Assembly: GCA_015231795.1 (NCBI GenBank) | Contig: JADGAX010000001.1 | Location: forward strand, 248,001 to 312,000 | Direction of reading: 5' to 3' | From: Alphaproteobacteria bacterium | Lineage (GTDB): Bacteria > Pseudomonadota > Alphaproteobacteria > Rhodospirillales > WMHbin7 | DNA length: 64,000 nt | Shown: positions 1 through 64,000 of the stretch, one piece after another | Layout of the letters: each line of letters begins with the position of its first letter | Position numbering within the stretch: position 1 is the first letter of the stretch | Position numbers and translations under genes: made by a program | The notes under the pieces: model-generated | Seen by the model: the letters and a program-made list of their open reading frames with translations, nothing else | Databases searched by the model: none | What the model was told of the DNA's origin: nothing

Positions 1-104
1 CCATCGACCACCATGATGGCCATCGACAGCGCGTTCAGAACAGCCTGGGCATCCAGGGGCGTTTGCGCGGGCAAGGCGCGCTTGCGGGCCTGGTTGAATT
101 TCAT
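1..104 (-). CDS. ntrB: Nitrogen regulation sensor kinase NtrB, N-terminal fragment
   Basis: Only the first 34 codons lie in the window; the gene runs off the left edge. The ATG (complement of 102-104) overlaps the dusB stop as TGATG. The visible peptide starts MKFNQARKRA and reaches a PAS-like segment ending in NALSMAIMVVD, which fits the start of the NtrB PAS domain. dusB (nifR3)-ntrB-ntrC is a classic alphaproteobacterial order, and NtrB controls NtrC phosphorylation in response to nitrogen through PII. The call rests on position plus this short peptide. Confidence 0.7.
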   Translation of the reverse strand, partial: MKFNQARKRALPAQTPLDAQAVLNALSMAIMVVD

Positions 105-1090
105 CAGGCGGCCAGCCGGTCACTGGCTTGGCGCCAGAAATCAAGCAAACGTTCCCGCACCTGCTTGGCTTCGCCAAGTCGCATCAACTGGCTGCGGAAT
201 TCCGCCGAACCGGGAAGGCCCTTCGAATACCAAGCGATATGTTTTCTGGCGATGGGAACGCCGGTACTTTCCCCATAATGGTCAAGCATGTCGTTGACAT
301 GGTCCAACAGAACGGCCAAGCGTCCGGCGGCATCGGGTTCGTCTTTTTTCTCGCCGGTCGCCAGGAAATGCGCCGCCAGACCAGGAAACCAAGGCCGACC
401 ATAGGCCCCTCGCCCAATCATCACACCATCTGCTCCCGAACGGTCAAGGATTTCGCGGGCCTTGTCCAGGCTGGTCACGTCGCCATTGGCGATTACCGGA
501 ATGGTCACGGCGCGCTTGACCTCGCCGATGCGTTCATAATCTGCCTGCCCGCCGTAAAATTGGGCGCGGGTGCGGCCATGCACCGTCACCATCGCCACGC
601 CGCTTTCTTCGGCGATCTTGGCCAGACGGGCGGCGTTGACGCTGCCCTCATCCCAGCCCAGGCGCATCTTGACGGTAACGGGAACGTCAACCGCCCTGAC
701 CACCGCCTCCATGATGCGGCCAGCCAAAAGCTCGTCCTTCATCAGGGCCGCCCCCGCTTCGCCGCGAATAATCTTCTTGGCCGGACAGCCCATGTTGATG
801 TCGATGATCGAAGCGCCGCGATCGGCGTTCATGCGCGCCGCATCCGCCATCACATCCGCCTCGCAGCCAACGATCTGAACGGCTTGCGGGCCTTCCTGAT
901 CCAGGGGGCTGGACATGCGCAAGGTTTTGGCGTGGGCGCGCACCATCGCCTTGCTGGCGATCATCTCGGAAACGGTTAAGCCCGCGCCAAAGCGCCTGGC
1001 CAAACGCCGGAACGGCGCATCGCTCACCCCGGCCATGGGGGCCAGGACGACAGAATTGTCCAGACGGATTGAACCAATCGTTAATGTCAT
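104..1090 (-). CDS. dusB: tRNA-dihydrouridine synthase B (NifR3 family)
   Basis: A 328-residue FMN enzyme that reduces uridine to dihydrouridine in the tRNA D-loop. The N-terminal TIM barrel shows LAPMAGVSD (about residues 16-24), NMGCPAKK with the catalytic cysteine (about 99-106), VTVKMRLGWD, VTVHGRTR and IPVIANGDV, followed by the FMN-phosphate site GADGVMIGRGA. A helical tRNA-binding domain follows. Length and motif order are normal for DusB. Its stop overlaps the ntrB start, implying translational coupling, as in other alphaproteobacterial nifR3-ntrB operons. Confidence 0.96.
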   Translation of the reverse strand: MTLTIGSIRLDNSVVLAPMAGVSDAPFRRLARRFGAGLTVSEMIASKAMVRAHAKTLRMSSPLDQEGPQAVQIVGCEADVMADAARMNADRGASIIDINMGCPAKKIIRGEAGAALMKDELLAGRIMEAVVRAVDVPVTVKMRLGWDEGSVNAARLAKIAEESGVAMVTVHGRTRAQFYGGQADYERIGEVKRAVTIPVIANGDVTSLDKAREILDRSGADGVMIGRGAYGRPWFPGLAAHFLATGEKKDEPDAAGRLAVLLDHVNDMLDHYGESTGVPIARKHIAWYSKGLPGSAEFRSQLMRLGEAKQVRERLLDFWRQASDRLAA

Positions 1091-1109
1091 ATTTAGGTAA
1101 GACTCCAGG

Positions 1110-1130
1110 CCTGCATCAATATTATGCAGG
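1110..1130. repeat. Short inverted repeat upstream of dusB
   Basis: CCTGCAT and ATGCAGG form a perfect 7-bp inverted repeat with a 7-base AT loop in the 85-bp gap between the ccsA-like stop and the dusB start. No T-run follows on the minus strand, so a terminator is not well supported. It could be a weak operator or attenuating hairpin. Confidence 0.3.
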
Positions 1131-1175
1131 GTGCCTGTTTGGCAAGCTCCGAATGGGCTTGAATAAGTCTAAACT

Positions 1176-1988
1176 TTAGGCAGGACTGGAAATGAGCACA
1201 TCGGTGACGAATTTAACGCCCGGATAGGCCAGGGTCAGAAGCAAATAAGCCACCAAAACCAAGCGGGTAGCGTGTCGTCCGCGAATGCCGATGCGGTGAT
1301 GGGCGGCCAGAAGCGCTGCGATCACCAAAAAAGCCAGCAGCGACAAAAGAGTCTTGTGATCCATATGGAGCCACTGGCCGCGCTCGAGCAGATTGAGCAG
1401 AAAACCGGAAATCACTCCAACCCCCAGCACGGCCTCGGCCCCCAACAGCAGAGAGAATGTCAGCCCTTCGCTTTCGGCCATGGCGGGCAAGGCCCTGGTC
1501 AAGACGGTGGGCTGCTTGCGCTTCAAGGAGCGTTCCTGCAAGAAGGCGCCCAACGCCGCCACGGCGGCCAGGGTCGCCAGCGCATAGGTGGCGACGGAAA
1601 CCAGAATATGCAAAGCGATCCAGCCAGAAGGCGCGGTGCCGATCAGGGGGCGCTCGGGCGCTTGGCTCCAAATGGCGGCGATCAGACCCAGCAAGGACAG
1701 ATAGGGCATCAGCAACGGCATCAGCCGCCAGGTCTGGCGCGACCAAAAGCTAAGGCCCATGAAAACACCCAGCGTAACCGTAATGCTGGCCCAGATGGCG
1801 GCGGACAGGCCGGTATGCCAGCCTTCCAGAATGTTGAAGGCAGTGGCCGAAGCCGGGCCGAAGATAGCCAGCGAGATGGCGGCCCAGAAAGCGCCGTCGC
1901 GTTTGGCTGGACGTATCCAGCCCAGCAGAAGGGCGGGCATCAGACAGGCCAGCGCGGCCAAAGAGTCGAAAGACGATAAATTCAGCAT
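1176..1988 (-). CDS. CcsA/YpjD-family cytochrome c assembly-like membrane protein
   Basis: A 270-residue integral membrane protein starting [10 protein letters not shown]. The open frame extends 61 codons further upstream, but that part looks non-coding and would run into the divergent ispDF gene. It has about eight hydrophobic helices and resembles the cytochrome c assembly (CcmC/CcsA/YpjD) family. Family features include a conserved Trp-rich region ([18 protein letters not shown]) and the [10 protein letters not shown] segment with histidines near the seventh helix. In many proteobacteria YpjD-type proteins stand alone without the rest of a Ccs system, so a direct heme-ligation role is not proven. 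It is divergent from ispDF across a 71-bp gap. Confidence 0.75.
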
Positions 1989-2059
1989 GGGCGCACTATA
2001 GCGATGCCGTGCTGGCTGGTCTATGGTATGCGCCTGGAAAATTGAGGGGATTGTCATCC

Positions 2060-3214
2060 ATGGCTTCTTGTGTGGCCCTAATCGTGGCGGCTGGGCGCGG
2101 GCACCGTTTCGGCGCCGAATTGCCCAAGCAATATCTGGAACTGGGGGGGCGCATGGTGCTGTCCCATTCACTGGCCGCCTTTGCCACCCATCCCGAGATT
2201 ACGGGCGTGCGCGCCGTCATTCACCCCGATGACAGGCTGCTTTACGACTTGGCCGCCAGGGGGTTGCGTCTGCTTGACCCCGTTCCCGGCGGCGCGGCCC
2301 GCCAAGATTCGGTGCGCCTGGGGCTGGAAAGCCTGCAAGACAATCCGCCCGATTATGTTCTGATCCATGACGGGGCCAGACCTTTCGTCGAGGCAGGCGT
2401 GATCTCCAGGGCCATCGCCGCCCTGAAGGATCATGCCGGGGCGATTCCCGCCATTCCGGTCGCCGACACATTGAAGCGCGCCGAGGCGGGCATGATCGCG
2501 GGCACCCAGGACCGGGCCAATCTGTGGCGCGCCCAAACTCCGCAAGCCTTTCGCTACAAAGACATTCTGGCCGCCCATCGGGCGATGGCTGGTCAGGAAC
2601 TGACCGACGATGCCGCTGTGCTGGAAGCCCACGGCTTGGCGGTGGCGTTGACCGAAGGCTGCGTGAACAATGTCAAGATCACCACCAAGCGCGACTTGGA
2701 ACTGGCGTCCAAGGCCTTCGAGCGTCCAATGATGGCCCGCACTGGCAACGGTTTCGACGTGCATCGCTTCAAGGAAGGCGGCGATCATGTCTGGCTGAAC
2801 GGCGTGAAGGTGCCCCATTCCCACGGGCTTGAAGGCCATTCCGACGCCGATGTGGCCCTGCATGCGCTGACCGATGCCCTGTTGGGCGCCATCGGGGCCG
2901 GAGACATTGGCCACCATTTCCCCCCCTCGGACCCGCAATGGAAGGGGGCGGCATCGGACAAATTCCTGGCCCATGCCGCCAGTTTGGCGGCGGCCAAGGG
3001 CGGGCGGATCGTGAATGTGGACGTCACCATCATCTGCGAGCGCCCCAAGGTGGGGCCGCACCGCCCGGCCATGATCGCCCGGCTGGCCGAGATTTTAGGG
3101 ATCGATCAGGGACGAGTGAGCGTGAAAGCCACCACCACGGAAGGCCTTGGCTTCACCGGCAGGCAGGAAGGCATCGCCGCAATGGCCACCGCTACCGTGG
3201 CGATGAGAGAATGA
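2060..3214 (+). CDS. ispDF: Bifunctional IspD/IspF (MEP isoprenoid pathway)
   Basis: A 384-residue fusion. Residues 1-225 are IspD, 2-C-methyl-D-erythritol 4-phosphate cytidylyltransferase (AAGRGHRFG nucleotide loop, [16 protein letters not shown]). Residues 230-384 are IspF, MECDP synthase (GNGFDVHRF zinc ligands, [38 protein letters not shown]). It therefore carries steps three and five of the pathway, while the IspE kinase is elsewhere. The ATG at 2060 is chosen because GAGGGG lies about 11 bases upstream; the longer frame from 2009 lacks IspD similarity. The fusion is common in alphaproteobacteria. Confidence 0.97.
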
Positions 3215-3220
3215 TGGCGG

Positions 3221-3541
3221 TTAGGGGGAATTCGTCTCCTCGCCGATCCACTTCAGGAAATCCGGATTTCCGCCGTCGATAGGCAGGCTGACCACACAGG
3301 GCACGCTGTAGGAATGATTGGATTTCACCCAGGCGGTGGCGACATCGACTAGGTCCACCCTGGTCTTGGCGATCAGCGCCACTTCGCCCCCCTCCTCCAT
3401 CTTGCCCTGCCACCAGTAGAAACTTTTGATTGACCCCAGAATGTTGGCGCAGGCGCACAGGCGGGCCTCGACCAGCCCTTTGCCCAGCCTTTCCGCCTCG
3501 TCCATATCGGCGGCCGTGATGTAAAGCAGGCGATAGTCCAT
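3221..3541 (-). CDS. cutA: CutA1 divalent-ion tolerance protein
   Basis: A 106-residue small trimeric CutA1 protein. Family features are ARLCACANIL, a Trp-rich IKSFYWWQGKMEEGGEV segment, and HSYSVPCVVSLPI followed by NPDFLKW. CutA1 is linked to copper tolerance in E. coli, but its biochemical role is unsettled. It converges with ispDF with 6 bp between the stops. Confidence 0.93.
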   Translation of the reverse strand: MDYRLLYITAADMDEAERLGKGLVEARLCACANILGSIKSFYWWQGKMEEGGEVALIAKTRVDLVDVATAWVKSNHSYSVPCVVSLPIDGGNPDFLKWIGEETNSP

Positions 3542-3600
3542 CTTTTTGCTTGCCTCCCGAGTCGCGGCTTATATTCTAGGGGCAGGACGGGGGCAAATCC

Positions 3601-3840
3601 ATGGGTTCATCCAAAGAACGGGCGACAGACTTTCAGATCAGCTGGCTGAAACGCGGGCTGTCGCAGCCCGGCGGCAAACTGCCTTTGTTCGATGAGGAAG
3701 GTCAGCGCTATAATGAGCGCACGATCAAATCCTGTCTTGATCGCGGCTGGGCGCAACCTTGGTTCTCGAATCCCTTGAAGCCAGACTGGCTGGTCTGCAA
3801 GCTGACCGATGAAGGCCGACGTCTGGTCGAACGCCAATAA
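3601..3840 (+). CDS. Small conserved-type hypothetical protein, possible winged-helix remnant
   Basis: A 79-residue basic protein. The ATG follows a purine-rich GACGGGGGCAAATCC leader. The C-terminus reads LVCKLTDEGRRLVE, which resembles the wing and last helix of MarR/PadR-type winged-helix proteins (LTxEGRxL). The N-terminal half contains QISWLKRGLSQPGGKLP, a pattern that could be a helix-turn. No enzyme motif is visible. It stands alone, divergent from cutA and facing the glycosyltransferase gene. The function is unknown. Confidence 0.6.
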   Translation: MGSSKERATDFQISWLKRGLSQPGGKLPLFDEEGQRYNERTIKSCLDRGWAQPWFSNPLKPDWLVCKLTDEGRRLVERQ

Positions 3841-3942
3841 TTGCCAGATCGAAATAAACCAACAAACCTATAACTTCATCCGCAGATTCATTGTTTCGGT
3901 CTGGAAACTGTGGATATTCCGGTTGGAAAACAGATGGCGGGT

Positions 3943-5046
3943 CTATAACCGCTCTTGCAGTTTTCTTATTTCTTTCAAGATGATATCAGAAGCCTGGGCA
4001 ATTCCAGTGGGTTGGGGACATTGAGGCGCCTTCAGCCCGGTCAGATATTCAATCTGGTCTTGTATATCCCCGGCCAGAATTGACGTTTCTGGCAGGCTGA
4101 CATAGCGGGCATTCGCCTTCATCCATGCATCGAAATAAGGGGTTTCCGGCCAGTCCGGCCGGTCCTGGGCCAGGACGGCGACGCCGTTGCAGGCGGCTTC
4201 CGTGTAGGTGCCGTAACCCGGCTTGGTCACGATCAGATCGGCTGAAGCCAACAGATCGGGAAAGGCCATGCCCGATGTCTCGAAGGAGCGAAAATCCGCC
4301 CGGCGTTGATTCCAGCCTTCGGGAATCAGCCAGGTCCACCCCTCGATTACCGGCCAGTCCTCGATCGGCAAGCGGGTGGCGATGCCCCCATAGGCCACCA
4401 CCCCCACCTTATGGCCGATGGGAATTTCCAGGCCCTTGCGCAGGCCAGCGGGATCTTTGACGCCGATCCTGGCCGAAGGTCCAAGTTCGACCAATTCGCT
4501 CACATCTGCCAAGGCAGTCATGGGCAGGCAGGGCGTCAGTTTGAGGAACATTGGAGCGGCGGCGTGCGAGGCCAAGATACGTTCCAGAATGCCCGGCGCT
4601 TCGGGTCGCCCGCCCAGATAGGCCTGATACAGATCGTACCAATTCAGGCTAGATAGGGCGATTGCGGGCACGGCCAAATGCTTGGCGGCGGCCAAAGTCA
4701 GATAGGGAATATTGGCGATCACCAGATCGGGGCGGATGGATTTTAGCCGTGCCGCCTCGTCTTCCTGTCGTTGACGCCATTCCAGATGTCGTAGGTTATA
4801 TGCCTGTGCAGTTGCATCGCAATCGACCGACGTGGCCGAATTCATGACAAGTCCAAAATCATCAATGCCATCAAGATATTCGAAATCAAAGTCGAGTCGC
4901 GACTTGAGGAGCCGCTTAGGCAGGTTCGAGTAAAGTATCAGTTCGATGTCGGGCTGCTTAGACTTGATATCGTTCAAGATTGGCAATGTCATGGCGGCAT
5001 GGCCAAAACCATGGGGCGACAAAGCAACACATAATCGAAAAGTCAC
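3943..5046 (-). CDS. GT-B fold glycosyltransferase-like protein
   Basis: A 367-residue protein with the two-lobe layout of GT-B transferases. The N-lobe has a glycine-rich SPHGFGHAAM loop (residues 9-18). The C-lobe motif LLASADLIVTKPGYGTYTEAACNGVAVLA resembles the donor-nucleotide site of MurG/UGT-like enzymes. The donor and acceptor are unknown. The start codon is GTG, and its GTGA overlaps the stop of the upstream SprA-like gene, so the two are probably translationally coupled. No signal peptide or membrane helix is evident. Confidence 0.7.
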   Translation of the reverse strand: MTFRLCVALSPHGFGHAAMTLPILNDIKSKQPDIELILYSNLPKRLLKSRLDFDFEYLDGIDDFGLVMNSATSVDCDATAQAYNLRHLEWRQRQEDEAARLKSIRPDLVIANIPYLTLAAAKHLAVPAIALSSLNWYDLYQAYLGGRPEAPGILERILASHAAAPMFLKLTPCLPMTALADVSELVELGPSARIGVKDPAGLRKGLEIPIGHKVGVVAYGGIATRLPIEDWPVIEGWTWLIPEGWNQRRADFRSFETSGMAFPDLLASADLIVTKPGYGTYTEAACNGVAVLAQDRPDWPETPYFDAWMKANARYVSLPETSILAGDIQDQIEYLTGLKAPQCPQPTGIAQASDIILKEIRKLQERL

Positions 5047-5714
5047 GCCTGTACCCCAACCCCTTGAAATGCGTCAGCCACCACGGCGGCAGACCGATAG
5101 GCCTTGGAAACTTGGTTATACGGCCCTTTGGGTAGGAGCCTGGAGTCATTCTCGATTGCCCCAGCCGCCGTTGTCAAGCCAGCCCCGGCCTCCCCATCCT
5201 CGCCTTGCAACTTCTCTTGCCGTTGGTCGTTGCGCTGCGATTCCGCCTGAGCCTTGATGGCTTCGGCCTGCATGGCGACCGCCCGATCCTGGCTTGAAGG
5301 ATCGCCAGGGGCCAGGGCTGCCCGCTTGATCTGCTCCATCTTGCGGATGGTTTCCTCGGGCGTGTCCTCGGCGGATATGTCGATGCTGACTTCGCCGCCG
5401 GTAATATAGCGCCGCCCATCCGGGCCTTGGGTCGTGGTGTAGTTGGGGGAACCGGCATAGGCACCGCCCGCCGCTTTATGAGCCTGTTCATGGGCCAGGA
5501 CTTCGGCTTCGCGCTGCTTGAGCTTGGCGACAATGCGCTTCTCTTCCTCGCTCAATTGGGAGGAGTTGGCAAGATTGGATGTGGTTGATTCTGGCCTGGA
5601 TTCTGGGGCGTTGGCATCAACCGCCCCCTCCACTCCCCGGCGGCTTGGCGGCCTGGAAACGGGCGAAACGCCTAAGGCGGCATAGCCACCAAGACCTGAC
5701 AGCGCGCCGATCAT
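5043..5714 (-). CDS. SprA-related putative metalloprotease-like protein (HExxH)
   Basis: A 223-residue protein of the SprA-related/CJM1_0395 family. The core around residues 75-150 holds EVLAHEQAHKAAGGAYAG, an HEQAH zinc-protease-like motif. It is followed by YITGGEVSIDIS and a helix starting TPEETIRKMEQIKRAALAPG. These are hallmarks of the family, whose members are called putative metalloproteases but are little studied. The C-terminal part is low-complexity and Gln/Glu-rich. No clear signal peptide is present. The stop overlaps the GTG of the downstream glycosyltransferase. Confidence 0.8.
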   Translation of the reverse strand: MIGALSGLGGYAALGVSPVSRPPSRRGVEGAVDANAPESRPESTTSNLANSSQLSEEEKRIVAKLKQREAEVLAHEQAHKAAGGAYAGSPNYTTTQGPDGRRYITGGEVSIDISAEDTPEETIRKMEQIKRAALAPGDPSSQDRAVAMQAEAIKAQAESQRNDQRQEKLQGEDGEAGAGLTTAAGAIENDSRLLPKGPYNQVSKAYRSAAVVADAFQGVGVQA

Positions 5715-5776
5715 GCTCTACACTCTACGCCTAAATCCCATTGATTCATATTGTTCCTACGTGACAGGAGTTCAAT

Positions 5777-6547
5777 GTGCTGAACGGCTTCACCCCACCC
5801 TTCACCCCATCGGGCCATTCGGCCTTGCTGCCTGCCCCGCCCTGGCATTATGCAGGCAATGTGCTGTCCTTGGCTTTCAAGGTGGATCAACGAGCGGCGC
5901 AAAGCCTGCTGCCCAATGGGTTTGGCGCGGCCACTGGCCAGGCCTATGGCCATTTCTGTGATTGGCAGGCGACGTCGGACGGATGGGAACTTCTGGACCC
6001 GGCCTATGCCCAATATAAGGAATTCTTCGTTCTGATCGAGGCAGAGCGGGCGGGAAGCCTTGCCCTATATTGCCCCTTCATCTATGTCGATCAGGATATC
6101 TCGCTGGTGCGCGGCTTGTTGCAAGGCTGGCCCAAGAAGCTGGGCAGCGTGTGGATGACACGCTCTTACGGGCTGGATCATCCCGCCGCCGCCCCTTTGC
6201 GGGCCGGGACGAAAATGGGCGGCAGCCTGGCCGTCAAGGACCGCCGCCTAGCCGAGGCCGAGATTTCCTTAACCGGCCAGCCCGGCGAGCGACTGGGTTT
6301 TCTGTCCATCCCCACTTTCGCCCTGATCGCGGCGCCTAGCTTGCTAGGGTCCCCGACGCCCGGCTCCAAAACCTTGGCCAGGGCGGTGATTGAAGGGGCA
6401 GTTGCCGGATTATTCCATGCTGGAACGGGTTCAATGCGCTTTCTGAACAGCCCAAGAGATGAATTGTCGCTTTTAAACCCGATAAGCGAGGCTAAGGCCA
6501 GCTTCGGCAATTTCGCCATGACCATCACGGGAGCGGTTGAAGCCTGA
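5777..6547 (+). CDS. Acetoacetate decarboxylase family protein
   Basis: A 256-residue protein starting at GTG, with ACAGGAG six bases upstream. It matches the acetoacetate decarboxylase fold: PPWHYAGNVLSLAF near the N-terminus, YKEFFVLIEAE, YCPFIYVDQD, and GWPKKLGSVWM (about residues 118-128), which carries the lysine pair that in true decarboxylases forms the Schiff base. Family members include decarboxylases, aldolase-dehydratases and enzymes of unknown substrate, so the reaction here is open. It is monocistronic and divergent from the SprA-like gene. Confidence 0.85.
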   Translation: MLNGFTPPFTPSGHSALLPAPPWHYAGNVLSLAFKVDQRAAQSLLPNGFGAATGQAYGHFCDWQATSDGWELLDPAYAQYKEFFVLIEAERAGSLALYCPFIYVDQDISLVRGLLQGWPKKLGSVWMTRSYGLDHPAAAPLRAGTKMGGSLAVKDRRLAEAEISLTGQPGERLGFLSIPTFALIAAPSLLGSPTPGSKTLARAVIEGAVAGLFHAGTGSMRFLNSPRDELSLLNPISEAKASFGNFAMTITGAVEA

Positions 6548-6630
6548 GACTCTGCTGAAAATTTCGTATATATTGGGTGCGAATTCGAAAGTGACGGGGA
6601 TTAGAAAGATCCCGCTTTGAACATCTCGGG

Positions 6631-7206
6631 ATGACAGAGATGGTGAGCGAGGTCAGGACCAGCGGTTTCGGCTATGAAAGCGCCGTTTTTCAGGCGCGGC
6701 GTGCTGATTCGCAGCCTCGCAAGGAAGACAATTCTCAACGCCTTGCCGACAAATTCCTAAGTGACGAAAAGTCCCGATTCGCCGTTCAAACGCGCGAAAG
6801 CGATGATGCCAGCCGCAAATCGCAACCGGCCTTCGACGTCCAGACGCAAAGCAACGCCTTCCTGCGCAAAGCCCTCTCCACCCCCTATAGCCGGGGGGCC
6901 GACCTATATGGCGTCGAGGCGGCAGAACGGAATTTACAAGGGGCCAACTATGCCAGGGCGGATCTCAGAAGCGGCGATCTGGCGGGAGCCAATCTGGCCG
7001 GGGCCGATCTGCGGGGGGCAGACCTTTCCAATGCCGACCTAGCGGGCGCCGACCTGACCGGGGCCAATTTAACGGGCGCCAATTTCACCGGCGCCAATAT
7101 CGCGGGGGCCAATCTGTCGGGCGCCATCGGAACAAAATACGACGCTTCGGGCCGCTTGACCGTCGATCGCTCGATCTCGCTGCCGCGGGTCGATATCTTG
7201 GCGTAA
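6631..7206 (+). CDS. Pentapeptide-repeat protein
   Basis: A 191-residue protein. Residues 1-85 are polar and probably disordered. Residues 95-168 are about fifteen A(D/N)LxG pentapeptide repeats ([20 protein letters not shown] and so on), which fold as a right-handed quadrilateral beta-helix. A short non-repeat tail follows. Some pentapeptide proteins mimic DNA and protect gyrase, but most have unknown roles and nothing here indicates a target. No signal peptide is seen. It lies just upstream of, and convergent with, the tRNA-Pro gene. Confidence 0.88.
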
Positions 7207-7236
7207 AAATGCGGGAATGTATTTTGGGGGAGGAAA

Positions 7237-7313
<77 letters not shown>

Positions 7314-7365
7314 ACCGAGCCTTTGACAAGGCAGGCGCGGACTATACTGAGGCGTTCGGGCAAAG

Positions 7366-7409
7366 AAAAGGGAAAAGAGAAGCGGCTGGCAGGTTCTTTT
7401 CAGCCAGCC
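7366..7409 (-). terminator. Candidate rho-independent terminator after merR
   Basis: On the minus strand GGCTGGC and GCCAGCC (7403-7409 and 7384-7390) form a 7-bp stem. It is followed by a pyrimidine-rich tract (CTTCTCTTTTCCCTTTTC). The merR stop codon lies in the loop. This would end the yceD-to-merR transcript. Confidence 0.55.
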
Positions 7410-7891
7410 TTGGCGCCGCCAACCTTGGCTCCAGCCGTCAGGATTTCCCGAAGCTCGACCAGTTCCTTCAACACCTCGCCCAGCAGGTTTTTCGACGGTT
7501 TCTCTGGCTTGGTTTCGCTAGGTTCAATTGGCGCAGGCAGGAGCGAAAGCTGCGCCGCCGCATTGGCCGGGGTCGTTTTCGATTTCGGAGCTTCAAGCGC
7601 TGGCGCAGAACCGGACGACGGAGCGGGCAACGACTTCAACCCTTCCGTGCCCGACTTGTCGCGCAGCAGCTTCTGCACGCCCTTGATCGTATAGCCTTGG
7701 GCATAGAGCAGGTCACGGATGCGCTTTAACAGCTCGACATCCTCAGGCCGGTAATAGCGCCGCCCGCCTGCCCGCTTCAACGGCTTGATCTGATTGAAGC
7801 GGCCTTCCCAAAAGCGCAGCACATGCTGGGGAATATCCAAATCCCCGGCAACCTCACTGATGGTTCTGAAGGCCGTTTCTGATTTGCCCAT
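7400..7891 (-). CDS. MerR-family transcriptional regulator
   Basis: A 163-residue regulator with an N-terminal MerR winged helix-turn-helix. Visible parts are [20 protein letters not shown] (about 8-27), then [22 protein letters not shown] and [10 protein letters not shown]. The C-terminal half is Pro/Ala-rich with a final helix [18 protein letters not shown], with no metal-binding cysteines, so the effector is unknown. It follows ihfA by 12 bp. ihfA-merR downstream of fabH is a conserved alphaproteobacterial pair. Confidence 0.9.
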
Positions 7892-7903
7892 GGAAAAAGG
7901 GAC

Positions 7904-8215
7904 TTACACTTTCTTGGCGGTCATGCCCTTGTTGATGCGCGACTTCAACAATTGTGATGGACGGAACACCAACACACGGCGGGGAAGGATGGGAACTTCG
8001 GTGCCGGTTTTGGGATTGCGGCCAACCCGCTGTCCCTTGGACCGTACAGAAAAGCTGCCGAAGGAAGAGATCTTTACCGTGTCGCCCTTGGCCAAGGCCA
8101 GCGACATTTCTTCCAGCACAGTCTCGAGAAGGGCCGCCGATTCATTGCGGGAAAGGCCGACTTCTTCGTAAATAGCTTCGCTTAGTTGCGCACGGGTGAT
8201 GGTTTTCTCGGTCAT
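7904..8215 (-). CDS. ihfA: Integration host factor subunit alpha
   Basis: A 103-residue HU/IHF protein. It has [20 protein letters not shown] at the N-terminus, [12 protein letters not shown] in the dimer core, and the DNA-intercalating arm with [15 protein letters not shown] bends DNA sharply at specific sites and supports sigma-54 promoters, replication and recombination. Position between fabH and merR identifies it as the alpha subunit. A possible operator lies 20 bp upstream. Confidence 0.95.
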
Positions 8216-8234
8216 CGATTCGGCCCCCCAGGCT

Positions 8235-8267
8235 CGTTAGTTACCTAACGGTAGCGCTTCAAGGAAA
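8235..8267 (-). promoter_or_regulatory. Candidate ihfA promoter with inverted repeat over the -10
   Basis: On the minus strand TTGAAG, a 17-base spacer and TAACGA resemble a sigma-70 promoter. The spacer end and -10 are covered by a perfect inverted repeat CGTTAG-N4-CTAACG (8235-8250). Such a site could be bound by a repressor or autoregulator. It starts about 20 bases upstream of the ihfA ATG. Confidence 0.4.
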
Positions 8268-8319
8268 ATCAGTCAATCCCGTCAAAGGGATGTAAGCCGG
8301 GATTCGAGCAAAAAAAGAG

Positions 8320-9294
8320 TTAAAATCTGACCAGGCAGGCGCCCCAGGTGAATCCGCCCCCCATGGCCTCCAGCAAAAGCAGCTGTCCACGCTTGATCCG
8401 ACCGTCATGGACGGCCTCGGCCAAGGCCAGCGGAATCGATGCCGCCGAGGTGTTGGCGTGCCTGTCCACCGTCACCACCATGCGCTCCTTGGGAATGGCC
8501 AGCTTCCTGGCCGTACCTTCCAGAATGCGGATATTGGCCTGATGCGGCACCACCCAATCGATATCCGTCGAGGTGAGATTATTGGCCGCCAGAGCCTCGC
8601 CCACCACTTCGGCCATATTGACCACGGCGTGGCGGAAAACTTCGTTGCCCTTCATGCGGACGTGACCGGTGGTTTTGGTCGAAGACGGCCCGCCATCGAC
8701 ATAAAGCAGGTCGTAATGGCGACCGTCGGAATGAAGATGGGTCGATAGAATGCCCTGATCTTCGACCGTCCCCTGCCCCTCTGCCGACTTCAGAACCACC
8801 GCGCCGGCACCGTCGCCGAACAGAACGCAGGTGCCGCGGTCATTCCAGTCCAGAATGCGCGAGAAAGTTTCGGCGCCGATGACCAGGGCGGCCTTGGCCT
8901 GGCCCGCCTTGATGAAATTGTCGGCGGTCGCCATGGCGAAAACGAAGCCCGAGCAGACGGCCTGAAGATCAAAGGCAACGCCCCTGGTCATGCCCAAACG
9001 GGCCTGAACTTTGGCCGCCGTGGCCGGAAAAGTGTGATCAGGCGTCGCCGTACCTACGATGATCAGGTCGATGTCGTCGGCGGTCATGCCCGCATTGGCC
9101 AGCGCCGCCTTGGCTGCTTCGAAGGCCAGATCGGAGGTCGTCTCGCCCTCGGCGGCGATTTGGCGCTGACGAATGCCCGAACGTTCGACGATCCAAGCGT
9201 CGGTGGTGTCGACGCTGCGCTCAAGTTCCTGATTGGTGACGATGCGGGCAGGCAAATACGAGCCGACACCAGCGATCTGCGAGCGAATGACCAT
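8320..9294 (-). CDS. fabH: 3-oxoacyl-ACP synthase III
   Basis: A 324-residue KASIII that condenses acetyl-CoA with malonyl-ACP to start fatty-acid synthesis. The Cys-His-Asn triad is intact: [11 protein letters not shown] (Cys about 113), [10 protein letters not shown] (His about 250) and [11 protein letters not shown] (Asn about 280). It ends [13 protein letters not shown], a standard KASIII C-terminus. The ATG overlaps the plsX stop as TGATG. Confidence 0.97.
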
Positions 9295-10340
9295 CAGAGC
9301 GACGCCACTTGGGGAGCCACGGGTTCTTCGGCCAGATGGGCCAGCTCTTCCTTGATCTTGTCGTTGAAATTCTGGCAGACCAGATCGATGGCGACGCCCA
9401 CGGCGTTGGCGAAACCCAGGGCGTCGGTGCCGCCATGGCTTTTAACCGTAATGCCGTTAAGGCCAAGGAACATGGCCCCGTTATAGCGGCGTGGGTCGGC
9501 CCGGTGCTTCAGGCGTTCAAGGGCTGGGCGCGACAACAGATATCCGATCTTGGCGAGCAGGGAATGGCTGAAGGATTCCTTCAAGAAACGCGAGAACATC
9601 TTGGCCGTGCCTTCGACGGTCTTCAAGGCGACGTTGCCGGTAAAGCCATCGGTGACGATCACGTCCACGGTACCGGCCCCGATGTCGGTCCCCTCAACAA
9701 AACCATGGAAACTCAGCTGCATGTGGTGCGATTTTAAGATCGAATGTGCGGTCTTGACGGCGCTGTTGCCCTTCAGATCTTCCGATCCGACATTCAAGAT
9801 GCCGACGCTGGGCCGCTCGATGCCCAACACGATGCGGCAGAACACCTCACCCATGATGGCGAATTCGACCAGATTGTTGGCGTTGCAATCGACATTGGCG
9901 CCCAGGTCCAGCATGACGGTCTCGCCGCGCTGCGAGGGAAACAGACCCGCGATGGCAGGCCGGTCGATGCCGGGAACGGTGCGCAGAACGAACTTCGACA
10001 CCGCCATCAAGGCACCGGTATTGCCCGCCGACACCACGCCCTGGGCTTCGCCCTTGGCGACGGCGTCGATAGCCATCCACATGCTGGATTTGCGCCCCGT
10101 ACGCAGGACCTGCGAGGGCTTGGCGTCGCCGGATACGGCGTCGGGCGCATGACGGATGGTCGAAACTTCGGCGGCATCCGGATGCTTGGCCAGCAATTCC
10201 TTCAGTCGGGTTTCGTCGCCGAACAGAAGGAAGCGCGCCTTCGGGAATCGCTGTCTTACGATCGCAACCCCTTCGATCACCATATCGGGGGCGGAATCGC
10301 CCCCCATGGCGTCGAGAGCCAGCACGACCTCGTCTGACAC
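9294..10340 (-). CDS. plsX: Phosphate acyltransferase PlsX
   Basis: A 348-residue soluble enzyme that converts acyl-ACP to acyl-phosphate for phospholipid synthesis. Markers are [17 protein letters not shown] at the N-terminus, [40 protein letters not shown] and [16 protein letters not shown]. It sits between rpmF and fabH, its usual partners, and is coupled to fabH. Confidence 0.97.
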
Positions 10341-10364
10341 GCTATCCCCTCCCTATACGGGATT

Positions 10365-10553
10365 TCAGGCTGCGGAAGCGGAATCGCCCGCCACCTGACG
10401 GCCATCGTAATGGCCGCAAGAGGGGCACATGTGATGCGGACGCTTCATTTCGCCGCAATTGGGGCACTCGGCCACGGCCTGCGGCTTCAGGGCGTGATGG
10501 GACCGGCGCATATTGCGGCGCGATTTCGAGGTTTTCTTTTTAGGTACGGCCAT
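10365..10553 (-). CDS. rpmF: 50S ribosomal protein L32
   Basis: A 62-residue ribosomal protein starting [20 protein letters not shown]. It keeps the four-cysteine zinc-ribbon form (CPNC and CPSC), unlike the cysteine-less L32 paralogues made under zinc starvation. It lies 25 bp upstream of plsX in the conserved yceD-rpmF-plsX-fabH order. Its 112-bp leader contains a CGCTCCG/CGGAGCG inverted repeat (10579-10607). Confidence 0.97.
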
Positions 10554-10665
10554 GGGTCATCTCTCGAGCAAAAGGGAACGCTCCGAAGCCGTCGAGCATC
10601 CGGAGCGGAGCCAGTCTTCTTATATGAAAACCCCGCACAGGGCAAGGGCGCGTTAACCCATTGTA

Positions 10666-11232
10666 TTACACTTTTTTGTCCAACTTGTCGCGCAGCTTCG
10701 AAAGCGCAGCGAAGGGGTTGGGTTTTCCTTCGGCGCCATCCGACCCGGCATAGGGCGTGTTTTCAAGGCTGGCTCCGGGTTTTCTGGGAAAGGGGTCGAG
10801 GGAAAGCGCCAATTCCTCGGCCACCGCCTCGCCCACATCGATAACGCCATTTTCGATGGCGTCGGGTTCATCCTCCGCCTCAAAATCAAGGTCGATCTCG
10901 CTTTCCAGGGATTCAAGCGCCGCCTGCAAGGCATCGCCCTCTCCGTAGGTTCTTGATATTCCCACGTTAATTGTGTTCTTGACCGGCTCGAGCGTGACCA
11001 CGCAGGTTTGCGTGACCTCGGACTGGAGCCGCCCCTCCAGACAATAAAGGCCATTCGTGGACTGGGTCAGGCGCAACTGCGCCTTTAGCCCGTCCAGTCC
11101 CACAAGACCGAAGCGCAGGCGCAACTTTTCGCACTCGTCGGGTCTTGCCTCGATGGACAGGTCAAGCCCGTGGGCCTGAATGTCGCCGATGGACACAAGG
11201 CGCGAAAATTCAGGAAGTTGTTCGGTAGTCAT
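10666..11232 (-). CDS. YceD/DUF177 family protein
   Basis: A 188-residue DUF177 protein. Family features are the start EFSRLVSIGDIQAHGLDLSI, the central CLEGRLQSEVTQTCVVTLEPV, where TQTCVVTLEP is the diagnostic segment, and an acidic middle IDLDFEAEDEPDAIENGVID followed by VGEAVAEELALSLDPFPRKPG. DUF177/YceD proteins are implicated in 23S rRNA maturation or accumulation in several bacteria and plastids. The ATGA overlap with the upstream chaperone gene implies coupling. Confidence 0.92.
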   Translation of the reverse strand: MTTEQLPEFSRLVSIGDIQAHGLDLSIEARPDECEKLRLRFGLVGLDGLKAQLRLTQSTNGLYCLEGRLQSEVTQTCVVTLEPVKNTINVGISRTYGEGDALQAALESLESEIDLDFEAEDEPDAIENGVIDVGEAVAEELALSLDPFPRKPGASLENTPYAGSDGAEGKPNPFAALSKLRDKLDKKV

Positions 11233-11759
11233 GGCGAAACCTGCGTTTGGGCGAAAGGTGGGGGCGGAAATTGGGCCTGGGCGGTTTCGGGGCGCGTCCA
11301 GGCAAGAAGCACATAATCGGCCAGAAGGGCCAAATGCCCCGGGTCGGCCTTGGCGGCGGCAAACAAATTACGATCCAAGGCGGCGATCAGGGCGGCGGCG
11401 TCATTGGCCTCTAAAGCCTGGCGATAGGCCTGGCTGCGCCCGAAAAATCCCTGGGCCAGTTTCTTGACCCGGGCGCCGATTCGAATGTCGCTCGCCCCCA
11501 ATTCGCGCAGATTGACCTCCATATCGTCGAACATCAAGTCGAACAGTTCCTGCGCCTCTTCGGGATGGGTCCGGCTTAACGCCTCCATGACCAAAAAGGC
11601 GTGCAGAGTCAGGAGATCGAAGCGTCCCTCGGGCGAATCCGGCACCATGAATTGCGCGTAAAAGCCGGGTTCCCGCGCCCTGGCTACGATGCGTCCATAG
11701 CGCTCCACCGTTGCAGGTTGGGGGGTGTTTCCGCCAAAGAGCTTCTTTATCAAAGACAT
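11229..11759 (-). CDS. Ubiquinol-cytochrome c chaperone (CBP3 family)
   Basis: A 176-residue protein of the CBP3/UQCC1 family, related to the mitochondrial assembly factor for cytochrome b of the bc1 complex. The core runs YGRIVARAREPGFYAQF, then FDLLTLHAFLVMEAL, LFDLMFDDMEVNLRELGASDI, KKLAQGFFGRSQAYRQAL. The start MSLIKKLFGG at 11759 is preferred to the 14-codon-longer frame, which has no family similarity. Next to yceD this is a standard alphaproteobacterial neighbourhood. Confidence 0.92.
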   Translation of the reverse strand: MSLIKKLFGGNTPQPATVERYGRIVARAREPGFYAQFMVPDSPEGRFDLLTLHAFLVMEALSRTHPEEAQELFDLMFDDMEVNLRELGASDIRIGARVKKLAQGFFGRSQAYRQALEANDAAALIAALDRNLFAAAKADPGHLALLADYVLLAWTRPETAQAQFPPPPFAQTQVSP

Positions 11760-11854
11760 AGCTTTACCGTTTGCGGGGAAGATTGACAGGCAGGGTCCCA
11801 AGACCTAGCTTCTTCGGCAACGCACTATCGGCTTTCAAGGCTTTGCTCGTCAAC

Positions 11855-12316
11855 ATGCGCTCTGTATCCGCCCTTCTTCTCGTCGCCAGTCTGACTTGGG
11901 TCGCCGCCTGCCAACCCATCGTGGACGTGCGCGGCAACCTGCCCAACGAAGAGCAATTGTCCCTGATCAAGCCCGGCGACATCGGCAAGGATGATGTGCT
12001 GGCCATGCTGGGCACGCCGTCATCGGTGGCCGCTTTTGACGACGAGACCTGGTATTACATCAGCTCTAAAACCGAGCAGACGGCCTTCTTCAAGCCCAAG
12101 GAAATCGAGCGCAAGGTGGTCGCCATCAGCTTCGAGAAAAGTGGCTTGGTCAAGAATGTGCGTCAACTGGGCATGCAAGACGGCAAGATCGTGCAACAGG
12201 TCGAGCGCGTCACGCCCACGGCGGGCAATGAGATGACCTTCCTTGAACAATTGTTCGGCAATGTCGGGCGCTTCTCGCAGCCAAGCAGCGGCGGCGGCAC
12301 GCCTGGGAAATTCTAG
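11855..12316 (+). CDS. bamE: Outer membrane assembly lipoprotein BamE/OmlA (SmpA family)
   Basis: A 153-residue lipoprotein. The signal peptide MRSVSALLLVASLTWVAAC ends in a lipobox (V-A-A-C, Cys19), which sets the start at 11855 rather than the TTG at 11771. The mature part has the SmpA/OmlA core: LSLIKPGDIGKDDVLAMLGTPS, then DDETWYYISSKTEQTAFFKP. BamE is an accessory lipoprotein of the BAM complex that inserts beta-barrel proteins into the outer membrane. It is divergent from the CBP3 chaperone, and its stop overlaps the GT41 gene stop by 4 bases. Confidence 0.94.
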   Translation: MRSVSALLLVASLTWVAACQPIVDVRGNLPNEEQLSLIKPGDIGKDDVLAMLGTPSSVAAFDDETWYYISSKTEQTAFFKPKEIERKVVAISFEKSGLVKNVRQLGMQDGKIVQQVERVTPTAGNEMTFLEQLFGNVGRFSQPSSGGGTPGKF

Positions 12317-14073
12317 CTTTTCGCAACCGCCTGTTCGATAAAGGACTCCAGCGCCTTAACGGGTGCCTGATCGTCGAACAGACGTCCCTGCCCGGCCTTG
12401 ATGCGCTCGCGCACAGCCGCGTTCCAAGCCGCGTCGGTTCCCAGCTTCACGGCGATCGCGACATAGGCTTTAAGATCGGAAGCGATGCATTCGTCCAGTC
12501 CCAACAATTTCAGCATGGCGCAACTGTGGCGGCCCCGCATCAGATGGCTGGGCATGGTGACGATGGGCAGGTTTCGCGACAGGGCTTCCAGCGAGGTGTT
12601 GCCGCCCGACCAGCCGACGCTGTCTAGAAAGACGTCGCACGCCCCATTCAACTGCACATAGTCCGTCCAGGCCATCCAAGGAAGGAAGACAAGGTGGTCG
12701 GCTGGGTTCAGCCCCTCCGCCTTGAAGGCGGCCTCGATACGAGCCTTGAATTTGCGGTTGTCGAGATGGCGCGTCTTGTGAAGGATGAAGGCGAAACGGG
12801 CGCCCGCGGCCTGCTTGGCGATGGCGGTGAACAAACGGTCGTATTGCGGCAGATATTTTTGCAGCGCCTGGCAGCATAAATAGATCGGCCCCGTTGCGGG
12901 CAGACCGAAATCGGCGCGCGTTTTCGTTTGTTCAAGTTGCGGCGGGCGGTAGGCGATGGACAGATTGGGCAGGCGGATCAGCTTTTCACAATAATGGGCA
13001 TCGGAAGCGTCCGGTTCCATCAAGTCGCTGGTCAGGAAATAATCCATGCTGGGCAGGCCGGATGTGACCGGATGGCCCCAGGAAACGGCCTGCGTCGGGG
13101 CAAGTTTCAGGGCGGCCAGGGCAAAGCTGCGGCCATCCATACCCAGATCGGGATAGATCAGCACATCCAGCCCGTCGGCACGGATCTGGCGGGCGGCCTC
13201 TTCGACCGGTCCTTTCAGATCGCGAAAGACGTCGCACAATCCGGCCAGCGCCCTGGTTGAGCCGTCGGGAACGCCGTTGGTCAGATAACCGTGAATGATG
13301 AACCGGCTGCGATCCAGGTGGCGTATCCAGCCGTTGAACAGCAAGGCGATGGTGTGGCTGGTGAAATAGGACGAGGCGAATCCGACGCGGATGCGCTTGT
13401 CGTCGCTCGATACCCGGTCGCGCGATTTTGGGGGATCGGCCAGATCGGGAAGCCAGGCAGACATCACGCGGTGGACAAGACGGCCATAAAGTTCCTGCAA
13501 GGGCCTGTCGTCCTCGCCTTGATAGGCCAATTCGAAATTGGTGCGCAGCAAAATGCCCGCGACATGTTTGGCGGCCTCTTCGGGCGATTGCGGATGAAGG
13601 ACGGCCTCAAGCGCCGAAACGCCGGAGAAAACGCGACGCCGCCACAGCATGATTTCGGCAGTTGACATATAAACGCGCGGCAAAAGCCTGCTGACCAACC
13701 AACGGGCACCCACATGCGATGGGTCGGCCAGAAGCGCCGTCAACAGGCTGTCGCGCGCCGAATCGATGTCGCCCAAGCCGAGAAAGGCCAAGCCAAGATT
13801 GAATTGCGCCTGCGCGTCCTGCGGATGGCGAACCGATTCGCCCGCCAGGGACTGAACGAAATCGATGGCCAGCCGCTCGTTCTCGGGGGCGATTTTGTAA
13901 GCGCGGTTCAACAACGAGGCCGCAATCTCGAATTGCTGGCCCGAGAGCGCCATCTTTCCCAGTCCATGCAGCGATGACGCATCCTGGGGATTGGCCGCCA
14001 GCGAGGCTTTGAACGCCTCCTCGGCCCCCTTCATATCGCCAACGCTCAGCTTGGCCCAGCCATCGGCACTCAT
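12313..14073 (-). CDS. TPR-containing O-linked GlcNAc transferase-like protein (GT41)
   Basis: A 586-residue protein with an N-terminal TPR region (about residues 1-130: GWAKLSVGDMKGAEEAFKASLAANP, then further TPR pairs) and a SPINDLY/OGT-like catalytic region (about 225-580). Catalytic markers are RIRVGFASSYFTSHTIALLF, DLGMDGRSFALAALKLAP, AVSWGHPVTSGLPSMDYFL, and the UDP-site segment VFLDSVGWSGGNTSLEAL near the C-terminus. Bacterial GT41 proteins modify protein targets; in Caulobacter the TPR-GT41 protein FlmG glycosylates flagellins. The target here is unknown. It is separated from hppA by that gene's terminator. Confidence 0.88.
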   Translation of the reverse strand: MSADGWAKLSVGDMKGAEEAFKASLAANPQDASSLHGLGKMALSGQQFEIAASLLNRAYKIAPENERLAIDFVQSLAGESVRHPQDAQAQFNLGLAFLGLGDIDSARDSLLTALLADPSHVGARWLVSRLLPRVYMSTAEIMLWRRRVFSGVSALEAVLHPQSPEEAAKHVAGILLRTNFELAYQGEDDRPLQELYGRLVHRVMSAWLPDLADPPKSRDRVSSDDKRIRVGFASSYFTSHTIALLFNGWIRHLDRSRFIIHGYLTNGVPDGSTRALAGLCDVFRDLKGPVEEAARQIRADGLDVLIYPDLGMDGRSFALAALKLAPTQAVSWGHPVTSGLPSMDYFLTSDLMEPDASDAHYCEKLIRLPNLSIAYRPPQLEQTKTRADFGLPATGPIYLCCQALQKYLPQYDRLFTAIAKQAAGARFAFILHKTRHLDNRKFKARIEAAFKAEGLNPADHLVFLPWMAWTDYVQLNGACDVFLDSVGWSGGNTSLEALSRNLPIVTMPSHLMRGRHSCAMLKLLGLDECIASDLKAYVAIAVKLGTDAAWNAAVRERIKAGQGRLFDDQAPVKALESFIEQAVAKS

Positions 14074-14087
14074 GACCCATTCCTCAA

Positions 14088-14123
14088 ATGAAAAGCCCCG
14101 GAACCTTGCGGCTCCGGGGCTTT
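14088..14123 (-). terminator. Rho-independent terminator of hppA
   Basis: AAAGCCCCGGA (14092-14102) pairs perfectly with TCCGGGGCTTT (14113-14123) around a 10-base loop. Read on the minus strand the stem is followed by TTTTCATTT. It lies 22 bases past the hppA stop and also isolates the start of the GT41 gene. Confidence 0.85.
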
Positions 14124-14144
14124 CCGGTCAAGCGGTTATCAAGA

Positions 14145-16223
14145 TTAGGCAGCAACCATGGCCAGCAACAGAATGGCCACGATGTTGATGATCTTGATCA
14201 TCGGGTTGACGGCCGGACCGGCGGTGTCCTTGTACGGATCGCCAACCGTGTCGCCCGTGACGGCGGCCTTGTGGGCATCACTGCCCTTGCCGCCGAAATG
14301 GCCGTCTTCGATGTACTTCTTGGCGTTGTCCCAAGCGCCGCCGCCCGAGGTCATCGAGATGGCGACGAACAGGCCGGTGACAATGGTGCCCATCAGCATG
14401 GCGCCCAGCGTCACGAAGGCATGCGCCTGACCCGCCACCAGAAGGATGACGAAGTAGACCACGATGGGCGCGAAGACCGGCAGCATCGAGGGCACGATCA
14501 TTTCGCGGATCGCGGCCTTGGTCAGCATGTCGACGGCCTTGCCGTAATCAGGCTTGCCCGTCCCTTCCATGATGCCAGGGATTTCCTTGAACTGACGACG
14601 CACTTCGATCACCACCGAACCGGCGGCGCGACCGACGGCCATCATGCCCATCGAACCGAACAGGTAGGGCAGCATGCCGCCGATGAACAGGCCGATGACC
14701 ACATAGGGGTCGGACAGTTCGAAGTTGAGCTGAAGCTGCGGGAAGTAATGCTTCAGATCTTCCGTGTAGGCGGCGAACAGCACCAGGGCGGCCAGACCGG
14801 CGGAACCGATGGCGTAACCCTTGGTGACGGCCTTGGTGGTGTTGCCCACGGCGTCCAGGGCGTCAGTGATCTTGCGGATGTCCTTGGGCATGTCGCTCAT
14901 TTCAGCGATGCCGCCCGCGTTGTCCGTCACCGGGCCATAGGCGTCCAGGGCCACGACCATGCCTGCCAGGGCCAGCATGGTGGTTGCCGAGATGGCGATG
15001 CCGAACAGACCGGCCATCGTGTAGGCGACGATGATGCCGCCCGAGATGACCAGAACCGGAAGCGCCGTCGATTCCATCGACACGGCCAGACCCTGAATGA
15101 CGTTGGTGCCATGGCCGGTAACCGAGGAATTGGCGATGCTGGTCACGGGGCGATAGCCCGTGCCGGTGTAATATTCGGTGATCCAAACGATCAGACCGGT
15201 AACGACCAGACCGATCAGCGCGCAGATATACAGGTCGCGACCCGTATAGGACATGCCGCCGATCGGCGTCGAAAAGCCAGCCGTCATGTAGATCGACACG
15301 CCGACCAGAGCCGCCGAAATGACGCCAGTGGCGATCAGGCCCTTGTACAGAGCCTTCATGATGTTGTTGTCAGCGGACAGCTTGACGAAGAACGTGCCCA
15401 CCACCGAAGCGGGGATGCACACGCCTGCGATCACCAGCGGCAGCATCATCATCGACGTCATGACGTCGCCGGTGAAGAAGATGGTCGCCAGCAGCATGGT
15501 GGCCACGATGGTCACGGCATAGGTTTCGAACAAGTCGGCAGCCATGCCGGCGCAGTCGCCCACGTTGTCGCCCACGTTGTCGGCGATCACGGCGGGGTTG
15601 CGGGGGTCGTCCTCGGGAATGCCTGCTTCGACCTTGCCCACCAGATCGGCGCCGACGTCAGCGCCCTTGGTGAAGATGCCGCCGCCCAAACGGGCGAAGA
15701 TGGAAATCAAGGAAGCGCCGAAGGACAGAGCGACCAGGGCTTCCATGATGGCGCGGGTTTCGCCCGGCATCCAAGCCGAGAGAACGCCGTAATAGCCGGC
15801 AACGCCCAGAATGCCGAGACCGACCACCAACAGACCGGTGATGGCGCCCGACTTGAAGGCGATGTCCAGGGCGTATTGCATGCCGCCCGTGCGGGCGGCG
15901 TCGGCGGTGCGCACATTGGCGCGGACCGAGACGTTCATGCCGACATAACCGGCGGCGCCCGAAAGCAGCGAACCGATCACGAAGCCGAGTGCAACGTGAA
16001 CGCCAAGACGCCAAGCGATCAGAACCGCGATGACCACGCCGACGATGGCGATGGTGCGGTACTGGCGGTTGAGGTAGGCGCTAGCACCTTCCTGAATGGC
16101 GGCAGCGATTTGCTGCATGCGTTCATTACCGGCGGAAGCCGCCAGAATCGATTTGGTGGCGTAAGCGCCATAGGCCAGCGCAAGCAGGCCGCAGACGATT
16201 ACCAAGATAAAGGCTGTCGACAT
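14145..16223 (-). CDS. hppA: Membrane-bound proton-translocating pyrophosphatase
   Basis: A 692-residue membrane protein, about 16 helices, that couples hydrolysis of pyrophosphate to H+ pumping across the inner membrane. The substrate loop [11 protein letters not shown] (about residues 189-199) and [16 protein letters not shown] (about 215-230) are intact. A GNTTKA motif around residue 455 places lysine where K+-dependent enzymes have alanine, so it should be the K+-independent type, as in Rhodospirillum rubrum. It is monocistronic with its own terminator and a 250-bp upstream region. Confidence 0.97.
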
Positions 16224-16389
16224 GGTTTTTTGTTCCCAGAGCGAGATGTGTCGGACGAACTGAAGAAAACCCCTGTGGTCTTTGGCGTCCAGCCAGGGCG
16301 AAACCTAGCTGGGTGCCGAAGAGGTGGCGAATTTGCCAGATTGCCTCCCCCCACGCAACACGACTCTTGCAAAATTGGTAGGGAAATAC

Positions 16390-16405
16390 CCACCCTGCAG
16401 GGTGG
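16390..16405. repeat. Perfect 16-bp palindrome upstream of hppA
   Basis: CCACCCTGCAGGGTGG is an exact palindrome in the 250-bp gap between fliL and hppA, about 165 bases upstream of the hppA start. It could be an operator, or a weak terminator for fliL (followed by GTATTTCC on the minus strand). AT-rich sequence at 16428-16450 lies between it and fliL. Nothing else coding is visible in the gap. Confidence 0.4.
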
Positions 16406-16473
16406 TTACGCTACGGAACCCCGTGAATCATAAGTATATTATAAAATCATGATCTACGAATATGTTGTGCAAA

Positions 16474-16914
16474 TCAGCGTTCAAATATCTCGACGACCAG
16501 CACATCCGTCACGACTCCGGGTCCCATCACCTTGGCGATGTCGGACAACATACGCGGTTTCAACTGAGACAGATCGGTGGTGGGGCGGTTCTTCAGATGC
16601 ACCGGCAGCACGATTTGCAGATTGGTGATCAGCGTGTCGCGGATGCGCGGCATCATGTGCGAAACCTTCGAACGGTACTCGTCCTTCGATTCCAGGCGCA
16701 AGGTCATGAAGACCTGTCTTGGTTTCTGATCCGGGATGAAGACGGGGATCGAAATCGATTCCATGTCGATGAAGGCCATTTTCACCACCGGCGCCGCGAC
16801 CGGTTCAACGGTTTTAGGCTTGGCGAAGGGGCCGATGCCGAAAACGACCATGGCGCCGACGGCGCCGCCGCCCAGCAAAATCAGAATCACGACCAGAATG
16901 ACCAGCTTTTTCAT
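16474..16914 (-). CDS. fliL: FliL-like flagellar basal-body-associated protein (orphan)
   Basis: A 146-residue protein with one N-terminal helix (KKLVILVVILILLGGGAVGAM) and a periplasmic FliL domain. Domain markers are FIDMESISIPVFI, VFMTLRLESKDE, MPRIRDTLITNLQIVL and a C-terminal VVTDVLVVEIFER. Classical FliL surrounds the stator at the flagellar motor; its domain resembles stomatin/SPFH. This copy sits after thiL and away from other flagellar genes, so a motor role is an inference. Confidence 0.75.
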   Translation of the reverse strand: MKKLVILVVILILLGGGAVGAMVVFGIGPFAKPKTVEPVAAPVVKMAFIDMESISIPVFIPDQKPRQVFMTLRLESKDEYRSKVSHMMPRIRDTLITNLQIVLPVHLKNRPTTDLSQLKPRMLSDIAKVMGPGVVTDVLVVEIFER

Positions 16915-16940
16915 ATCCCCACCCTATCGAACAAAAGAAA

Positions 16941-17927
16941 TCAGAAGTGACGCCACCCTGCTAAGGGGATGGCGATGGGCGCTCCCGAAGCGTCCAACGC
17001 TTGAACGCCCGCACCTTCCGCCATGTGACCGATCACGGTCAAGCCCAAGCGAAGGCGCGCCGCGATTTCTTGCAACTGCGCCACGTTGGAAGCGGGTGCC
17101 GTGATCAGCAATTCGTAATCGTCGCCACCGGCAAGAATGCGCTCGCGACGCTTCGGATCGTCCTTCAGCGCCGTTCTGGCGGGCGACGACAAGGGAATGT
17201 CTTGCTCGCGCACGATTCCCGCCAGCCCCGAAGCCTTGCAGATATGCGCCAAATCGGCCAACAGACCGTCGGAAATGTCCATGCCAGCATGCGCCTTGCG
17301 GCTGGCCGCCAAGGCTTGTCCCAGTTCCAACCGGGGGCGCGGCAACAGATAGCGGTCGGCCAGCCATTTGCGTTCGTCCTCGAACAGATTGGCCAGCTTA
17401 CCGTCCAGCGCGTCAAGCCCCAGGGCGCCGTCGCCGATGGTGCCGGAAACCAGAATCGCATCGCCCGCCCGAGCCGCCGAACGTTTGAGGGCGCGTCCCT
17501 CCTCCACTTCGCCCAGCGCGGTTACCGCCAAGGTAAAGGGGCCAGGCGTGGAGACCGTATCGCCGCCGATGATGGGAACCGAGAATTCGGCCTTGTCTTG
17601 CGCCAGTCCCTTGGCGAAACGGGCGAGCCAGGCTTCGTCAACGCCCTTGGGAAAACAGGCGGCCACCAACAGGCCAAGCGGCTTGGCGCCCATTGCCGCC
17701 AGATCGCTTAGATTCACACGCAATGCCTTGCGGGCCACTAGATCGGGCGGGTCATCGGTCCTGAAATGCACGCCCGCCACCAGAGCGTCGGTGGTGACGA
17801 CCAAGCGGCAACCGGGCGAAATCGGCACCAGAGCAGCGTCGTCCTTCAGATTCAAAGCACCGGGAAAGCCCTCGGCCAAGGGGGCGAACAAACGTTCGAT
17901 CAGATCGAATTCACCCAATATTGCCAT
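16941..17927 (-). CDS. thiL: Thiamine-monophosphate kinase
   Basis: A 328-residue PurM-like kinase that phosphorylates thiamine monophosphate to thiamine diphosphate. Visible motifs are GEFDLIERLFAPLA at the N-terminus, NLKDDAALVPI, AMGAKPLGLLVA, PIIGGDTVSTPGPFTLAVTALGEV, GDAILVSGTIGDGALGLDAL, MDISDGLLADLAHI and ILAGGDDYELLITAP. The start at 17927 is chosen because the 21-codon extension lacks similarity. The gene begins inside the last 17 bases of nusB, as in many alphaproteobacteria. Confidence 0.95.
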   Translation of the reverse strand: MAILGEFDLIERLFAPLAEGFPGALNLKDDAALVPISPGCRLVVTTDALVAGVHFRTDDPPDLVARKALRVNLSDLAAMGAKPLGLLVAACFPKGVDEAWLARFAKGLAQDKAEFSVPIIGGDTVSTPGPFTLAVTALGEVEEGRALKRSAARAGDAILVSGTIGDGALGLDALDGKLANLFEDERKWLADRYLLPRPRLELGQALAASRKAHAGMDISDGLLADLAHICKASGLAGIVREQDIPLSSPARTALKDDPKRRERILAGGDDYELLITAPASNVAQLQEIAARLRLGLTVIGHMAEGAGVQALDASGAPIAIPLAGWRHF

Positions 17928-18396
17928 CGTGCAGCGTTTTGGCCAGACGGTCGAGGACGGCATTGACCAGCCCCACTTCGGGACCGTCATAAAAGCTGCG
18001 GGCGATGTCGGTATATTCGCTGATCACCGCCTTGGGCGGCAGATCCTTTTTGCCCATCCACAATTCGGCCACGCCAGCTTGCAAGATGGCGCGCAGCAAG
18101 GGTTCGATGCGTTCAAGCTCCCAGCCCGAAGACAGGCTTTTGGCGATCATCGCATCGATGTCGGCGCTTTTCATCGATGCCTCGCGCACCACGGCGACCA
18201 GATGTTCACGGTCGGGAGCGGCGATGTCGGCGTCGGCGTCGGATTCGTCCAGACGCAATGGACCGGCCAAGTGCTGCGCCAGCACCTCGTCGACGCTTTG
18301 GTCGGCCACTTGAATTTGATAAAGCGCCTGCACGGCCATCAGCCTGGCCACGGCGCGCCGTTTGGGCAGCGGCGCTTTGGATGGGGATGAACTCAT
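17911..18396 (-). CDS. nusB: Transcription antitermination factor NusB
   Basis: A 161-residue all-helical protein that binds boxA RNA with NusE (S10) for rRNA antitermination. It shows ARLMAVQALYQIQ, IEPLLRAILQAGVAELW, AVISEYTDIARSF and GLVNAVLDRLAKTL. Its start overlaps the ribH stop (ATGA), giving the widespread ribH-nusB-thiL order. Confidence 0.96.
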   Translation of the reverse strand: MSSSPSKAPLPKRRAVARLMAVQALYQIQVADQSVDEVLAQHLAGPLRLDESDADADIAAPDREHLVAVVREASMKSADIDAMIAKSLSSGWELERIEPLLRAILQAGVAELWMGKKDLPPKAVISEYTDIARSFYDGPEVGLVNAVLDRLAKTLHDGNIG

Positions 18397-18854
18397 TTCG
18401 GAATCAGGCGAAGTTCGCGCTTGATTTCGATCATGCGCAGGCAGGCCCTGGCCGCCTGGCCGCCGAAATTACGCCCATCCACCCGGGCGCGCTCCCAGGC
18501 CTGTTCCTCGGTCTTGCAGGTCAACACGCCGTTGCCCAGCGCCAATGTGTATTGGATGGTCAGATCGTGCAGCGTGCGCATGGTCGAGCTGCTGATATGT
18601 TCGTAATGATCCGTCTCGCCCTGTATGGCGCAGCCCAGCGCCACATAGCCGGAATAGCGCTCGTCGGTGGCGCGCAGTTCCATGGCGCGCACCGCATAGC
18701 GGATGGCGGCGGGAATTTCGTAAATGCCGGGAACGATGACGCGCTTGTATCCGGCGCCCACGGCGGCCAATTCTTGCACCGCGCCATGGATCAGATGGTC
18801 GCTGATGTCATTGTAGAAGCGGGCTTCGACGATCAGAATGCTCATGCCGGCCAT
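18393..18854 (-). CDS. ribH: 6,7-dimethyl-8-ribityllumazine synthase
   Basis: A 153-residue lumazine synthase that joins 5-amino-6-ribitylamino-uracil with dihydroxybutanone phosphate. Motifs are ILIVEARFYNDISDHLI, VPGIYEIPAAIRYAV, YVALGCAIQGETDHYEHI and LGNGVLTCKTEEQAWERA. A second in-frame Met at codon 4 is an equally good start. It sits 12 bp after ribBX and overlaps nusB. Confidence 0.96.
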   Translation of the reverse strand: MAGMSILIVEARFYNDISDHLIHGAVQELAAVGAGYKRVIVPGIYEIPAAIRYAVRAMELRATDERYSGYVALGCAIQGETDHYEHISSSTMRTLHDLTIQYTLALGNGVLTCKTEEQAWERARVDGRNFGGQAARACLRMIEIKRELRLIPK

Positions 18855-18866
18855 GATGCAATGCTC

Positions 18867-19976
18867 CTAAACGACAGGGATCGGACGCTGTTCGACCAGA
18901 TTGAGGCAGTAACCTTCGGCTAGGCCGACGATGGTGCGCTTGGTGTTCGACAACAAGATCATGTCCTGGATGCCAAGATCGAGAAGAATCTGGGCGCCCA
19001 CGCCATAATCGCGCAACTCGACGGCGGGCGCCACCCCTTCCCTGGCCCTGACGCGATCAGACAGGCTGGTCGGCATGGGTTCGCGGATCAAGACGACGAC
19101 GCCGCGCCCTTCCTTGGCGATCATCTCCATGGCGGCATGCAACTCGCCGCCGCGCCCCAAAGATTTGTCGCCCAGCACGTCGTCCAGCACCTTAAGGGCG
19201 TGCACGCGCACCATGACAGGTCCGGCAGATTTTATGTCGCCCTTGACCAGGGCGATATGTTCGGCATAGGCCACGGTGTTGACGTAAACATGCATCATCC
19301 ATTCGCCGCCATGGATGGAATCCAACGTCGAGGTGATTTCCTTCTTCACGATCTTGTCATAGCGCCTGCGATAGGCGATGAGGTCGGCGATGGTCGCCAT
19401 CTTGAGGCCATGCAACTGCGCGAATTTCACCAGATCCGGCATGCGGGCCATGGTGCCGTCTTCGTTCATGATCTCGCAGATCACGCCCGACGGGTTCAAG
19501 CCAGCCAGACGCGAGATGTCAACCGTCGCTTCCGTATGTCCGGCGCGGACCAGCACGCCGCCGTCCCTGGCGATCAGGGGGAAAACATGGCCGGGCGTTA
19601 CGATGTCGTATTTGCTGGCCTTGGGATCGATGGCGACCTGAATGGTGCGCGCCCGATCGGCCGCCGAAATGCCGGTGGTCACGCCTTCCCTGGCCTCGAT
19701 GCTGACCGTGAAGGCCGTTTGATGGCGCGTGCCGTTGTCACGGCTCATCAAGGGGATTTCAAGCGCCTCGATGCGTTCGCGGGTCATGGTCAGGCAAATC
19801 AGTCCGCGCCCGTATTTGGCCATGAAGTTGACGTTGTCGGGATTGGCGAACTGAGCGGGAATGTACAGATCCCCCTCGTTCTCGCGGTCCTCGTCATCGA
19901 CCAGAACGACCATGCGGCCCTGGCGGGCCTCTTCGATGATCTCTTCGATCGGCGACAGATAATCGGCGTGGGACAC
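18867..19976 (-). CDS. ribB: 3,4-dihydroxy-2-butanone 4-phosphate synthase with degenerate GTP cyclohydrolase II domain (RibBX type)
   Basis: A 369-residue two-domain protein. The RibB domain is intact: VLVDDEDRENEGDLYIPAQF, GRGLICLTMT, RHQTAFTVSIEAREGVTTG and LVRAGHTEATVDISRLAG. The C-terminal part aligns with RibA and keeps LRDYGVGAQILLDLGI and the GLAEGYCLNLVE tail. However, the three zinc cysteines of GTP cyclohydrolase II (CLTGD...CDC) are replaced by ALKVLDDV and KSLGRGGEL, so it should lack that activity. This matches the RibBX variant described in proteobacteria. The GTG at 19976 is favoured because TTGAGG lies about 10 bases upstream; a TTG at 19991, overlapping the ribE stop, is the alternative. 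Confidence 0.9.
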   Translation of the reverse strand: MSHADYLSPIEEIIEEARQGRMVVLVDDEDRENEGDLYIPAQFANPDNVNFMAKYGRGLICLTMTRERIEALEIPLMSRDNGTRHQTAFTVSIEAREGVTTGISAADRARTIQVAIDPKASKYDIVTPGHVFPLIARDGGVLVRAGHTEATVDISRLAGLNPSGVICEIMNEDGTMARMPDLVKFAQLHGLKMATIADLIAYRRRYDKIVKKEITSTLDSIHGGEWMMHVYVNTVAYAEHIALVKGDIKSAGPVMVRVHALKVLDDVLGDKSLGRGGELHAAMEMIAKEGRGVVVLIREPMPTSLSDRVRAREGVAPAVELRDYGVGAQILLDLGIQDMILLSNTKRTIVGLAEGYCLNLVEQRPIPVV

Positions 19977-19987
19977 AGCTATAAACC

Positions 19988-20581
19988 TCAATCTTTCTCA
20001 AGAAGCCGGGCAACATAGCGCGCCAGCATGTCGATTTCCAGATTAACCCGATCCCCCACTTTGTATTTGCCGAAAGTCGTCACTTGGCATGTATGGGGGA
20101 TGATGTTGACTCCGAACAGGGCGCCGTTCACTTCATTGACGGTCAGGGACACGCCGTCGATGGCCACCGACCCTTTGGGGGCCATGAACTTCTTAATGCT
20201 TTCAGGGACTTCAAAGGTAAAGCGCAGCGATTCGCCCTCAGGCTCGATCGACACCACGCTGCCCACGCCATCGACATGGCCGGAAACGATATGGCCGCCC
20301 AGTTCGTCACCCACCTTAAGGGCGCGCTCCAGATTGACCGGGCTGCCCACGTCCCAGCCACCCAGGGTTGTTTTGTCCAGCGTTTCCAACGAGGCGAAGA
20401 CGGAGAACCAGCCGGGGCCGGTTTCAACCAGGGTCAGGCACACGCCGTTGTGGGCGATCGACGATCCCAGGGGGATTTCATCGGCCTTGTAGGAGGTGGA
20501 TATCTCGAAGCGCGCTTCGCCGCCGGGACGTTTCTCGATGGCCTTGACGCTGCCAAGATCGGTGATGATGCCTGTAAACAT
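19988..20581 (-). CDS. ribE: Riboflavin synthase alpha subunit
   Basis: A 197-residue enzyme made of two lumazine-binding repeats that dismutates two lumazines to riboflavin. It starts MFTGIITDLG. Each repeat carries a GxHxVxGHVDG-like or similar loop (GGHIVSGHVDGVG), with GSSIAHNGVCLTLVE and GSVAIDGVSLTVNEV. The ATG shares one base with the ribD stop. The gene is sometimes called ribC. Confidence 0.97.
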   Translation of the reverse strand: MFTGIITDLGSVKAIEKRPGGEARFEISTSYKADEIPLGSSIAHNGVCLTLVETGPGWFSVFASLETLDKTTLGGWDVGSPVNLERALKVGDELGGHIVSGHVDGVGSVVSIEPEGESLRFTFEVPESIKKFMAPKGSVAIDGVSLTVNEVNGALFGVNIIPHTCQVTTFGKYKVGDRVNLEIDMLARYVARLLEKD

Positions 20582-21702
20582 TACGTTTCCCTTACCCTTT
20601 CTAAAACCTGTTCCATGTCATTGCCCAAAGCGCGCGCGCCCAGGCGCGCAAAGCGCGGCATCTGGGCCAGCGCATCCACCCCAAAGGCGGAAGCCGCCGG
20701 AACGCCGTCGCCGCCCATGATGCCGAGGGCGTGAAACCAGACCAGCCGGTCGATCAGATCGGCCCTGAGGAGGGCGGCGGACAGATGCGCCCCTCCCTCG
20801 GCCAGCACGCGCGTCAGCCCTGCATCGGCCAGTTTGCGAAGACCTTCCCCAAGATCGGGATATCCGCCCTCGCCCGGCGAAACCTCGATCAAGCGAACCC
20901 CCGCTTTCTCGAACACATGACGCCGCTCGCGCGGGCCGTTTTCCAAGGTCAGCAGCCAAGTGGGGATGTCTTTCGCACTCTGCACCAGCTTGGACGTTAA
21001 GGGCAGGCGCAAGCGGCTGTCGGCCACGATGCGCACCGGACTTGCCAGATCCAGGCCCGGCAAGCGGCAGTTCAAATCGGGATTGTCGGCCAGCGCCGTG
21101 CCGACACCAACTAGAATGGCGTCGTGGCTGGCCCTGAGCATGTGGCCCGCCGATCTGGCCCGCTCGCCGGTGATCCATTTGCTTTCGCCCCGATGGGTGG
21201 CGATGCGCCCGTCCAGCGTGGTGGCCAGTTTCAAAGTGACCAGGGGGCGGTTGTTCAGCACCCGGCTGAAGAAACCGGCGTTCAGGTCTTTGGCTTCATC
21301 TTCCAAGACGCCGATCTCGACATCAATTCCCGCCGAACGCAGCATCTCGATGCCGCGCCCGGAAACCCGGTCGTCGGGGTCTTCCGCCGCCACCACGGCC
21401 CTGGATATGCCCGCCCGAATCAAGGCCTCGGCGCAAGGCGGCGTTTTGCCGTGATGGGCGCAAGGTTCCAAGGTGACATAGGCGGTAGCTCCCCTCGCCC
21501 CCTCGCCTGCCCTGGACAGCGCTTCCGTTTCGGCATGGGGTCGCCCGCCGGGCTGAGTCCAGCCCCGGCCCACGACCGCCCCGTCCTTCACCAGAATGCA
21601 ACCCACCGCCGGATTGGGCCAAACGCGGCCCAACCCGCGCCGGGCCAAGCCCAGCGCCGCGGCCATATGGGCCAGATCAGTGACCGTCCGGGAGGTTGTC
21701 AT
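20581..21702 (-). CDS. ribD: Bifunctional pyrimidine deaminase/reductase RibD
   Basis: A 373-residue riboflavin enzyme. The N-terminal deaminase domain has HAETEALSRAGEGARGATAYVT followed by LEPCAHHGKTPPCAEALI, the zinc-binding HAE and PCxxxxxxxxC motifs. The C-terminal reductase domain has LKLATTLDGRIAT, SHDAILVGVGTALADNP, and RVLAEGGAHLSAALL. It is first of the rib genes here and lies 240 bp downstream of nrdR, across a hairpin-rich gap without an FMN riboswitch. Confidence 0.97.
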   Translation of the reverse strand: MTTSRTVTDLAHMAAALGLARRGLGRVWPNPAVGCILVKDGAVVGRGWTQPGGRPHAETEALSRAGEGARGATAYVTLEPCAHHGKTPPCAEALIRAGISRAVVAAEDPDDRVSGRGIEMLRSAGIDVEIGVLEDEAKDLNAGFFSRVLNNRPLVTLKLATTLDGRIATHRGESKWITGERARSAGHMLRASHDAILVGVGTALADNPDLNCRLPGLDLASPVRIVADSRLRLPLTSKLVQSAKDIPTWLLTLENGPRERRHVFEKAGVRLIEVSPGEGGYPDLGEGLRKLADAGLTRVLAEGGAHLSAALLRADLIDRLVWFHALGIMGGDGVPAASAFGVDALAQMPRFARLGARALGNDMEQVLERVRET

Positions 21703-21751
21703 GAGATTTCACGGGCGTGGGTTGAGGCGATCCAGCAGGAGAAGGGCGCGA

Positions 21752-21884
21752 CATGATGCGGGGACATCATGAGCGGCCTTCGACGAACTGGGCGTCCAAC
21801 CCAAGCCCGCCTTCGGTCGCCATGGCCATCCCGACTGGTTCGTTGCGAGGCCTCACCGATGAACCACATCGCCTTCGGCCTCGC
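21752..21884. repeat. Hairpin-rich intergenic element between nrdR and ribD
   Basis: The 242-bp gap 21703-21944 holds two strong inverted repeats. One is CATGATG-N6-CATCATG (21752-21771). The other is a two-tier hairpin GCGAGGCC/GGCCTCGC enclosing CGATG/CATCG (21845-21884). An 81-codon open frame spans the gap on the minus strand, but its Arg-rich product is not protein-like. This looks like a REP-type element or structured leader. Confidence 0.45.
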
Positions 21885-21944
21885 GCCTGCCATTCGGGGC
21901 TGGCGATGGCGATGAAATACCATGAGAACCTCCCGGATGGTCAC

Positions 21945-22430
21945 TCAGTCCTTGAGATGGTCACCCGACACCAGATGTCCAAGCCCGCCCAGGCTTCCGA
22001 TGAATTCCTCGAAATCCTTGGCCTCGCGGAAGTTCTTATAGACAGAGGCGAAGCGGACATACGCCACCGGATCGAGACTGGCCAAGGCTTCCATCACCAG
22101 TTCGCCAACCGTGGATGACGGGATTTCGCTTTCGCCCGAGCTTTCCAGACGGCGCTGGATGGAATTGACCACCCGTTCCACCCGCTCGGGATCGACGGGC
22201 CGCTTGCGCACCGCGATCTCGATCGAACGGGCCAGCTTGTCGCGGTCGAAGGGCACCTTCTGGCCATTCTTCTTGACCACCGTCAGTTCGCGCAACTGCA
22301 CGCGCTCGAAGGTGGTGAAGCGCGAGCCGCAGGACGGACAATAGCGCCGACGGCGAATGGCCGAATTATCGTCAGTCGGGCGCGAGTCCTTGACCTGTGT
22401 GTCTTCGTAACCGCAGAACGGACAACGCAT
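21945..22430 (-). CDS. nrdR: Transcriptional repressor NrdR
   Basis: A 161-residue repressor of ribonucleotide reductase genes. The N-terminal zinc ribbon has [18 protein letters not shown] and [16 protein letters not shown] (cysteines 3, 6, 31 and 34). The ATP-cone follows: [20 protein letters not shown]. It is just downstream of glyA, in a glyA-nrdR-rib arrangement common in proteobacteria. Confidence 0.97.
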
Positions 22431-22442
22431 GGTGCTTCCCCC

Positions 22443-23717
22443 TTAATAGATTGGATATTTGCGGCACAGATCGGCCACTTTGGCGCGCACGGTCTTTTCC
22501 GCCGCTGAATTGTCGTTGGGATTCTGGCTAAGGCCGTCCAGCACGTCGCCGATCAGGTCGCCCAGATATTCGAAATCGGCCTTACCCAGCCCCCTTGTGG
22601 TGGCGGCGGGCGAGCCTAAGCGAATGCCCGAAGTGATGGTGGGCTTTTCGGGATCGAACGGAATGCCGTTCTTGTTGCAGGTCAGGCCTGCATGTTCCAG
22701 GCTGGCTTCGGCGGCCTTGCCGGTCAGCTTCTTGGGACGCAGATCGACCAGCATCAGATGGGTGTCGGTGCCGCCGGAAACGATGTCCAGGCCGCGCTTC
22801 ATCAGCCGGTCGGCCAAGGCGGCGGCATTTTCCTTCACCTGCTTGGCGTACAACTTGAACTCGGGACGCAGCGCCTCGCCGAAGGCCACCGCCTTGGCGG
22901 CGATGACATGCATGAGCGGGCCGCCCTGGATGCCGGGGAAAATGGCCGAGTTGATCTTCTTGCCGATGTCCTCGTCGTTGGACAGGATCATGCCGCCCCG
23001 GGGGCCGCGCAGCGTTTTGTGGGTAGTGGTGGTGACGATATGGGCGTGCGGCAATGGGCTGGGATGAACGCCGCCCGCCACCAGACCGGCGAAATGGGCC
23101 ATATCGACCATCAGATAAGCGCCCACACCGTCGGCGATGGCGCGCATGCGGGCGAAATCGATGATGCGCGGATAGGCCGAACCGCCCGCGATGATCAGCT
23201 TGGGCTTGTGTTCCCTGGCCAGCTTCTCGACCTCGTCGAAATCGATCTGGCTGTCTTGCAGGCGAACGCCGTATTGAACGGCCTTGAACCACTTGCCCGA
23301 CTGGTTGACCGACGCACCGTGGGTCAGATGTCCGCCCGCCGCCAAGCTCATGCCCATGATGACGTCGCCGGGCTGGACCAGTGCCTGGAACACGCCCTGA
23401 TTGGCTTGCGAGCCGGAATTGGGCTGAACATTGACGTATTTGCAATCGAACAGTTGCTTGGCCCGCTCGATGGCCAGCGATTCCGCGATATCGACGAATT
23501 CGCAACCGCCGTAATAGCGCTTGGCGGGATAGCCCTCGGCGTATTTATTGGTCATGACCGAGCCTTGCGCTTCCAACACCGCCTTGGAAACGATGTTCTC
23601 GGAAGCGATCAATTCGATCTGGTCTTGCTGGCGGGACAGTTCCAGGCCGATGGCCTTGGCGATCTCGGGATCGGATTCAGCAAGCGATTTGGTGAAGAAG
23701 CCATGCATGACGGTCAT
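22443..23717 (-). CDS. glyA: Serine hydroxymethyltransferase
   Basis: A 424-residue PLP enzyme interconverting serine and glycine with tetrahydrofolate. Markers are [35 protein letters not shown], the catalytic [18 protein letters not shown] (PLP lysine in THKTLRGP) and a normal C-terminus. AAGGACC about ten bases upstream supports the ATG at 23717; a second ATG three codons later is possible. Confidence 0.98.
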
Positions 23718-23749
23718 TGATGAGCGGTCCTTAGGTCAGATGTCAGCGA

Positions 23750-24196
23750 TCAGGTGCGGGCAAGTCCCATTTTATCGACGCGCCGCTGGTGGCGACCGCC
23801 TTCAAATTGGGTATCCAGAAAGGCTTTCAGGCAGTCGCGGGCCACTTCCGGCCCCATGGTGCGCCCGCCCAGAACCAGAACATTGGCGTCGTTGTGGCTG
23901 CGGGCCAGCCTAGCCGTGGTGACGTCGGTGACCAGGGCGGCGCGGATGAAAGGATAGCGGTTGGCGGCAATCGAAATGCCGATCCCCGTCCCGCACATCA
24001 AAACGCCGCGCTTGGCGTTGCCGGAACGGATGGCCTCGGCCATGGCCTCGGCGAAATCGGGATAATCGACCGAATCCGGCCCGTCGGTCCCCAGATCCAG
24101 CACGCCATGGTCCAGCTTCAGAAGCTCCTCCTTCAGAAGAGCCTTCAGTTCAACTCCCCCATGGTCCGAGGCAAGGGCAATGACGTCACGCGGCAT
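23750..24196 (-). CDS. rpiB: Ribose 5-phosphate isomerase B
   Basis: A 148-residue RpiB/LacAB isomerase interconverting ribose and ribulose 5-phosphates. It has ALASDHGGVELKALL at the N-terminus, the catalytic GVLMCGTGIGISIAANR (Cys), and TARLARSHNDANVLVLGGR. The start MPRDVIALASDHGG at 24196 matches the family better than the ATG five codons upstream. It precedes glyA, as in many alphaproteobacteria. Confidence 0.94.
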   Translation of the reverse strand: MPRDVIALASDHGGVELKALLKEELLKLDHGVLDLGTDGPDSVDYPDFAEAMAEAIRSGNAKRGVLMCGTGIGISIAANRYPFIRAALVTDVTTARLARSHNDANVLVLGGRTMGPEVARDCLKAFLDTQFEGGRHQRRVDKMGLART

Positions 24197-24211
24197 GGGT
24201 AAACCAAGCAT

Positions 24212-24479
24212 CCTGCTAGAGTTCGGGGAACCAGAGCGACTTTCCTACCATATCTCGGGCTAACTTGCCAACCAGCCGACTGATGACGAATGCATGTCGC
24301 CGATGCCGAGTCGGGGCAAGTCATAACGACCATAGCGTCATCAGTATTGGAGGCTATTCGCGTTAAAAACCTTGGTACCCAAACGTAGAACCAGCGGGGT
24401 TGATAACAACTCAGCGAAATACTACTGCATTATCTCCGTCGCCTGAAATACTCATTACTCATAACAAGTCTGGTTTAAA
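24212..24479. other. Intergenic region upstream of mucR
   Basis: About 270 bases between the divergent rpiB and mucR genes, more AT-rich than the flanks. No open frame with a ribosome-binding site, no tRNA and no clear terminator hairpin are seen. It probably holds both promoters and could host a MucR autoregulatory site. Confidence 0.5.
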
Positions 24480-24509
24480 TTGACAGTCGATAAGAAGTAT
24501 GCCTGAATA
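24480..24509 (+). promoter_or_regulatory. Candidate sigma-70 promoter of mucR
   Basis: A consensus -35 TTGACA (24480-24485) is followed after 18 bases by TGAATA (24504-24509), a moderate -10. The gap to the mucR ATG is 33 bases. MucR/Ros proteins usually repress their own promoters at AT-rich sites such as this. Confidence 0.5.
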
Positions 24510-24542
24510 CGTCATCGTGACGAACATTCAAGGCTTAGTTCC

Positions 24543-24980
24543 ATGAACGAGAAAGTTGAACAGAAAATAAGCAGGCAAGAACTTCTCCGCTTGGCCGGAG
24601 AGGTCGTCTCGGCTTACGTGGGCAAGAACCCACTGCCTGCCGCACAGATTTCAGAAGTCATCGAAATGGTCTACGCCACTTTCAGCAATCTGGGCGATGG
24701 TACCGTGGAAGTGAAGGCCGAAGCCCAGAAGCCGGCTGTCAATCCCAAACGGTCGATCTTCCCTGACTACATTGTCTGCCTTGAAGACGGCAAGAAGCTC
24801 AAGATGCTCAAGCGCCATTTGCGCACCACTTACGGCCTGAACCCCGACGAGTACCGGGCCAAATGGGGACTGGGTGCCGACTATCCCATGGTCGCCCCCA
24901 ATTACGCCACCCAACGCTCTGATTTCGCCAAGAAGATCGGCCTTGGCCGCAAGCCCGGCTCGCGCAAGACCCGTAAATAA
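24543..24980 (+). CDS. mucR: Ros/MucR-family transcriptional regulator
   Basis: A 145-residue zinc-finger protein of the alphaproteobacterial Ros/MucR family. Helical N-terminus LLRLAGEVVSAYVGKNPLPA, then the finger region SIFPDYIVCLEDGKKLKMLKRHL with Cys and His ligands, LNPDEYRAKWGL, and a basic tail GLGRKPGSRKTRK. MucR proteins are global H-NS-like regulators of surface polysaccharide, motility and cell-cycle genes, binding AT-rich DNA. It has its own promoter and terminator. Confidence 0.95.
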   Translation: MNEKVEQKISRQELLRLAGEVVSAYVGKNPLPAAQISEVIEMVYATFSNLGDGTVEVKAEAQKPAVNPKRSIFPDYIVCLEDGKKLKMLKRHLRTTYGLNPDEYRAKWGLGADYPMVAPNYATQRSDFAKKIGLGRKPGSRKTRK

Positions 24981-25012
24981 ATTACTGAATTTAAATTACG
25001 AAACATGGATTC

Positions 25013-25044
25013 AAGGCCGGGTTATAATACCCGGCCTTTTCTTT
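25013..25044 (+). terminator. Rho-independent terminator of mucR
   Basis: AAGGCCGGG (25013-25021) and CCCGGCCTT (25030-25038) form a perfect 9-bp stem with an 8-base AT loop, followed by TTCTTTA. It ends mucR and may also stop icmF readthrough in the opposite direction, though the T-tract there is weak. Confidence 0.88.
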
Positions 25045-28000
25045 ACATATTGCGTCGATACTGGCCGCCGACTTCAAACAGCGCCGAAGAAATCTGGCCC
25101 AGCGAGCAGACGCGCACCGCTTCCACAAGCTCGGCAAACAGGTTGCGGTTCTCGATGGCCGCCTTTTGCAAATTGGCCAAAGCCTGCTTGGACGCCTTGG
25201 CATGGCGCTTGTGGAATGCAGACAGCCGTTTGATTTGATTGGTCTTCTCATCGTCGCTGGACCGCGACAGAACGACGGGACGCGCGGCTTCCGGCGCCGG
25301 GTTCAAGAAGGTGTTCACCCCGATGATCGGATACGAGCCGTCATGTTTCTTATGCTCGTAGTACAGGCTTTCGTCTTGGATCTTGCCGCGTTGATAGCCG
25401 GTTTCCATGGCGCCCAGCACGCCGCCGCGCTCGGCGATGCGCTCGAATTCGCTTAAGACCGCCTCTTCGACCAGATCGGTCAGTTCGTCGATGATGAAGG
25501 CTCCCTGGTTGGGGTTCTCGTTCTTGGCCAGTCCCCATTCGCGGTTGATGATCATCTGAATGGCCATGGCGCGGCGCACCGATTCCACGGTCGGCGTGGT
25601 ATAGGCCTCGTCATGGGCGTTGGTGTGCAGGCTGTTGCAATTGTCGTAGATGGCGATCAGGGCCTGCAACGTAGTGCGGATGTCGTTGAAATCCATTTCC
25701 TGGGCGTGCAGCGAACGGCCCGAAGTTTGGATATGGTATTTCAGCTTCTGCGACCGTTCCCCGGCGCCGTATTTGAAGCGCATGGCCACCGACCAGATGC
25801 GCCTGGCCACGCGCCCGATGACCGAATATTCAGGGTCCATGCCGTTCGAGAAGAAGAAGGACAGGTTGGGCGCGAAATCGTCGATCTTCATGCCGCGCGC
25901 GAGATAGGCTTCGACATAGGTGAATCCGTTGGCCAGCGTGAAAGCCAGTTGGCTGATCGGATTGGCCCCGGCTTCGGCGATGTGATAGCCCGAGATCGAC
26001 ACCGAATAGAAATTGCGCACCCTGTGCTGGACGAAATATTCCTGAATGTCGGCCATCAGCTTCAGCGCGAATTCGGTCGAGAAGATGCAGGTGTTCTGCC
26101 CCTGGTCTTCCTTCAGAATGTCGGCTTGTACGGTGCCGCGCACATTTTCCAGCACCCAGGCGCGAATTTTTTCCGCCTCGCCCTCGGTGGGGTCGCGGCC
26201 ATTTTCGGCCTTGAACCTGTCAAGATTCTGCTCGATCGCGGTATTGAAGAACATGGCCAGGATCATCGGCGCCGGGCCGTTGATGGTCATGGAAACGCTG
26301 GTCATCGGGTTGGTCAGGTCGAAGCCCGAATACAGCACTTTCATATCGTCAAGCGTGGCGATGGAAACGCCGGAATTGCCCACCTTGCCATAGATGTCGG
26401 GCCGCGTGCCGGGGTCGTTGCCGTAAAGGGTGACGGAATCGAAAGCGGTCGACAGGCGCTTGGCGTCGGAATCCTTGCTTAGGAACTTGAAGCGTTCGTT
26501 GGTGCGAAAGGCGTCGCCCTCGCCCGCGAACATGCGCGTCGGGTCCTCGTTCTCGCGCTTGAAGGCAAAGACGCCCGCCGTATAGGGGAAGGTGCCGGGC
26601 ACATTCTCTTTCAACAGCCATTCCAGCAGCGTTCCATGATCCTGCCAGCCGGGCAGCACGACTTTGGGAATTTTGGTGCCCGACAGCGTGGTGCTGGTCA
26701 ATTGGGTGCAGATGGTCTTATCCCTGATCTTCACCACATATTCGTCGCCAGAATAGCTTTTCTTCACCTTGGGCCAGATGTCGAGCAGCTTCTTGGCCCT
26801 GGGATCGAACAGAATTTCGCGCTTGGCGATCTCGGCGTCGATTTCCTTCGATCCCTTTCCAAGCATGCGCTTGGTCTCGTTCAACTGCTGAAGCTCGCGG
26901 GCCAATTGCGATTGTTCGCCGACCGTCTTGTGATAGCCGCGCACGGTCTCGGCAATCTCGGCCAGATAGCGCGTGCGCGCGGGCGGTACGATGGCGGCCC
27001 CTGTTTCGGAATAGCGCTTGCCGCCCGTCTTGAAACGGGTTTTCGGCAGTTTGGCCCCCTTGCCTTCAAGCTGGGCGCGCAGTTCAAGATACAGGGCCGT
27101 CACGCCCAGATCGTTGAAGCGAGAAGCGATGGTGCCGAACACCGGCATCGTTTCGGCATCCTGGCCGAAGGCTTGGCGGTTGCGCTGGATTTGCTTTCTA
27201 ACGTCGCGCAGCGCGTCTTCGGCGCCCTTGCGGTCGAACTTGTTGATGGCGACCAGATCGGCGAAATCGAGCATCTCGATTTTTTCAAGCTGGCTGGCAG
27301 CGCCGAATTCCGGCGTCATCACGTAAAGCGACAGGTCGGCCAGATCGGCGATGGCGGAATTGCCTTGGCCGATGCCGGGCGTTTCCACGATCACCAGATC
27401 GTAACCGGCGGCCTTGCAGGCCTGCACGGCGTCGGCGACGAAGGCGGGCACTTCCGAGCCTGCGTCACGCGTCGCGATCGAGCGCATGAAAACATTGGGG
27501 CCGCTGATGGCGTTCATGCGGATACGATCGCCCAGAAGCGCTCCGCCCGATTTGCGCTTGGTGGGATCGACCGCCAGAATGGCGATCTTGTAGGCGTCGC
27601 TATCGAGAAGAAACCGGCGGATGACCTCGTCGGTCAGCGACGATTTGCCAGCCCCGCCGGTGCCGGTGATGCCCAGCACGGGAACGACGCCCCTTTTCTT
27701 GGCCGCATCGGCCAGCGACTTTTTCGTCTTGGCGTCGACCTGACCATTTTCAAGCGCCGTGATCAGGCGGGCCAGTTGGGCCGTGTCGGACAAGGACTTG
27801 ACGGCAGGAACGCCGCCCGCAGCCGGATTGAAATCGGCCTTTTTCAGCATGTCGTTGATCATGCCTTGCAGACCCAGATGATGGCCGTCTTCCGGGCTGT
27901 AGATGCAGGCCACGCCGTAAGCGTGCAGTTCCTTGATCTCATCGGCGACGATCACGCCGCCGCCGCCGCCGAACACCTTGATTCCTGGCCGCCCGCGTTC

Positions 28001-28288
28001 CTTCAGAAGATCGATCATGTATTTGAAATATTCGACATGGCCGCCCTGGTACGAACTGATGGCGATGCCCTGGACGTCTTCTTGGATGGCGGCGCTGATC
28101 ACTTCATCGACGGAGCGGTTGTGACCCAGATGGATCACCTCGGCGCCCGAGGACTGCAAGATGCGCCGCATGATGTTGATGGATGCATCATGCCCGTCAA
28201 ACAGCGACGCCGCCGTCACGAAGCGCAGCTTGTTCTTGGTCTTGATCGGCTTTGGCGCTTGGGGCTTCAGGCTTCCATCATCGGGCAT
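25043..28288 (-). CDS. icmF: Fused isobutyryl-CoA mutase IcmF (B12, G-protein and mutase domains)
   Basis: A 1081-residue adenosylcobalamin enzyme that interconverts isobutyryl-CoA and n-butyryl-CoA. Domains in order: B12-binding (residues 20-150, [10 protein letters not shown] with the cobalt-ligand His33), a MeaB-like GTPase chaperone (Walker A GTGGAGKS at 209-216), a linker, and the large mutase domain. The mutase carries [12 protein letters not shown] and QGQNTCIF. The Phe and Gln there replace the Tyr and Arg of methylmalonyl-CoA mutase, which distinguishes IcmF. The start [10 protein letters not shown] at 28288 has CCGGAGTG upstream. It is divergent from metY. Confidence 0.95.
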
Positions 28289-28390
28289 GACGTTCACTCC
28301 GGTTCGGATGTCTTGGCATCCTTCATTCATGCATTCTTCGCTTGCCAGCGGGTTTTGGCAATTGCCCGCTTCGTCTCTTTGAATATTACC

Positions 28391-28407
28391 TTTACGTAAA
28401 CGTCATA
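28391..28407. promoter_or_regulatory. Candidate MerR/LiuR-type operator between icmF and metY
   Basis: TTTACGTAAACGTCATA is an imperfect inverted repeat (TnACGT-AA-ACGTnA) about 100 bases upstream of the icmF start. From memory it resembles sites of LiuR-type MerR regulators of branched-chain amino-acid degradation, a pathway that feeds isobutyryl-CoA. The match to LiuR is an inference. Confidence 0.35.
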
Positions 28408-28481
28408 ACAACATGGATTTCGTATTAAACATATAATTTTTGTTGTACGTGTGTTTTGCACACAGGAATGAGGATATATTC

Positions 28482-28510
28482 TTGACACGCTCATCGAAGC
28501 TGTGTTTGAT
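28482..28510 (+). promoter_or_regulatory. Candidate sigma-70 promoter of metY
   Basis: TTGACA (28482-28487), a 17-base spacer and TTTGAT (28505-28510) fit a sigma-70 promoter 30 bases upstream of the metY ATG. No SAM riboswitch signature was seen in this gap. GCGAGGGTC before the ATG is the likely ribosome-binding site. Confidence 0.55.
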
Positions 28511-28539
28511 GACTTTTTTTCATGCGAGGGTCAATTTAG

Positions 28540-29832
28540 ATGTCCGTTTCGAGCAAGAATCCTGAAACCATCGTGCTGCACGCCGGTTGGCGAGCTGATC
28601 CCACCACCCAATCGGTGGCGGTGCCCATCCATCAGACCACCAGCTATCAATTCCACCACACCGAACATGCGGCCAATCTGTTCGCGCTGAAGGAATTGGG
28701 CAACATCTATACCCGCCTGATGAACCCCACCACCGATGTGCTGGAGCAACGCCTGACGGCGCTTGAAGGCGGCGCGGCAGGCTTGGCCGTGGCATCGGGC
28801 CAGTCGGCCACCACCTTCGCCATTCTGAACCTGTGCTCGGCTGGCGACAATTTCGTCACTTCGACCGATCTGTATGGCGGCACCTGGAATCTCTTTGCCA
28901 ACACCTTCAAGCAGTTGGGCATCGAGGCGCGCTTCGTCGATCCGGCCGACCCTGAAAGTTTCCGCAAGGCCACCGACGCCAAGACCCGCCTGTATTTTGC
29001 GGAAACGCTGCCCAACCCGAAACTGAATGTCTTTCCGATCAAGGAAGTGGCGGATATCGGCCGCTCGCTGGGCGTGCCCCTGATCGTCGACAATACGGCG
29101 GCCCCTATCATCTGCCGCCCCTTCGACCATGGCGCGGCGGTGGTGATCTATTCGACCACCAAATATATCGGCGGCCATGGTACCAGTATCGGCGGCATCA
29201 TCATCGATGGCGGCAATTTCGACTGGGAAAAGAACCCCGAACGCTTCCCCACCCTGAACACGCCCGACCCCAGCTATCACGGTGCCGTGTGGACGCAGGC
29301 GGTCAAGCCATTAGGCCCGATCGCCTATGTGCTGCGCATTCGCGTGACCTTGCTGCGCGACATAGGCGCGGCGCTGTCGCCTTTCAACGCCTTCCAGCTC
29401 ATCCAGGGGCTGGAAACCCTGCCCTTGCGCATCCGCGCCCATTGCGACAATGCGATCAAGGTTGCCGACTATCTGGCCAAACATCCCAAGGTGACCAAGG
29501 TCATCCATCCCAGCCAGCAGTCGGGCGAGGCCAAGCGTCGCGCCGATGCGTATCTTAAGCGCGGCCTGGGCGGGCTGGTCGGCTTCGAGCTTTCGGGCGG
29601 CGCCGATGCGGGCCGCAAATTCATCGACGCGCTGGGGCTGTTCTATCACGTCGCCAATATCGGGGACGCGCGGTCGCTGGCCATCCATCCGGCCAGCACC
29701 ACGCATTCCCAGTTAGGGGCCGAGGATCAGTTGGCGTCGGGCGTGTCGCCCGGTTACATCCGCCTGTCGGTGGGGCTGGAACATATCGACGACATCCTGG
29801 CCGACCTCGACCAGGCTTTAAGCAAGGTCTGA
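28540..29832 (+). CDS. metY: O-acetylhomoserine sulfhydrylase (MetY)
   Basis: A 430-residue fold-type I PLP enzyme of the Cys/Met metabolism family that makes homocysteine (or methionine) from O-acetylhomoserine and sulfide (or methanethiol). Markers are ETIVLHAGWRADPTTQS, YTRLMNPTTDVLEQRLTALE, ETLPNPKLNVFPI, IVDNTAAPI and the PLP lysine in IYSTTKYIGGHG (Lys208). The NxD/GGNFDWE insert before PDPSYHG is typical of the OAH group. It is monocistronic with its own terminator. Confidence 0.94.
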   Translation: MSVSSKNPETIVLHAGWRADPTTQSVAVPIHQTTSYQFHHTEHAANLFALKELGNIYTRLMNPTTDVLEQRLTALEGGAAGLAVASGQSATTFAILNLCSAGDNFVTSTDLYGGTWNLFANTFKQLGIEARFVDPADPESFRKATDAKTRLYFAETLPNPKLNVFPIKEVADIGRSLGVPLIVDNTAAPIICRPFDHGAAVVIYSTTKYIGGHGTSIGGIIIDGGNFDWEKNPERFPTLNTPDPSYHGAVWTQAVKPLGPIAYVLRIRVTLLRDIGAALSPFNAFQLIQGLETLPLRIRAHCDNAIKVADYLAKHPKVTKVIHPSQQSGEAKRRADAYLKRGLGGLVGFELSGGADAGRKFIDALGLFYHVANIGDARSLAIHPASTTHSQLGAEDQLASGVSPGYIRLSVGLEHIDDILADLDQALSKV

Positions 29833-29852
29833 TCCGGCAAAATATCTGGTGA

Positions 29853-30908
<1,056 letters not shown>

Positions 30909-30913
30909 AGGCG

Positions 30914-31108
30914 TTGAACATCACCTACGATCCCGATACCGACACCATGACTTTGGACTTTTCGAACAAGCCCGTCGCCGAAAGCGATGAGAGCAAGCCG
31001 AACGTCATCATAGACTACGATTCCGAAGGGCATATTGTGTCGATGGAAATCCTCGACGCCTCGCTCCAGATGGCCGATGTCCGGCACGTGGATTTCAAGG
31101 TGGCATAG
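30914..31108 (+). CDS. DUF2283 family small protein
   Basis: A 64-residue acidic protein with the DUF2283 pattern ITYDPDTDTMTLDF, then VIIDYDSEGHIVSMEILDAS. The start is a TTG with AGAGG just upstream, overlapping the hemB stop region. DUF2283 proteins often lie beside toxin-antitoxin or DUF4258 genes. Here it opens a short accessory patch, and its 3' end overlaps the opposite-strand membrane gene by 14 bases. The function is unknown. Confidence 0.75.
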   Translation: MNITYDPDTDTMTLDFSNKPVAESDESKPNVIIDYDSEGHIVSMEILDASLQMADVRHVDFKVA

Positions 31109-31703
31109 AGGTGTTTTTTTCAGCTTCCTTCGCAGGGAACAATTCATCCATAGGATCAGGGAATTCTTTGTTTATCCAGTAACTCGTAGCAAACCATGTC
31201 GCATATATCGTCCCCACAAATAAAGTAAAAAGATAATTCTTATTTGATTTAAGTTCAATAAATTCTAGTTTATAGACCTTACTAAAAAAGTAATCTGATG
31301 AAGTTATGTAGAATAAAGTTATAACAAGAGCACAGAATGCAAAGCATATTATAATAAGCTTTGCTCTATACAAAAAAACATTTGCCCAACTCATCTTTCT
31401 TGAGTCAACAACATCACCCTGCTCCGGCTTTGATATACTTCTTAAAACATGACCGATATCTCCGCGATTGGAAACATACCCCATGGCAAGTAAGAAAAAC
31501 AAATAAAGAGAAAAATATAGCAGAATGGCAAATTGATCAGAATACGATAAATTGTGAGGCGATTGCATCATAAAATCTTTTGCAATATACCCAACTGCAA
31601 ATCCTATTGCAGCGCCAAAAACTGATAACTGTATCTTCTTAATAGAATCACGCTCTTCAATATTTACCCATAATGCTTCCGCTTTGGTTTTCATTATATC
31701 CAT
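31095..31703 (-). CDS. Unknown four-helix membrane protein (AT-rich gene)
   Basis: A 202-residue protein with four predicted membrane helices at about residues 28-45, 58-78, 113-135 and 156-176. The second and third are separated by a polar loop (RSISKPEQGDVVDSRK). No enzyme motif was recognised. The gene is strikingly AT-rich, roughly a third GC by eye against about 60% around it, with Ile, Lys, Phe and Tyr codons, which suggests horizontal transfer. The start is uncertain: a perfect 14-bp tandem duplication (31694-31721) spans it, and ATG at 31703 and 31694 are both possible. Confidence 0.65.
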   Translation of the reverse strand: MDIMKTKAEALWVNIEERDSIKKIQLSVFGAAIGFAVGYIAKDFMMQSPHNLSYSDQFAILLYFSLYLFFLLAMGYVSNRGDIGHVLRSISKPEQGDVVDSRKMSWANVFLYRAKLIIICFAFCALVITLFYITSSDYFFSKVYKLEFIELKSNKNYLFTLFVGTIYATWFATSYWINKEFPDPMDELFPAKEAEKNTSMPP

Positions 31704-31820
31704 CAATTTATATCCATCAATCGCATCTGTTTAATCGTAATGGAAGGCACGTTAAGTATGATAATACCAAAACGTTTGCGGAGTAGGAATGAAGAATCCT
31801 CATTACATAGAAGAAAAATA

Positions 31821-31861
31821 TTGATACACTTGCCATCAATGATATCACTCCTACCAAGGAG
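31821..31861 (+). promoter_or_regulatory. Candidate operator and ribosome-binding site of the toxin-antitoxin pair
   Basis: TTGAT-N9-ATCAA (31821-31839) is an inverted repeat directly upstream of the antitoxin gene. It is followed by a TGATATCA palindrome and a strong AAGGAG (31856-31861), six bases before the ATG. RHH antitoxins with their PIN toxins commonly repress such sites. Confidence 0.45.
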
Positions 31862-31867
31862 CAGACG

Positions 31868-32107
31868 ATGGCCAAGGCATTGAATGTCCGCAATCTGGAT
31901 GACGGCGTGTACGAGAAACTGCGCAGCCGCGCGGCACGACATGGCCGCTCGACCGAAGCGGAAATCCGCCAGATTCTGACAGACACCATCGCCAACGAAC
32001 CCAGCCAAGATTTCTGGGCGCTGGCCGAAAAACTGCGCAGGGCGACCAAAGGCCGACGCCACACACCATCGGAAACTCTTCAACGTGAAGGGCGCGACGA
32101 ACGGTGA
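31868..32107 (+). CDS. FitA/VapB-type ribbon-helix-helix antitoxin
   Basis: A 79-residue protein. The N-terminus is a FitA-like ribbon-helix-helix: KALNVRNLDDGVYEKLRSRA, then HGRSTEAEIRQIL (about 25-37). The C-terminal basic helix FWALAEKLRRATKGRR would wrap the toxin. It should neutralise the downstream VapC RNase and autoregulate the operon. The GTGA overlap with vapC implies coupling. Confidence 0.9.
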   Translation: MAKALNVRNLDDGVYEKLRSRAARHGRSTEAEIRQILTDTIANEPSQDFWALAEKLRRATKGRRHTPSETLQREGRDER

Positions 32108-32520
32108 TTCCCAAAGAGGCGGTCATCGACGCGTCGGTCGCCGTCAAATGGGTGATCGACGAGGAAGGCAGCGGCCAAGCGCTGATGCTGCGCCAAAGTA
32201 AGCTTTATGCGCCTGACATTTGGTGTTCCGAATGCGCCAATGTGCTTTGGAAATCATTAAGGCGTCAGGAATTGACGCTGGAGGAAGCCGAAGCCGCCGC
32301 CGCTTTGCTAAGCGCTGCCGAAATCGAGATCATTCCTACGCGCCCCTTGATGGAACGCGCTGTCAAGTTGGCGGCTGACTTGGCCCATCCGGTATATGAT
32401 TGCGTCTATCTATTGACGGCAATCGACTTGAATATCCCGCTTGTAACAGCCGACGAGAGCTTGCAGGCCAAGGCGGCCTGCATCGCGCCCATCATCGCAC
32501 TGAAGGAACTTTCGTCCTAA
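32104..32520 (+). CDS. vapC: VapC/FitB-type PIN-domain toxin
   Basis: A 138-residue PIN-domain RNase. The acidic metal-site residues are present: VIDASVAVKWV (Asp8), ECANVLWKSL (Glu), VYDCVYLLTA (Asp) and LVTADESL (Asp). VapC toxins cut tRNA or rRNA when the antitoxin is lost. The start is GTG, overlapping the antitoxin stop. Its stop overlaps the end of the opposite-strand isomerase gene by 4 bases. Confidence 0.92.
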   Translation: MIPKEAVIDASVAVKWVIDEEGSGQALMLRQSKLYAPDIWCSECANVLWKSLRRQELTLEEAEAAAALLSAAEIEIIPTRPLMERAVKLAADLAHPVYDCVYLLTAIDLNIPLVTADESLQAKAACIAPIIALKELSS

Positions 32521-32984
32521 ACTTCCGCCACGCTGCTGTCGAGTTCCTGGTCGGTGGCTTGGCGGATCGCCACCACCTTGCACGAGAAAACCAGCGAGCG
32601 TCCGGCCAGGGGATGGTTGCCGTCCACCGTCACATGGTCCTCGCCGATTTCGGTGATCAGGAACGGATCGACGCTGCCGTCTTCGTTCTGACGCTCAAGC
32701 ATGATTCCTTCCTCGATTTCCTTAGGGAAGAATTCACGCGGCTCGACCATCACCAGCTCTTCGTCATGCTCGCCGAAGGCTTCCAGCGGCTCCAGCGTCA
32801 CCTTCACCTCGTCGCCTTCCGATTTGCCTTCCAGCGCCGCTTGCAGCTTGGGAAACAGGCCCTGCTCGACATTCTTGCCGCCATGCACGTACACCATCGG
32901 CTCGGCGCCTTCGTCGATCATCCGACCGTCCGCGTCGCGAACCTTGTATTCGAGCGTCACGACAGTTTTGGCGGCAATTTTCAT
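32517..32984 (-). CDS. SlyD-like FKBP-type peptidyl-prolyl isomerase
   Basis: A 155-residue FKBP/SlyD-type isomerase with the inserted IF chaperone domain. Visible parts are VVTLEYKVRDADGRMIDEG, MVYVHGGKNVEQGLFPKLQAALEG, PLEAFGEHDEELV and VTVDGNHPLAGRSLVFSCKVV, which matches the SlyD consensus DxNHPLAGxxLxF. The His/Cys-rich metal tail of E. coli SlyD is missing; the protein ends at VAEV. It lies downstream of mfd by 24 bp. Confidence 0.9.
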   Translation of the reverse strand: MKIAAKTVVTLEYKVRDADGRMIDEGAEPMVYVHGGKNVEQGLFPKLQAALEGKSEGDEVKVTLEPLEAFGEHDEELVMVEPREFFPKEIEEGIMLERQNEDGSVDPFLITEIGEDHVTVDGNHPLAGRSLVFSCKVVAIRQATDQELDSSVAEV

Positions 32985-33008
32985 GAATGGTCCTTTCGGT
33001 TGATTTGG

Positions 33009-36000
33009 CTATGCAGAGCATGAAAGACGCGCCAATTCCAGCGCAATCTTCTCGGCCCCCTTGATTCTGGCGTCGGGTTCTTCCCAGGCCCTGATCACCA
33101 CCAGCTTGTGATCGGGCCGCAACTTGATGGTGCCCACTTGGCGCGAAATCAGCTCGACCAATCCCGCCGGATTGGGGAACTGGTTGTTTCTAAAGACGAT
33201 CACCGCGCCCTTGGGACCGGCTTCCAGCTTCTCGATATTGGCGCTGCGGCAGGCGATTTTAATGGCGACGATATTGAGCAGATTCTCGACCTCGTCTGGC
33301 AGCTTGCCGAAACGGTCGGCCAGTTCAAGCGCCAATTCGTCGATTTCGCTCCTTTCCTTCACATCGGCGATGCGCCGGTAAAGCGACAGGCGCAGCGACA
33401 AATCGGCGACGTAGCTTTCCGGGATCAGCACGGCTTGGCCAACGCCTATCTGCGGCGACCATTGTTCTTCGGCCACCTCGTCGCCCTTGGCCGCCGCCAC
33501 GGCTTCTTCCAATAGATGCTGGTATAGCTCGATGCCCACTTCCTTGATGTGGCCCGACTGTTCCTCGCCCAACAGGTTGCCCGCCCCTCGAATGTCCAGA
33601 TCGTGGCTGGCCAGGGTAAAGCCAGCCCCCAACGTGTCGAGAGCCTGCATCACCTCAAGCCGCTTGGTGGCCGATTTGGTGACCAAGCGCCCGGGCGGCA
33701 GCGTCAGGTAAGCATAGCCGCGCTGCTTCGAGCGCCCGACGCGCCCTCGCAACTGGTAAAGCTGCGCCAGGCCGAACATGTCGGCACGGTGGATGATCAG
33801 CGTATTGACCCTGGGCATATCAAGACCGGATTCCACGATGTTGGTGGCCAGCAAAATATCCTGCTCGCCATCGCCAAAACGGGTCATTACGTCTTCGATC
33901 GCGGAAGGCGCTAGTTGTCCATGCGCCACCGCCAGCTTCAATTCCGGCACCAGCGTTTTCAACTGATCGACCAGACGGTCGATGTCGGCCACGCGCGGAC
34001 AGACATAGAAACTTTGGCCGCCCCGGAAATGTTCGCGCAGCAGGGCTTCGCGGATCAGGACGGAATCGAAGGGCTGCACGAAGGTGCGCACGGCCAGCCG
34101 ATCCACCGGCGGCGTGGCGATGACGCTCATTTCGCGCACGCCGGTCAACGCCAATTGCAGCGTGCGCGGGATTGGCGTGGCGGTCAGGGTCAGCACATGC
34201 ACGTCGGCCCGCAACTGCTTTAATCGTTCCTTGTGGGCGACGCCGAAATGCTGCTCCTCGTCCACGATCAACAGGCCCAGATCCTTGAAGGTGATCGATT
34301 TCGCCAGCAACGCATGGGTGCCCACGATGATCTCCACCCTGCCCTCGGCCAAGTCCTTCTTGTTCTGCGTAGCTTGCTTGGCGGGCACTAGGCGCGACAA
34401 TTGCTCCACCCTGATCGGCAGGCCCTTGAAACGTTCGGTGAAGGTTCTGTAATGCTGACGGGCCAGCAGCGTGGTCGGCACCACCACCGCCACCTGGCGG
34501 CCCGAGAGCGCCGCCACGAAAGCGGCGCGCAGGGCCACTTCGGTCTTGCCGAAACCGACATCGCCGCAGATCAGCCGGTCCATGGGGCGGCCCTTGGCGA
34601 AATCCTCGATCACGTCGGCCACGGCGGCCAGCTGATCCTCGGTTTCGGCATAGGGAAAGCGCGAGCAGAATTCGTCATACAGACCCTCGGGCGGCGAGAT
34701 GACAGCACCCTTCCTGACCATGCGGGCCGCCGCGATGGCGATCAATTGTTCGGCCATGTCGCGGATACGCTTTTTCAGCTTGGCCTTGCGGGCCTGCCAA
34801 GCCGAACCGCCCAGCTTGTCCAGCGCCACCGTTCCCTCGTCGGCACCGTAACGGGTCAGAACCTCGATATTCTCGACCGGCACATACAGCTTGTCGCCGC
34901 CGTCATAGACCAGCCGCAGGCAATCATGGGGGGCACCCCCCACCGTCAGCGCCTCCAGCCCCTCATAGCGCCCGATGCCGTGTTCGACATGCACCACCAG
35001 ATCGCCTTCCGAAAGCGCCGACGCCTCGGTCAGGAAATGTTCGGCCCGGCGCTTCTTGCGGGCCGGACGGCTCAACCGCTCGCCCAACAGATCGGGTTCG
35101 GCCACCACGGTCAGGTCTTGGGTGGAAAAACCTTTCTCCAGGCCCCACAGAACCAGGGCCAATACGCCGGGCGGCGCCTTGACCGCCTCGGCCCAACTGG
35201 CCGCCCCCACCACGCCCGCCACCTTGTGCTCGGCCAGCATGTGGGACAGGCGCTCGCGCGCGCCTTCGCCCTGCACGGCCAGAATGGTTCTGCGCCCGGC
35301 CTTCTTTTCTTCACCCAGGAAGGACGCGAAGGCGGCGAACAGATCGGCGCCGGGGGTTACCCGCACCTCGGCGAAATCATGGCCTAAGCGTCCCCCCGCA
35401 TCGGCCTGGCCGTCAGAGGGCGCAAAGGGCGTGAAGGCGACAGACCCCCTGGCCGTCAGATAGCGTTCCCATTCCTCATGTCCCAAGAACAGGCGCTCGG
35501 GCGGCACGGGGTTGTAGATGCCGCCTTCCGAGGCGCTGCGTTCGATACGCGCCTGAAAATATTCGTTGATCAGAGTATGGCGGGCTTCGATGGACTGGCT
35601 GGCCTGATAATCCAGCGTCACCGACGCCTGGGGCAAATAGGCGAACAGCGTATCAAGGCCGTCATGGAACAGGGGCAGCCAATGTTCCAGACCCGGATGA
35701 CGCCGCCCCGCCGACACGGATTCGTACAAGGGATCGGCGCCCGAGACAGCGCCGAACAACTCGCGGTAGCCAGTGCGAAAACGCGAGATGCTGTCGGCAT
35801 CGAGCGGCGCTTCGCTCATGGGGCTAAGGGCGAATCCCGAAACCTCGCCGCTGGTGCGCTGGCTTAGGGGGTCGAAGGCGCGGATGCGCTCAATCTCGTC
35901 GCCGAACAGGTCGATGCGCAAGGGTTCCGGATTGCCCGGCGGGTACAGATCGACGATGCCGCCCCGGATGGCGTATTCGCCCGGCTCCATCACCGTTTCG

Positions 36001-36458
36001 GTCCTGGAATAGCCATTGGTAGCCAGAAAGGCCTGGAATAGCGCCATATCAAGCGCTTCGCCCTTGCTGGCGGCAAAAGAAGCCCCCTTCAGGCGCGACA
36101 GGGGCATCACCCGTTGCAAGGCGGCCGCCACCGGAACCAGGACGATACGCCCCGGCTTGTGGGGAACGGCGGCCAATTTCGACAGCGTATCAAGGCGTCT
36201 GGACACGATATCGGCATGCGGGCTGGCCCGGTCGTAGGGAACGGTGTCCCAGGCGGGCAGAACCAGAATTTCAGCTTGGGGGGCCACCAGGGCAAGAGCT
36301 TCCTCAAGGGAAGCCAATCTGGCGTCGTCGCGCGCCACATGCAGGATCTCGGCTCCCTTGGACAGGGCATCGGCCAGCAATAGGGCTTCCAGCCCTTCGG
36401 GGCAGCCTCCCAGATCGACCCGCTGGGACGCGCCGAGATATTTCCTTAAATTAATCAC
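33009..36458 (-). CDS. mfd: Transcription-repair coupling factor Mfd
   Basis: An 1149-residue motor that removes stalled RNA polymerase and recruits UvrA. Parts in order: N-terminal UvrB-like region with PAWDTVPYDRASPHADI, the RNA-polymerase interaction domain EGDLVVHVEHGIGRYEGLE, the helicase core (RLICGDVGFGKTEVALRAAF Walker A, LLIVDEEQHFGVAHKERL, LTLTATPIPRTL), RGRVGRS, the TRG motif region and a C-terminal UvrA-binding domain. The length is normal. The GTG start lies inside the last codons of sdhE. Confidence 0.98.
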   Translation of the reverse strand: MINLRKYLGASQRVDLGGCPEGLEALLLADALSKGAEILHVARDDARLASLEEALALVAPQAEILVLPAWDTVPYDRASPHADIVSRRLDTLSKLAAVPHKPGRIVLVPVAAALQRVMPLSRLKGASFAASKGEALDMALFQAFLATNGYSRTETVMEPGEYAIRGGIVDLYPPGNPEPLRIDLFGDEIERIRAFDPLSQRTSGEVSGFALSPMSEAPLDADSISRFRTGYRELFGAVSGADPLYESVSAGRRHPGLEHWLPLFHDGLDTLFAYLPQASVTLDYQASQSIEARHTLINEYFQARIERSASEGGIYNPVPPERLFLGHEEWERYLTARGSVAFTPFAPSDGQADAGGRLGHDFAEVRVTPGADLFAAFASFLGEEKKAGRRTILAVQGEGARERLSHMLAEHKVAGVVGAASWAEAVKAPPGVLALVLWGLEKGFSTQDLTVVAEPDLLGERLSRPARKKRRAEHFLTEASALSEGDLVVHVEHGIGRYEGLEALTVGGAPHDCLRLVYDGGDKLYVPVENIEVLTRYGADEGTVALDKLGGSAWQARKAKLKKRIRDMAEQLIAIAAARMVRKGAVISPPEGLYDEFCSRFPYAETEDQLAAVADVIEDFAKGRPMDRLICGDVGFGKTEVALRAAFVAALSGRQVAVVVPTTLLARQHYRTFTERFKGLPIRVEQLSRLVPAKQATQNKKDLAEGRVEIIVGTHALLAKSITFKDLGLLIVDEEQHFGVAHKERLKQLRADVHVLTLTATPIPRTLQLALTGVREMSVIATPPVDRLAVRTFVQPFDSVLIREALLREHFRGGQSFYVCPRVADIDRLVDQLKTLVPELKLAVAHGQLAPSAIEDVMTRFGDGEQDILLATNIVESGLDMPRVNTLIIHRADMFGLAQLYQLRGRVGRSKQRGYAYLTLPPGRLVTKSATKRLEVMQALDTLGAGFTLASHDLDIRGAGNLLGEEQSGHIKEVGIELYQHLLEEAVAAAKGDEVAEEQWSPQIGVGQAVLIPESYVADLSLRLSLYRRIADVKERSEIDELALELADRFGKLPDEVENLLNIVAIKIACRSANIEKLEAGPKGAVIVFRNNQFPNPAGLVELISRQVGTIKLRPDHKLVVIRAWEEPDARIKGAEKIALELARLSCSA

Positions 36459-36714
36459 GTTTTACAAAGCCTTGGACGAAAGCCTGAATCTTTTGCATAA
36501 GAGGGGTTTGCCGATGCTCCGGCACATCGCGCTGGGCCGTGATCCAGCCGAACAGGTCGATATCAAGTTCCGCAAGCAGGCTTTCGAACTCGTCCATCTC
36601 GGCCTCGCCCATGTCAGGCAGATGGGCTGCGGCAAAGCTGCCGATCAGCAGATCGTTCTCATTCATGCCTCGATGGCGGGACTGGAACAGAAGGCGCTTT
36701 TTACGATGATCCAT
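36451..36714 (-). CDS. sdhE: FAD assembly factor SdhE
   Basis: An 87-residue protein with the RGMNENDLLIGSFA motif (R-G-x-x-E-x-D), the signature of SdhE/SDH5 that promotes covalent flavinylation of succinate dehydrogenase. It also has RKKRLLFQSRHRG and FESLLAELDIDLFGWI. The start MDHRKKRL is chosen at 36714; an ATG three codons earlier is possible. It overlaps mfd by 8 bp and is divergent from recG over about 60 bp, a conserved alphaproteobacterial arrangement. Confidence 0.94.
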   Translation of the reverse strand: MDHRKKRLLFQSRHRGMNENDLLIGSFAAAHLPDMGEAEMDEFESLLAELDIDLFGWITAQRDVPEHRQTPLMQKIQAFVQGFVKRD

Positions 36715-36775
36715 GGCGGGCATCGGTATAGTCTGATGCCAATCCGACCGCCACAGCAATTTGCGTATCCCTTCT

Positions 36776-38869
36776 ATGCGTCCTTCGATTCTGAACCCCC
36801 TATTCGCCGACCTGTCCCGCCTGCCGGGACTGGGGCCGCGCCTGTCCAAGCTGGCGGCTAGGCTGCTGGAGGGCGACAAGGTGGTCGATTTGCTGTGGCA
36901 TTTGCCTAGCGGCTTGATCGACCGACGTTTTCAGCCAAAGTTGAAAGACGCGCCGGATGGACAAATCGCCACCCTGACTTTGCGCGTGCAATCCCATCAG
37001 CCGCCGCCGCCCGGCAAGCACGGGCATCAGCGCCCTTACCGGGTGATCTGCGCCGACGACACCGGGCGCATCACCCTGGTCTTCTTTCACGCTCATGCCG
37101 ACCATCTGCTAAAGGCCCTGCCGCTGGACGAAATCCGCGTGGTTTCCGGCAAGGTCGAACATTATGGGGCAGAACTGCAAATGCCCCATCCCGACCATAT
37201 CGGCACGCTGGAAGACCTTGAAAAGCTGGCTGCCGTGGAACCGGTCTATCCTCTGACGGCGGGATTGCCGCCCAAAACCCTGCGCAAGGCTGTGTTGGCC
37301 GCCCTGGACCGCCTGCCCCCCATGGCGGAATGGCAAGACAGCGCCTGGAAGACCAAGAATGGCTGGCCCGGCTTCGATCAGGCTTTGAAATCGGCCCATG
37401 CCCCCCAGCACGAGACCGACCTGTTCGCCCTAACGCCCAATCGTATGCGTCTGGCCTATGACGAATTGCTGGCCAATCAACTGGCCCTGGCCCTGGTGCG
37501 CCGGTCGATGAAGAAACTGGCCGGTCGTTCCATCGCCGGAGACGGTCATTTGCGCCGCAAGGTGAAAGACGCCCTGCCCTTCGAACTGACCAGCGCGCAA
37601 GTACGTTCGGTTTCGGAAATCCTGGCCGACATGATGGAGCCATCGCGCATGCTGCGCCTGCTGCAGGGCGATGTCGGCAGCGGCAAGACGGTGGTGGCCC
37701 TGTTCGCCATGCTGAATGCCGTGGAAGCGGGTTCCCAGGCGGCGATGATGGCGCCTACGGAAATCCTGGCCCGCCAGCATTTCGCCACCTTGCAGCCGCT
37801 GGCCGCCGCTGCAGGCCTGCCCATCGCGCTCTTGACCGGCAGGGACAAGGGCAAAGCCAGGCAAGCCATTCTGGATGGCTTGGCCTCGGGCGAAATGCCG
37901 CTGATCGTCGGCACCCATGCCCTGATCGAGGAAGATGTGGCCTTCAAGGATCTGGCGCTGGCCGTCATCGACGAGCAGCACCGTTTCGGCGTTCATCAGC
38001 GCCTGGGACTAAGCGGCAAAAGCAAGGCCTGCGACGTGCTGGTGATGACCGCCACGCCGATTCCGCGCACGTTGACGCTGACCGCTTATGGCGACATGGA
38101 CGTCTCGCGCCTGGATGAAAAGCCGCCGGGACGCAAACCGGTGGATACCAGGGCAATGCCGCTGTCCAGGGCATCGGAAGTGACGGCGGCCATCACAAGG
38201 GCATTGTCGCAAGGGGCCAAGGTCTATTGGGTCTGCCCCTTGGTGGAAGAATCTGAAAAGATCGACTTGAAGGCCGCCGAGGAACGTTTTACCGATCTGG
38301 AAGAACATTTCCCCGGCCATGTCGGGCTGGTGCATGGGCGCATGAAGGGGCCGGAAAAAGATCGCGTGATGCAACAATTCGCCGAAGGGCCGGTGAACAT
38401 CCTGGTCGCCACCACGGTGATCGAGGTGGGCGTCAATGTGCCCGAGGCCACGGTGATGGTGATCGAACATGCCGAACGTTTCGGCCTGGCCCAGTTGCAC
38501 CAGTTGCGCGGACGCGTCGGTCGCGGCGAACGAGCCAGCGTTTGTTTGCTGTTGTACGGGGCGCTGACCGAGACCGCCAAGGCGCGCCTTAAAATCATGC
38601 GCGAAACCGAGGACGGTTTCGTGATCGCCGAGGAAGACTTGCGCCTGCGGGGGGCTGGCGAATTGCTGGGAACGCGCCAAAGCGGCCTGCCGGAATTCAA
38701 ACTGGCCGATCTGGCCCATCACGCCGATCTGCTGGCCGCGGCAAAGGACGACGCCAAGCTGATTTTGGAGCGCGATCCCGAATTGGAATCCGAGCGAGGG
38801 CAAGCGCTTCGCACCCTTCTTTACCTCTTCGCCCGCGACGCCCAAGTAGCGACCTTGAGGAGCGGATGA
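36776..38869 (+). CDS. recG: ATP-dependent DNA helicase RecG
   Basis: A 697-residue fork-reversal helicase. The wedge domain is N-terminal (LPGLGPRLSKLAARLL, LPSGLIDRR). The helicase core follows, with LRLLQGDVGSGKTVVALFAML, MAPTEILARQHF, LAVIDEQHRFGVHQRL, VMTATPIPRTL, ATTVIEVGVNVPEA and QLRGRVGRG. It remodels stalled forks and R-loops. The start at 36776 replaces a longer frame. The stop overlaps the downstream GT41 gene (ATGA). Confidence 0.97.
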   Translation: MRPSILNPLFADLSRLPGLGPRLSKLAARLLEGDKVVDLLWHLPSGLIDRRFQPKLKDAPDGQIATLTLRVQSHQPPPPGKHGHQRPYRVICADDTGRITLVFFHAHADHLLKALPLDEIRVVSGKVEHYGAELQMPHPDHIGTLEDLEKLAAVEPVYPLTAGLPPKTLRKAVLAALDRLPPMAEWQDSAWKTKNGWPGFDQALKSAHAPQHETDLFALTPNRMRLAYDELLANQLALALVRRSMKKLAGRSIAGDGHLRRKVKDALPFELTSAQVRSVSEILADMMEPSRMLRLLQGDVGSGKTVVALFAMLNAVEAGSQAAMMAPTEILARQHFATLQPLAAAAGLPIALLTGRDKGKARQAILDGLASGEMPLIVGTHALIEEDVAFKDLALAVIDEQHRFGVHQRLGLSGKSKACDVLVMTATPIPRTLTLTAYGDMDVSRLDEKPPGRKPVDTRAMPLSRASEVTAAITRALSQGAKVYWVCPLVEESEKIDLKAAEERFTDLEEHFPGHVGLVHGRMKGPEKDRVMQQFAEGPVNILVATTVIEVGVNVPEATVMVIEHAERFGLAQLHQLRGRVGRGERASVCLLLYGALTETAKARLKIMRETEDGFVIAEEDLRLRGAGELLGTRQSGLPEFKLADLAHHADLLAAAKDDAKLILERDPELESERGQALRTLLYLFARDAQVATLRSG

Positions 38870-40530
38870 GCGGACACAGCCTTTCCCTGGAAGACGCCTG
38901 CAAGAAGGGGATCGACTTCCAGATGGAAGGCAGATTCGATCTGGCCGAGGACTTATTCCTGCGCGTGCTGGCGGTCGATCCCGACAATCCGCATGCCCTT
39001 TACCTGTATGGCAATCTGACCTTGCAAACCGGGCGCTGGGAGATCGCCGCCCAATATCTTGGCCGGGCGGTGGAACGCTGGCCGGGATTGACGGTCGCGC
39101 ATGCCGGACTTGGCAAAACCCTGCGCAAGCTGGGCCGCCTGCCCGAAGCCTGCCAGGCCTATTCGCAAGCCCATCGCAACGATCCCGGCGATCGGGAAAG
39201 CCTGGAACAGCTTGTCGAGATCAAGCGGCTGATCTGCGACTGGGAGGGGCTGGAATCCATCGACGCCGCCTTTCTGGACGCGATTGCCCAGGGCCATGCC
39301 GCAGACCCTTTCAAGGCTTTGCTGGTGGCCGACAATCCCGCCGCCCAATTGGCCAGCGCCAGAAACGCGGCCAATGCCATCAGGCAGTTGGCTGGCAATC
39401 CGCCGCCCCGCAAGCGACGCCCCATCGCCCAACACGGGCCGATCAGGATCGGTTATCTGTGCGCCGATTTTCACGACCATCCGCTGGCGGTTCAATATGC
39501 CCAGGTGCCCAGCCGCCACGACCGTGCCAGAATTCATTGCACGGCCTATGTCCAGAACCCTTTGAAGCCGGGCAGCGCCGGGCAGCGGATGATCGACGGC
39601 TGCGATTGCTGGCGCCATGCTCTGCCGCTCGCCAGCCAGGAATTGGCCGACCAGATTGACGAAGACGGCATCGATCTGCTCATCGATCTTTCAGGCTTCA
39701 CCACCCATCGGCACAAGGATGTGCTGCTGAAGGTGGCAGCACCAGTCACGGTGAATTACTTCGGCTGGCCCGGTTCGATGGGCGATCTGTGCGACGCCAT
39801 CATCGCCGATCCCGTCATCATGCCGCCCGGCTCCGAGCGCCATTACCATGAACGGGTATTCCGGTTGGCCACCACCTATCAGCCCAATGATCCCGAGCGC
39901 GTCATCGCGCCCGCGCCCAGACGCGCCGAGGAAGGCATCCCAGAAGACGCCTTCGTATTTTCCAGCTTCGTCCAACCCACCAAGATCACGCCTGCCATCT
40001 TCGACGCCTGGATGACCATTTTGAAGGGCGTGGATCATGCCGTCTTATGGCTTTGGGGCTTCAATCCCCTGATGTCGGAAAATCTGCAAGAGCGGGCGCG
40101 GCATCAGGGCGTCCAACCCGACCGCCTGATTTTTGCGGGGGGCAAGCCGCGCCCAGAACATACCGCCCGCTATGGCTTGGTCGATCTGGCGCTCGACACG
40201 CCGGTTTATGGCGGCCATTCGACAACCACCGACGCCCTCTGGGCGGGTTGTCCGGTCTTGGGGCTGGCGGGCCGCGGATTCCCAGCCCGTGTTTCGGCCA
40301 GTCTTCTGCTTGCGGCAAGACTTAAGGATTTGGTCTGCACGAACTTGGCCGACTATACGGCCAAGGCGATCCATCTGGCGCGCCAGCCAGACGAGCTTCG
40401 CGCCATCCGCCAGCGGTTGAGCAAAGACCGCAAGTCCCTGCCCCTGTTCGACATCGAGCATTTCACCAAGGAGCTGGATGACACGTTGTTAGAAATCGCC
40501 GAATCCGCAAGACGGGGCGATTTCGCCTGA
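38866..40530 (+). CDS. TPR-containing GT41 (SPINDLY/OGT-like) glycosyltransferase
   Basis: A 554-residue protein. Residues 1-130 form TPR units (GIDFQMEGRFDLAEDLFLRVLAVDP, then HALYLYGNLTLQTGRWEIAAQYL). Residues 185-545 form a GT41-type region: PIRIGYLCADFHDHPLAVQ, DLSGFTTHRHKDVLL, TVNYFGWPGSMGDLCDAIIAD, the UDP-site LVDLALDTPVYGGHSTTTDALWAG and CPVLGLAGRGFPARVSASLL. It is a second, diverged relative of the 12.3-14.1 kb protein. The ATGA overlap with recG is probably a local expression convenience. The target is unknown. Confidence 0.88.
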   Translation: MSGHSLSLEDACKKGIDFQMEGRFDLAEDLFLRVLAVDPDNPHALYLYGNLTLQTGRWEIAAQYLGRAVERWPGLTVAHAGLGKTLRKLGRLPEACQAYSQAHRNDPGDRESLEQLVEIKRLICDWEGLESIDAAFLDAIAQGHAADPFKALLVADNPAAQLASARNAANAIRQLAGNPPPRKRRPIAQHGPIRIGYLCADFHDHPLAVQYAQVPSRHDRARIHCTAYVQNPLKPGSAGQRMIDGCDCWRHALPLASQELADQIDEDGIDLLIDLSGFTTHRHKDVLLKVAAPVTVNYFGWPGSMGDLCDAIIADPVIMPPGSERHYHERVFRLATTYQPNDPERVIAPAPRRAEEGIPEDAFVFSSFVQPTKITPAIFDAWMTILKGVDHAVLWLWGFNPLMSENLQERARHQGVQPDRLIFAGGKPRPEHTARYGLVDLALDTPVYGGHSTTTDALWAGCPVLGLAGRGFPARVSASLLLAARLKDLVCTNLADYTAKAIHLARQPDELRAIRQRLSKDRKSLPLFDIEHFTKELDDTLLEIAESARRGDFA

Positions 40531-40536
40531 GGGCGA

Positions 40537-41187
40537 TTACTTCCCCGGCAATACGATGCCGGTGGAGACGATGTATTTCAGGCCGTCATCGACCGTCATC
40601 GGCAAGGTGATCACCTCAGAGCGGGGCAGAAACAGCAAGAATCCAGACGTGGGATTGGGCGTGGTCGGCACGAAGACGGACAGGATCTCCCCCTTGCCCA
40701 GCGCCTCGCCCACCTGAGAGGCGGCCTGGCCTGTCACAAAGGCAATGGTGTGCAATCCGGCCCTGGGATATTCGATCAGAACCACTTCGCGGAACGCCTG
40801 CGATTTTTTGGCAAGCACGGTTTCCAATATTTGCTTGAGCGCGCTGTAAACGCCGCGCACCACCGGCATGCGGGCCAGCAAGGCGTCAAACAGACGGGTC
40901 ACGAAGCGCCCGACGAAACCGGCGGTGAACATGCCGATCAGGGTCAGGCCGACCAGTGCCGCCACCACGCCGATGCCGGGAACGCCCACCGGCAAGAATT
41001 GCTCGGGCCAATAGGCGGCGGGCAGCAGGGCCTTCACTTCACGGTCGATGGTGCTGATGAACAGCCATGCCAGATAAACAGTGATCGAGACCGGCGCCGT
41101 GATCAGGATGCCCGCAAAGAAGTAGGCGCGCAGCCGGGCCGCCAGGCTCATATGCCAGGGCTGCACCTTCTCGGGGTTACTTGTCAC
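40537..41187 (-). CDS. DUF502 family membrane protein
   Basis: A 216-residue inner-membrane protein with two N-terminal helices (YFFAGILITAPVSITVYLAWLFI, VPGIGVVAALVGLTLIGMFTAGF). The soluble DUF502 region contains PVVRGVYSALKQILETVL, FREVVLIEYPRAGLHTIAFVTG, and FVPTTPNPTSGFLLFLPRSEV. These are diagnostic of the family, whose role is unknown. The GTG start lies 11 bp inside the cyclic-nucleotide-binding gene, so the two form an operon. Confidence 0.9.
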   Translation of the reverse strand: MTSNPEKVQPWHMSLAARLRAYFFAGILITAPVSITVYLAWLFISTIDREVKALLPAAYWPEQFLPVGVPGIGVVAALVGLTLIGMFTAGFVGRFVTRLFDALLARMPVVRGVYSALKQILETVLAKKSQAFREVVLIEYPRAGLHTIAFVTGQAASQVGEALGKGEILSVFVPTTPNPTSGFLLFLPRSEVITLPMTVDDGLKYIVSTGIVLPGK

Positions 41188-41548
41188 GCTTCATTTTCTC
41201 CGTGGTCAAGGCGCGGATATTGCGCACGAAAATGGTCAGCAAGGCGCGCAGGAAAGGATCGGCGTGCTTCAACTTGTCTTCGAAGGCCTGCCTAGGAATG
41301 ATCGACACCGACGTTTCGGCCGCCGCCCTGGCCGAGGCCATGCGGGGCTGGTTGTCGATCAGCGCCATTTCTCCGAAGATGCCGCCCTGGACGATGGTGC
41401 CCAACACGCGCTCCTCGCCCTCTTCGTTGCGCTTGATGATTTCAACGATGCCTTTCTCGACAAGAAATGCCCGATTGCCCTCTTCGCCCTCGCCGAATAT
41501 CTTCTGGCCGGGGTAAAAAACTTTCCGTTCGACGAATTTGCTTGTCAT
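41177..41548 (-). CDS. Cyclic nucleotide-binding domain protein
   Basis: A 123-residue stand-alone cNMP-binding domain. It has VFYPGQKIFGEGEEGNRAFLVEKG, then the phosphate-binding cassette GGIFGEMALIDNQPRMASARA (about residues 55-75) with the conserved Glu and Arg, and a C-terminal helix region FVRNIRALTTEKM. No helix-turn-helix is attached, so it is not a CRP-type DNA binder. It overlaps the DUF502 gene and probably controls or senses for it; ligand cAMP or cGMP is not known. Confidence 0.9.
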   Translation of the reverse strand: MTSKFVERKVFYPGQKIFGEGEEGNRAFLVEKGIVEIIKRNEEGEERVLGTIVQGGIFGEMALIDNQPRMASARAAAETSVSIIPRQAFEDKLKHADPFLRALLTIFVRNIRALTTEKMKRDK

Positions 41549-41614
41549 GCCGCCAACAATCCTGTCCGTTTAAGTATATTAATATCGAATCTTTCCAGAG
41601 AAAGCGAAGAAAAC

Positions 41615-42058
41615 ATGACCCGTCAATATCCTGATTATCCGCGGCCCGGGGTCGGCGCCGTGATTTGGAAGGAAGGACGGGTTCTGTTGATCCGCCGGGC
41701 CGCCGAACCTCGCAAGGGGGGGTGGAGCCTGCCGGGCGGCTTGCAGCATCTGGGGGAAACCCTGTCCCAGGCGGTTCTGCGCGAAATTCAAGAGGAAACC
41801 GGGCTGGCCGTCCATCTGGGCGAGATCGTGGCGGTGGTGGACATCATCGAGCATGACGCCGAGGGCAAGGTTGAATATCACTACACCGTGGCCGATTACG
41901 AAGCCGATTGGGTGATGGGCGAAGCAACCCCGGGCGACGACGCCGACGATGCCGTCTGGGCCGATCCCATGAATCTGGCCAAGTACGACCTGCCCTTTCT
42001 TCAACAGGAAGTCATCGCCAAGGCCCTGGCTAGGCGGCGCAACAGCATCGTTCTATGA
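41615..42058 (+). CDS. Nudix hydrolase
   Basis: A 147-residue Nudix protein. The box GxxxxxExxxxxxxREUxEExGU is exact: GGLQHLGETLSQAVLREIQEETGL, about residues 43-66. Upstream GWSLPGG and downstream HYTVADYEADWVMGEA fit ADP-ribose/NADH-type or nucleotide pyrophosphatases, though the substrate cannot be read. The start MTRQYPDY at 41615 is chosen over a much longer frame. It overlaps queA (ATGA), so it leads the queuosine operon. Confidence 0.9.
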   Translation: MTRQYPDYPRPGVGAVIWKEGRVLLIRRAAEPRKGGWSLPGGLQHLGETLSQAVLREIQEETGLAVHLGEIVAVVDIIEHDAEGKVEYHYTVADYEADWVMGEATPGDDADDAVWADPMNLAKYDLPFLQQEVIAKALARRRNSIVL

Positions 42059-43098
42059 AAACAGCCGATTTCGATTTCGACCTACCCCAGGACCGCATCG
42101 CTCAACATCCCGTCTCGCCAAGGGATGCCGCCAAGCTGCTTGTGGTTGGGCGGGAACTCCAAGACCGACATGTGCGCGATCTTCCGCAATTCCTGCGGTC
42201 AGGTGATCTGGTGGTCGTCAATGACACCAAGGTCCTGCCTGCCCGTCTGTTGGGGCGGCGCGGCGAGGCCAAAATCGACGTCACCCTGATCAAGCGCCTG
42301 AGCGATCTGGACTGGCGGGCCTTTGCCAAGCCAGCCAAAAAGCTGAAACCCGAAGATACGGTCGATTTCGGCCCCGACCTTAGGGCCGTCGTCACCGACA
42401 AGGGCGAAGGCGGCGAGGTGGGATTGCGCTTTCACGGCCCGGCCAGCAGTTTCGCGGCGCGCCTGCACCGGATTGGGCGCATGCCCCTGCCCCCCTATAT
42501 CAAGCGTCTGGACAGCGATCCCGGGTTTGAAGACCAAACCTCCTACCAAACGTTGTTTGCCAGCAAGGAAGGCGCTGTTGCCGCCCCCACGGCCGGGCTT
42601 CACTTTACGCCCGACCTAAAAACTGCCTTGCAGGGCATGGGGATTAACTTCTCTATGGTTACGCTGCATGTCGGCGCAGGCACCTTCCTGCCGGTCAAGG
42701 CAGACGACCCCAAGGATCATAAGATGCATTCGGAATGGGGCGAGGTGAGCGAGGCGACCGCCCAAGCGATTGAAACAACAAGGCAGAAAGGCGGACGCGT
42801 GGTCGCCATCGGCACAACGGCCCTGCGTATCTTGGAATCAGCGGCTGATCCCGAGGGGCGCGTTTTGCCCTTTCAGGGCGAAACGGACATCTTCATCCTG
42901 CCGGGTTATCGCTTTAAAGCCGTCGATGTGCTGATGACCAATTTCCATCTGCCCCGCTCGACCCTGTTCATGCTGGTCTCGGCCTTTGCCGGCCTTGATC
43001 GCATAAAAGCCGCCTACGCCCACGCCATCGCCAGCGACTATCGCTTCTTTAGCTATGGCGACGCTTGCCTGCTATTTTCTGAAAGCTGCTACGCATGA
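42055..43098 (+). CDS. queA: S-adenosylmethionine:tRNA ribosyltransferase-isomerase
   Basis: A 347-residue enzyme that transfers the ribose of SAM to preQ1 in tRNA to make epoxyqueuosine. Markers are [29 protein letters not shown], the conserved [44 protein letters not shown] and [11 protein letters not shown]. It is coupled to the Nudix gene before it and to tgt after it. Confidence 0.97.
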
Positions 43099-44225
43099 GC
43101 ACGAAATTCGAACTGCTGGGCACGGATGGACAGGCCCGCATCGGGCGCGTCACCACGGCGCATGGCGATTTTTCAACGCCCGCCTTCATGCCGGTGGGCA
43201 CGGCGGCCACGGTCAAAGCGATGACGCCCGACGCCTTGAAAAGCACCGGCGCCGAGATCGTTCTGTCCAACACCTACCACCTGATGTTGCGCCCCACGGC
43301 CGAGCGGATCGCCCGCTTCGGCGGCCTGCACAGATTCATGGGTTGGGAAGGTCCGATCCTGACCGATTCCGGCGGATTCCAGGTGATGAGCTTGGCCAGG
43401 CTTCGCAAGATCACCGAACAAGGTGTAACCTTCAAATCGCATCTCGACGGCAGCAAGCACGAGCTTAGCCCCGAACGGTCGATCGAAATCCAGCATCTGC
43501 TGGATACCGACATCACCATGTGCTTTGACGAATGCACGCCCTTCCCCGCCAGCTTCGAGACCGCCAAAAGCTCGATGGAACTGTCGATGCGCTGGGCCTT
43601 GCGCTCGCGCCAGGCTTTCAAGGCGCGCGACGGCTATGGACTGTTCGGCATCGTGCAAGGATCGGTCTATCCGGAACTGCGCCAAGAATCGGCCAACGCC
43701 CTGACGAAGATCGGATTCGAAGGCTATGCCGTGGGCGGGCTGGCGGTCGGTGAAGGGCAGGAAACCATGTTCGCCACCCTGGAAACCACGCTCCCGCATC
43801 TGCCAACCGACAAACCTCGCTACCTGATGGGCGTCGGCAAGCCAGCCGACATCGTGGGCGCGGTGGCGCGCGGCATCGACATGTTCGATTGCGTCATCCC
43901 CACAAGATCGGGGCGCACCGCGCAGGCTTTTACCCGTTTCGGCCAAGTGAATATGCGCAACGCCAGACATGCCGACGATCCAAGGCCGCTGGACGAAGCC
44001 TGCCAATGCCCGGCTTGTCGCCAATTCTCGCGCGGCTATGTGCATCACCTGATCAAATCGGAAGAAATCCTGGGGCTTATGCTTCTCACATGGCATAATT
44101 TAAACTACTATCAGGACTTGATGAGGGGGCTGCGCGAGGCCATTTCAGAGGGAAGGCTTTCGCAGTTCGTCATAGATTTTCAAGCCGGGCAGGCAGCCGG
44201 CGACATCGGGATCACCAGCGCATGA
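43095..44225 (+). CDS. tgt: tRNA-guanine transglycosylase
   Basis: A 376-residue enzyme that swaps guanine 34 for preQ1 in tRNAs with GUN anticodons. It has [28 protein letters not shown] (catalytic Asp), IMCFDECT-type [20 protein letters not shown], and the zinc site [17 protein letters not shown]. The overlaps with queA and queF are 4 bases each. Confidence 0.98.
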
Positions 44226-44680
44226 GCAAGCCTTCCGGCCTTTCGCAATTGGGCCAACAGACGCCTATTCCCGCCTCGCCCGATCAGGCGGTTCTTGAGC
44301 GCGTGGCCAACCCGCACCCCGATCATCCTTATGCCGTGCGCTTCACGGCGCCTGAATTCACCTCGCTGTGCCCGATCACCGGCCAGCCCGATTTCGCGCA
44401 TCTGATGCTTGATTACGTGCCCGGCGATTGGTTGGTCGAAAGCAAGTCGCTGAAGCTGTATCTGGCTTCGTTTCGCAATCACGGCGCTTTTCACGAAGAT
44501 TGCACGGTCGCCATCGCCAAGAAACTGCTGGCGCTCCTGTCGCCGCTCTGGCTGCGTCTGGGGGGGTATTGGTATCCCAGGGGCGGCATGCCCATCGACG
44601 TTTTCTTTCAGGCGGGCGAGCTACCACCAAGCGTTTGGGTGCCGCCTCAGGACATTCCCAATTACCGAGGCCGGGGATGA
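44222..44680 (+). CDS. queF: 7-cyano-7-deazaguanine (preQ0) reductase, unimodular QueF
   Basis: A 152-residue single-domain nitrile reductase that turns preQ0 into preQ1 with NADPH. It shows [18 protein letters not shown], with the catalytic Cys and Asp, [24 protein letters not shown], and [11 protein letters not shown]. It is the short YkvM type. The upstream half (queC/D/E) is not in the window. Confidence 0.95.
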
Positions 44681-45618
44681 GCGCCGAAGCCGCCCAGGCC
44701 ATCGAGGCCGAGGCGAAACGCCTGGGGTTCGATGCCGTGGGTTTCGCCCTTCCCGATCCCGGCAGCCAAGCCAAAGAAAATCTTCAGTCCTATCTGGCCG
44801 AAGGACGCCATGGCGGCATGGGCTGGATGGAAGACCGCCTGGAATGGCGGATGAATCCTTTGATGATGATGCCCAACGCCAAAAGCATCGTCATGCTGGG
44901 CATGTCCTATGCGCCTGCCCACAAGGTTCAGGAAGACGCGTCCCTGCCCGCCCGCGTCTCGGTTTACGCCCGTGGGCGCGACTATCACGACGTCATGAAA
45001 AAGCGCCTGAAAGCCCTGGCCCGCTGGATGGCCGAGGGCTGGAAGGCCGACGTCAAGGTCTTTACCGATACCGCCCCCTTGATGGAAAAGCCGTTGGCCG
45101 CCCTGGCAGGCCTGGGCTGGCAGGGCAAACACACCAATCTGGTGTCGCGCCGCTTCGGGTCGTGGCTGTTCCTAGGCTCCGTCCTGACCGATCTTGAACT
45201 GCCGCCCAGCAAGCCTGAACGCGACCGTTGCGGCAATTGCCAGCGCTGCGTCATTGCCTGCCCGACAGGCGCCATCACGCCCTATCGCATGGACGCCAGA
45301 CGCTGCATTTCCTATCTGACCATCGAAAGCAAGGAACCGGTGCCCGCCGATCTGGCGAAACTGATGGGAAACAAGGTGTTCGGCTGCGACGACTGTCTGT
45401 CCGTCTGCCCTTGGAACAAGCTGGTGCCGCTGACCAGCCACCTTGAATTCGCGCCGCGCTTCGACCCGCCCCAGGACATCTCGGAATGGCTTGGGATGGA
45501 CGATGAGGCGTTTCGCAAGCATTTCGCGCAAACGCCGGTGCGCCGGGCGGGACATCGCCGCTTCATGGACAATCTGGCCATCGCCCAAACCAATGCCGAG
45601 GCGCAAGATGGACGGTAG
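44677..45618 (+). CDS. queG: Epoxyqueuosine reductase QueG
   Basis: A 313-residue cobalamin and double [4Fe-4S] enzyme that reduces epoxyqueuosine to queuosine. It has [13 protein letters not shown], the [22 protein letters not shown] region, and the two cluster motifs [16 protein letters not shown] and [12 protein letters not shown]. The ATG at 44677 overlaps the queF stop. Its 3' end overlaps the following cytochrome gene by 11 bases. Confidence 0.96.
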
Positions 45619-46075
45619 ATTCGTCATGCTCGTCGTCATGCTTCTGGTGCTGGTTTACGTCGGCTGGAGGGGGGCGACCAATCCAGACGCCATGATCTCG
45701 ACGGTTTCCGCCGACCTGAAGCAAGGCGAAGAAATGTTCGGGAAGCACTGCGCCTCATGCCATTTCTCGAAGGAAGGCATCCCCCTGAAGGCACCCGTGC
45801 TTGGATTCTACGGACAGGAACATCTGCTGACGGACCGTCAATTGGTCGAGACGGCCAGAAGCGGCGGACATGGCAAGGAGCAAGAGGCCAAGGACGCGGC
45901 GCTGGGCGAAGATCAGCGCAAGCAGATTAAGGCCATGCGTGAAACCATGCGTCAGACAACGGCCAAGCTATCGGGCGCCGAGGTTCGCAACATCATTGCT
46001 TTTCTTAAAAAAAGCTGGTCTTCCGACGCCCAGTTGGAACATTGGGTCATTACCCACCAGCCGCCGGATCAATAA
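45608..46075 (+). CDS. Membrane-anchored monoheme c-type cytochrome
   Basis: A 155-residue protein. The N-terminal helix VMLVVMLLVLVYVGW anchors it with the heme domain in the periplasm. The heme motif CASCH (about residues 48-52) follows GEEMFGKH. Met residues in the TMRQTTAKL region are candidate sixth ligands, and LSGAEVRNIIAFL is a typical class-I C-terminal helix. The ATG lies 11 bases inside queG. Its electron partner is unknown. Confidence 0.85.
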   Translation: MDGRFVMLVVMLLVLVYVGWRGATNPDAMISTVSADLKQGEEMFGKHCASCHFSKEGIPLKAPVLGFYGQEHLLTDRQLVETARSGGHGKEQEAKDAALGEDQRKQIKAMRETMRQTTAKLSGAEVRNIIAFLKKSWSSDAQLEHWVITHQPPDQ

Positions 46076-46150
46076 TCTTGCTTGTATTCATCGCCCAGCA
46101 GGCATAAATCAGTTCCATTAGATCTGCCATTTCCAACAAGGATTTTTCAT

Positions 46151-46756
46151 ATGACCTTTTACACGCAAGAGCGTTTGGCATTGTTTATTGATGGATCAAA
46201 CCTTTATTCAGCGGCGCGTTCGCTGGGTTTCGACATCGACTATCGCAAACTACTGAACATGTTCGCCTCAAAGGGGCGACTGATCCGCGCTTTCTATTAC
46301 ACGGCGCTGATGGAAGATCAGGAATATTCGCCCATCCGCCCCCTGGTCGATTGGCTGGATTACAACGGCTATACCCTGGTCACCAAACCGACCAAAGAAT
46401 ATACCGACGCCCAGGGCAGGCGGAAGATCAAGGGCAACATGGACATCGAGTTGGCCATCGACATGATGGAGATGGTGCCCTATCTCGACCATGTGGTGCT
46501 GTTTTCGGGCGACGGCGATTTCCGCCGTCTGGTCGAAGCCGTGCAGCGCAAGGGCGTTCGCGTCACCGTGGTCAGCACCATCCGGTCCTCGCCGCCCATG
46601 GTGGCCGACGAATTGCGCCGCCAAGCCGACGTCTTCATCGAATTGCAAGACCTGACCGGCCAGATCGCCAGGGCGCCATCGCCCGGTCGCGAGCGCGTTT
46701 CACATGCCACGCCCAGCGCCCCTTATGGCGACGAGGATGACGATCTCGAGCCGTAA
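46151..46756 (+). CDS. NYN/LabA-like domain protein
   Basis: A 201-residue PIN-like NYN (LabA/DUF88) protein. It shows ALFIDGSNLYSAARSLGFDID at the N-terminus, MDIELAIDMMEMV and LFSGDGDFRRLVEAVQRKGVRVTVVS. The acidic residues fit a metal-dependent RNase fold. The start MTFYTQER has CAAGGA about nine bases upstream. It overlaps the UDG gene. Confidence 0.9.
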   Translation: MTFYTQERLALFIDGSNLYSAARSLGFDIDYRKLLNMFASKGRLIRAFYYTALMEDQEYSPIRPLVDWLDYNGYTLVTKPTKEYTDAQGRRKIKGNMDIELAIDMMEMVPYLDHVVLFSGDGDFRRLVEAVQRKGVRVTVVSTIRSSPPMVADELRRQADVFIELQDLTGQIARAPSPGRERVSHATPSAPYGDEDDDLEP

Positions 46757-47393
46757 GGCTTCCACATTGTCGCTTGATCCACCCCGCGATTGCGCCTTGT
46801 GTCCAAGGCTAGCCGCTTTTTTGGCTGGCAACCGGGCGGCGCATCCCGACTGGCACAATGCCCCCGTTCCCGCCTTCGGGCCGCTGGACGCAAGTTTGCT
46901 GATCGTGGGGCTAGCGCCAGGCCTAAAGGGCGCCAATCGCACGGGCAGGCCATTTACCGGCGATTACGCGGGCGATCTTCTTTATGCCACTCTCCTGAAA
47001 CTGGGTCTGGCCAAAGGGACATATCAGCAAAGACCCGATGACGGGCTGCAACTGCTGGGATGCCGCATCACCAACGCCGTGCGCTGCGTGCCGCCCGAGA
47101 ACAAGCCCACCCCCGCCGAGGCCAAGGCTTGCGGCTCCTTCCTGGTCAAGGAGATCGCCGCCCTGCCAAACATGAAATCGATCCTGGTTCTGGGCCGCAT
47201 TTCTCATGAAGCCAGCCTGCGCGCCCTGGGGCAAAAGCCCAGCGCCTATGCCTTTGGGCATGCAAAAATTCATGTTTTGCCTACTGGAATTCGCCTCATC
47301 GATAGCTACCATTGCTCCAGGTACAACACGCAGACAAACCGGCTGACGCCAGTCATGTTCGAGGAAGCCGTCAGGGCGGCCGCGCTTAATTGA
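46737..47393 (+). CDS. Family-5 uracil-DNA glycosylase (UDGb-type)
   Basis: A 218-residue base-excision enzyme. N-terminal CALCPRL provides cluster cysteines, and TNAVRCVPPENKPTP provides another. Motif A is GLAPGLKGANRTGRPFTGDYAG, diagnostic of UDGb, and the C-terminal motif is YHCSRYNTQTNRLT. It should remove uracil and hypoxanthine from DNA. The start is uncertain; 46737 and 46725 are both in frame and overlap the NYN gene. Confidence 0.9.
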   Translation: MTISSRKASTLSLDPPRDCALCPRLAAFLAGNRAAHPDWHNAPVPAFGPLDASLLIVGLAPGLKGANRTGRPFTGDYAGDLLYATLLKLGLAKGTYQQRPDDGLQLLGCRITNAVRCVPPENKPTPAEAKACGSFLVKEIAALPNMKSILVLGRISHEASLRALGQKPSAYAFGHAKIHVLPTGIRLIDSYHCSRYNTQTNRLTPVMFEEAVRAAALN

Positions 47394-47406
47394 TCAAGGG
47401 GTTCCA

Positions 47407-48381
47407 ATGAGTTACGGTAAGTTTCTGGCTTCGCTTCTGGCAATCGGCATTCTGCTGGCTCCATCCTTCGCCGAAGCAAGGGCGGGCAAAGGTTTCAGCG
47501 GCGGCAGTCGCGGCCAACGCAGCTATTCAGCCCCGCCTCCCACCCAATCGGCCCCGGCGGCCAAACCGGTCGAACGCAGCGCTGCCCCCGAACAGGCGCG
47601 CCCGCAGCAAGCAACCCCAACGCCCTCGCCGTCAGCTTCGCCGATGGGGGCCACCAGTCCCGGACGTTCATTCTTCGGCGGCCTGATGGGCGGCATGCTT
47701 GGGGCAGGCATTCTGGGGCTTTTGCTCGGCAACGGCTTCGCGGGCGGTATGGGCTTTGGCGGCATGCTGGGCGGATTGCTGCAAATGGCCTTGCTGGGCG
47801 GGCTGGCCTATCTGGCCTTTTCGTTCTTCAAACGGCGCGGCTTCGGCTTGTCGGGGCAACCCGCAATGGCTGGCGCAAGCGGCATGGGCCAACGCGCGCC
47901 CGACGAAGCCCCTCCGCAAATCGTTTTGCCACGGGACAACGCAAGCCAGCTTTCAGCGATTGCACCGACAGGAATGCCGCTGACGTTGCAGGCCCAGGAT
48001 TTCGATGCCTTCGAACAAATGCTGCATGGCGTGCAATCGGCTTGGTCGCGTCGCGATCTCGAGGCCCTTCACGAACTGACCACCGACGAGATGCAGGGAT
48101 ATTTCAAGGAATTGCTTGAAGAATTGGCCAGTGCAGGCCTTGAAAACCACATCGACAGCGTGAAACTTGAGAAAGGCGACCTGTCTGAAAGCTGGAGCGA
48201 GGGCGCTCTCGATTTCGCCACCGTCTCGCTGCGTTTCTCGGCCCTGGACTATACATTCGACAAGGCCTCGGGGAAAATCGTCGAAGGCAGCGACAGGCAA
48301 CGCATGGAAGCCACCGAATATTGGACCTTCAGGCGCGAAAATTCAGGCGACTGGAAACTGTCGGCGATTCAGCAAGTGTAA
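47407..48381 (+). CDS. Tim44-like domain protein
   Basis: A 324-residue protein. It has a signal peptide (SYGKFLASLLAIGILLAPSFAEA), a Pro/Ala-rich stretch, a Gly/Met-rich hydrophobic segment (about residues 90-140), then a Tim44-like domain with DFDAFEQMLHGVQSAWSRRDLEAL and ELTTDEMQGYFKELL. The C-terminus has EYWTFRRENSGDWKLSAIQQ, typical of this family. The bacterial proteins are membrane-anchored and uncharacterised. Confidence 0.88.
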   Translation: MSYGKFLASLLAIGILLAPSFAEARAGKGFSGGSRGQRSYSAPPPTQSAPAAKPVERSAAPEQARPQQATPTPSPSASPMGATSPGRSFFGGLMGGMLGAGILGLLLGNGFAGGMGFGGMLGGLLQMALLGGLAYLAFSFFKRRGFGLSGQPAMAGASGMGQRAPDEAPPQIVLPRDNASQLSAIAPTGMPLTLQAQDFDAFEQMLHGVQSAWSRRDLEALHELTTDEMQGYFKELLEELASAGLENHIDSVKLEKGDLSESWSEGALDFATVSLRFSALDYTFDKASGKIVEGSDRQRMEATEYWTFRRENSGDWKLSAIQQV

Positions 48382-48404
48382 GAAAAACAGGGGCAAAGAC
48401 GGGG

Positions 48405-49958
48405 TTGGAATCAGGGGAAGAATCTTTAAAGCCGTTGCATCGCCGCCCTTTTGCGCAAAGCATCAACGACGAACAGCCCTGCCGTTCGGAATGCCATAAG
48501 CTGCTGGCGCTGGTCGATGCGATCACAGCGGCAAGGCCTGCTTTCGCCCCCGCCTTTGCCGATTGGCACCAGCAGGCGAACGGTCTGCTTGATTCCCCGG
48601 ATTTGGAGACGCTGGCAGGAGAAGTGCTGCTTGAAGAAATGGCATTGGCGCTGCGGCGCATCTGGCTGGGCCTGGCCCATTCCTTCGCCGACCGGCCCAT
48701 GAAATCGCCGCCGCATCTCGAAGATGTGGCGCTTCCTTTCAGCAAGGACCTGACCAACTACGTTTATGAGCGGGTGTTGACGCCCAGTCGGCTGGAGGAA
48801 CGTTGCCAGAAGCGCTACCCGCCGGTCGCGGGTTGGGAATCCAGATTTTGCCTGTTTTCCAGCGCCATGGGCGCGCTTACGAATCTGTTGCAGGTCCTGC
48901 CCCGCTTCCTGTCGGCCAAGGGCGAGACGCCGCGCTGGGATTCCTTTATCGGCTATTACGAAACGGAACGGCTGCTGCGCCTGCACGATAAACGGGGAGT
49001 GTATTGCCGCCGCTATCGCAAGCATGACGGTTTGCTTGAACGCGTCGCCAGCGGCAAGACGGATATCTTGCTGGTCGAACCTTCGATGTACGACTGGGAC
49101 CAGACGGTGCTGGACCCGGGACTTCTGGTGCAAGCGATCCTTGAGCGCCCATCAGACCGCCCCCTGGCGCTGATTCTGGACACGTCCTTGCTTGGCCCCG
49201 CCTTTCGGATGGAGGACTTGCTCAAGGCGCTGGCGCGGTCATGCCCGCTTCTGGCGATCGAATTGCGCTCGGGCCTGAAACTTGACCAGGAGGGGTTGGA
49301 ATTGTCGAATGTCGGCATCGCCCGGCTGTTTACCCGCGAAGGAGCGGCAAACGGCATTTTCGCAACGGAACGATGGCTGCGCCACATGAACAGCGCACGG
49401 AAAATCTTCGGACATGCCTTGTCGCTCGACGAGATGGCCATCTTGGACTTGCCCTGGTTCAGCGATCCGCAACGGCTGGACAATTATGCGTCGCAGGTTT
49501 TTTCAAACAATGTGCGGCTGGCCGCAGCCCTGTCGAAAACCAACGGGCTGTTCGCCCGCATCGCCCATCCCAGCCTGACCGAGCGGGCGGAATGGCAATG
49601 GGCGCAATCGCCTTTCGTCATCGCCCATTTTCACGACAACGAGGACCGGCAGGACAACCGGAATTTGCTTGAATCAGTCATCTACAACGAAGCCAAGCGA
49701 CGCGGTCTGACCGTACATTTGGGGTCCAGTTTCGGCTTTCGTCATCACCGTTTCGAGATCGTCCTTCCCGAAGGGTACGAGAGGCCGGATGGCAGCAGCC
49801 GGGGCTTTCTGAAGGTCGCCATGGGGCACCGCCAGGGACCATCTTGCGATGGGTTTATCCAGTTGTTGTGCGAAATCGCGACGCATGACGATTTCCAGGC
49901 CCTGCGCCAAAGCTATCCTGACCTTGGGCCGCTAAAGCCAACCAAACACAGCGTTTAG
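48405..49958 (+). CDS. Divergent fold-type I PLP-enzyme-like protein
   Basis: A protein of about 517 residues without a confident family. Features resembling the Cys/Met-metabolism PLP fold are FSSAMGALTNLL (about 151-162), DILLVEPSMYDW (about 220-231), LALILDTSLLGP (Asp about 259), ELRSGLKLDQEGLELSNVG with a possible Schiff-base Lys at about 292, and LGSSFGFRHHRFEI. An extra N-terminal helical region precedes it. The start is unclear: an open frame begins at 48321, but TTG 48405 avoids overlap with the Tim44 gene. A catalytic role is inference. Confidence 0.6.
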   Translation: MESGEESLKPLHRRPFAQSINDEQPCRSECHKLLALVDAITAARPAFAPAFADWHQQANGLLDSPDLETLAGEVLLEEMALALRRIWLGLAHSFADRPMKSPPHLEDVALPFSKDLTNYVYERVLTPSRLEERCQKRYPPVAGWESRFCLFSSAMGALTNLLQVLPRFLSAKGETPRWDSFIGYYETERLLRLHDKRGVYCRRYRKHDGLLERVASGKTDILLVEPSMYDWDQTVLDPGLLVQAILERPSDRPLALILDTSLLGPAFRMEDLLKALARSCPLLAIELRSGLKLDQEGLELSNVGIARLFTREGAANGIFATERWLRHMNSARKIFGHALSLDEMAILDLPWFSDPQRLDNYASQVFSNNVRLAAALSKTNGLFARIAHPSLTERAEWQWAQSPFVIAHFHDNEDRQDNRNLLESVIYNEAKRRGLTVHLGSSFGFRHHRFEIVLPEGYERPDGSSRGFLKVAMGHRQGPSCDGFIQLLCEIATHDDFQALRQSYPDLGPLKPTKHSV

Positions 49959-49970
49959 AGTGCTTGGCGA

Positions 49971-50621
49971 CTAATCAGAGCTGTAGCGCTCTTCTTTCCA
50001 GGGATCGGCGTCGTTGTGATAGCCGCGCACTTCCCAATAACCGGGCTGGTCTTTGTCAAGGAAGGCGATGGAGCGCACCCATTTGGCGCTTTTCCAGAAA
50101 TAGAGTTTTGGAATGATCGGACGCACCGGCCCGCCGTGATCGCGGTCGATGGCCTTGCCGTTCCAGCTATGGGCCAGCAGCACGTCATCATCGTCGAAAC
50201 GCGACAAGGGCACATTGGTCGTATAGCTGTCATAAGAGCGGAATAGCAGGAACTTCGCCTCGGCCTTCGGTTTGACCACGTCCAGCAGCCGCTTGGCCGA
50301 CACGCCGCCCCACACGCCGTCATACATGCTCCAACTAGTCACGCAATGAATGTCGGCCTTGATCTCGACCTGCGGCTGGGCCTGGAAATCATCCCAGGTC
50401 CAGGTCAGCGGATTCTCGATCAGGCCCGTGAAATTAAGCGTCCAGTCTTTCAGCGGCACATGCGGCTTCATGCCAAGATCAAGCACCGGCCAGCCGTCGG
50501 TTTTGTGCTGACCGGGCGGCAAGCGCGCCTTCTTGTTGGCCGTCTCGCCCGACTGATGCTTGCCTTCGCGTGCCCAACGCTCCTTGACTGCGATCAGTTT
50601 TTCATCCAGCTCGTTAGTCAT
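49971..50621 (-). CDS. Sulfite oxidase-like molybdopterin protein
   Basis: A 216-residue protein of the YedY/sulfite-oxidase-like molybdopterin family. It has LNFTGLIENPLTWTWDDF, the Moco cysteine region IHCVTSWSMYDGVWGGV, NVPLSRFDDDDVLLAHSWNGKA and GGPVRPIIPKLYFWKSAKWV. There is no Tat signal or transmembrane helix, so it is likely cytoplasmic. The reaction is unknown. It is preceded by a 29-bp tandem repeat that carries its Shine-Dalgarno. Confidence 0.88.
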   Translation of the reverse strand: MTNELDEKLIAVKERWAREGKHQSGETANKKARLPPGQHKTDGWPVLDLGMKPHVPLKDWTLNFTGLIENPLTWTWDDFQAQPQVEIKADIHCVTSWSMYDGVWGGVSAKRLLDVVKPKAEAKFLLFRSYDSYTTNVPLSRFDDDDVLLAHSWNGKAIDRDHGGPVRPIIPKLYFWKSAKWVRSIAFLDKDQPGYWEVRGYHNDADPWKEERYSSD

Positions 50622-50700
50622 CTTTGTTGTCCCTCAAACGCCGGGCGGGACTTTGTTGTCCCTCAAACGCCGGGCGGGACTTTGTTGTCCCTCAAACGCC
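50622..50700 (-). repeat. 29-bp tandem direct repeat, 2.7 copies, in the molybdopterin gene leader
   Basis: Two full identical 29-bp units (50622-50650 and 50651-50679) and a 21-bp partial (50680-50700) sit directly against the ATG of the molybdopterin gene. On the minus strand each unit ends GTTTGAGGGACAACAAAG, so each carries a Shine-Dalgarno-like GAGGGA; the last one serves the ATG at 9-base spacing. It fills the gap between the smpB stop and this gene. Confidence 0.95.
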
Positions 50701-50714
50701 AAGCGATTTGCGCC

Positions 50715-51188
50715 TTAATTCTTGTCGCGCATCAGGCGGCCCTTCTCGCGGTTCCAGTCGCGTTCCTTCTCGCTCTCGCGCTTGTCGTGCAGCTTCTTGC
50801 CCTTGGCCACGCCCAGGGAAACCTTGGCAATGCCACGCGGATTGAAGAACAGGGCCAACGGCACCAGCGTCATGCCTTCTCTGGTCACGGCCCCCATCAG
50901 CTTCTTCATTTCCTTCTTGTGCAACAGCAGCTTGCGCGGGCGTCTTGGCTCGTGCCCGAACGGTGAACGGTTCTGATATTCCGGGATATAGGCATTGAAG
51001 AGATAAAGTTCACCCCCCATCGGCCCGGCATAGGCTTCGTTGATGTTGCCCTTGCCCAGACGCAGCGATTTCACCTCGGTGCCAGCCAGGATGATGCCCG
51101 CCTCGAGCTTCTCCAAGATCGCGTAATTATAGCGCGCCTGCCGGTTCTGGGCTGACGGCGGCGGGCTTGGCTTGGCTGGCTTTGCCAT
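50715..51188 (-). CDS. smpB: SsrA-binding protein SmpB
   Basis: A 157-residue tmRNA partner for ribosome rescue. It shows [53 protein letters not shown] and, near the C-terminus, [23 protein letters not shown]. The length is typical. It lies 10 bp after dapA in the same direction. Confidence 0.97.
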
Positions 51189-51197
51189 GATGGGGGA

Positions 51198-52073
51198 TCA
51201 GATCAGCCCGGCATGCGCCATGGCCGACGTCACCTTCTCCTTGGCGCTGTCCGTGATGGGAGCCAGGGGCAGGCGCACATCCGCCCTGCCCTTGCCCAGC
51301 AGCGACACGGCGTATTTGATCGGCGTGGGATTGGTCTCGACGAACAGGGCCTCATGCAACGGCATCAACTTCTCGTTGATGCTCATGGCCGTGGCGACGT
51401 CGCCCTTGGCGAAGGCGGCATGCATGCGAGACAGCAATCCAGGCGCCACATTGGCGGTGACCGAGATGCATCCAGCGCCCCCCTGGGCCAGGAACGGCAA
51501 TTGGGTGCCATCCTCGCCCGACAGCAAGCAGAACCCCGCCTTGCAGGCGCGCTTGGTCTTCAGCACGCGGCCAAGATCGTTGGTGGCGTCCTTGACGCCC
51601 ACGATGTTCGGCAATTGCGACAAGCGGGCCATGGTCTCGACCGTCATGTCGATCACGCAACGACCGGGAATATTGTAGATGATGATCGGAATCTCGACCG
51701 CGTCGTTGATCGCCTTGTAATGCAGGTACAGGCCTTCCTGGGTCGGCTTGTTGTAATAGGGCGTCACCACCAGGGCCGCACTTGCTCCCGCCTTCTTGGC
51801 GTGACGGGTCAGTTCGATGGCCTCGGCCGTCGAGTTCGAACCCGTTCCGGCGATCACCGGCACCTTGCCTGCGGCGGCCTCGACAGCCAGTTCGACCACT
51901 CGGTGATGCTCGTCATTGGAAAGTGTGGGCGATTCGCCCGTGGTGCCGCAAGGAACGATGCCCCCCACCCCTTCGGAGATGGCCCAGGCCGCCAGCGCCT
52001 GAAAGGCTTTTTCGTCCACACGCCCGTCGGGCGTGAAGGGCGTAACCAGGGCGGGGATGGGACCTTTGAACAT
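51198..52073 (-). CDS. dapA: 4-hydroxy-tetrahydrodipicolinate synthase
   Basis: A 291-residue lysine/diaminopimelate enzyme that condenses pyruvate and aspartate semialdehyde. It has [61 protein letters not shown] and [14 protein letters not shown]. The Schiff-base Lys lies in [10 protein letters not shown], about residue 163. The start at 52073 replaces a 17-codon extension. Confidence 0.97.
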
Positions 52074-52205
52074 GGGATCGTTCCTTAAGCGCAAATTAAC
52101 GAGGGCCTGAGAACATACCCGCACCAGCCCAAGCGGGCAAGCGGGTGAAGTGCTTGTTGCGACTTGCCCCAGGCTCTATCATGGGGCGCTGAAATCGAGC
52201 TTGTG

Positions 52206-54257
52206 ATGAAGATGCGTCTCCTTGCCCCCTTGTGCGTTTTATTGGCCTTGGCTGTGCCGGGCATGGCCTTGGCCAGCAAGCCAAAGACCAAGACGTCCGC
52301 TCCGCCCGCCCGCGCCGCGCAGCAGCCAAAGCCCACCAAGCAGCTTGCCCTGCCGCCGGTTGCCGCCAAACAGGCCCAAACCAACCCAGCACTTGAAGCC
52401 CTGAAGCTGGCCGACGACGGGAAATGGCCGCAGGCCCGCCAGTTGGCGGATGCGTCGGGCAACCGGCTGGCTATGAAGCTGGTGCGCTGGCTGGATGCGG
52501 CAAGACCCAATTCCGGCGCCACTTTCCTTGAGATCACCCAATTGCTGGGCGAAAACCCAGGCTGGCCGCAACCGGCCCTGATGCAGCGCCGGGCCGAGGA
52601 AGCGATCACACTGGCCACGCCCAACGATCAGATCTTGCCTTGGTTCGACGCCAACAAACCCGTCACCGCCGATGGCGGCATGGCCTATGGGGCGGCCCTG
52701 ATGGCGGCCGGGCGCGCCGATGAAGCCCAGAAAGTGCTGCGCGCCACCTGGATCGAGGAGAATTTCGGCATTCTTCAGGAGCGCGCCTTCCTGGCGAAAT
52801 ACCGCGAATTGCTGACCCAGGATGACCATCTTGCCCGCATGAAGCGCCTGTTGTGGGAAGAGCAGACGCAGGCCGCCGAACGTCTGATGCTGTTCATGGA
52901 CAGCGACGGGCGTCATCTGGCCCATGCACGCCTGATGCTGATGAAGGGCAAGGGAACGCCGGTCCAGGCGCTGGAAAGCGTGCCCGAGAAATTGCGCGCC
53001 GATCCGGGATTGTTGTTCGACTGCGTGCGCTGGTACCGGCGCAAGGATATGAACGAAGACGCCTTCCGCCTGATCCGCCAAGCGCCGGACGATTTGGAGC
53101 GGCCCGACATCTGGTGGACGGAAAGGGCCGTTCTAGCCAGGCGGGCCTTGCAAATGGGTTTCATCTCGGATGCCTATGCGATCGCCAGCAAGCATAAGAT
53201 CAGCGGCGGCATCGATTATGCCGAGGCCGAATGGCTGGCGGGATGGGTCGCCCTGCGTTTCTTGTCGGAAAAGGAATCCGCCCTGGCGCATTTCTCCAAC
53301 ATGGCCAATCACGCGCAATCCTCGATGGGCAAATCGCGCGCCGCCTATTGGATGGGCCGAGCCGCCAGCGCCCTGGACAAGAAGGACGAGGCAAAAGCGG
53401 CCTACCGGCAAGCAGCCTTGTTCGTCACCACCTATTACGGCCAGTTGGCCAGCGAGCAGCTGGGCCCCGAGCAAGGCTGGATCTTGCCCGCCGACCCGCA
53501 GCCGACCGAAGAAGAAAAGACGCGCTTTCTCGAAAGCGAACTGACCCAGGCCATCGACCTGATGGCCGAGGCGCAAACCACCAATCTGGCACGCCCCTTC
53601 CTGCAACGGCTTTTGGAAAATGCCGGAACGCCGGGCCTGAAGGCGCTGGCCGTCGCCAAGGCGGAGCGGCTGGGGCGGATCGAGATCACCGTCAGTCTGG
53701 CCAGACGGGCCGATCGCACAGGCGTTACCCTGACCGGCCCCGGCTGGCCGGTGCCGCCCTACGAATTGCCTGAAGGTGGGCCAGAAAAGGCGCTGGTGCT
53801 GGCGCTGATCCGCCAGGAAAGCGGCTTTCACGCCGAAGCGGTCAGTTCGGTCGGCGCCAAGGGGTTGATGCAATTGATGCCCGCCACGGCAAAGGGCGTG
53901 GCGCGCGGCCTGAACATCTCGCTGGGACCCAACTCGCTGACCAAGGATCCATCGCTCAATATCCGGCTGGGAACCAGTTATCTGCAAGGCCTGCTCGAAG
54001 ATTTCAAAGGCTCGTACATCATGGCCTTGGCGGGGTACAACGCCGGGCCGCACCGCGTGACCAAATGGGTGCGCGACTATGGAGACCCCAGAGAAGCCGA
54101 CGTCGATGCCATCGATTGGGTGGAAATGATCCCCTTTTCGGAAACCAGGGGCTATGTGCAACGCGTGATGGAAAGCGTACAAATCTATCGCCGACGCCTG
54201 GGGACCGAAACCTCTACCGTGGCCTTGCTGCTCGATTTGAAGCGCCGCCAGGACTGA
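52206..54257 (+). CDS. Soluble lytic murein transglycosylase (Slt70-like)
   Basis: A 683-residue periplasmic enzyme. Signal peptide MRLLAPLCVLLALAVPGMALA, a superhelical helix-rich region, and the C-terminal SLT domain: LALIRQESGFHAEAVSSVGAKGLMQLMP with the catalytic Glu538, GTSYLQGLLEDF, and IMALAGYNAGPHRVTKW. It cleaves the glycan between MurNAc and GlcNAc. The start is ATG 52206 or 52212. It is divergent from dapA and followed after 3 bp by the HAD gene. Confidence 0.95.
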   Translation: MKMRLLAPLCVLLALAVPGMALASKPKTKTSAPPARAAQQPKPTKQLALPPVAAKQAQTNPALEALKLADDGKWPQARQLADASGNRLAMKLVRWLDAARPNSGATFLEITQLLGENPGWPQPALMQRRAEEAITLATPNDQILPWFDANKPVTADGGMAYGAALMAAGRADEAQKVLRATWIEENFGILQERAFLAKYRELLTQDDHLARMKRLLWEEQTQAAERLMLFMDSDGRHLAHARLMLMKGKGTPVQALESVPEKLRADPGLLFDCVRWYRRKDMNEDAFRLIRQAPDDLERPDIWWTERAVLARRALQMGFISDAYAIASKHKISGGIDYAEAEWLAGWVALRFLSEKESALAHFSNMANHAQSSMGKSRAAYWMGRAASALDKKDEAKAAYRQAALFVTTYYGQLASEQLGPEQGWILPADPQPTEEEKTRFLESELTQAIDLMAEAQTTNLARPFLQRLLENAGTPGLKALAVAKAERLGRIEITVSLARRADRTGVTLTGPGWPVPPYELPEGGPEKALVLALIRQESGFHAEAVSSVGAKGLMQLMPATAKGVARGLNISLGPNSLTKDPSLNIRLGTSYLQGLLEDFKGSYIMALAGYNAGPHRVTKWVRDYGDPREADVDAIDWVEMIPFSETRGYVQRVMESVQIYRRRLGTETSTVALLLDLKRRQD

Positions 54258-54260
54258 CGG

Positions 54261-54932
54261 ATGCAAAAACCGAAAATCGTCGTCTTCGACGCCTATGGCA
54301 CCTTGTTCGACGTGGCTGCCGCCGTCAGGCGCCTGTCTTCCCAACTGGGTGGCCAGGACAAAGCATTGGCGGGACTGTGGCGCCAAAAGCAGTTGGAATA
54401 TACTTGGCTGCGCAGCCTGCGCGGCGATTTCGTCGATTTTGAACAGGTGACCGGCGAGGCTCTGGATTGGTCCCTTTCCTCCCTGGGCCTGGACATGTCG
54501 GCGTTGCATGCGCCTTTGATGGCTCTTTACCGCCAGCTTGACGCCTATCCCGACGCCAAACAGACTCTGGAGAGGCTTAAATCCGCAGGGCTGCGAACCG
54601 CCATTCTGTCGAACGGATCGCAATCGATGCTGGATGCCGCCATCGCCAGCGCCCGAATTGGACCCGTTCTGGATGATGTGCTGTCGGTGGACCGGCTGCG
54701 GATCTACAAACCGCATCCCTCGGTCTACGCCATGGTCGAAGCGCAATGTCAGGCCAAGCCCGGCGAGACGGTTTTCGTATCCGGCAATTTCTGGGATGCC
54801 TCGGCGGGGGCCACCTTCGGCTTTCACGCCGTCTGGATCAACCGCACAAACGCCCTGCCCGAGCCGCTGCCTGGACAGCCCAAGGCGGTCATCGCCCAAC
54901 TGGCGGACCTGATCACCCTGTTAAAGCTATAG
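54261..54932 (+). CDS. Haloacid dehalogenase type II-like hydrolase
   Basis: A 223-residue HAD protein. Nucleophile region KIVVFDAYGTLFDV (Asp10), ILSNGSQSM for the second motif, KPHPSVYAMV with the conserved Lys, and FVSGNFWDASAGATFGFHAVWINR near the C-terminus, matching L-2-haloacid dehalogenases. The real substrate may differ, since many homologues hydrolyse phosphates or halides alike. It follows the transglycosylase closely and converges with the bactofilin gene. Confidence 0.85.
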   Translation: MQKPKIVVFDAYGTLFDVAAAVRRLSSQLGGQDKALAGLWRQKQLEYTWLRSLRGDFVDFEQVTGEALDWSLSSLGLDMSALHAPLMALYRQLDAYPDAKQTLERLKSAGLRTAILSNGSQSMLDAAIASARIGPVLDDVLSVDRLRIYKPHPSVYAMVEAQCQAKPGETVFVSGNFWDASAGATFGFHAVWINRTNALPEPLPGQPKAVIAQLADLITLLKL

Positions 54933-54934
54933 AC

Positions 54935-55438
54935 TTAGGCCGAAGCCGCCTTCAGATCGGACGAGAAGGTCAGCGTGGGAATGCTGGCCGCCACGTCGTT
55001 GACCGCGGGAACGGCAGCCAAGTCCTGCGACTTGTCCATACGGCCACAATGGCCTTCCAGGAAAGCGCCCGGTTCGATGGCCAGACTTTCATGCGCGATG
55101 TCGCCCACCACGCGGGCGGTAGCCGCCAGGAACACCGAGCGGGCACGAATCTGGCCGGTCAACGTGCCATGGACGCGCACCATGTCGGCGATGATTTCCC
55201 CGGTCACGGCGCCCGACTGGCCGATCACCAGCACTTGGCAGCGGATATCGCCCTCGATGACGCCATCGACGTGAATCTCGCCCTTGCTGGTCAGATCGCC
55301 GACCATGCGCAAATCGTTGCTGATGATCGACGGCGGAACGGGCTTGGCGGCCTCGCCGGGTTTCGCTGGCGATGAGGATACGGGCTGCACCGAAGCCTGC
55401 CCGTTGTTCGCCGACTTACTGCTGCTCTTTGAGAACAT
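54935..55438 (-). CDS. Bactofilin (polymer-forming cytoskeletal protein)
   Basis: A 167-residue bactofilin. A Pro/Ser-rich N-terminus is followed by the right-handed beta-helix core: SNDLRMVGDLTSKGEIHVDGVIEGDI, GAVTGEIIADMVRVHGTLTGQI, and VVGDIAHESLAIEPGAFLEGHC. Bactofilins form nucleotide-free filaments that position cell-wall enzymes. It overlaps the M23 peptidase gene by 23 bp, as in morphogenetic bactofilin-LmdC-type pairs. Confidence 0.93.
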   Translation of the reverse strand: MFSKSSSKSANNGQASVQPVSSSPAKPGEAAKPVPPSIISNDLRMVGDLTSKGEIHVDGVIEGDIRCQVLVIGQSGAVTGEIIADMVRVHGTLTGQIRARSVFLAATARVVGDIAHESLAIEPGAFLEGHCGRMDKSQDLAAVPAVNDVAASIPTLTFSSDLKAASA

Positions 55439-56756
55439 AGCGCCCCGCCTTTATAAAACGCATTGGATCACGCGGCCTGTCGTCGATCCTGACTTCGTAG
55501 TGCAGGTGAGGACCGGTCGATCTGCCGCTGTTGCCCAGAAGGCCGATTGTCGTGTCCGGCCCCACTTTCTGACCAACCTTTACCACAATCTTATCAAGAT
55601 GGGCATAGCGCGTTTCGACGCCCAGCCCGTGATCGATGCTGACCAGACGCCCATAACGTCCGCTCCATCCTGCAAAAGTCACCCGGCCCAGGGCGGACGA
55701 CCTGACGGGCGTGCGCATCGGCGCGCCCAAATCGATGCCTTCGTGAATGCCAGTCTGTTCGTTGATGGGGTCGTTGCGGGCGCCAAATTGGCTGTTGAGC
55801 GAGAACTCGCTCATCGGCGGAACCATCGGCAACACCTTCAACAAGGCGTTCAGGCTGTCCCACCGATCAATGCGGTGGTTGAGCGCCGCCAGATCGGCCC
55901 GGATGTCGGGATTGCCAAAATCATCCTTGGGGAGCGGAATGAAGGGACCGCCCATGCCGGTTTCCTCGCGGTGCGAAGCCACCAGACGGTTGACGTCCAG
56001 GCCGGTCATCGAAATGGCCTTCTCAAGCTGGCCCGAATTGCCAAGCGCCACTTCGCCAAAGCGGCGCAGCAGCCTGACATGCGAGCCGCGCACATCGTCG
56101 AGCGCCAACTCCAACCGCCTGGATTTGGCCGCGAATTCCTGATGTTGGGCCTTTTCGTGATCGCGAACCGCCACCAATTCCTTAACGCCCTTGCCCAGCA
56201 CGGTCAGCCGGTCGGACAAGGATGCCGTCGCATCCAGCTTGGCAACGCCCACATTGCCCAACGCCTGCGACAAGTCTGTCTGCAAGGCGCGCATCTGACC
56301 GGCCAATTCTTCCCTGACCTTGGCGCCGTCGATCAGATTTGCTTCAGCCTTGTCCAGCGCATTGCGAGCATCGGCCAATTGGCGGGACAAAAGAACATTG
56401 TCGTCGGCTAGGCGCTTGGCCTTGGCTTCACGGTGGCCAAGGTCGCCGCTGAGGCCCGCGACCTGACGCTTTAGGTCGTCGATCTCGGCGCGAAGCGCGA
56501 TGCGATCAACCTCAAGCACTGAAATCTCATGCGTTTTCACGGCCATCATCGCCCCGAAGCCCAACGAGAACGCCGTGGACAGGGTTAGCCAGACAGCAAA
56601 AACGATAAGACTTAGGGAGGCGGCAATCTGGTGATTTCTGGTCAGCGTCAGGCAACGGACATCGCCACCGGCGCGCAGAATGAACTGACGCTCCGGAAAC
56701 CAGCGTTCAAGACGCCGGTATAAGGCAGACTTACCGTAACGCTCGGGATCGAACAT
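55416..56756 (-). CDS. M23 peptidase with coiled-coil region (bactofilin partner)
   Basis: A 446-residue peptidoglycan endopeptidase. One N-terminal membrane helix (LSLIVFAVWLTLSTAFSLGFG) is followed by a long coiled coil (about residues 80-260) and a C-terminal LytM domain with the zinc ligands intact: IHEGIDLGAPM, TRYAHLDKIVVKVGQKV and TGPHLHYEVRI. It would cut cross-links in the periplasm. The overlap with the bactofilin gene argues for a joint role in shape or local growth. Confidence 0.93.
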   Translation of the reverse strand: MFDPERYGKSALYRRLERWFPERQFILRAGGDVRCLTLTRNHQIAASLSLIVFAVWLTLSTAFSLGFGAMMAVKTHEISVLEVDRIALRAEIDDLKRQVAGLSGDLGHREAKAKRLADDNVLLSRQLADARNALDKAEANLIDGAKVREELAGQMRALQTDLSQALGNVGVAKLDATASLSDRLTVLGKGVKELVAVRDHEKAQHQEFAAKSRRLELALDDVRGSHVRLLRRFGEVALGNSGQLEKAISMTGLDVNRLVASHREETGMGGPFIPLPKDDFGNPDIRADLAALNHRIDRWDSLNALLKVLPMVPPMSEFSLNSQFGARNDPINEQTGIHEGIDLGAPMRTPVRSSALGRVTFAGWSGRYGRLVSIDHGLGVETRYAHLDKIVVKVGQKVGPDTTIGLLGNSGRSTGPHLHYEVRIDDRPRDPMRFIKAGRYVLKEQQ

Positions 56757-57110
56757 GAGTCCGACGAGCTCCCCTTTCGCCGTTTCCTATACCGACTTGC
56801 CACCCACAATCTTGCATGAAGATCGAGCGTGGAAGCCTTGCTCCGCCATGGTAAACGCTTCTCGTCAGCCCTGGCAAAACAGTCACTTGGTAAGGTGCAA
56901 CGAACCACTTTCCGGCCCGAAGCACGAAACCCTAGCCAAATTGGGGCGATGTGGCAAGCGCTGAGCGGTCAAACATACGACTAAAAACGACATTTATTGG
57001 TTAATTCATTATATTACAACACACTGCTAGCATATCTTTGATATTCTTCTTAACTAGACGCGTGATATGACCTGATAGTAAGGTTGCAGACATTCACGAA
57101 GGGATAAGTC
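56757..57110. other. Intergenic region between the M23 peptidase and pgpA
   Basis: A 354-bp divergent gap. Bases 56760-56965 are GC-normal with no supported gene. Bases 56970-57110 are AT-rich (TTTATTGGTTAATTCATTATATTA) and likely hold the pgpA promoter, ending in AAGGGATAAGTC before the ATG. No hairpin or RNA gene was recognised. Confidence 0.55.
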
Positions 57111-57584
57111 ATGGCCCCGCTTTGGGCTTTTGCTCTGGCCACTTGGTTTGGCGTCGGAAAATTGAAGCCCGCGCCGGGTAGTTGGGGTTCGCTTGCCGCC
57201 TTGCCCTTGGCCTGGGGATTATCGAGTCTGGGCGGAGCCGCCGCCATCGCCATGGCGGCCTTGGCTGTCTTCCTTCTGGGCATTTTGGCATCCGAGATCT
57301 ATCGCAAGGCCATAGAGCGCGAGGACCCGTCCGAAGTGGTGATCGACGAGGTCGCCGGTCAGATGCTGGCCCTGGCCTTGGTTCCGCCCGACCTGCTGGC
57401 CTATGCTTTGGGCTTTCTCTTTTTCAGGGGCTTTGACATTCTGAAGCCCGGCCCCATCGGCTGGGCTGACCGCAAAATCAAGGGCGGGTTGGGCATCATG
57501 CTGGACGATCTGATGGCGGGCGTCGCAGCGGGGCTTCTTCTATACCTTTTGGGCAGGGGAACGGGATGGTGGATGACGATCTGA
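57111..57584 (+). CDS. pgpA: Phosphatidylglycerophosphatase A
   Basis: A 157-residue membrane enzyme that dephosphorylates phosphatidylglycerol phosphate. It shows LATWFGVGKLKPAPGSWGSLAALPLAW, DPSEVVIDEVAGQMLAL, FFRGFDILKPGPIGWADR and GIMLDDLMAGVAAGLLL, the acidic PgpA motifs. It overlaps pncC by 19 bases. Confidence 0.96.
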   Translation: MAPLWAFALATWFGVGKLKPAPGSWGSLAALPLAWGLSSLGGAAAIAMAALAVFLLGILASEIYRKAIEREDPSEVVIDEVAGQMLALALVPPDLLAYALGFLFFRGFDILKPGPIGWADRKIKGGLGIMLDDLMAGVAAGLLLYLLGRGTGWWMTI

Positions 57585-58066
57585 TCCGGGCCGCGCACCG
57601 CTTGCTCGATGCCTGCAAGGAGGCGGGAAACGCCATGATCGGCACCGCCGAATCATGTACCGGCGGCTTAGTTTCGGCGGCCTTGACCGAGATACCTGGC
57701 TCGTCCCAGTGGTTCGAGCGCGGCTTCGTTACCTATTCCAACGCCGCAAAAACCGACCTGTTGGGCGTTCCCGCCACGCTGATCGCCAGCCATGGGGCGG
57801 TCAGCCAAGAGGTGGCGATGGCGATGGCTGATGGGATTCTGACCCATGCCCCTGTTTTTGCTGGCGTTGCCGTGACCGGCATCGCCGGACCCGACGGCGG
57901 AACGCAAGACAAACCGGTGGGATTGGTGCATTTCGCCGCCGCCCGTAAAGGTCATGAAACAATCCATGGGTGGCACGTCTTCCCAGGCAATCGGGCGGCA
58001 ATCCGCAAAGCCGCCGCCCTGACCGCCTTCGACCTTCTAACCCGCATCCTCCAGGAGAAGGTATGA
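57566..58066 (+). CDS. pncC: Nicotinamide-nucleotide amidohydrolase PncC (CinA C-terminal domain)
   Basis: A 166-residue stand-alone CinA C-domain that deamidates nicotinamide mononucleotide in NAD salvage. It has MIGTAESCTGGLVSAALTEIPGSS, YSNAAKTDLLGV, VSQEVAMAMADGI and VAVTGIAGPDGGTQDKPVGLV. The pgpA-pncC overlap is common in proteobacteria. The stop overlaps the GT2 start (ATGA). Confidence 0.95.
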   Translation: MVDDDLIRAAHRLLDACKEAGNAMIGTAESCTGGLVSAALTEIPGSSQWFERGFVTYSNAAKTDLLGVPATLIASHGAVSQEVAMAMADGILTHAPVFAGVAVTGIAGPDGGTQDKPVGLVHFAAARKGHETIHGWHVFPGNRAAIRKAAALTAFDLLTRILQEKV

Positions 58067-58848
58067 GCAACAGCCTGCTGGTGGTCATTCCCTGCTTCAA
58101 TGGCGAAGCCACGCTGGAACGCGCCGTGGCGTCGGCCCTGGCCCAGCAGGTCAGCCCGATGACAGTGGCGGTGGTTGATGATGCCTCAAGCGACGGATCC
58201 TTCGCCCTGGCCCAGCAATTGGCGGCCCGCCATCCCCAGGTGAAGGCGCTTGCCATGCCCCACAATGGCGGGCCGGGGGCCGCCCGCAATCTGGGGGCCA
58301 GAAGTTTTCCCGGCACCTACCTTGCCTTTCTCGATTGCGACGATGAATATCTGCCGGGCGCCCTGCCCGCCGCCATCCATCTGATGGAGCGCGACGCCAA
58401 ATGGGATGCGGTGAAGTTCGGTTTCGTGACCGAGCCACCCATCGACCTTGCCCAGGCCCATTACGACATCACCTTCAACTCCATCCCCTCCAACATGGTG
58501 CTCAGGCGCCATGTCTTCGACATTCTGGGCGGCTTTCCCGAGGATGCGCTGTTTCGCACCAAACTGGCTGGCGAGGACGTCGCCTTCTACGAGGCCACCC
58601 AGCGATTGTTCAATCTGGCCAGAGCGCCTGAAAAGCTGTTGCGCTATTACTGCCCGCCCGGCTCGCATCTGTTCAAGATGATCGAGGAATGCCCGGTCGG
58701 CCACGACGGCCAAGCACAGTTCCCGCAATCCGCCGAAAGAGCCGAACTGGGCCGCGCCATCGGTCGCTACATCATGACGGCCAAGGACCGCTTGCGCCTA
58801 GCCGCCCGCCTCTGGTCGCAATCGGGCTGTCCTGGGGTGTCGCCATGA
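58063..58848 (+). CDS. GT2-family glycosyltransferase
   Basis: A 261-residue GT-A transferase. It has VVIPCFNGEATLERAVASAL, VAVVDDASSDGS, GGPGAARNLGARSFPGTYLAFLDCDDEYLPG with the DxD-type metal motif (CDDE), and a C-terminal helical part. The start MSNSLLVV at 58063 replaces a longer frame. Acceptor and donor sugars are unknown. It is coupled to pncC and to the cysteine-cluster gene. Confidence 0.9.
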   Translation: MSNSLLVVIPCFNGEATLERAVASALAQQVSPMTVAVVDDASSDGSFALAQQLAARHPQVKALAMPHNGGPGAARNLGARSFPGTYLAFLDCDDEYLPGALPAAIHLMERDAKWDAVKFGFVTEPPIDLAQAHYDITFNSIPSNMVLRRHVFDILGGFPEDALFRTKLAGEDVAFYEATQRLFNLARAPEKLLRYYCPPGSHLFKMIEECPVGHDGQAQFPQSAERAELGRAIGRYIMTAKDRLRLAARLWSQSGCPGVSP

Positions 58849-59474
58849 GTCTGGAAGACGAGATCGAGCAGGCGGTTGCCAACGCCGCCGTCGAGGCGAT
58901 GGCTGGCGGCAACGAGGCCGAGCGTTTGAGCGACCTGTTCATGCTTTTGGAAGAGACGGCCCAGGGATTGCTGGACCGCCATCGCCAGATGGCCGCGCCC
59001 CCACCCCCCTTCCATTGCAAGGAAGGCTGCACCCATTGCTGCCACACCAAACATATCTTGCTGACCCCGCCCGAAGCCTTGCTTCTACTGGGCATGATCG
59101 AAATGTGCGGCTTTCGCTTTGCCGTGACCTTGGCGGCCAGGTCGGCTCGTCCTGGCTGTCCGCTGTTGGACCATGCCGGAAACTGCCGCTTCTACGCGCA
59201 CCGCCCCTTGATGTGCCGCGCCTTCCATTCGCTTGATGTTGAGGCCTGCAAAAAAGGCGTGGGCGAGGACGGTTTGGATGTGCCGATCTGGCCGCCGCAT
59301 TTCGAGATTTACACCCATATCCAGGCCGGTCTGGCTCGCGGCATGATGGAAAAGGGGCTGAGCCTGCCCAAACTGGATCTGCGCAAGGTGCTGGGCATGG
59401 AAGCATCCTCACGGCTTCTTTGGGAACAATGGCTTAGGGGCGAGAATCCTTTCGAAGCGGCGATGATGGATTGA
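58845..59474 (+). CDS. YkgJ-family cysteine cluster protein
   Basis: A 209-residue protein with the PF03692-type cluster. CKEGCTHCCHTKHILLTPPEAL is followed by CPLLDHAGNCRFYAHRPLMCRAF. This is the CxxxCxxCC ... C ... C pattern thought to bind iron or zinc. The N-terminal helix is polar. The role is unknown. It is coupled to GT2 by ATGA and lies 12 bp before the hydrolase gene. Confidence 0.9.
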   Translation: MSLEDEIEQAVANAAVEAMAGGNEAERLSDLFMLLEETAQGLLDRHRQMAAPPPPFHCKEGCTHCCHTKHILLTPPEALLLLGMIEMCGFRFAVTLAARSARPGCPLLDHAGNCRFYAHRPLMCRAFHSLDVEACKKGVGEDGLDVPIWPPHFEIYTHIQAGLARGMMEKGLSLPKLDLRKVLGMEASSRLLWEQWLRGENPFEAAMMD

Positions 59475-59486
59475 GGACGAACCGAC

Positions 59487-60587
59487 GTGAAATTATTGGC
59501 ATCATCGCTTTTCATGCTGGCCTTGCTGGCAACCCCCAGCCTCGCCGCCGATTTGATCGAGGAAAAGGTTGACCTGCCCGTCGCCTTCTCGGGCGAGACG
59601 CTGACCCTGGAAGCCCTGATCATAAGGCCCGACGATGATCGGCCCCATCCTTTGGCGATCATCAATCATGGGTCGCCGCGCAATGTTGACGCCCGCGCCG
59701 AAATGAGTCCGCGTTCCTACCGCGCCCAGGCGCGTGAATTCGCCCGCCGCGGTTGGGTGACGGTGGCTTTCATGCGCCGCGGCTATGGCGAATCCGATGG
59801 CGATTATATGGAAGGTTACGGCAAATGCTCGTCGCCGGATTATGAAACGGCCGGGCGCAATTCAGCCGACGATCTGCGCGCCGTGATCAAGGCGATGCGA
59901 AAGAAAGATTATGTCGATGGATCGAAGGTGATCAGCATCGGCCAATCCGCCGGCGGTTTCGCCACCGTGGCCCTGACCGCCGATCCCCCGCCCGGCCTGA
60001 TCGCCGCCATCAATTTCGCGGGCGGTCGCGGCTCGACAAAACCGGATGAAGTTTGCGGCCCCAGCCAGTTGTTGAAGGCCTTTGCCGCCTACGGCAGATC
60101 GTCTCGCATTCCCATGCTTTGGGTTTACGCCGAGAATGATCACTTCTTCGGCCCCACCCTGGCCCAGAGCTTCCACCGGGCCTTCGTCGATGCCGGGGGC
60201 CAAGCCCAATTCGTGGCCGCCCCAAGTTTCGCCGCTGACGGCCACTTCTTGTTTTCCGAAAAGGGAGCGCCGACCTGGACGCGCTATGTGGACGATTTTC
60301 TAGGTCAACAAGCCCAGCTTGGCCCCCGCCAAGCGCCGCCACCAGCCAGGGCCGAGCGCAAGGTCTCGTTTCCCAAGGGACTGGGGGAAAAGGGCAAGGA
60401 AGCCTTCTTGAAATATCTTGAGGCCAACGATCACAAGGCCTTCGTCATGTCGTCTGATGGTCATTATGGTTGGAGAACAGGGCGCAAGGACATCGAGACC
60501 GCCATCGAGGAAGCCACTGACTATTGCCGCGAAAACACTCGGAAACGCTGCTATACCGTGATGATCGACAATGACCCGGTCGAGTGA
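59487..60587 (+). CDS. Secreted alpha/beta hydrolase (dienelactone hydrolase-like) with C-terminal extension
   Basis: A 366-residue periplasmic hydrolase. Signal peptide MKLLASSLFMLALLATPSLA, then NHGSPRN as oxyanion region, and the nucleophile elbow SIGQSAGG (Ser154). The C-terminal ~70 residues, beyond the hydrolase fold, hold AFVMSSDGHYGWRTG, CRENTRKRC and YTVMIDNDPVE, a small domain seen in other alphaproteobacterial secreted proteins. The GTG start has GAGGACG upstream. The substrate is unknown. Confidence 0.88.
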   Translation: MKLLASSLFMLALLATPSLAADLIEEKVDLPVAFSGETLTLEALIIRPDDDRPHPLAIINHGSPRNVDARAEMSPRSYRAQAREFARRGWVTVAFMRRGYGESDGDYMEGYGKCSSPDYETAGRNSADDLRAVIKAMRKKDYVDGSKVISIGQSAGGFATVALTADPPPGLIAAINFAGGRGSTKPDEVCGPSQLLKAFAAYGRSSRIPMLWVYAENDHFFGPTLAQSFHRAFVDAGGQAQFVAAPSFAADGHFLFSEKGAPTWTRYVDDFLGQQAQLGPRQAPPPARAERKVSFPKGLGEKGKEAFLKYLEANDHKAFVMSSDGHYGWRTGRKDIETAIEEATDYCRENTRKRCYTVMIDNDPVE

Positions 60588-60605
60588 ACCCGGATGGAAT
60601 TCCCC

Positions 60606-60619
60606 TTGATTTTGATCAA
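60606..60619 (+). promoter_or_regulatory. Perfect FNR/FixK-type box
   Basis: TTGATTTTGATCAA matches the FNR/ANR/FixK consensus TTGAT-N4-ATCAA exactly. A TATTCA -10-like hexamer at 60640-60645 puts the box near -41, the class II activation position, for a start site near 60653. The 5' leader to the next ATG at 60704 is about 50 bases. Confidence 0.75.
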
Positions 60620-60703
60620 TTAAAAACTTGCAACCCTCTTATTCATGTAAGGTTCAGGTAAGGTTTGGCATAATTGAGCCTTCGACAACTTGAGGGGGCC
60701 GTC

Positions 60704-60832
60704 ATGCCGTTACCGATCGTTATGTTCTTCCATGCCCTTCCCGGAATTGCCGCAGCATCACTGGCGGTTGCCGCCTTGTGGATCGTCTCCAAACTTGGCA
60801 TGCGGGCTTACGCAAGTCTGGCCCACAAGTAG
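60704..60832 (+). CDS. 42-residue membrane microprotein, likely FNR-regulated
   Basis: An ORF of 42 codons with a strong TTGAGGGGGCC ribosome-binding site about six bases upstream. The product starts MPLPIVMFFH. One hydrophobic helix (ALPGIAAASLAVAALWIVSKL, about residues 11-31) is followed by a basic tail ending SLAHK. It is not recognised as CcoQ, CcoS or CydX. It lies between the hydrolase and ratA, behind the FNR box. Confidence 0.7.
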   Translation: MPLPIVMFFHALPGIAAASLAVAALWIVSKLGMRAYASLAHK

Positions 60833-60903
60833 AGAAGAAATGGAAGGAAGGTTGCCCACGCCGTCTATGCCAAGAAGCGGCAATGACGTGATGGGCGCCC
60901 TTC

Positions 60904-61335
60904 CTATCTTCCATACATCTGCCTAGCCCTGCGCTCGAAACTGAGCACCATGCGGCCGACAGCTTCGTTGAAGACGGCGCCCATCAGCCCTTGCAGCAGG
61001 CGCGACTTGAATTCGAAATCGATATAGAAATCGATGCGCACGCCCTTTGCAACCGGCTCGAAAATCCAGTGATTGTTCAGATGCTTGAAGGGGCCTTCGG
61101 TATAGGTGATGTCCAGGCGGTGGGGCCGGTTCATGGTCACTTGCGAGCGGTAGCGCTCGCGCACCATTTTGAAGCCCGCCCAGACGTCGGCGACCAGGGT
61201 CTTGCCGTCGTTCGAAAGCACCTTGGCGTCGATCACCCAGGGCAGGAATTCAGGATAGCGTTCGACGTCCAGCACCAAGTCATACATCTGCTCGCAGCTA
61301 TAAGGCAGCGTGCGCTTTTCGGCATGGGTCGGCAT
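60904..61335 (-). CDS. ratA: RatA/Coq10-like START-domain protein
   Basis: A 143-residue SRPBCC/START protein of the RatA/Coq10 family. It shows THAEKRTLPYSCEQMYDLVLDVERYPEFLPWV, AGFKMVRERYRSQVTMN and FEFKSRLLQGLMGAVFNEAV. The Coq10 role, binding ubiquinone or its precursors, is more likely than a toxin role. The ATG overlaps the lipA stop (TGATG). Confidence 0.9.
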   Translation of the reverse strand: MPTHAEKRTLPYSCEQMYDLVLDVERYPEFLPWVIDAKVLSNDGKTLVADVWAGFKMVRERYRSQVTMNRPHRLDITYTEGPFKHLNNHWIFEPVAKGVRIDFYIDFEFKSRLLQGLMGAVFNEAVGRMVLSFERRARQMYGR

Positions 61336-62255
61336 CAGCTCTGCTCGCGCGCAGGGTTGGCGTGGCGGCTGCGCGCCAATTTCAATTCCTCGAAATCCCG
61401 ATCCGCATGGTGCGACGAGCGGGTCAGCGGCGTTGAGGCCACCATCAAGAATCCCTTGGCGCGGGCCATCTTGGCGTAATCCTCGAACTCGGCGGGTTCA
61501 ACAAAGCGCATGACCGGCGTATGTTTGGCCGTGGGCTGCAGATACTGGCCGATGGTGATGAAATCGACCTTGGCAGCGCGCAGATCGTCCATCACCTGCA
61601 GCACTTCGCCCTTTTCCTCGCCAAGCCCGACCATGATGCCTGATTTGGTGAACAGGTCAGGTTTCAACTTCTTGGCATCGTCTAGCAAGCGCAGCGAGTT
61701 GAAATAGCGCGCCCCCGGGCGGATGGATTGGTACAGGCGGGGCACGGTTTCCAGATTGTGGTTGAAGACATCGGGACCGGCATTCACCACAACCTCCAAA
61801 GCGCCCGGCTTGTTCAGGAAATCGGGCGTCAGAACTTCGATCGTGGTGCCGGGCGAAGCCTCACGCACGGCCTTGATGGCGGCCACGAACTGCGAAGCCC
61901 CGCCATCGGCAAGATCGTCGCGGTCGACCGAGGTAATCACCATATGTTTCAAGCCCATGGCGACGGCCATATGGGCCAGATGGGCCGGTTCCTCGGCATC
62001 GACCGGATTGGGCCTGCCGGTCTTCACGTTGCAAAAGGCGCAGGCCCTGGTGCAAGTGTCGCCCAGGATCATCACCGTGGCGTGCTTGCGGCTCCAGCAC
62101 TCGCCCAGATTGGGGCAGGCAGCCTCCTCGCAGACAGTATGCAGATGAAGCCCGCGCATCAATTTACGGGTTTCAGCCACTTCCGCCGAGGTCGGAGCTT
62201 TGACGCGTATCCAGTCGGGCTTGCGCAGCGGCTTGGGAGGAGTAATTTCGTTCAT
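61335..62255 (-). CDS. lipA: Lipoyl synthase
   Basis: A 306-residue radical-SAM enzyme inserting two sulfurs into octanoyl-lipoyl domains. It has [12 protein letters not shown], the auxiliary cluster, and [10 protein letters not shown], the radical-SAM cluster, plus [10 protein letters not shown]. The start [10 protein letters not shown] at 62255 is preferred to a 14-codon extension. It supports the pyruvate dehydrogenase E2 encoded at the window edge. Confidence 0.97.
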
Positions 62256-62290
62256 TACGTCGTTTCCATTAACGTCATGCGCGATCCGCG

Positions 62291-62344
62291 CATCCACGTT
62301 TATCCTTTTGACAAGGCGTGGATGGCCGGGTCAAGCCCGGCCAT
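62291..62344. repeat. REP-like palindromic intergenic repeat
   Basis: CATCCACG/CGTGGATG (62291-62298 and 62317-62324) flank a second hairpin ATGGCCGGG-TCAAG-CCCGGCCAT (62322-62344). In the forward frame it would read [10 protein letters not shown], a well-known translated signature of alphaproteobacterial intergenic palindromes. It lies between lpdA and lipA. Confidence 0.75.
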
Positions 62345-62373
62345 GACAAATATCTAAGACCAAAGTTCTAATA

Positions 62374-63759
62374 TTAGAAATGAATGGCCCGGCCCCAGGC
62401 GTCAAGTACTGCTTCATGCATCATTTCGGAAACCGTGGGATGCGGGAAGACCGTTTGCATCAGCTCGGCCTCGGTGGTTTCCAGGGTGCGGGCGATGCAA
62501 TAGCCCTGGATCATCTCGGTCACTTCCGGCCCGATCATATGCGCCCCCAGCAATTCGCCAGATTTGGCGTCGAAGATGGTTTTGACCAGCCCTTCGGTCT
62601 CGCCGAGCGCAATCGCCTTGCCATTGCCCATGGCCGGGAAACGGCCCACCTTCACCTCGTGCCCTGCCTCGCGGGCCATTTTCTCGGTCAGACCGACGCT
62701 GGCGACCTGGGGATGGGCATAGGTGCAGCCGGGAATGCTGCGCGGATGCAAGGCATGCGGGTTCAACCCCTTGATGGCTTCGACGCAGATCACGCCTTCA
62801 TGGCTGGCCTTGTGCGCCAGCCAGGGCGGCGCGGTCACATCGCCGATGGCGTAAATGCCCGGCACATTCGTGCGCATCATGGCGTCGGTATTGATGCGCC
62901 CCTTCTCAAGTTTCACGCCGCTTTCTTCCAGCCCGAGATTTTCGATATTGGGAGAAACGCCCACCGCCACCAGCACGCGCTGGGCCACGATCTCGCTTGT
63001 CTTGCCTCCCGCCTCGACCGATACCGTGACCTGATCCTTGTCCTTTTTCAGTCCCTTGACCGAAGCCGAGGTCAGAATCTTCATGTCTTGCTGCTCGAAC
63101 GCCTTGCGGGCCAGGGCGGAAATCTCTTCATCTTCCACCGGCAGCACGCGGTCCATCATTTCGATGACCGTCACCTGACAGCCCAGCGCCTGATAGAAGC
63201 TGGCGAATTCGATGCCGATGGCCCCCGATCCCACAACGATCAAGGATTTCGGGAAGCCTTTGGGCGTCATCGCTTCCTTATAGGTCCAGACCAGATCGCC
63301 GTCGGGTTCCAGGCCGGGAATCACCCGCGCCCTGGCCCCGGTGGCGATGATAATATGCGGAGCTGTCAAGGTCGGGCCGTTATCGACCGCCACCTTGCCC
63401 TTTCCTGCCAATTTCCCGTGGCCCTCGACCACCGTCACCTTGTTCTTCTTCAGCAAATGCTTGACGCCTGCCTGCAACTGCGCCGCCACGGCGCGCGAAC
63501 GCGCCACCACTTTGGCCAGATCGAAGGCTGGATTGGGGGACGCCAGACCAAAGCTGTCAGCATGCTGCATCAAGCGAAAAACTTCCGCCGAACGCAGCAA
63601 GGCCTTGGTGGGAATGCAGCCCCAGTTAAGGCAAATGCCGCCCAGATGGGCCTTCTCGACCACGCACGCCTTCATGCCCAACTGTGCGGCGCGAATGGCC
63701 GCCACATAGCCGCCCGGTCCTGCGCCGATCACGATGAGATCAAACGACGTGTCGCTCAT
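62374..63759 (-). CDS. lpdA: Dihydrolipoyl dehydrogenase (E3)
   Basis: A 461-residue FAD enzyme that reoxidises lipoyl groups. It has [23 protein letters not shown], the redox cysteines in [52 protein letters not shown] and the catalytic His region [13 protein letters not shown]. The ATG at 63759 overlaps the pdhC stop, giving the usual pdhABC-lpd order. Confidence 0.97.
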
Positions 63760-64000
63760 AGCAGCAGCCCCAGCGGGTCTTCGATCAATTTCTTGAAGGC
63801 CGCCAGAAATTCGGCGCCGACCACCCCGTCCACGGCGCGATGATCGACCGACAGCGTGACTGTGCAAAGGGTGGCGATGCCAAGCTGATCGCCCTTGACC
63901 ACCGGGCGCTTCTCGCCCGCCCCCACGGCCAGAATGCAGGCCTGCGGCGGATTGATGATGGCCGAGAAACTTTTGATGCCGTACATGCCAAGATTCGAGA
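63756..64000 (-). CDS. pdhC: Pyruvate dehydrogenase E2 (dihydrolipoamide acetyltransferase), C-terminal fragment
   Basis: The last 81 codons of an acyltransferase; the gene continues past the right edge. It shows [19 protein letters not shown], then ACILAVGAG and the active-site [15 protein letters not shown]. The catalytic domain is intact here; lipoyl domains are outside the window. Position before lpdA and the INPPQACIL pattern favour the pyruvate form over 2-oxoglutarate. Confidence 0.88.

Follow-up and report, generated by a model that had tools for sequence, protein, structure and literature searches.

The question raised by this locus is which signal switches on a gene of only 42 codons lying between an alpha/beta hydrolase gene and a START-type gene, and what its small membrane product may do. 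The window, i.e., the whole stretch of 64,000 nucleotides that was analyzed (assembly GCA_015231795.1, an alphaproteobacterium), had received a first-pass annotation which proposed that an FNR-type palindrome controls the gene and that the peptide may attach to a respiratory complex. The locus was compared with that of Rhodospirillaceae bacterium LM-1, a member of the same genus (named Ca. Magneticavibrio boulderlitore in PMC12724286), and with two related loci of Magnetovibrio blakemorei MV-1, which belongs to another family. The features discussed below are as follows.

59487-60587, plus strand: alpha/beta hydrolase gene, upstream neighbor, syntenic in LM-1; missing together with the microprotein gene from the site in the congener G001.
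60606-60619, no strand assigned: exact FNR/FixK-type palindrome TTGATTTTGATCAA (TTGAT-N4-ATCAA), species-specific and not conserved.
60640-60645, plus strand: TATTCA, the −10 element of the first-pass annotation, overlapping the first repeat unit; CCTTCA in LM-1.
60642-60674, plus strand: conserved promoter common to four genes, with the 11-nt units TTCATGTAAGG / TTCAGGTAAGG / TTTGGCATAAT.
60669-60674, plus strand: probable −10 element CATAAT; CACAAT in LM-1, CACAAT and CATAAT in MV-1.
60692-60698, plus strand: ribosome-binding site GAGGGGG, 5 nt before the ATG at 60704, identical in LM-1.
60704-60832, plus strand: microprotein gene, 42 codons, with an LM-1 orthologue, MV-1 paralogues, a dN/dS of about 0.36 and a predicted helix.
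60904-61335, minus strand: START-type (Polyketide_cyc) gene, convergent downstream neighbor.

The open reading frame encodes the 42-aa product MPLPIVMFFHALPGIAAASLAVAALWIVSKLGMRAYASLAHK, and the strong ribosome-binding site described before was found in front of it. An extension to 52 aa is possible from an in-frame TTG at 60674; the ATG at 60704 was preferred because it is the start that lines up with the relatives. Residues 1-29 of the peptide contain no K, R, D or E (H10 is present), and the hydrophobic helix covers about residues 5-29. It is followed by a basic C-terminal tail with K30, R34 and K42, besides H41. The first K/R/D/E stands at residue 30 in three of the four family members and at residue 34 in the fourth. 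A structure model computed from the four-sequence alignment consisted of one helix comprising residues 4-40 (mean pLDDT 82, pTM 0.41). Sequence and model thus bear out the earlier description of one hydrophobic helix with a basic tail, and the microprotein is probably a single-pass membrane peptide of N-out/C-in topology.

The orthologue in LM-1 is syntenic, with the hydrolase and START genes on either side as in the window, and has neither a frameshift nor a stop; its product shows 71% identity with the window protein when 41 aa are aligned and 69% when 42 are. The two paralogues in MV-1 are 43 and 47 aa long, with 36% and 34% identity to the window protein. The family comprises four known members of 42-47 aa in three genomes, with M1, L3, P4, A11-L12-P13, A17-A18, W26, K30 and L39-A40 invariant. 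Each of the six pairwise comparisons scored higher than any of 2000 shuffles, and this held when the hydrophobic part and the tail were shuffled separately. Between the window and LM-1 the changes at codon positions 1, 2 and 3 number 6, 10 and 18, and the NG86 method gave a dS of 0.68 and a dN of 0.24 (ratio about 0.36), next to a dN/dS of 0.23 for the upstream hydrolase. According to the first-pass annotation, equal synonymous and nonsynonymous change would speak against its proposal; an excess of synonymous change was found (Fisher p 0.011-0.020, on rounded counts). On these comparative sequence grounds the ORF is a genuine gene, short and easily missed as had been suspected, and its sequence supports purifying selection. 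Codons 1-8 (60704-60727) are unchanged versus LM-1 and more conserved than the remaining gene.

Even with an E-value limit of 10, the window protein matched no family in Pfam or NCBIfam, in line with the earlier statement that it belongs to no recognizable family. When all four members were scanned against both libraries at E ≤1, only weak matches of single members appeared (best E 0.027 and 0.091), including PF05552 and NF038351 (cytochrome oxidase small assembly protein, E 0.091). In PHROGs, seven families were touched, each by one of the four members (best E 0.021). Four matches to solved structures (E 0.007-0.023) concerned viral gp41-type constructs over 15-17 residues and were taken as chance. 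A literature search on microproteins in magnetotactic bacteria found no report of the family, and among the matches listed for Magnetovibrio blakemorei, two-component systems and small proteins none was on the family by its title. The family appears to be absent from the searched libraries, and the four members add a microprotein family that these are missing.

Its distribution is narrow. A first scan gave matches at E ≤1 in 15 of 40 genomes; by later scans, just three of these (the window genome, LM-1 and MV-1) contain relatives. At the level of the order, matches at E ≤0.1 occurred in 68 of 297 genomes and those at E <1e-6 at only four places in three genomes. Matches in the class scan were obtained in 4 of 385 genomes (strong only in the window's own), and the scan of the MV-1 family gave a match in one of 18 genomes and no further member. 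Ten weak places (frames of 40-102 codons) were read by eye and showed no relative; neither plasmids nor viral contigs yielded one, the latter by pattern or by protein (72 candidates, 0 confirmed). Magnetochrome (PF18509) was matched in 42 of the 297 genomes (36 over the cut-off), all three carriers included, and the other 39 matching genomes (39 of the 294 non-carriers) contained no relative of the microprotein. Among the matches listed, the magnetochrome places lie on contigs other than those of the microprotein genes. A link to magnetosomes is weak since two of the three carriers are congeners.

The control region was analyzed by the same comparison. Identity between the window and LM-1 per 20 columns was 10, 10 and 9 from −121 to −61, versus 17, 16, 18 and 20 from −61 to +19, and the conservation starts at about the promoter box. 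The repeats read TATTCA-N5-GGTTCA(-N5-GGTTTG) with an 11-nt period, the first hexamer beginning at 60640; GGTTCA is separated from CATAAT by 12 nt, and the third repeat abuts the −10 element. All four promoters share TTCA-N6-GTTCA-N12-CAYAAT with AGGTT 3-4 nt after GTTCA. Written as hexamers this is nGTTCA-N5-(G/C)GTTCA, ending 12 nt before the −10 element and lying over the −35 region. The spacing from the promoter block to the ATG in the four genes is 29, 30, 38 and 38 nt. When genes of different genera were paired, the best match of 33 nt in each of the four pairs was the box itself, with 22, 21, 21 and 20 identities against shuffle maxima of 20, 19, 19 and 21 (60 shuffles each); the pair of LM-1 and the second MV-1 gene (20/33) thus falls below its shuffle maximum of 21. 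This block, at 60642-60674 between the palindrome and the gene, is the more striking feature and could not be recognized as conserved in the first-pass annotation. The TATTCA which that annotation took for a −10 element at class II spacing does exist, but the conserved CATAAT at 60669 contradicts the class II geometry: the transcription start deduced from it (about 60681) is about 27 nt further on. A scan of 60450-61000 for consensus (sigma-70) promoters found nothing and missed the proposed promoter as well.

By its geometry, the conserved switch is a putative tandem-repeat box of the response-regulator type, presumably resembling the tandem boxes of PmrA and QseB. The string of the presumed PreA/QseB box was found in the literature only in a primer near pmrB, and PMC2653508 does not define a PreA/QseB site. 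The PhoP box is a direct repeat of a hexamer with a 5-nt spacer and can overlap the −35 region (PMC3335776). The microprotein promoter likewise has a hexamer repeat with a 5-nt spacer over the −35 region, whereas its hexamer is nGTTCA instead of (T/G)GTTTA and its third repeat abuts the −10 element. With the hexamer different, it is the geometry that suggests a regulator of the OmpR/PhoP family.

The four promoters themselves served to define the block, so their recovery by a scan says nothing about its specificity; what counts is the other matches. A loose pattern occurred at 13 places in 12 of the 297 genomes of the order, four of them these genes, and its reversed control at seven. At the nine other places no relative follows; eight are situated inside frames of at least 187 codons, and the ninth (L088) immediately precedes the ATG of an ORF resembling an aldo/keto reductase. 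A longer pattern including the ATG gave 15 places in 13 of the 297 genomes, again with the four genes, and 0 for the reversed control; the frames starting at the ATG of the 11 others are no relatives. The full pattern was found in 11 stretches of genome_contigs (84,980 species by its description; the window's own records may be left out): three family members (one of LM-1, two of MV-1), six similar Acinetobacter stretches inside opposite-strand frames of 489-905 codons, one in Ardenticatenaceae and one in a Rhodoferax MAG. In the latter (L099:2720-2752) the pattern stands 29 nt before a 460-aa ORF resembling by eye a ferric-reductase-like membrane oxidoreductase. Outside the family, none of the places from the three pattern scans is followed by a relative. 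The core repeat GTTCAN{3,4}AGGTT occurred at ten places in the two congeners, two of these places being at the microprotein genes; seven others fall in frames of at least 441 codons, and the last lies 6 nt ahead of where a 167-aa ORF may start. These places in the two congeners showed no regulon apart from the microproteins, and a shared regulator is without support from a wider regulon because the remaining core-repeat places are mostly in long frames.

The reading which we favor, with moderate confidence, is that of a two-component-regulated, single-pass inner-membrane microprotein which binds a membrane partner, maybe with an added FNR input. An OmpR/PhoP-family response regulator would bind the nGTTCA-N5-GGTTCA direct repeat over the −35 region and turn on transcription from the CAYAAT −10 element. 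Once inserted, the peptide would expose its short N-terminus, which is free of charge, on the outer side and keep the basic tail on the cytoplasmic side, and its helix would dock on a membrane protein, ALP and W26-K30 being the likely contact. The partner, whose activity would be changed by docking as with other two-component-induced membrane microproteins, would most likely be a sensor kinase in a negative feedback, or an envelope enzyme. The window species may in addition have gained a second input responding to low oxygen, through the FNR-type box upstream. A known example of such a peptide is PmrR, a small membrane peptide induced by PmrA; as far as its description goes, the present one is similar, a hydrophobic microprotein putatively induced by a response regulator.

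The closest parallel is MgrB, a membrane inhibitor of PhoQ of 47 aa that belongs to the PhoP regulon of enterobacteria; it needs W20 in its helix for PhoQ binding and two periplasmic cysteines (C28 and C39) for PhoQ inhibition (PMC8404706). Both peptides are single-pass, of similar size and carry a tryptophan in the helix, and MgrB is known to be in a direct-repeat-box regulon. In contrast to MgrB, none of the four microprotein members has a cysteine, the predicted topology is opposite with the basic tail C-terminal, and the carriers are Alphaproteobacteria instead of enterobacteria; the likeness is one of description. The family is not MgrB, because it lacks cysteine and has the opposite charge bias, although by analogy it may work like MgrB. 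An unlikely extension would be a functional MgrB counterpart outside the enterobacteria with reversed topology, so far seen only in magnetotactic Alphaproteobacteria and tuning its own envelope- or metal-sensing kinase. If the kinase feedback is true, the peptide would offer a compact handle on a sensory circuit in magnetotactic bacteria, including MV-1 with its two paralogues.

The palindrome itself was found as annotated. It is the sole exact FNR-type site in the 64-kb window, in which shuffling leaves 0.04 such sites on average (at least one in 4 of 100 shuffles), and the window genome contains 10 exact sites versus 0 for the reversed control pattern. The conservation search that had been proposed gave a divided answer: the ORF is kept in LM-1 and MV-1, the FNR box upstream of it is not. 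In the window TTGA-N6-TCAA stands 98 nt before the ATG, whereas a search of 400 nt in front of the LM-1 gene and of each MV-1 gene found no such site; the LM-1 counterpart is TTGA-N5-TCAA, with a spacing one base short, and the box sits in a stretch diverged to background in LM-1. These upstream regions rule out FNR as the conserved regulator, and FNR control as the defining feature of the gene, as first proposed, was not borne out; an FNR input would be at most species-specific. The locus illustrates how a textbook FNR palindrome can lead astray if the switch that is actually conserved is a tandem repeat of a less familiar kind.

Eight of the ten exact FNR sites of the window genome recur, by eye, as identical 14-mers anywhere in LM-1. 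For four of these eight, the longest frame around the site has at most 134 codons, and one of the four is near a ccoN-like gene, whereas the other four lie inside frames of at least 190 codons; the contrast between the recurring sites and the window box, which does not recur, is softened because coding could keep four of the eight. Among the sites near genes named by eye are G000:C6:193986-193999 (L162; ccoN-like), C3:7621-7634 (L158; molybdopterin-oxidoreductase-like), C2:536444-536457 (L157; cytochrome-c-like) and C4:10817-10830 (L160; YeeE-like transporter), some of which have another gene on the opposite side.

A dual control, in which the response-regulator box is ancestral and the FNR site, as a recent acquisition, activates from a distal class I position at about −68, is possible but rather doubtful. 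It would account for an exact site that is improbable by chance in the window and whose center (60612.5) lies about 68 nt before the deduced start. The site is, however, present in one of three genomes, and the near-palindrome of LM-1 is wrongly spaced. Class I sites of FNR tend to lie at −61.5, −71.5 and similar positions, which also speaks against about −68.

A model in which FNR/FixK, bound at a class II site, switches on the gene when oxygen is low, and in which the peptide serves a respiratory complex as a small subunit similar to CcoQ or CydX, is improbable. The rarity of exact palindromes in the window, their ten occurrences in the genome, with one near the ccoN-like gene, and the touch of one member in four on NF038351 speak for it. 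Size and the one hydrophobic helix are also shared with CydX, CcoQ and other oxidase microsubunits, but unlike these the microprotein has no significant family match (NF038351 and PF05552 being weak and from one member each), no recognized oxidase neighbor and no conserved FNR box; neither the box nor TATTCA is conserved in LM-1, even though most exact sites recur there. No oxidase gene was recognized (mostly by eye) near the four copies in the neighborhoods covered, which were 56-64 kb of the window, about 6.5 kb of LM-1 and 8 kb at each MV-1 locus. One MV-1 copy is divergent from an operon (L076:3932-6737) of a NAD/FAD/2Fe-2S reductase, a 196-aa protein without a Pfam match and a multihaem cytochrome c, which would fit a respiratory subunit; this operon was not recognized beside the other three copies. 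The neighbors differ between the window and LM-1 on the one side and both MV-1 loci on the other, and therefore no partner is indicated. Almost no evidence is left for attachment to a respiratory complex, and the interpretation of the first-pass annotation was partly supported.

The downstream gene is convergent and therefore not co-transcribed with the microprotein gene, which also makes a leader peptide or a promoter-proximal operon subunit unlikely. The congener G001 (87% complete) keeps the START gene and the upstream Cys-rich gene, with hydrolase and microprotein genes missing between them; its site (L134:2016-2557) contains two small ORFs resembling by eye an antitoxin-toxin pair of the Phd/RelE type. 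The hydrolase/microprotein site is thus variable. In the congener G002 (81% complete) the contig ends at the microprotein site.

A role as the hydrophobic toxin in a toxin-antitoxin pair of type I, or as a stress peptide that damages membranes, would agree with the small size, hydrophobicity, basic tail, sparse distribution and two copies in MV-1, yet it is quite improbable. Neither an antisense promoter nor a terminator was found in 60450-61000 (where the sigma-70 consensus scan also misses the proposed promoter), no Rfam family reached its gathering score in 60300-61000, and there was no unusual RNA fold of leader and gene (z 0.58). The gene is, moreover, solitary with an elaborate conserved promoter. 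It is highly improbable that the region encodes no protein and represents the conserved promoter and 5′ part of a small RNA, its frame being open by chance: identity to LM-1 is complete from −1 to +19 (20/20) and codons 1-8 are unchanged, but the changes are biased to third codon positions, the MV-1 relatives keep the amino acids at the start, ALP, W and K, and there is no RNA fold signal.

Between the microprotein gene and the START gene an inverted repeat, ATGGAAGGAAGG ... CCTTCCTATCTTCCAT, was noticed by eye at 60840-60914. Most of it is covered by a sub-threshold Rfam match (60839-60911, E 0.37), and it is perhaps a two-way terminator without a T run.
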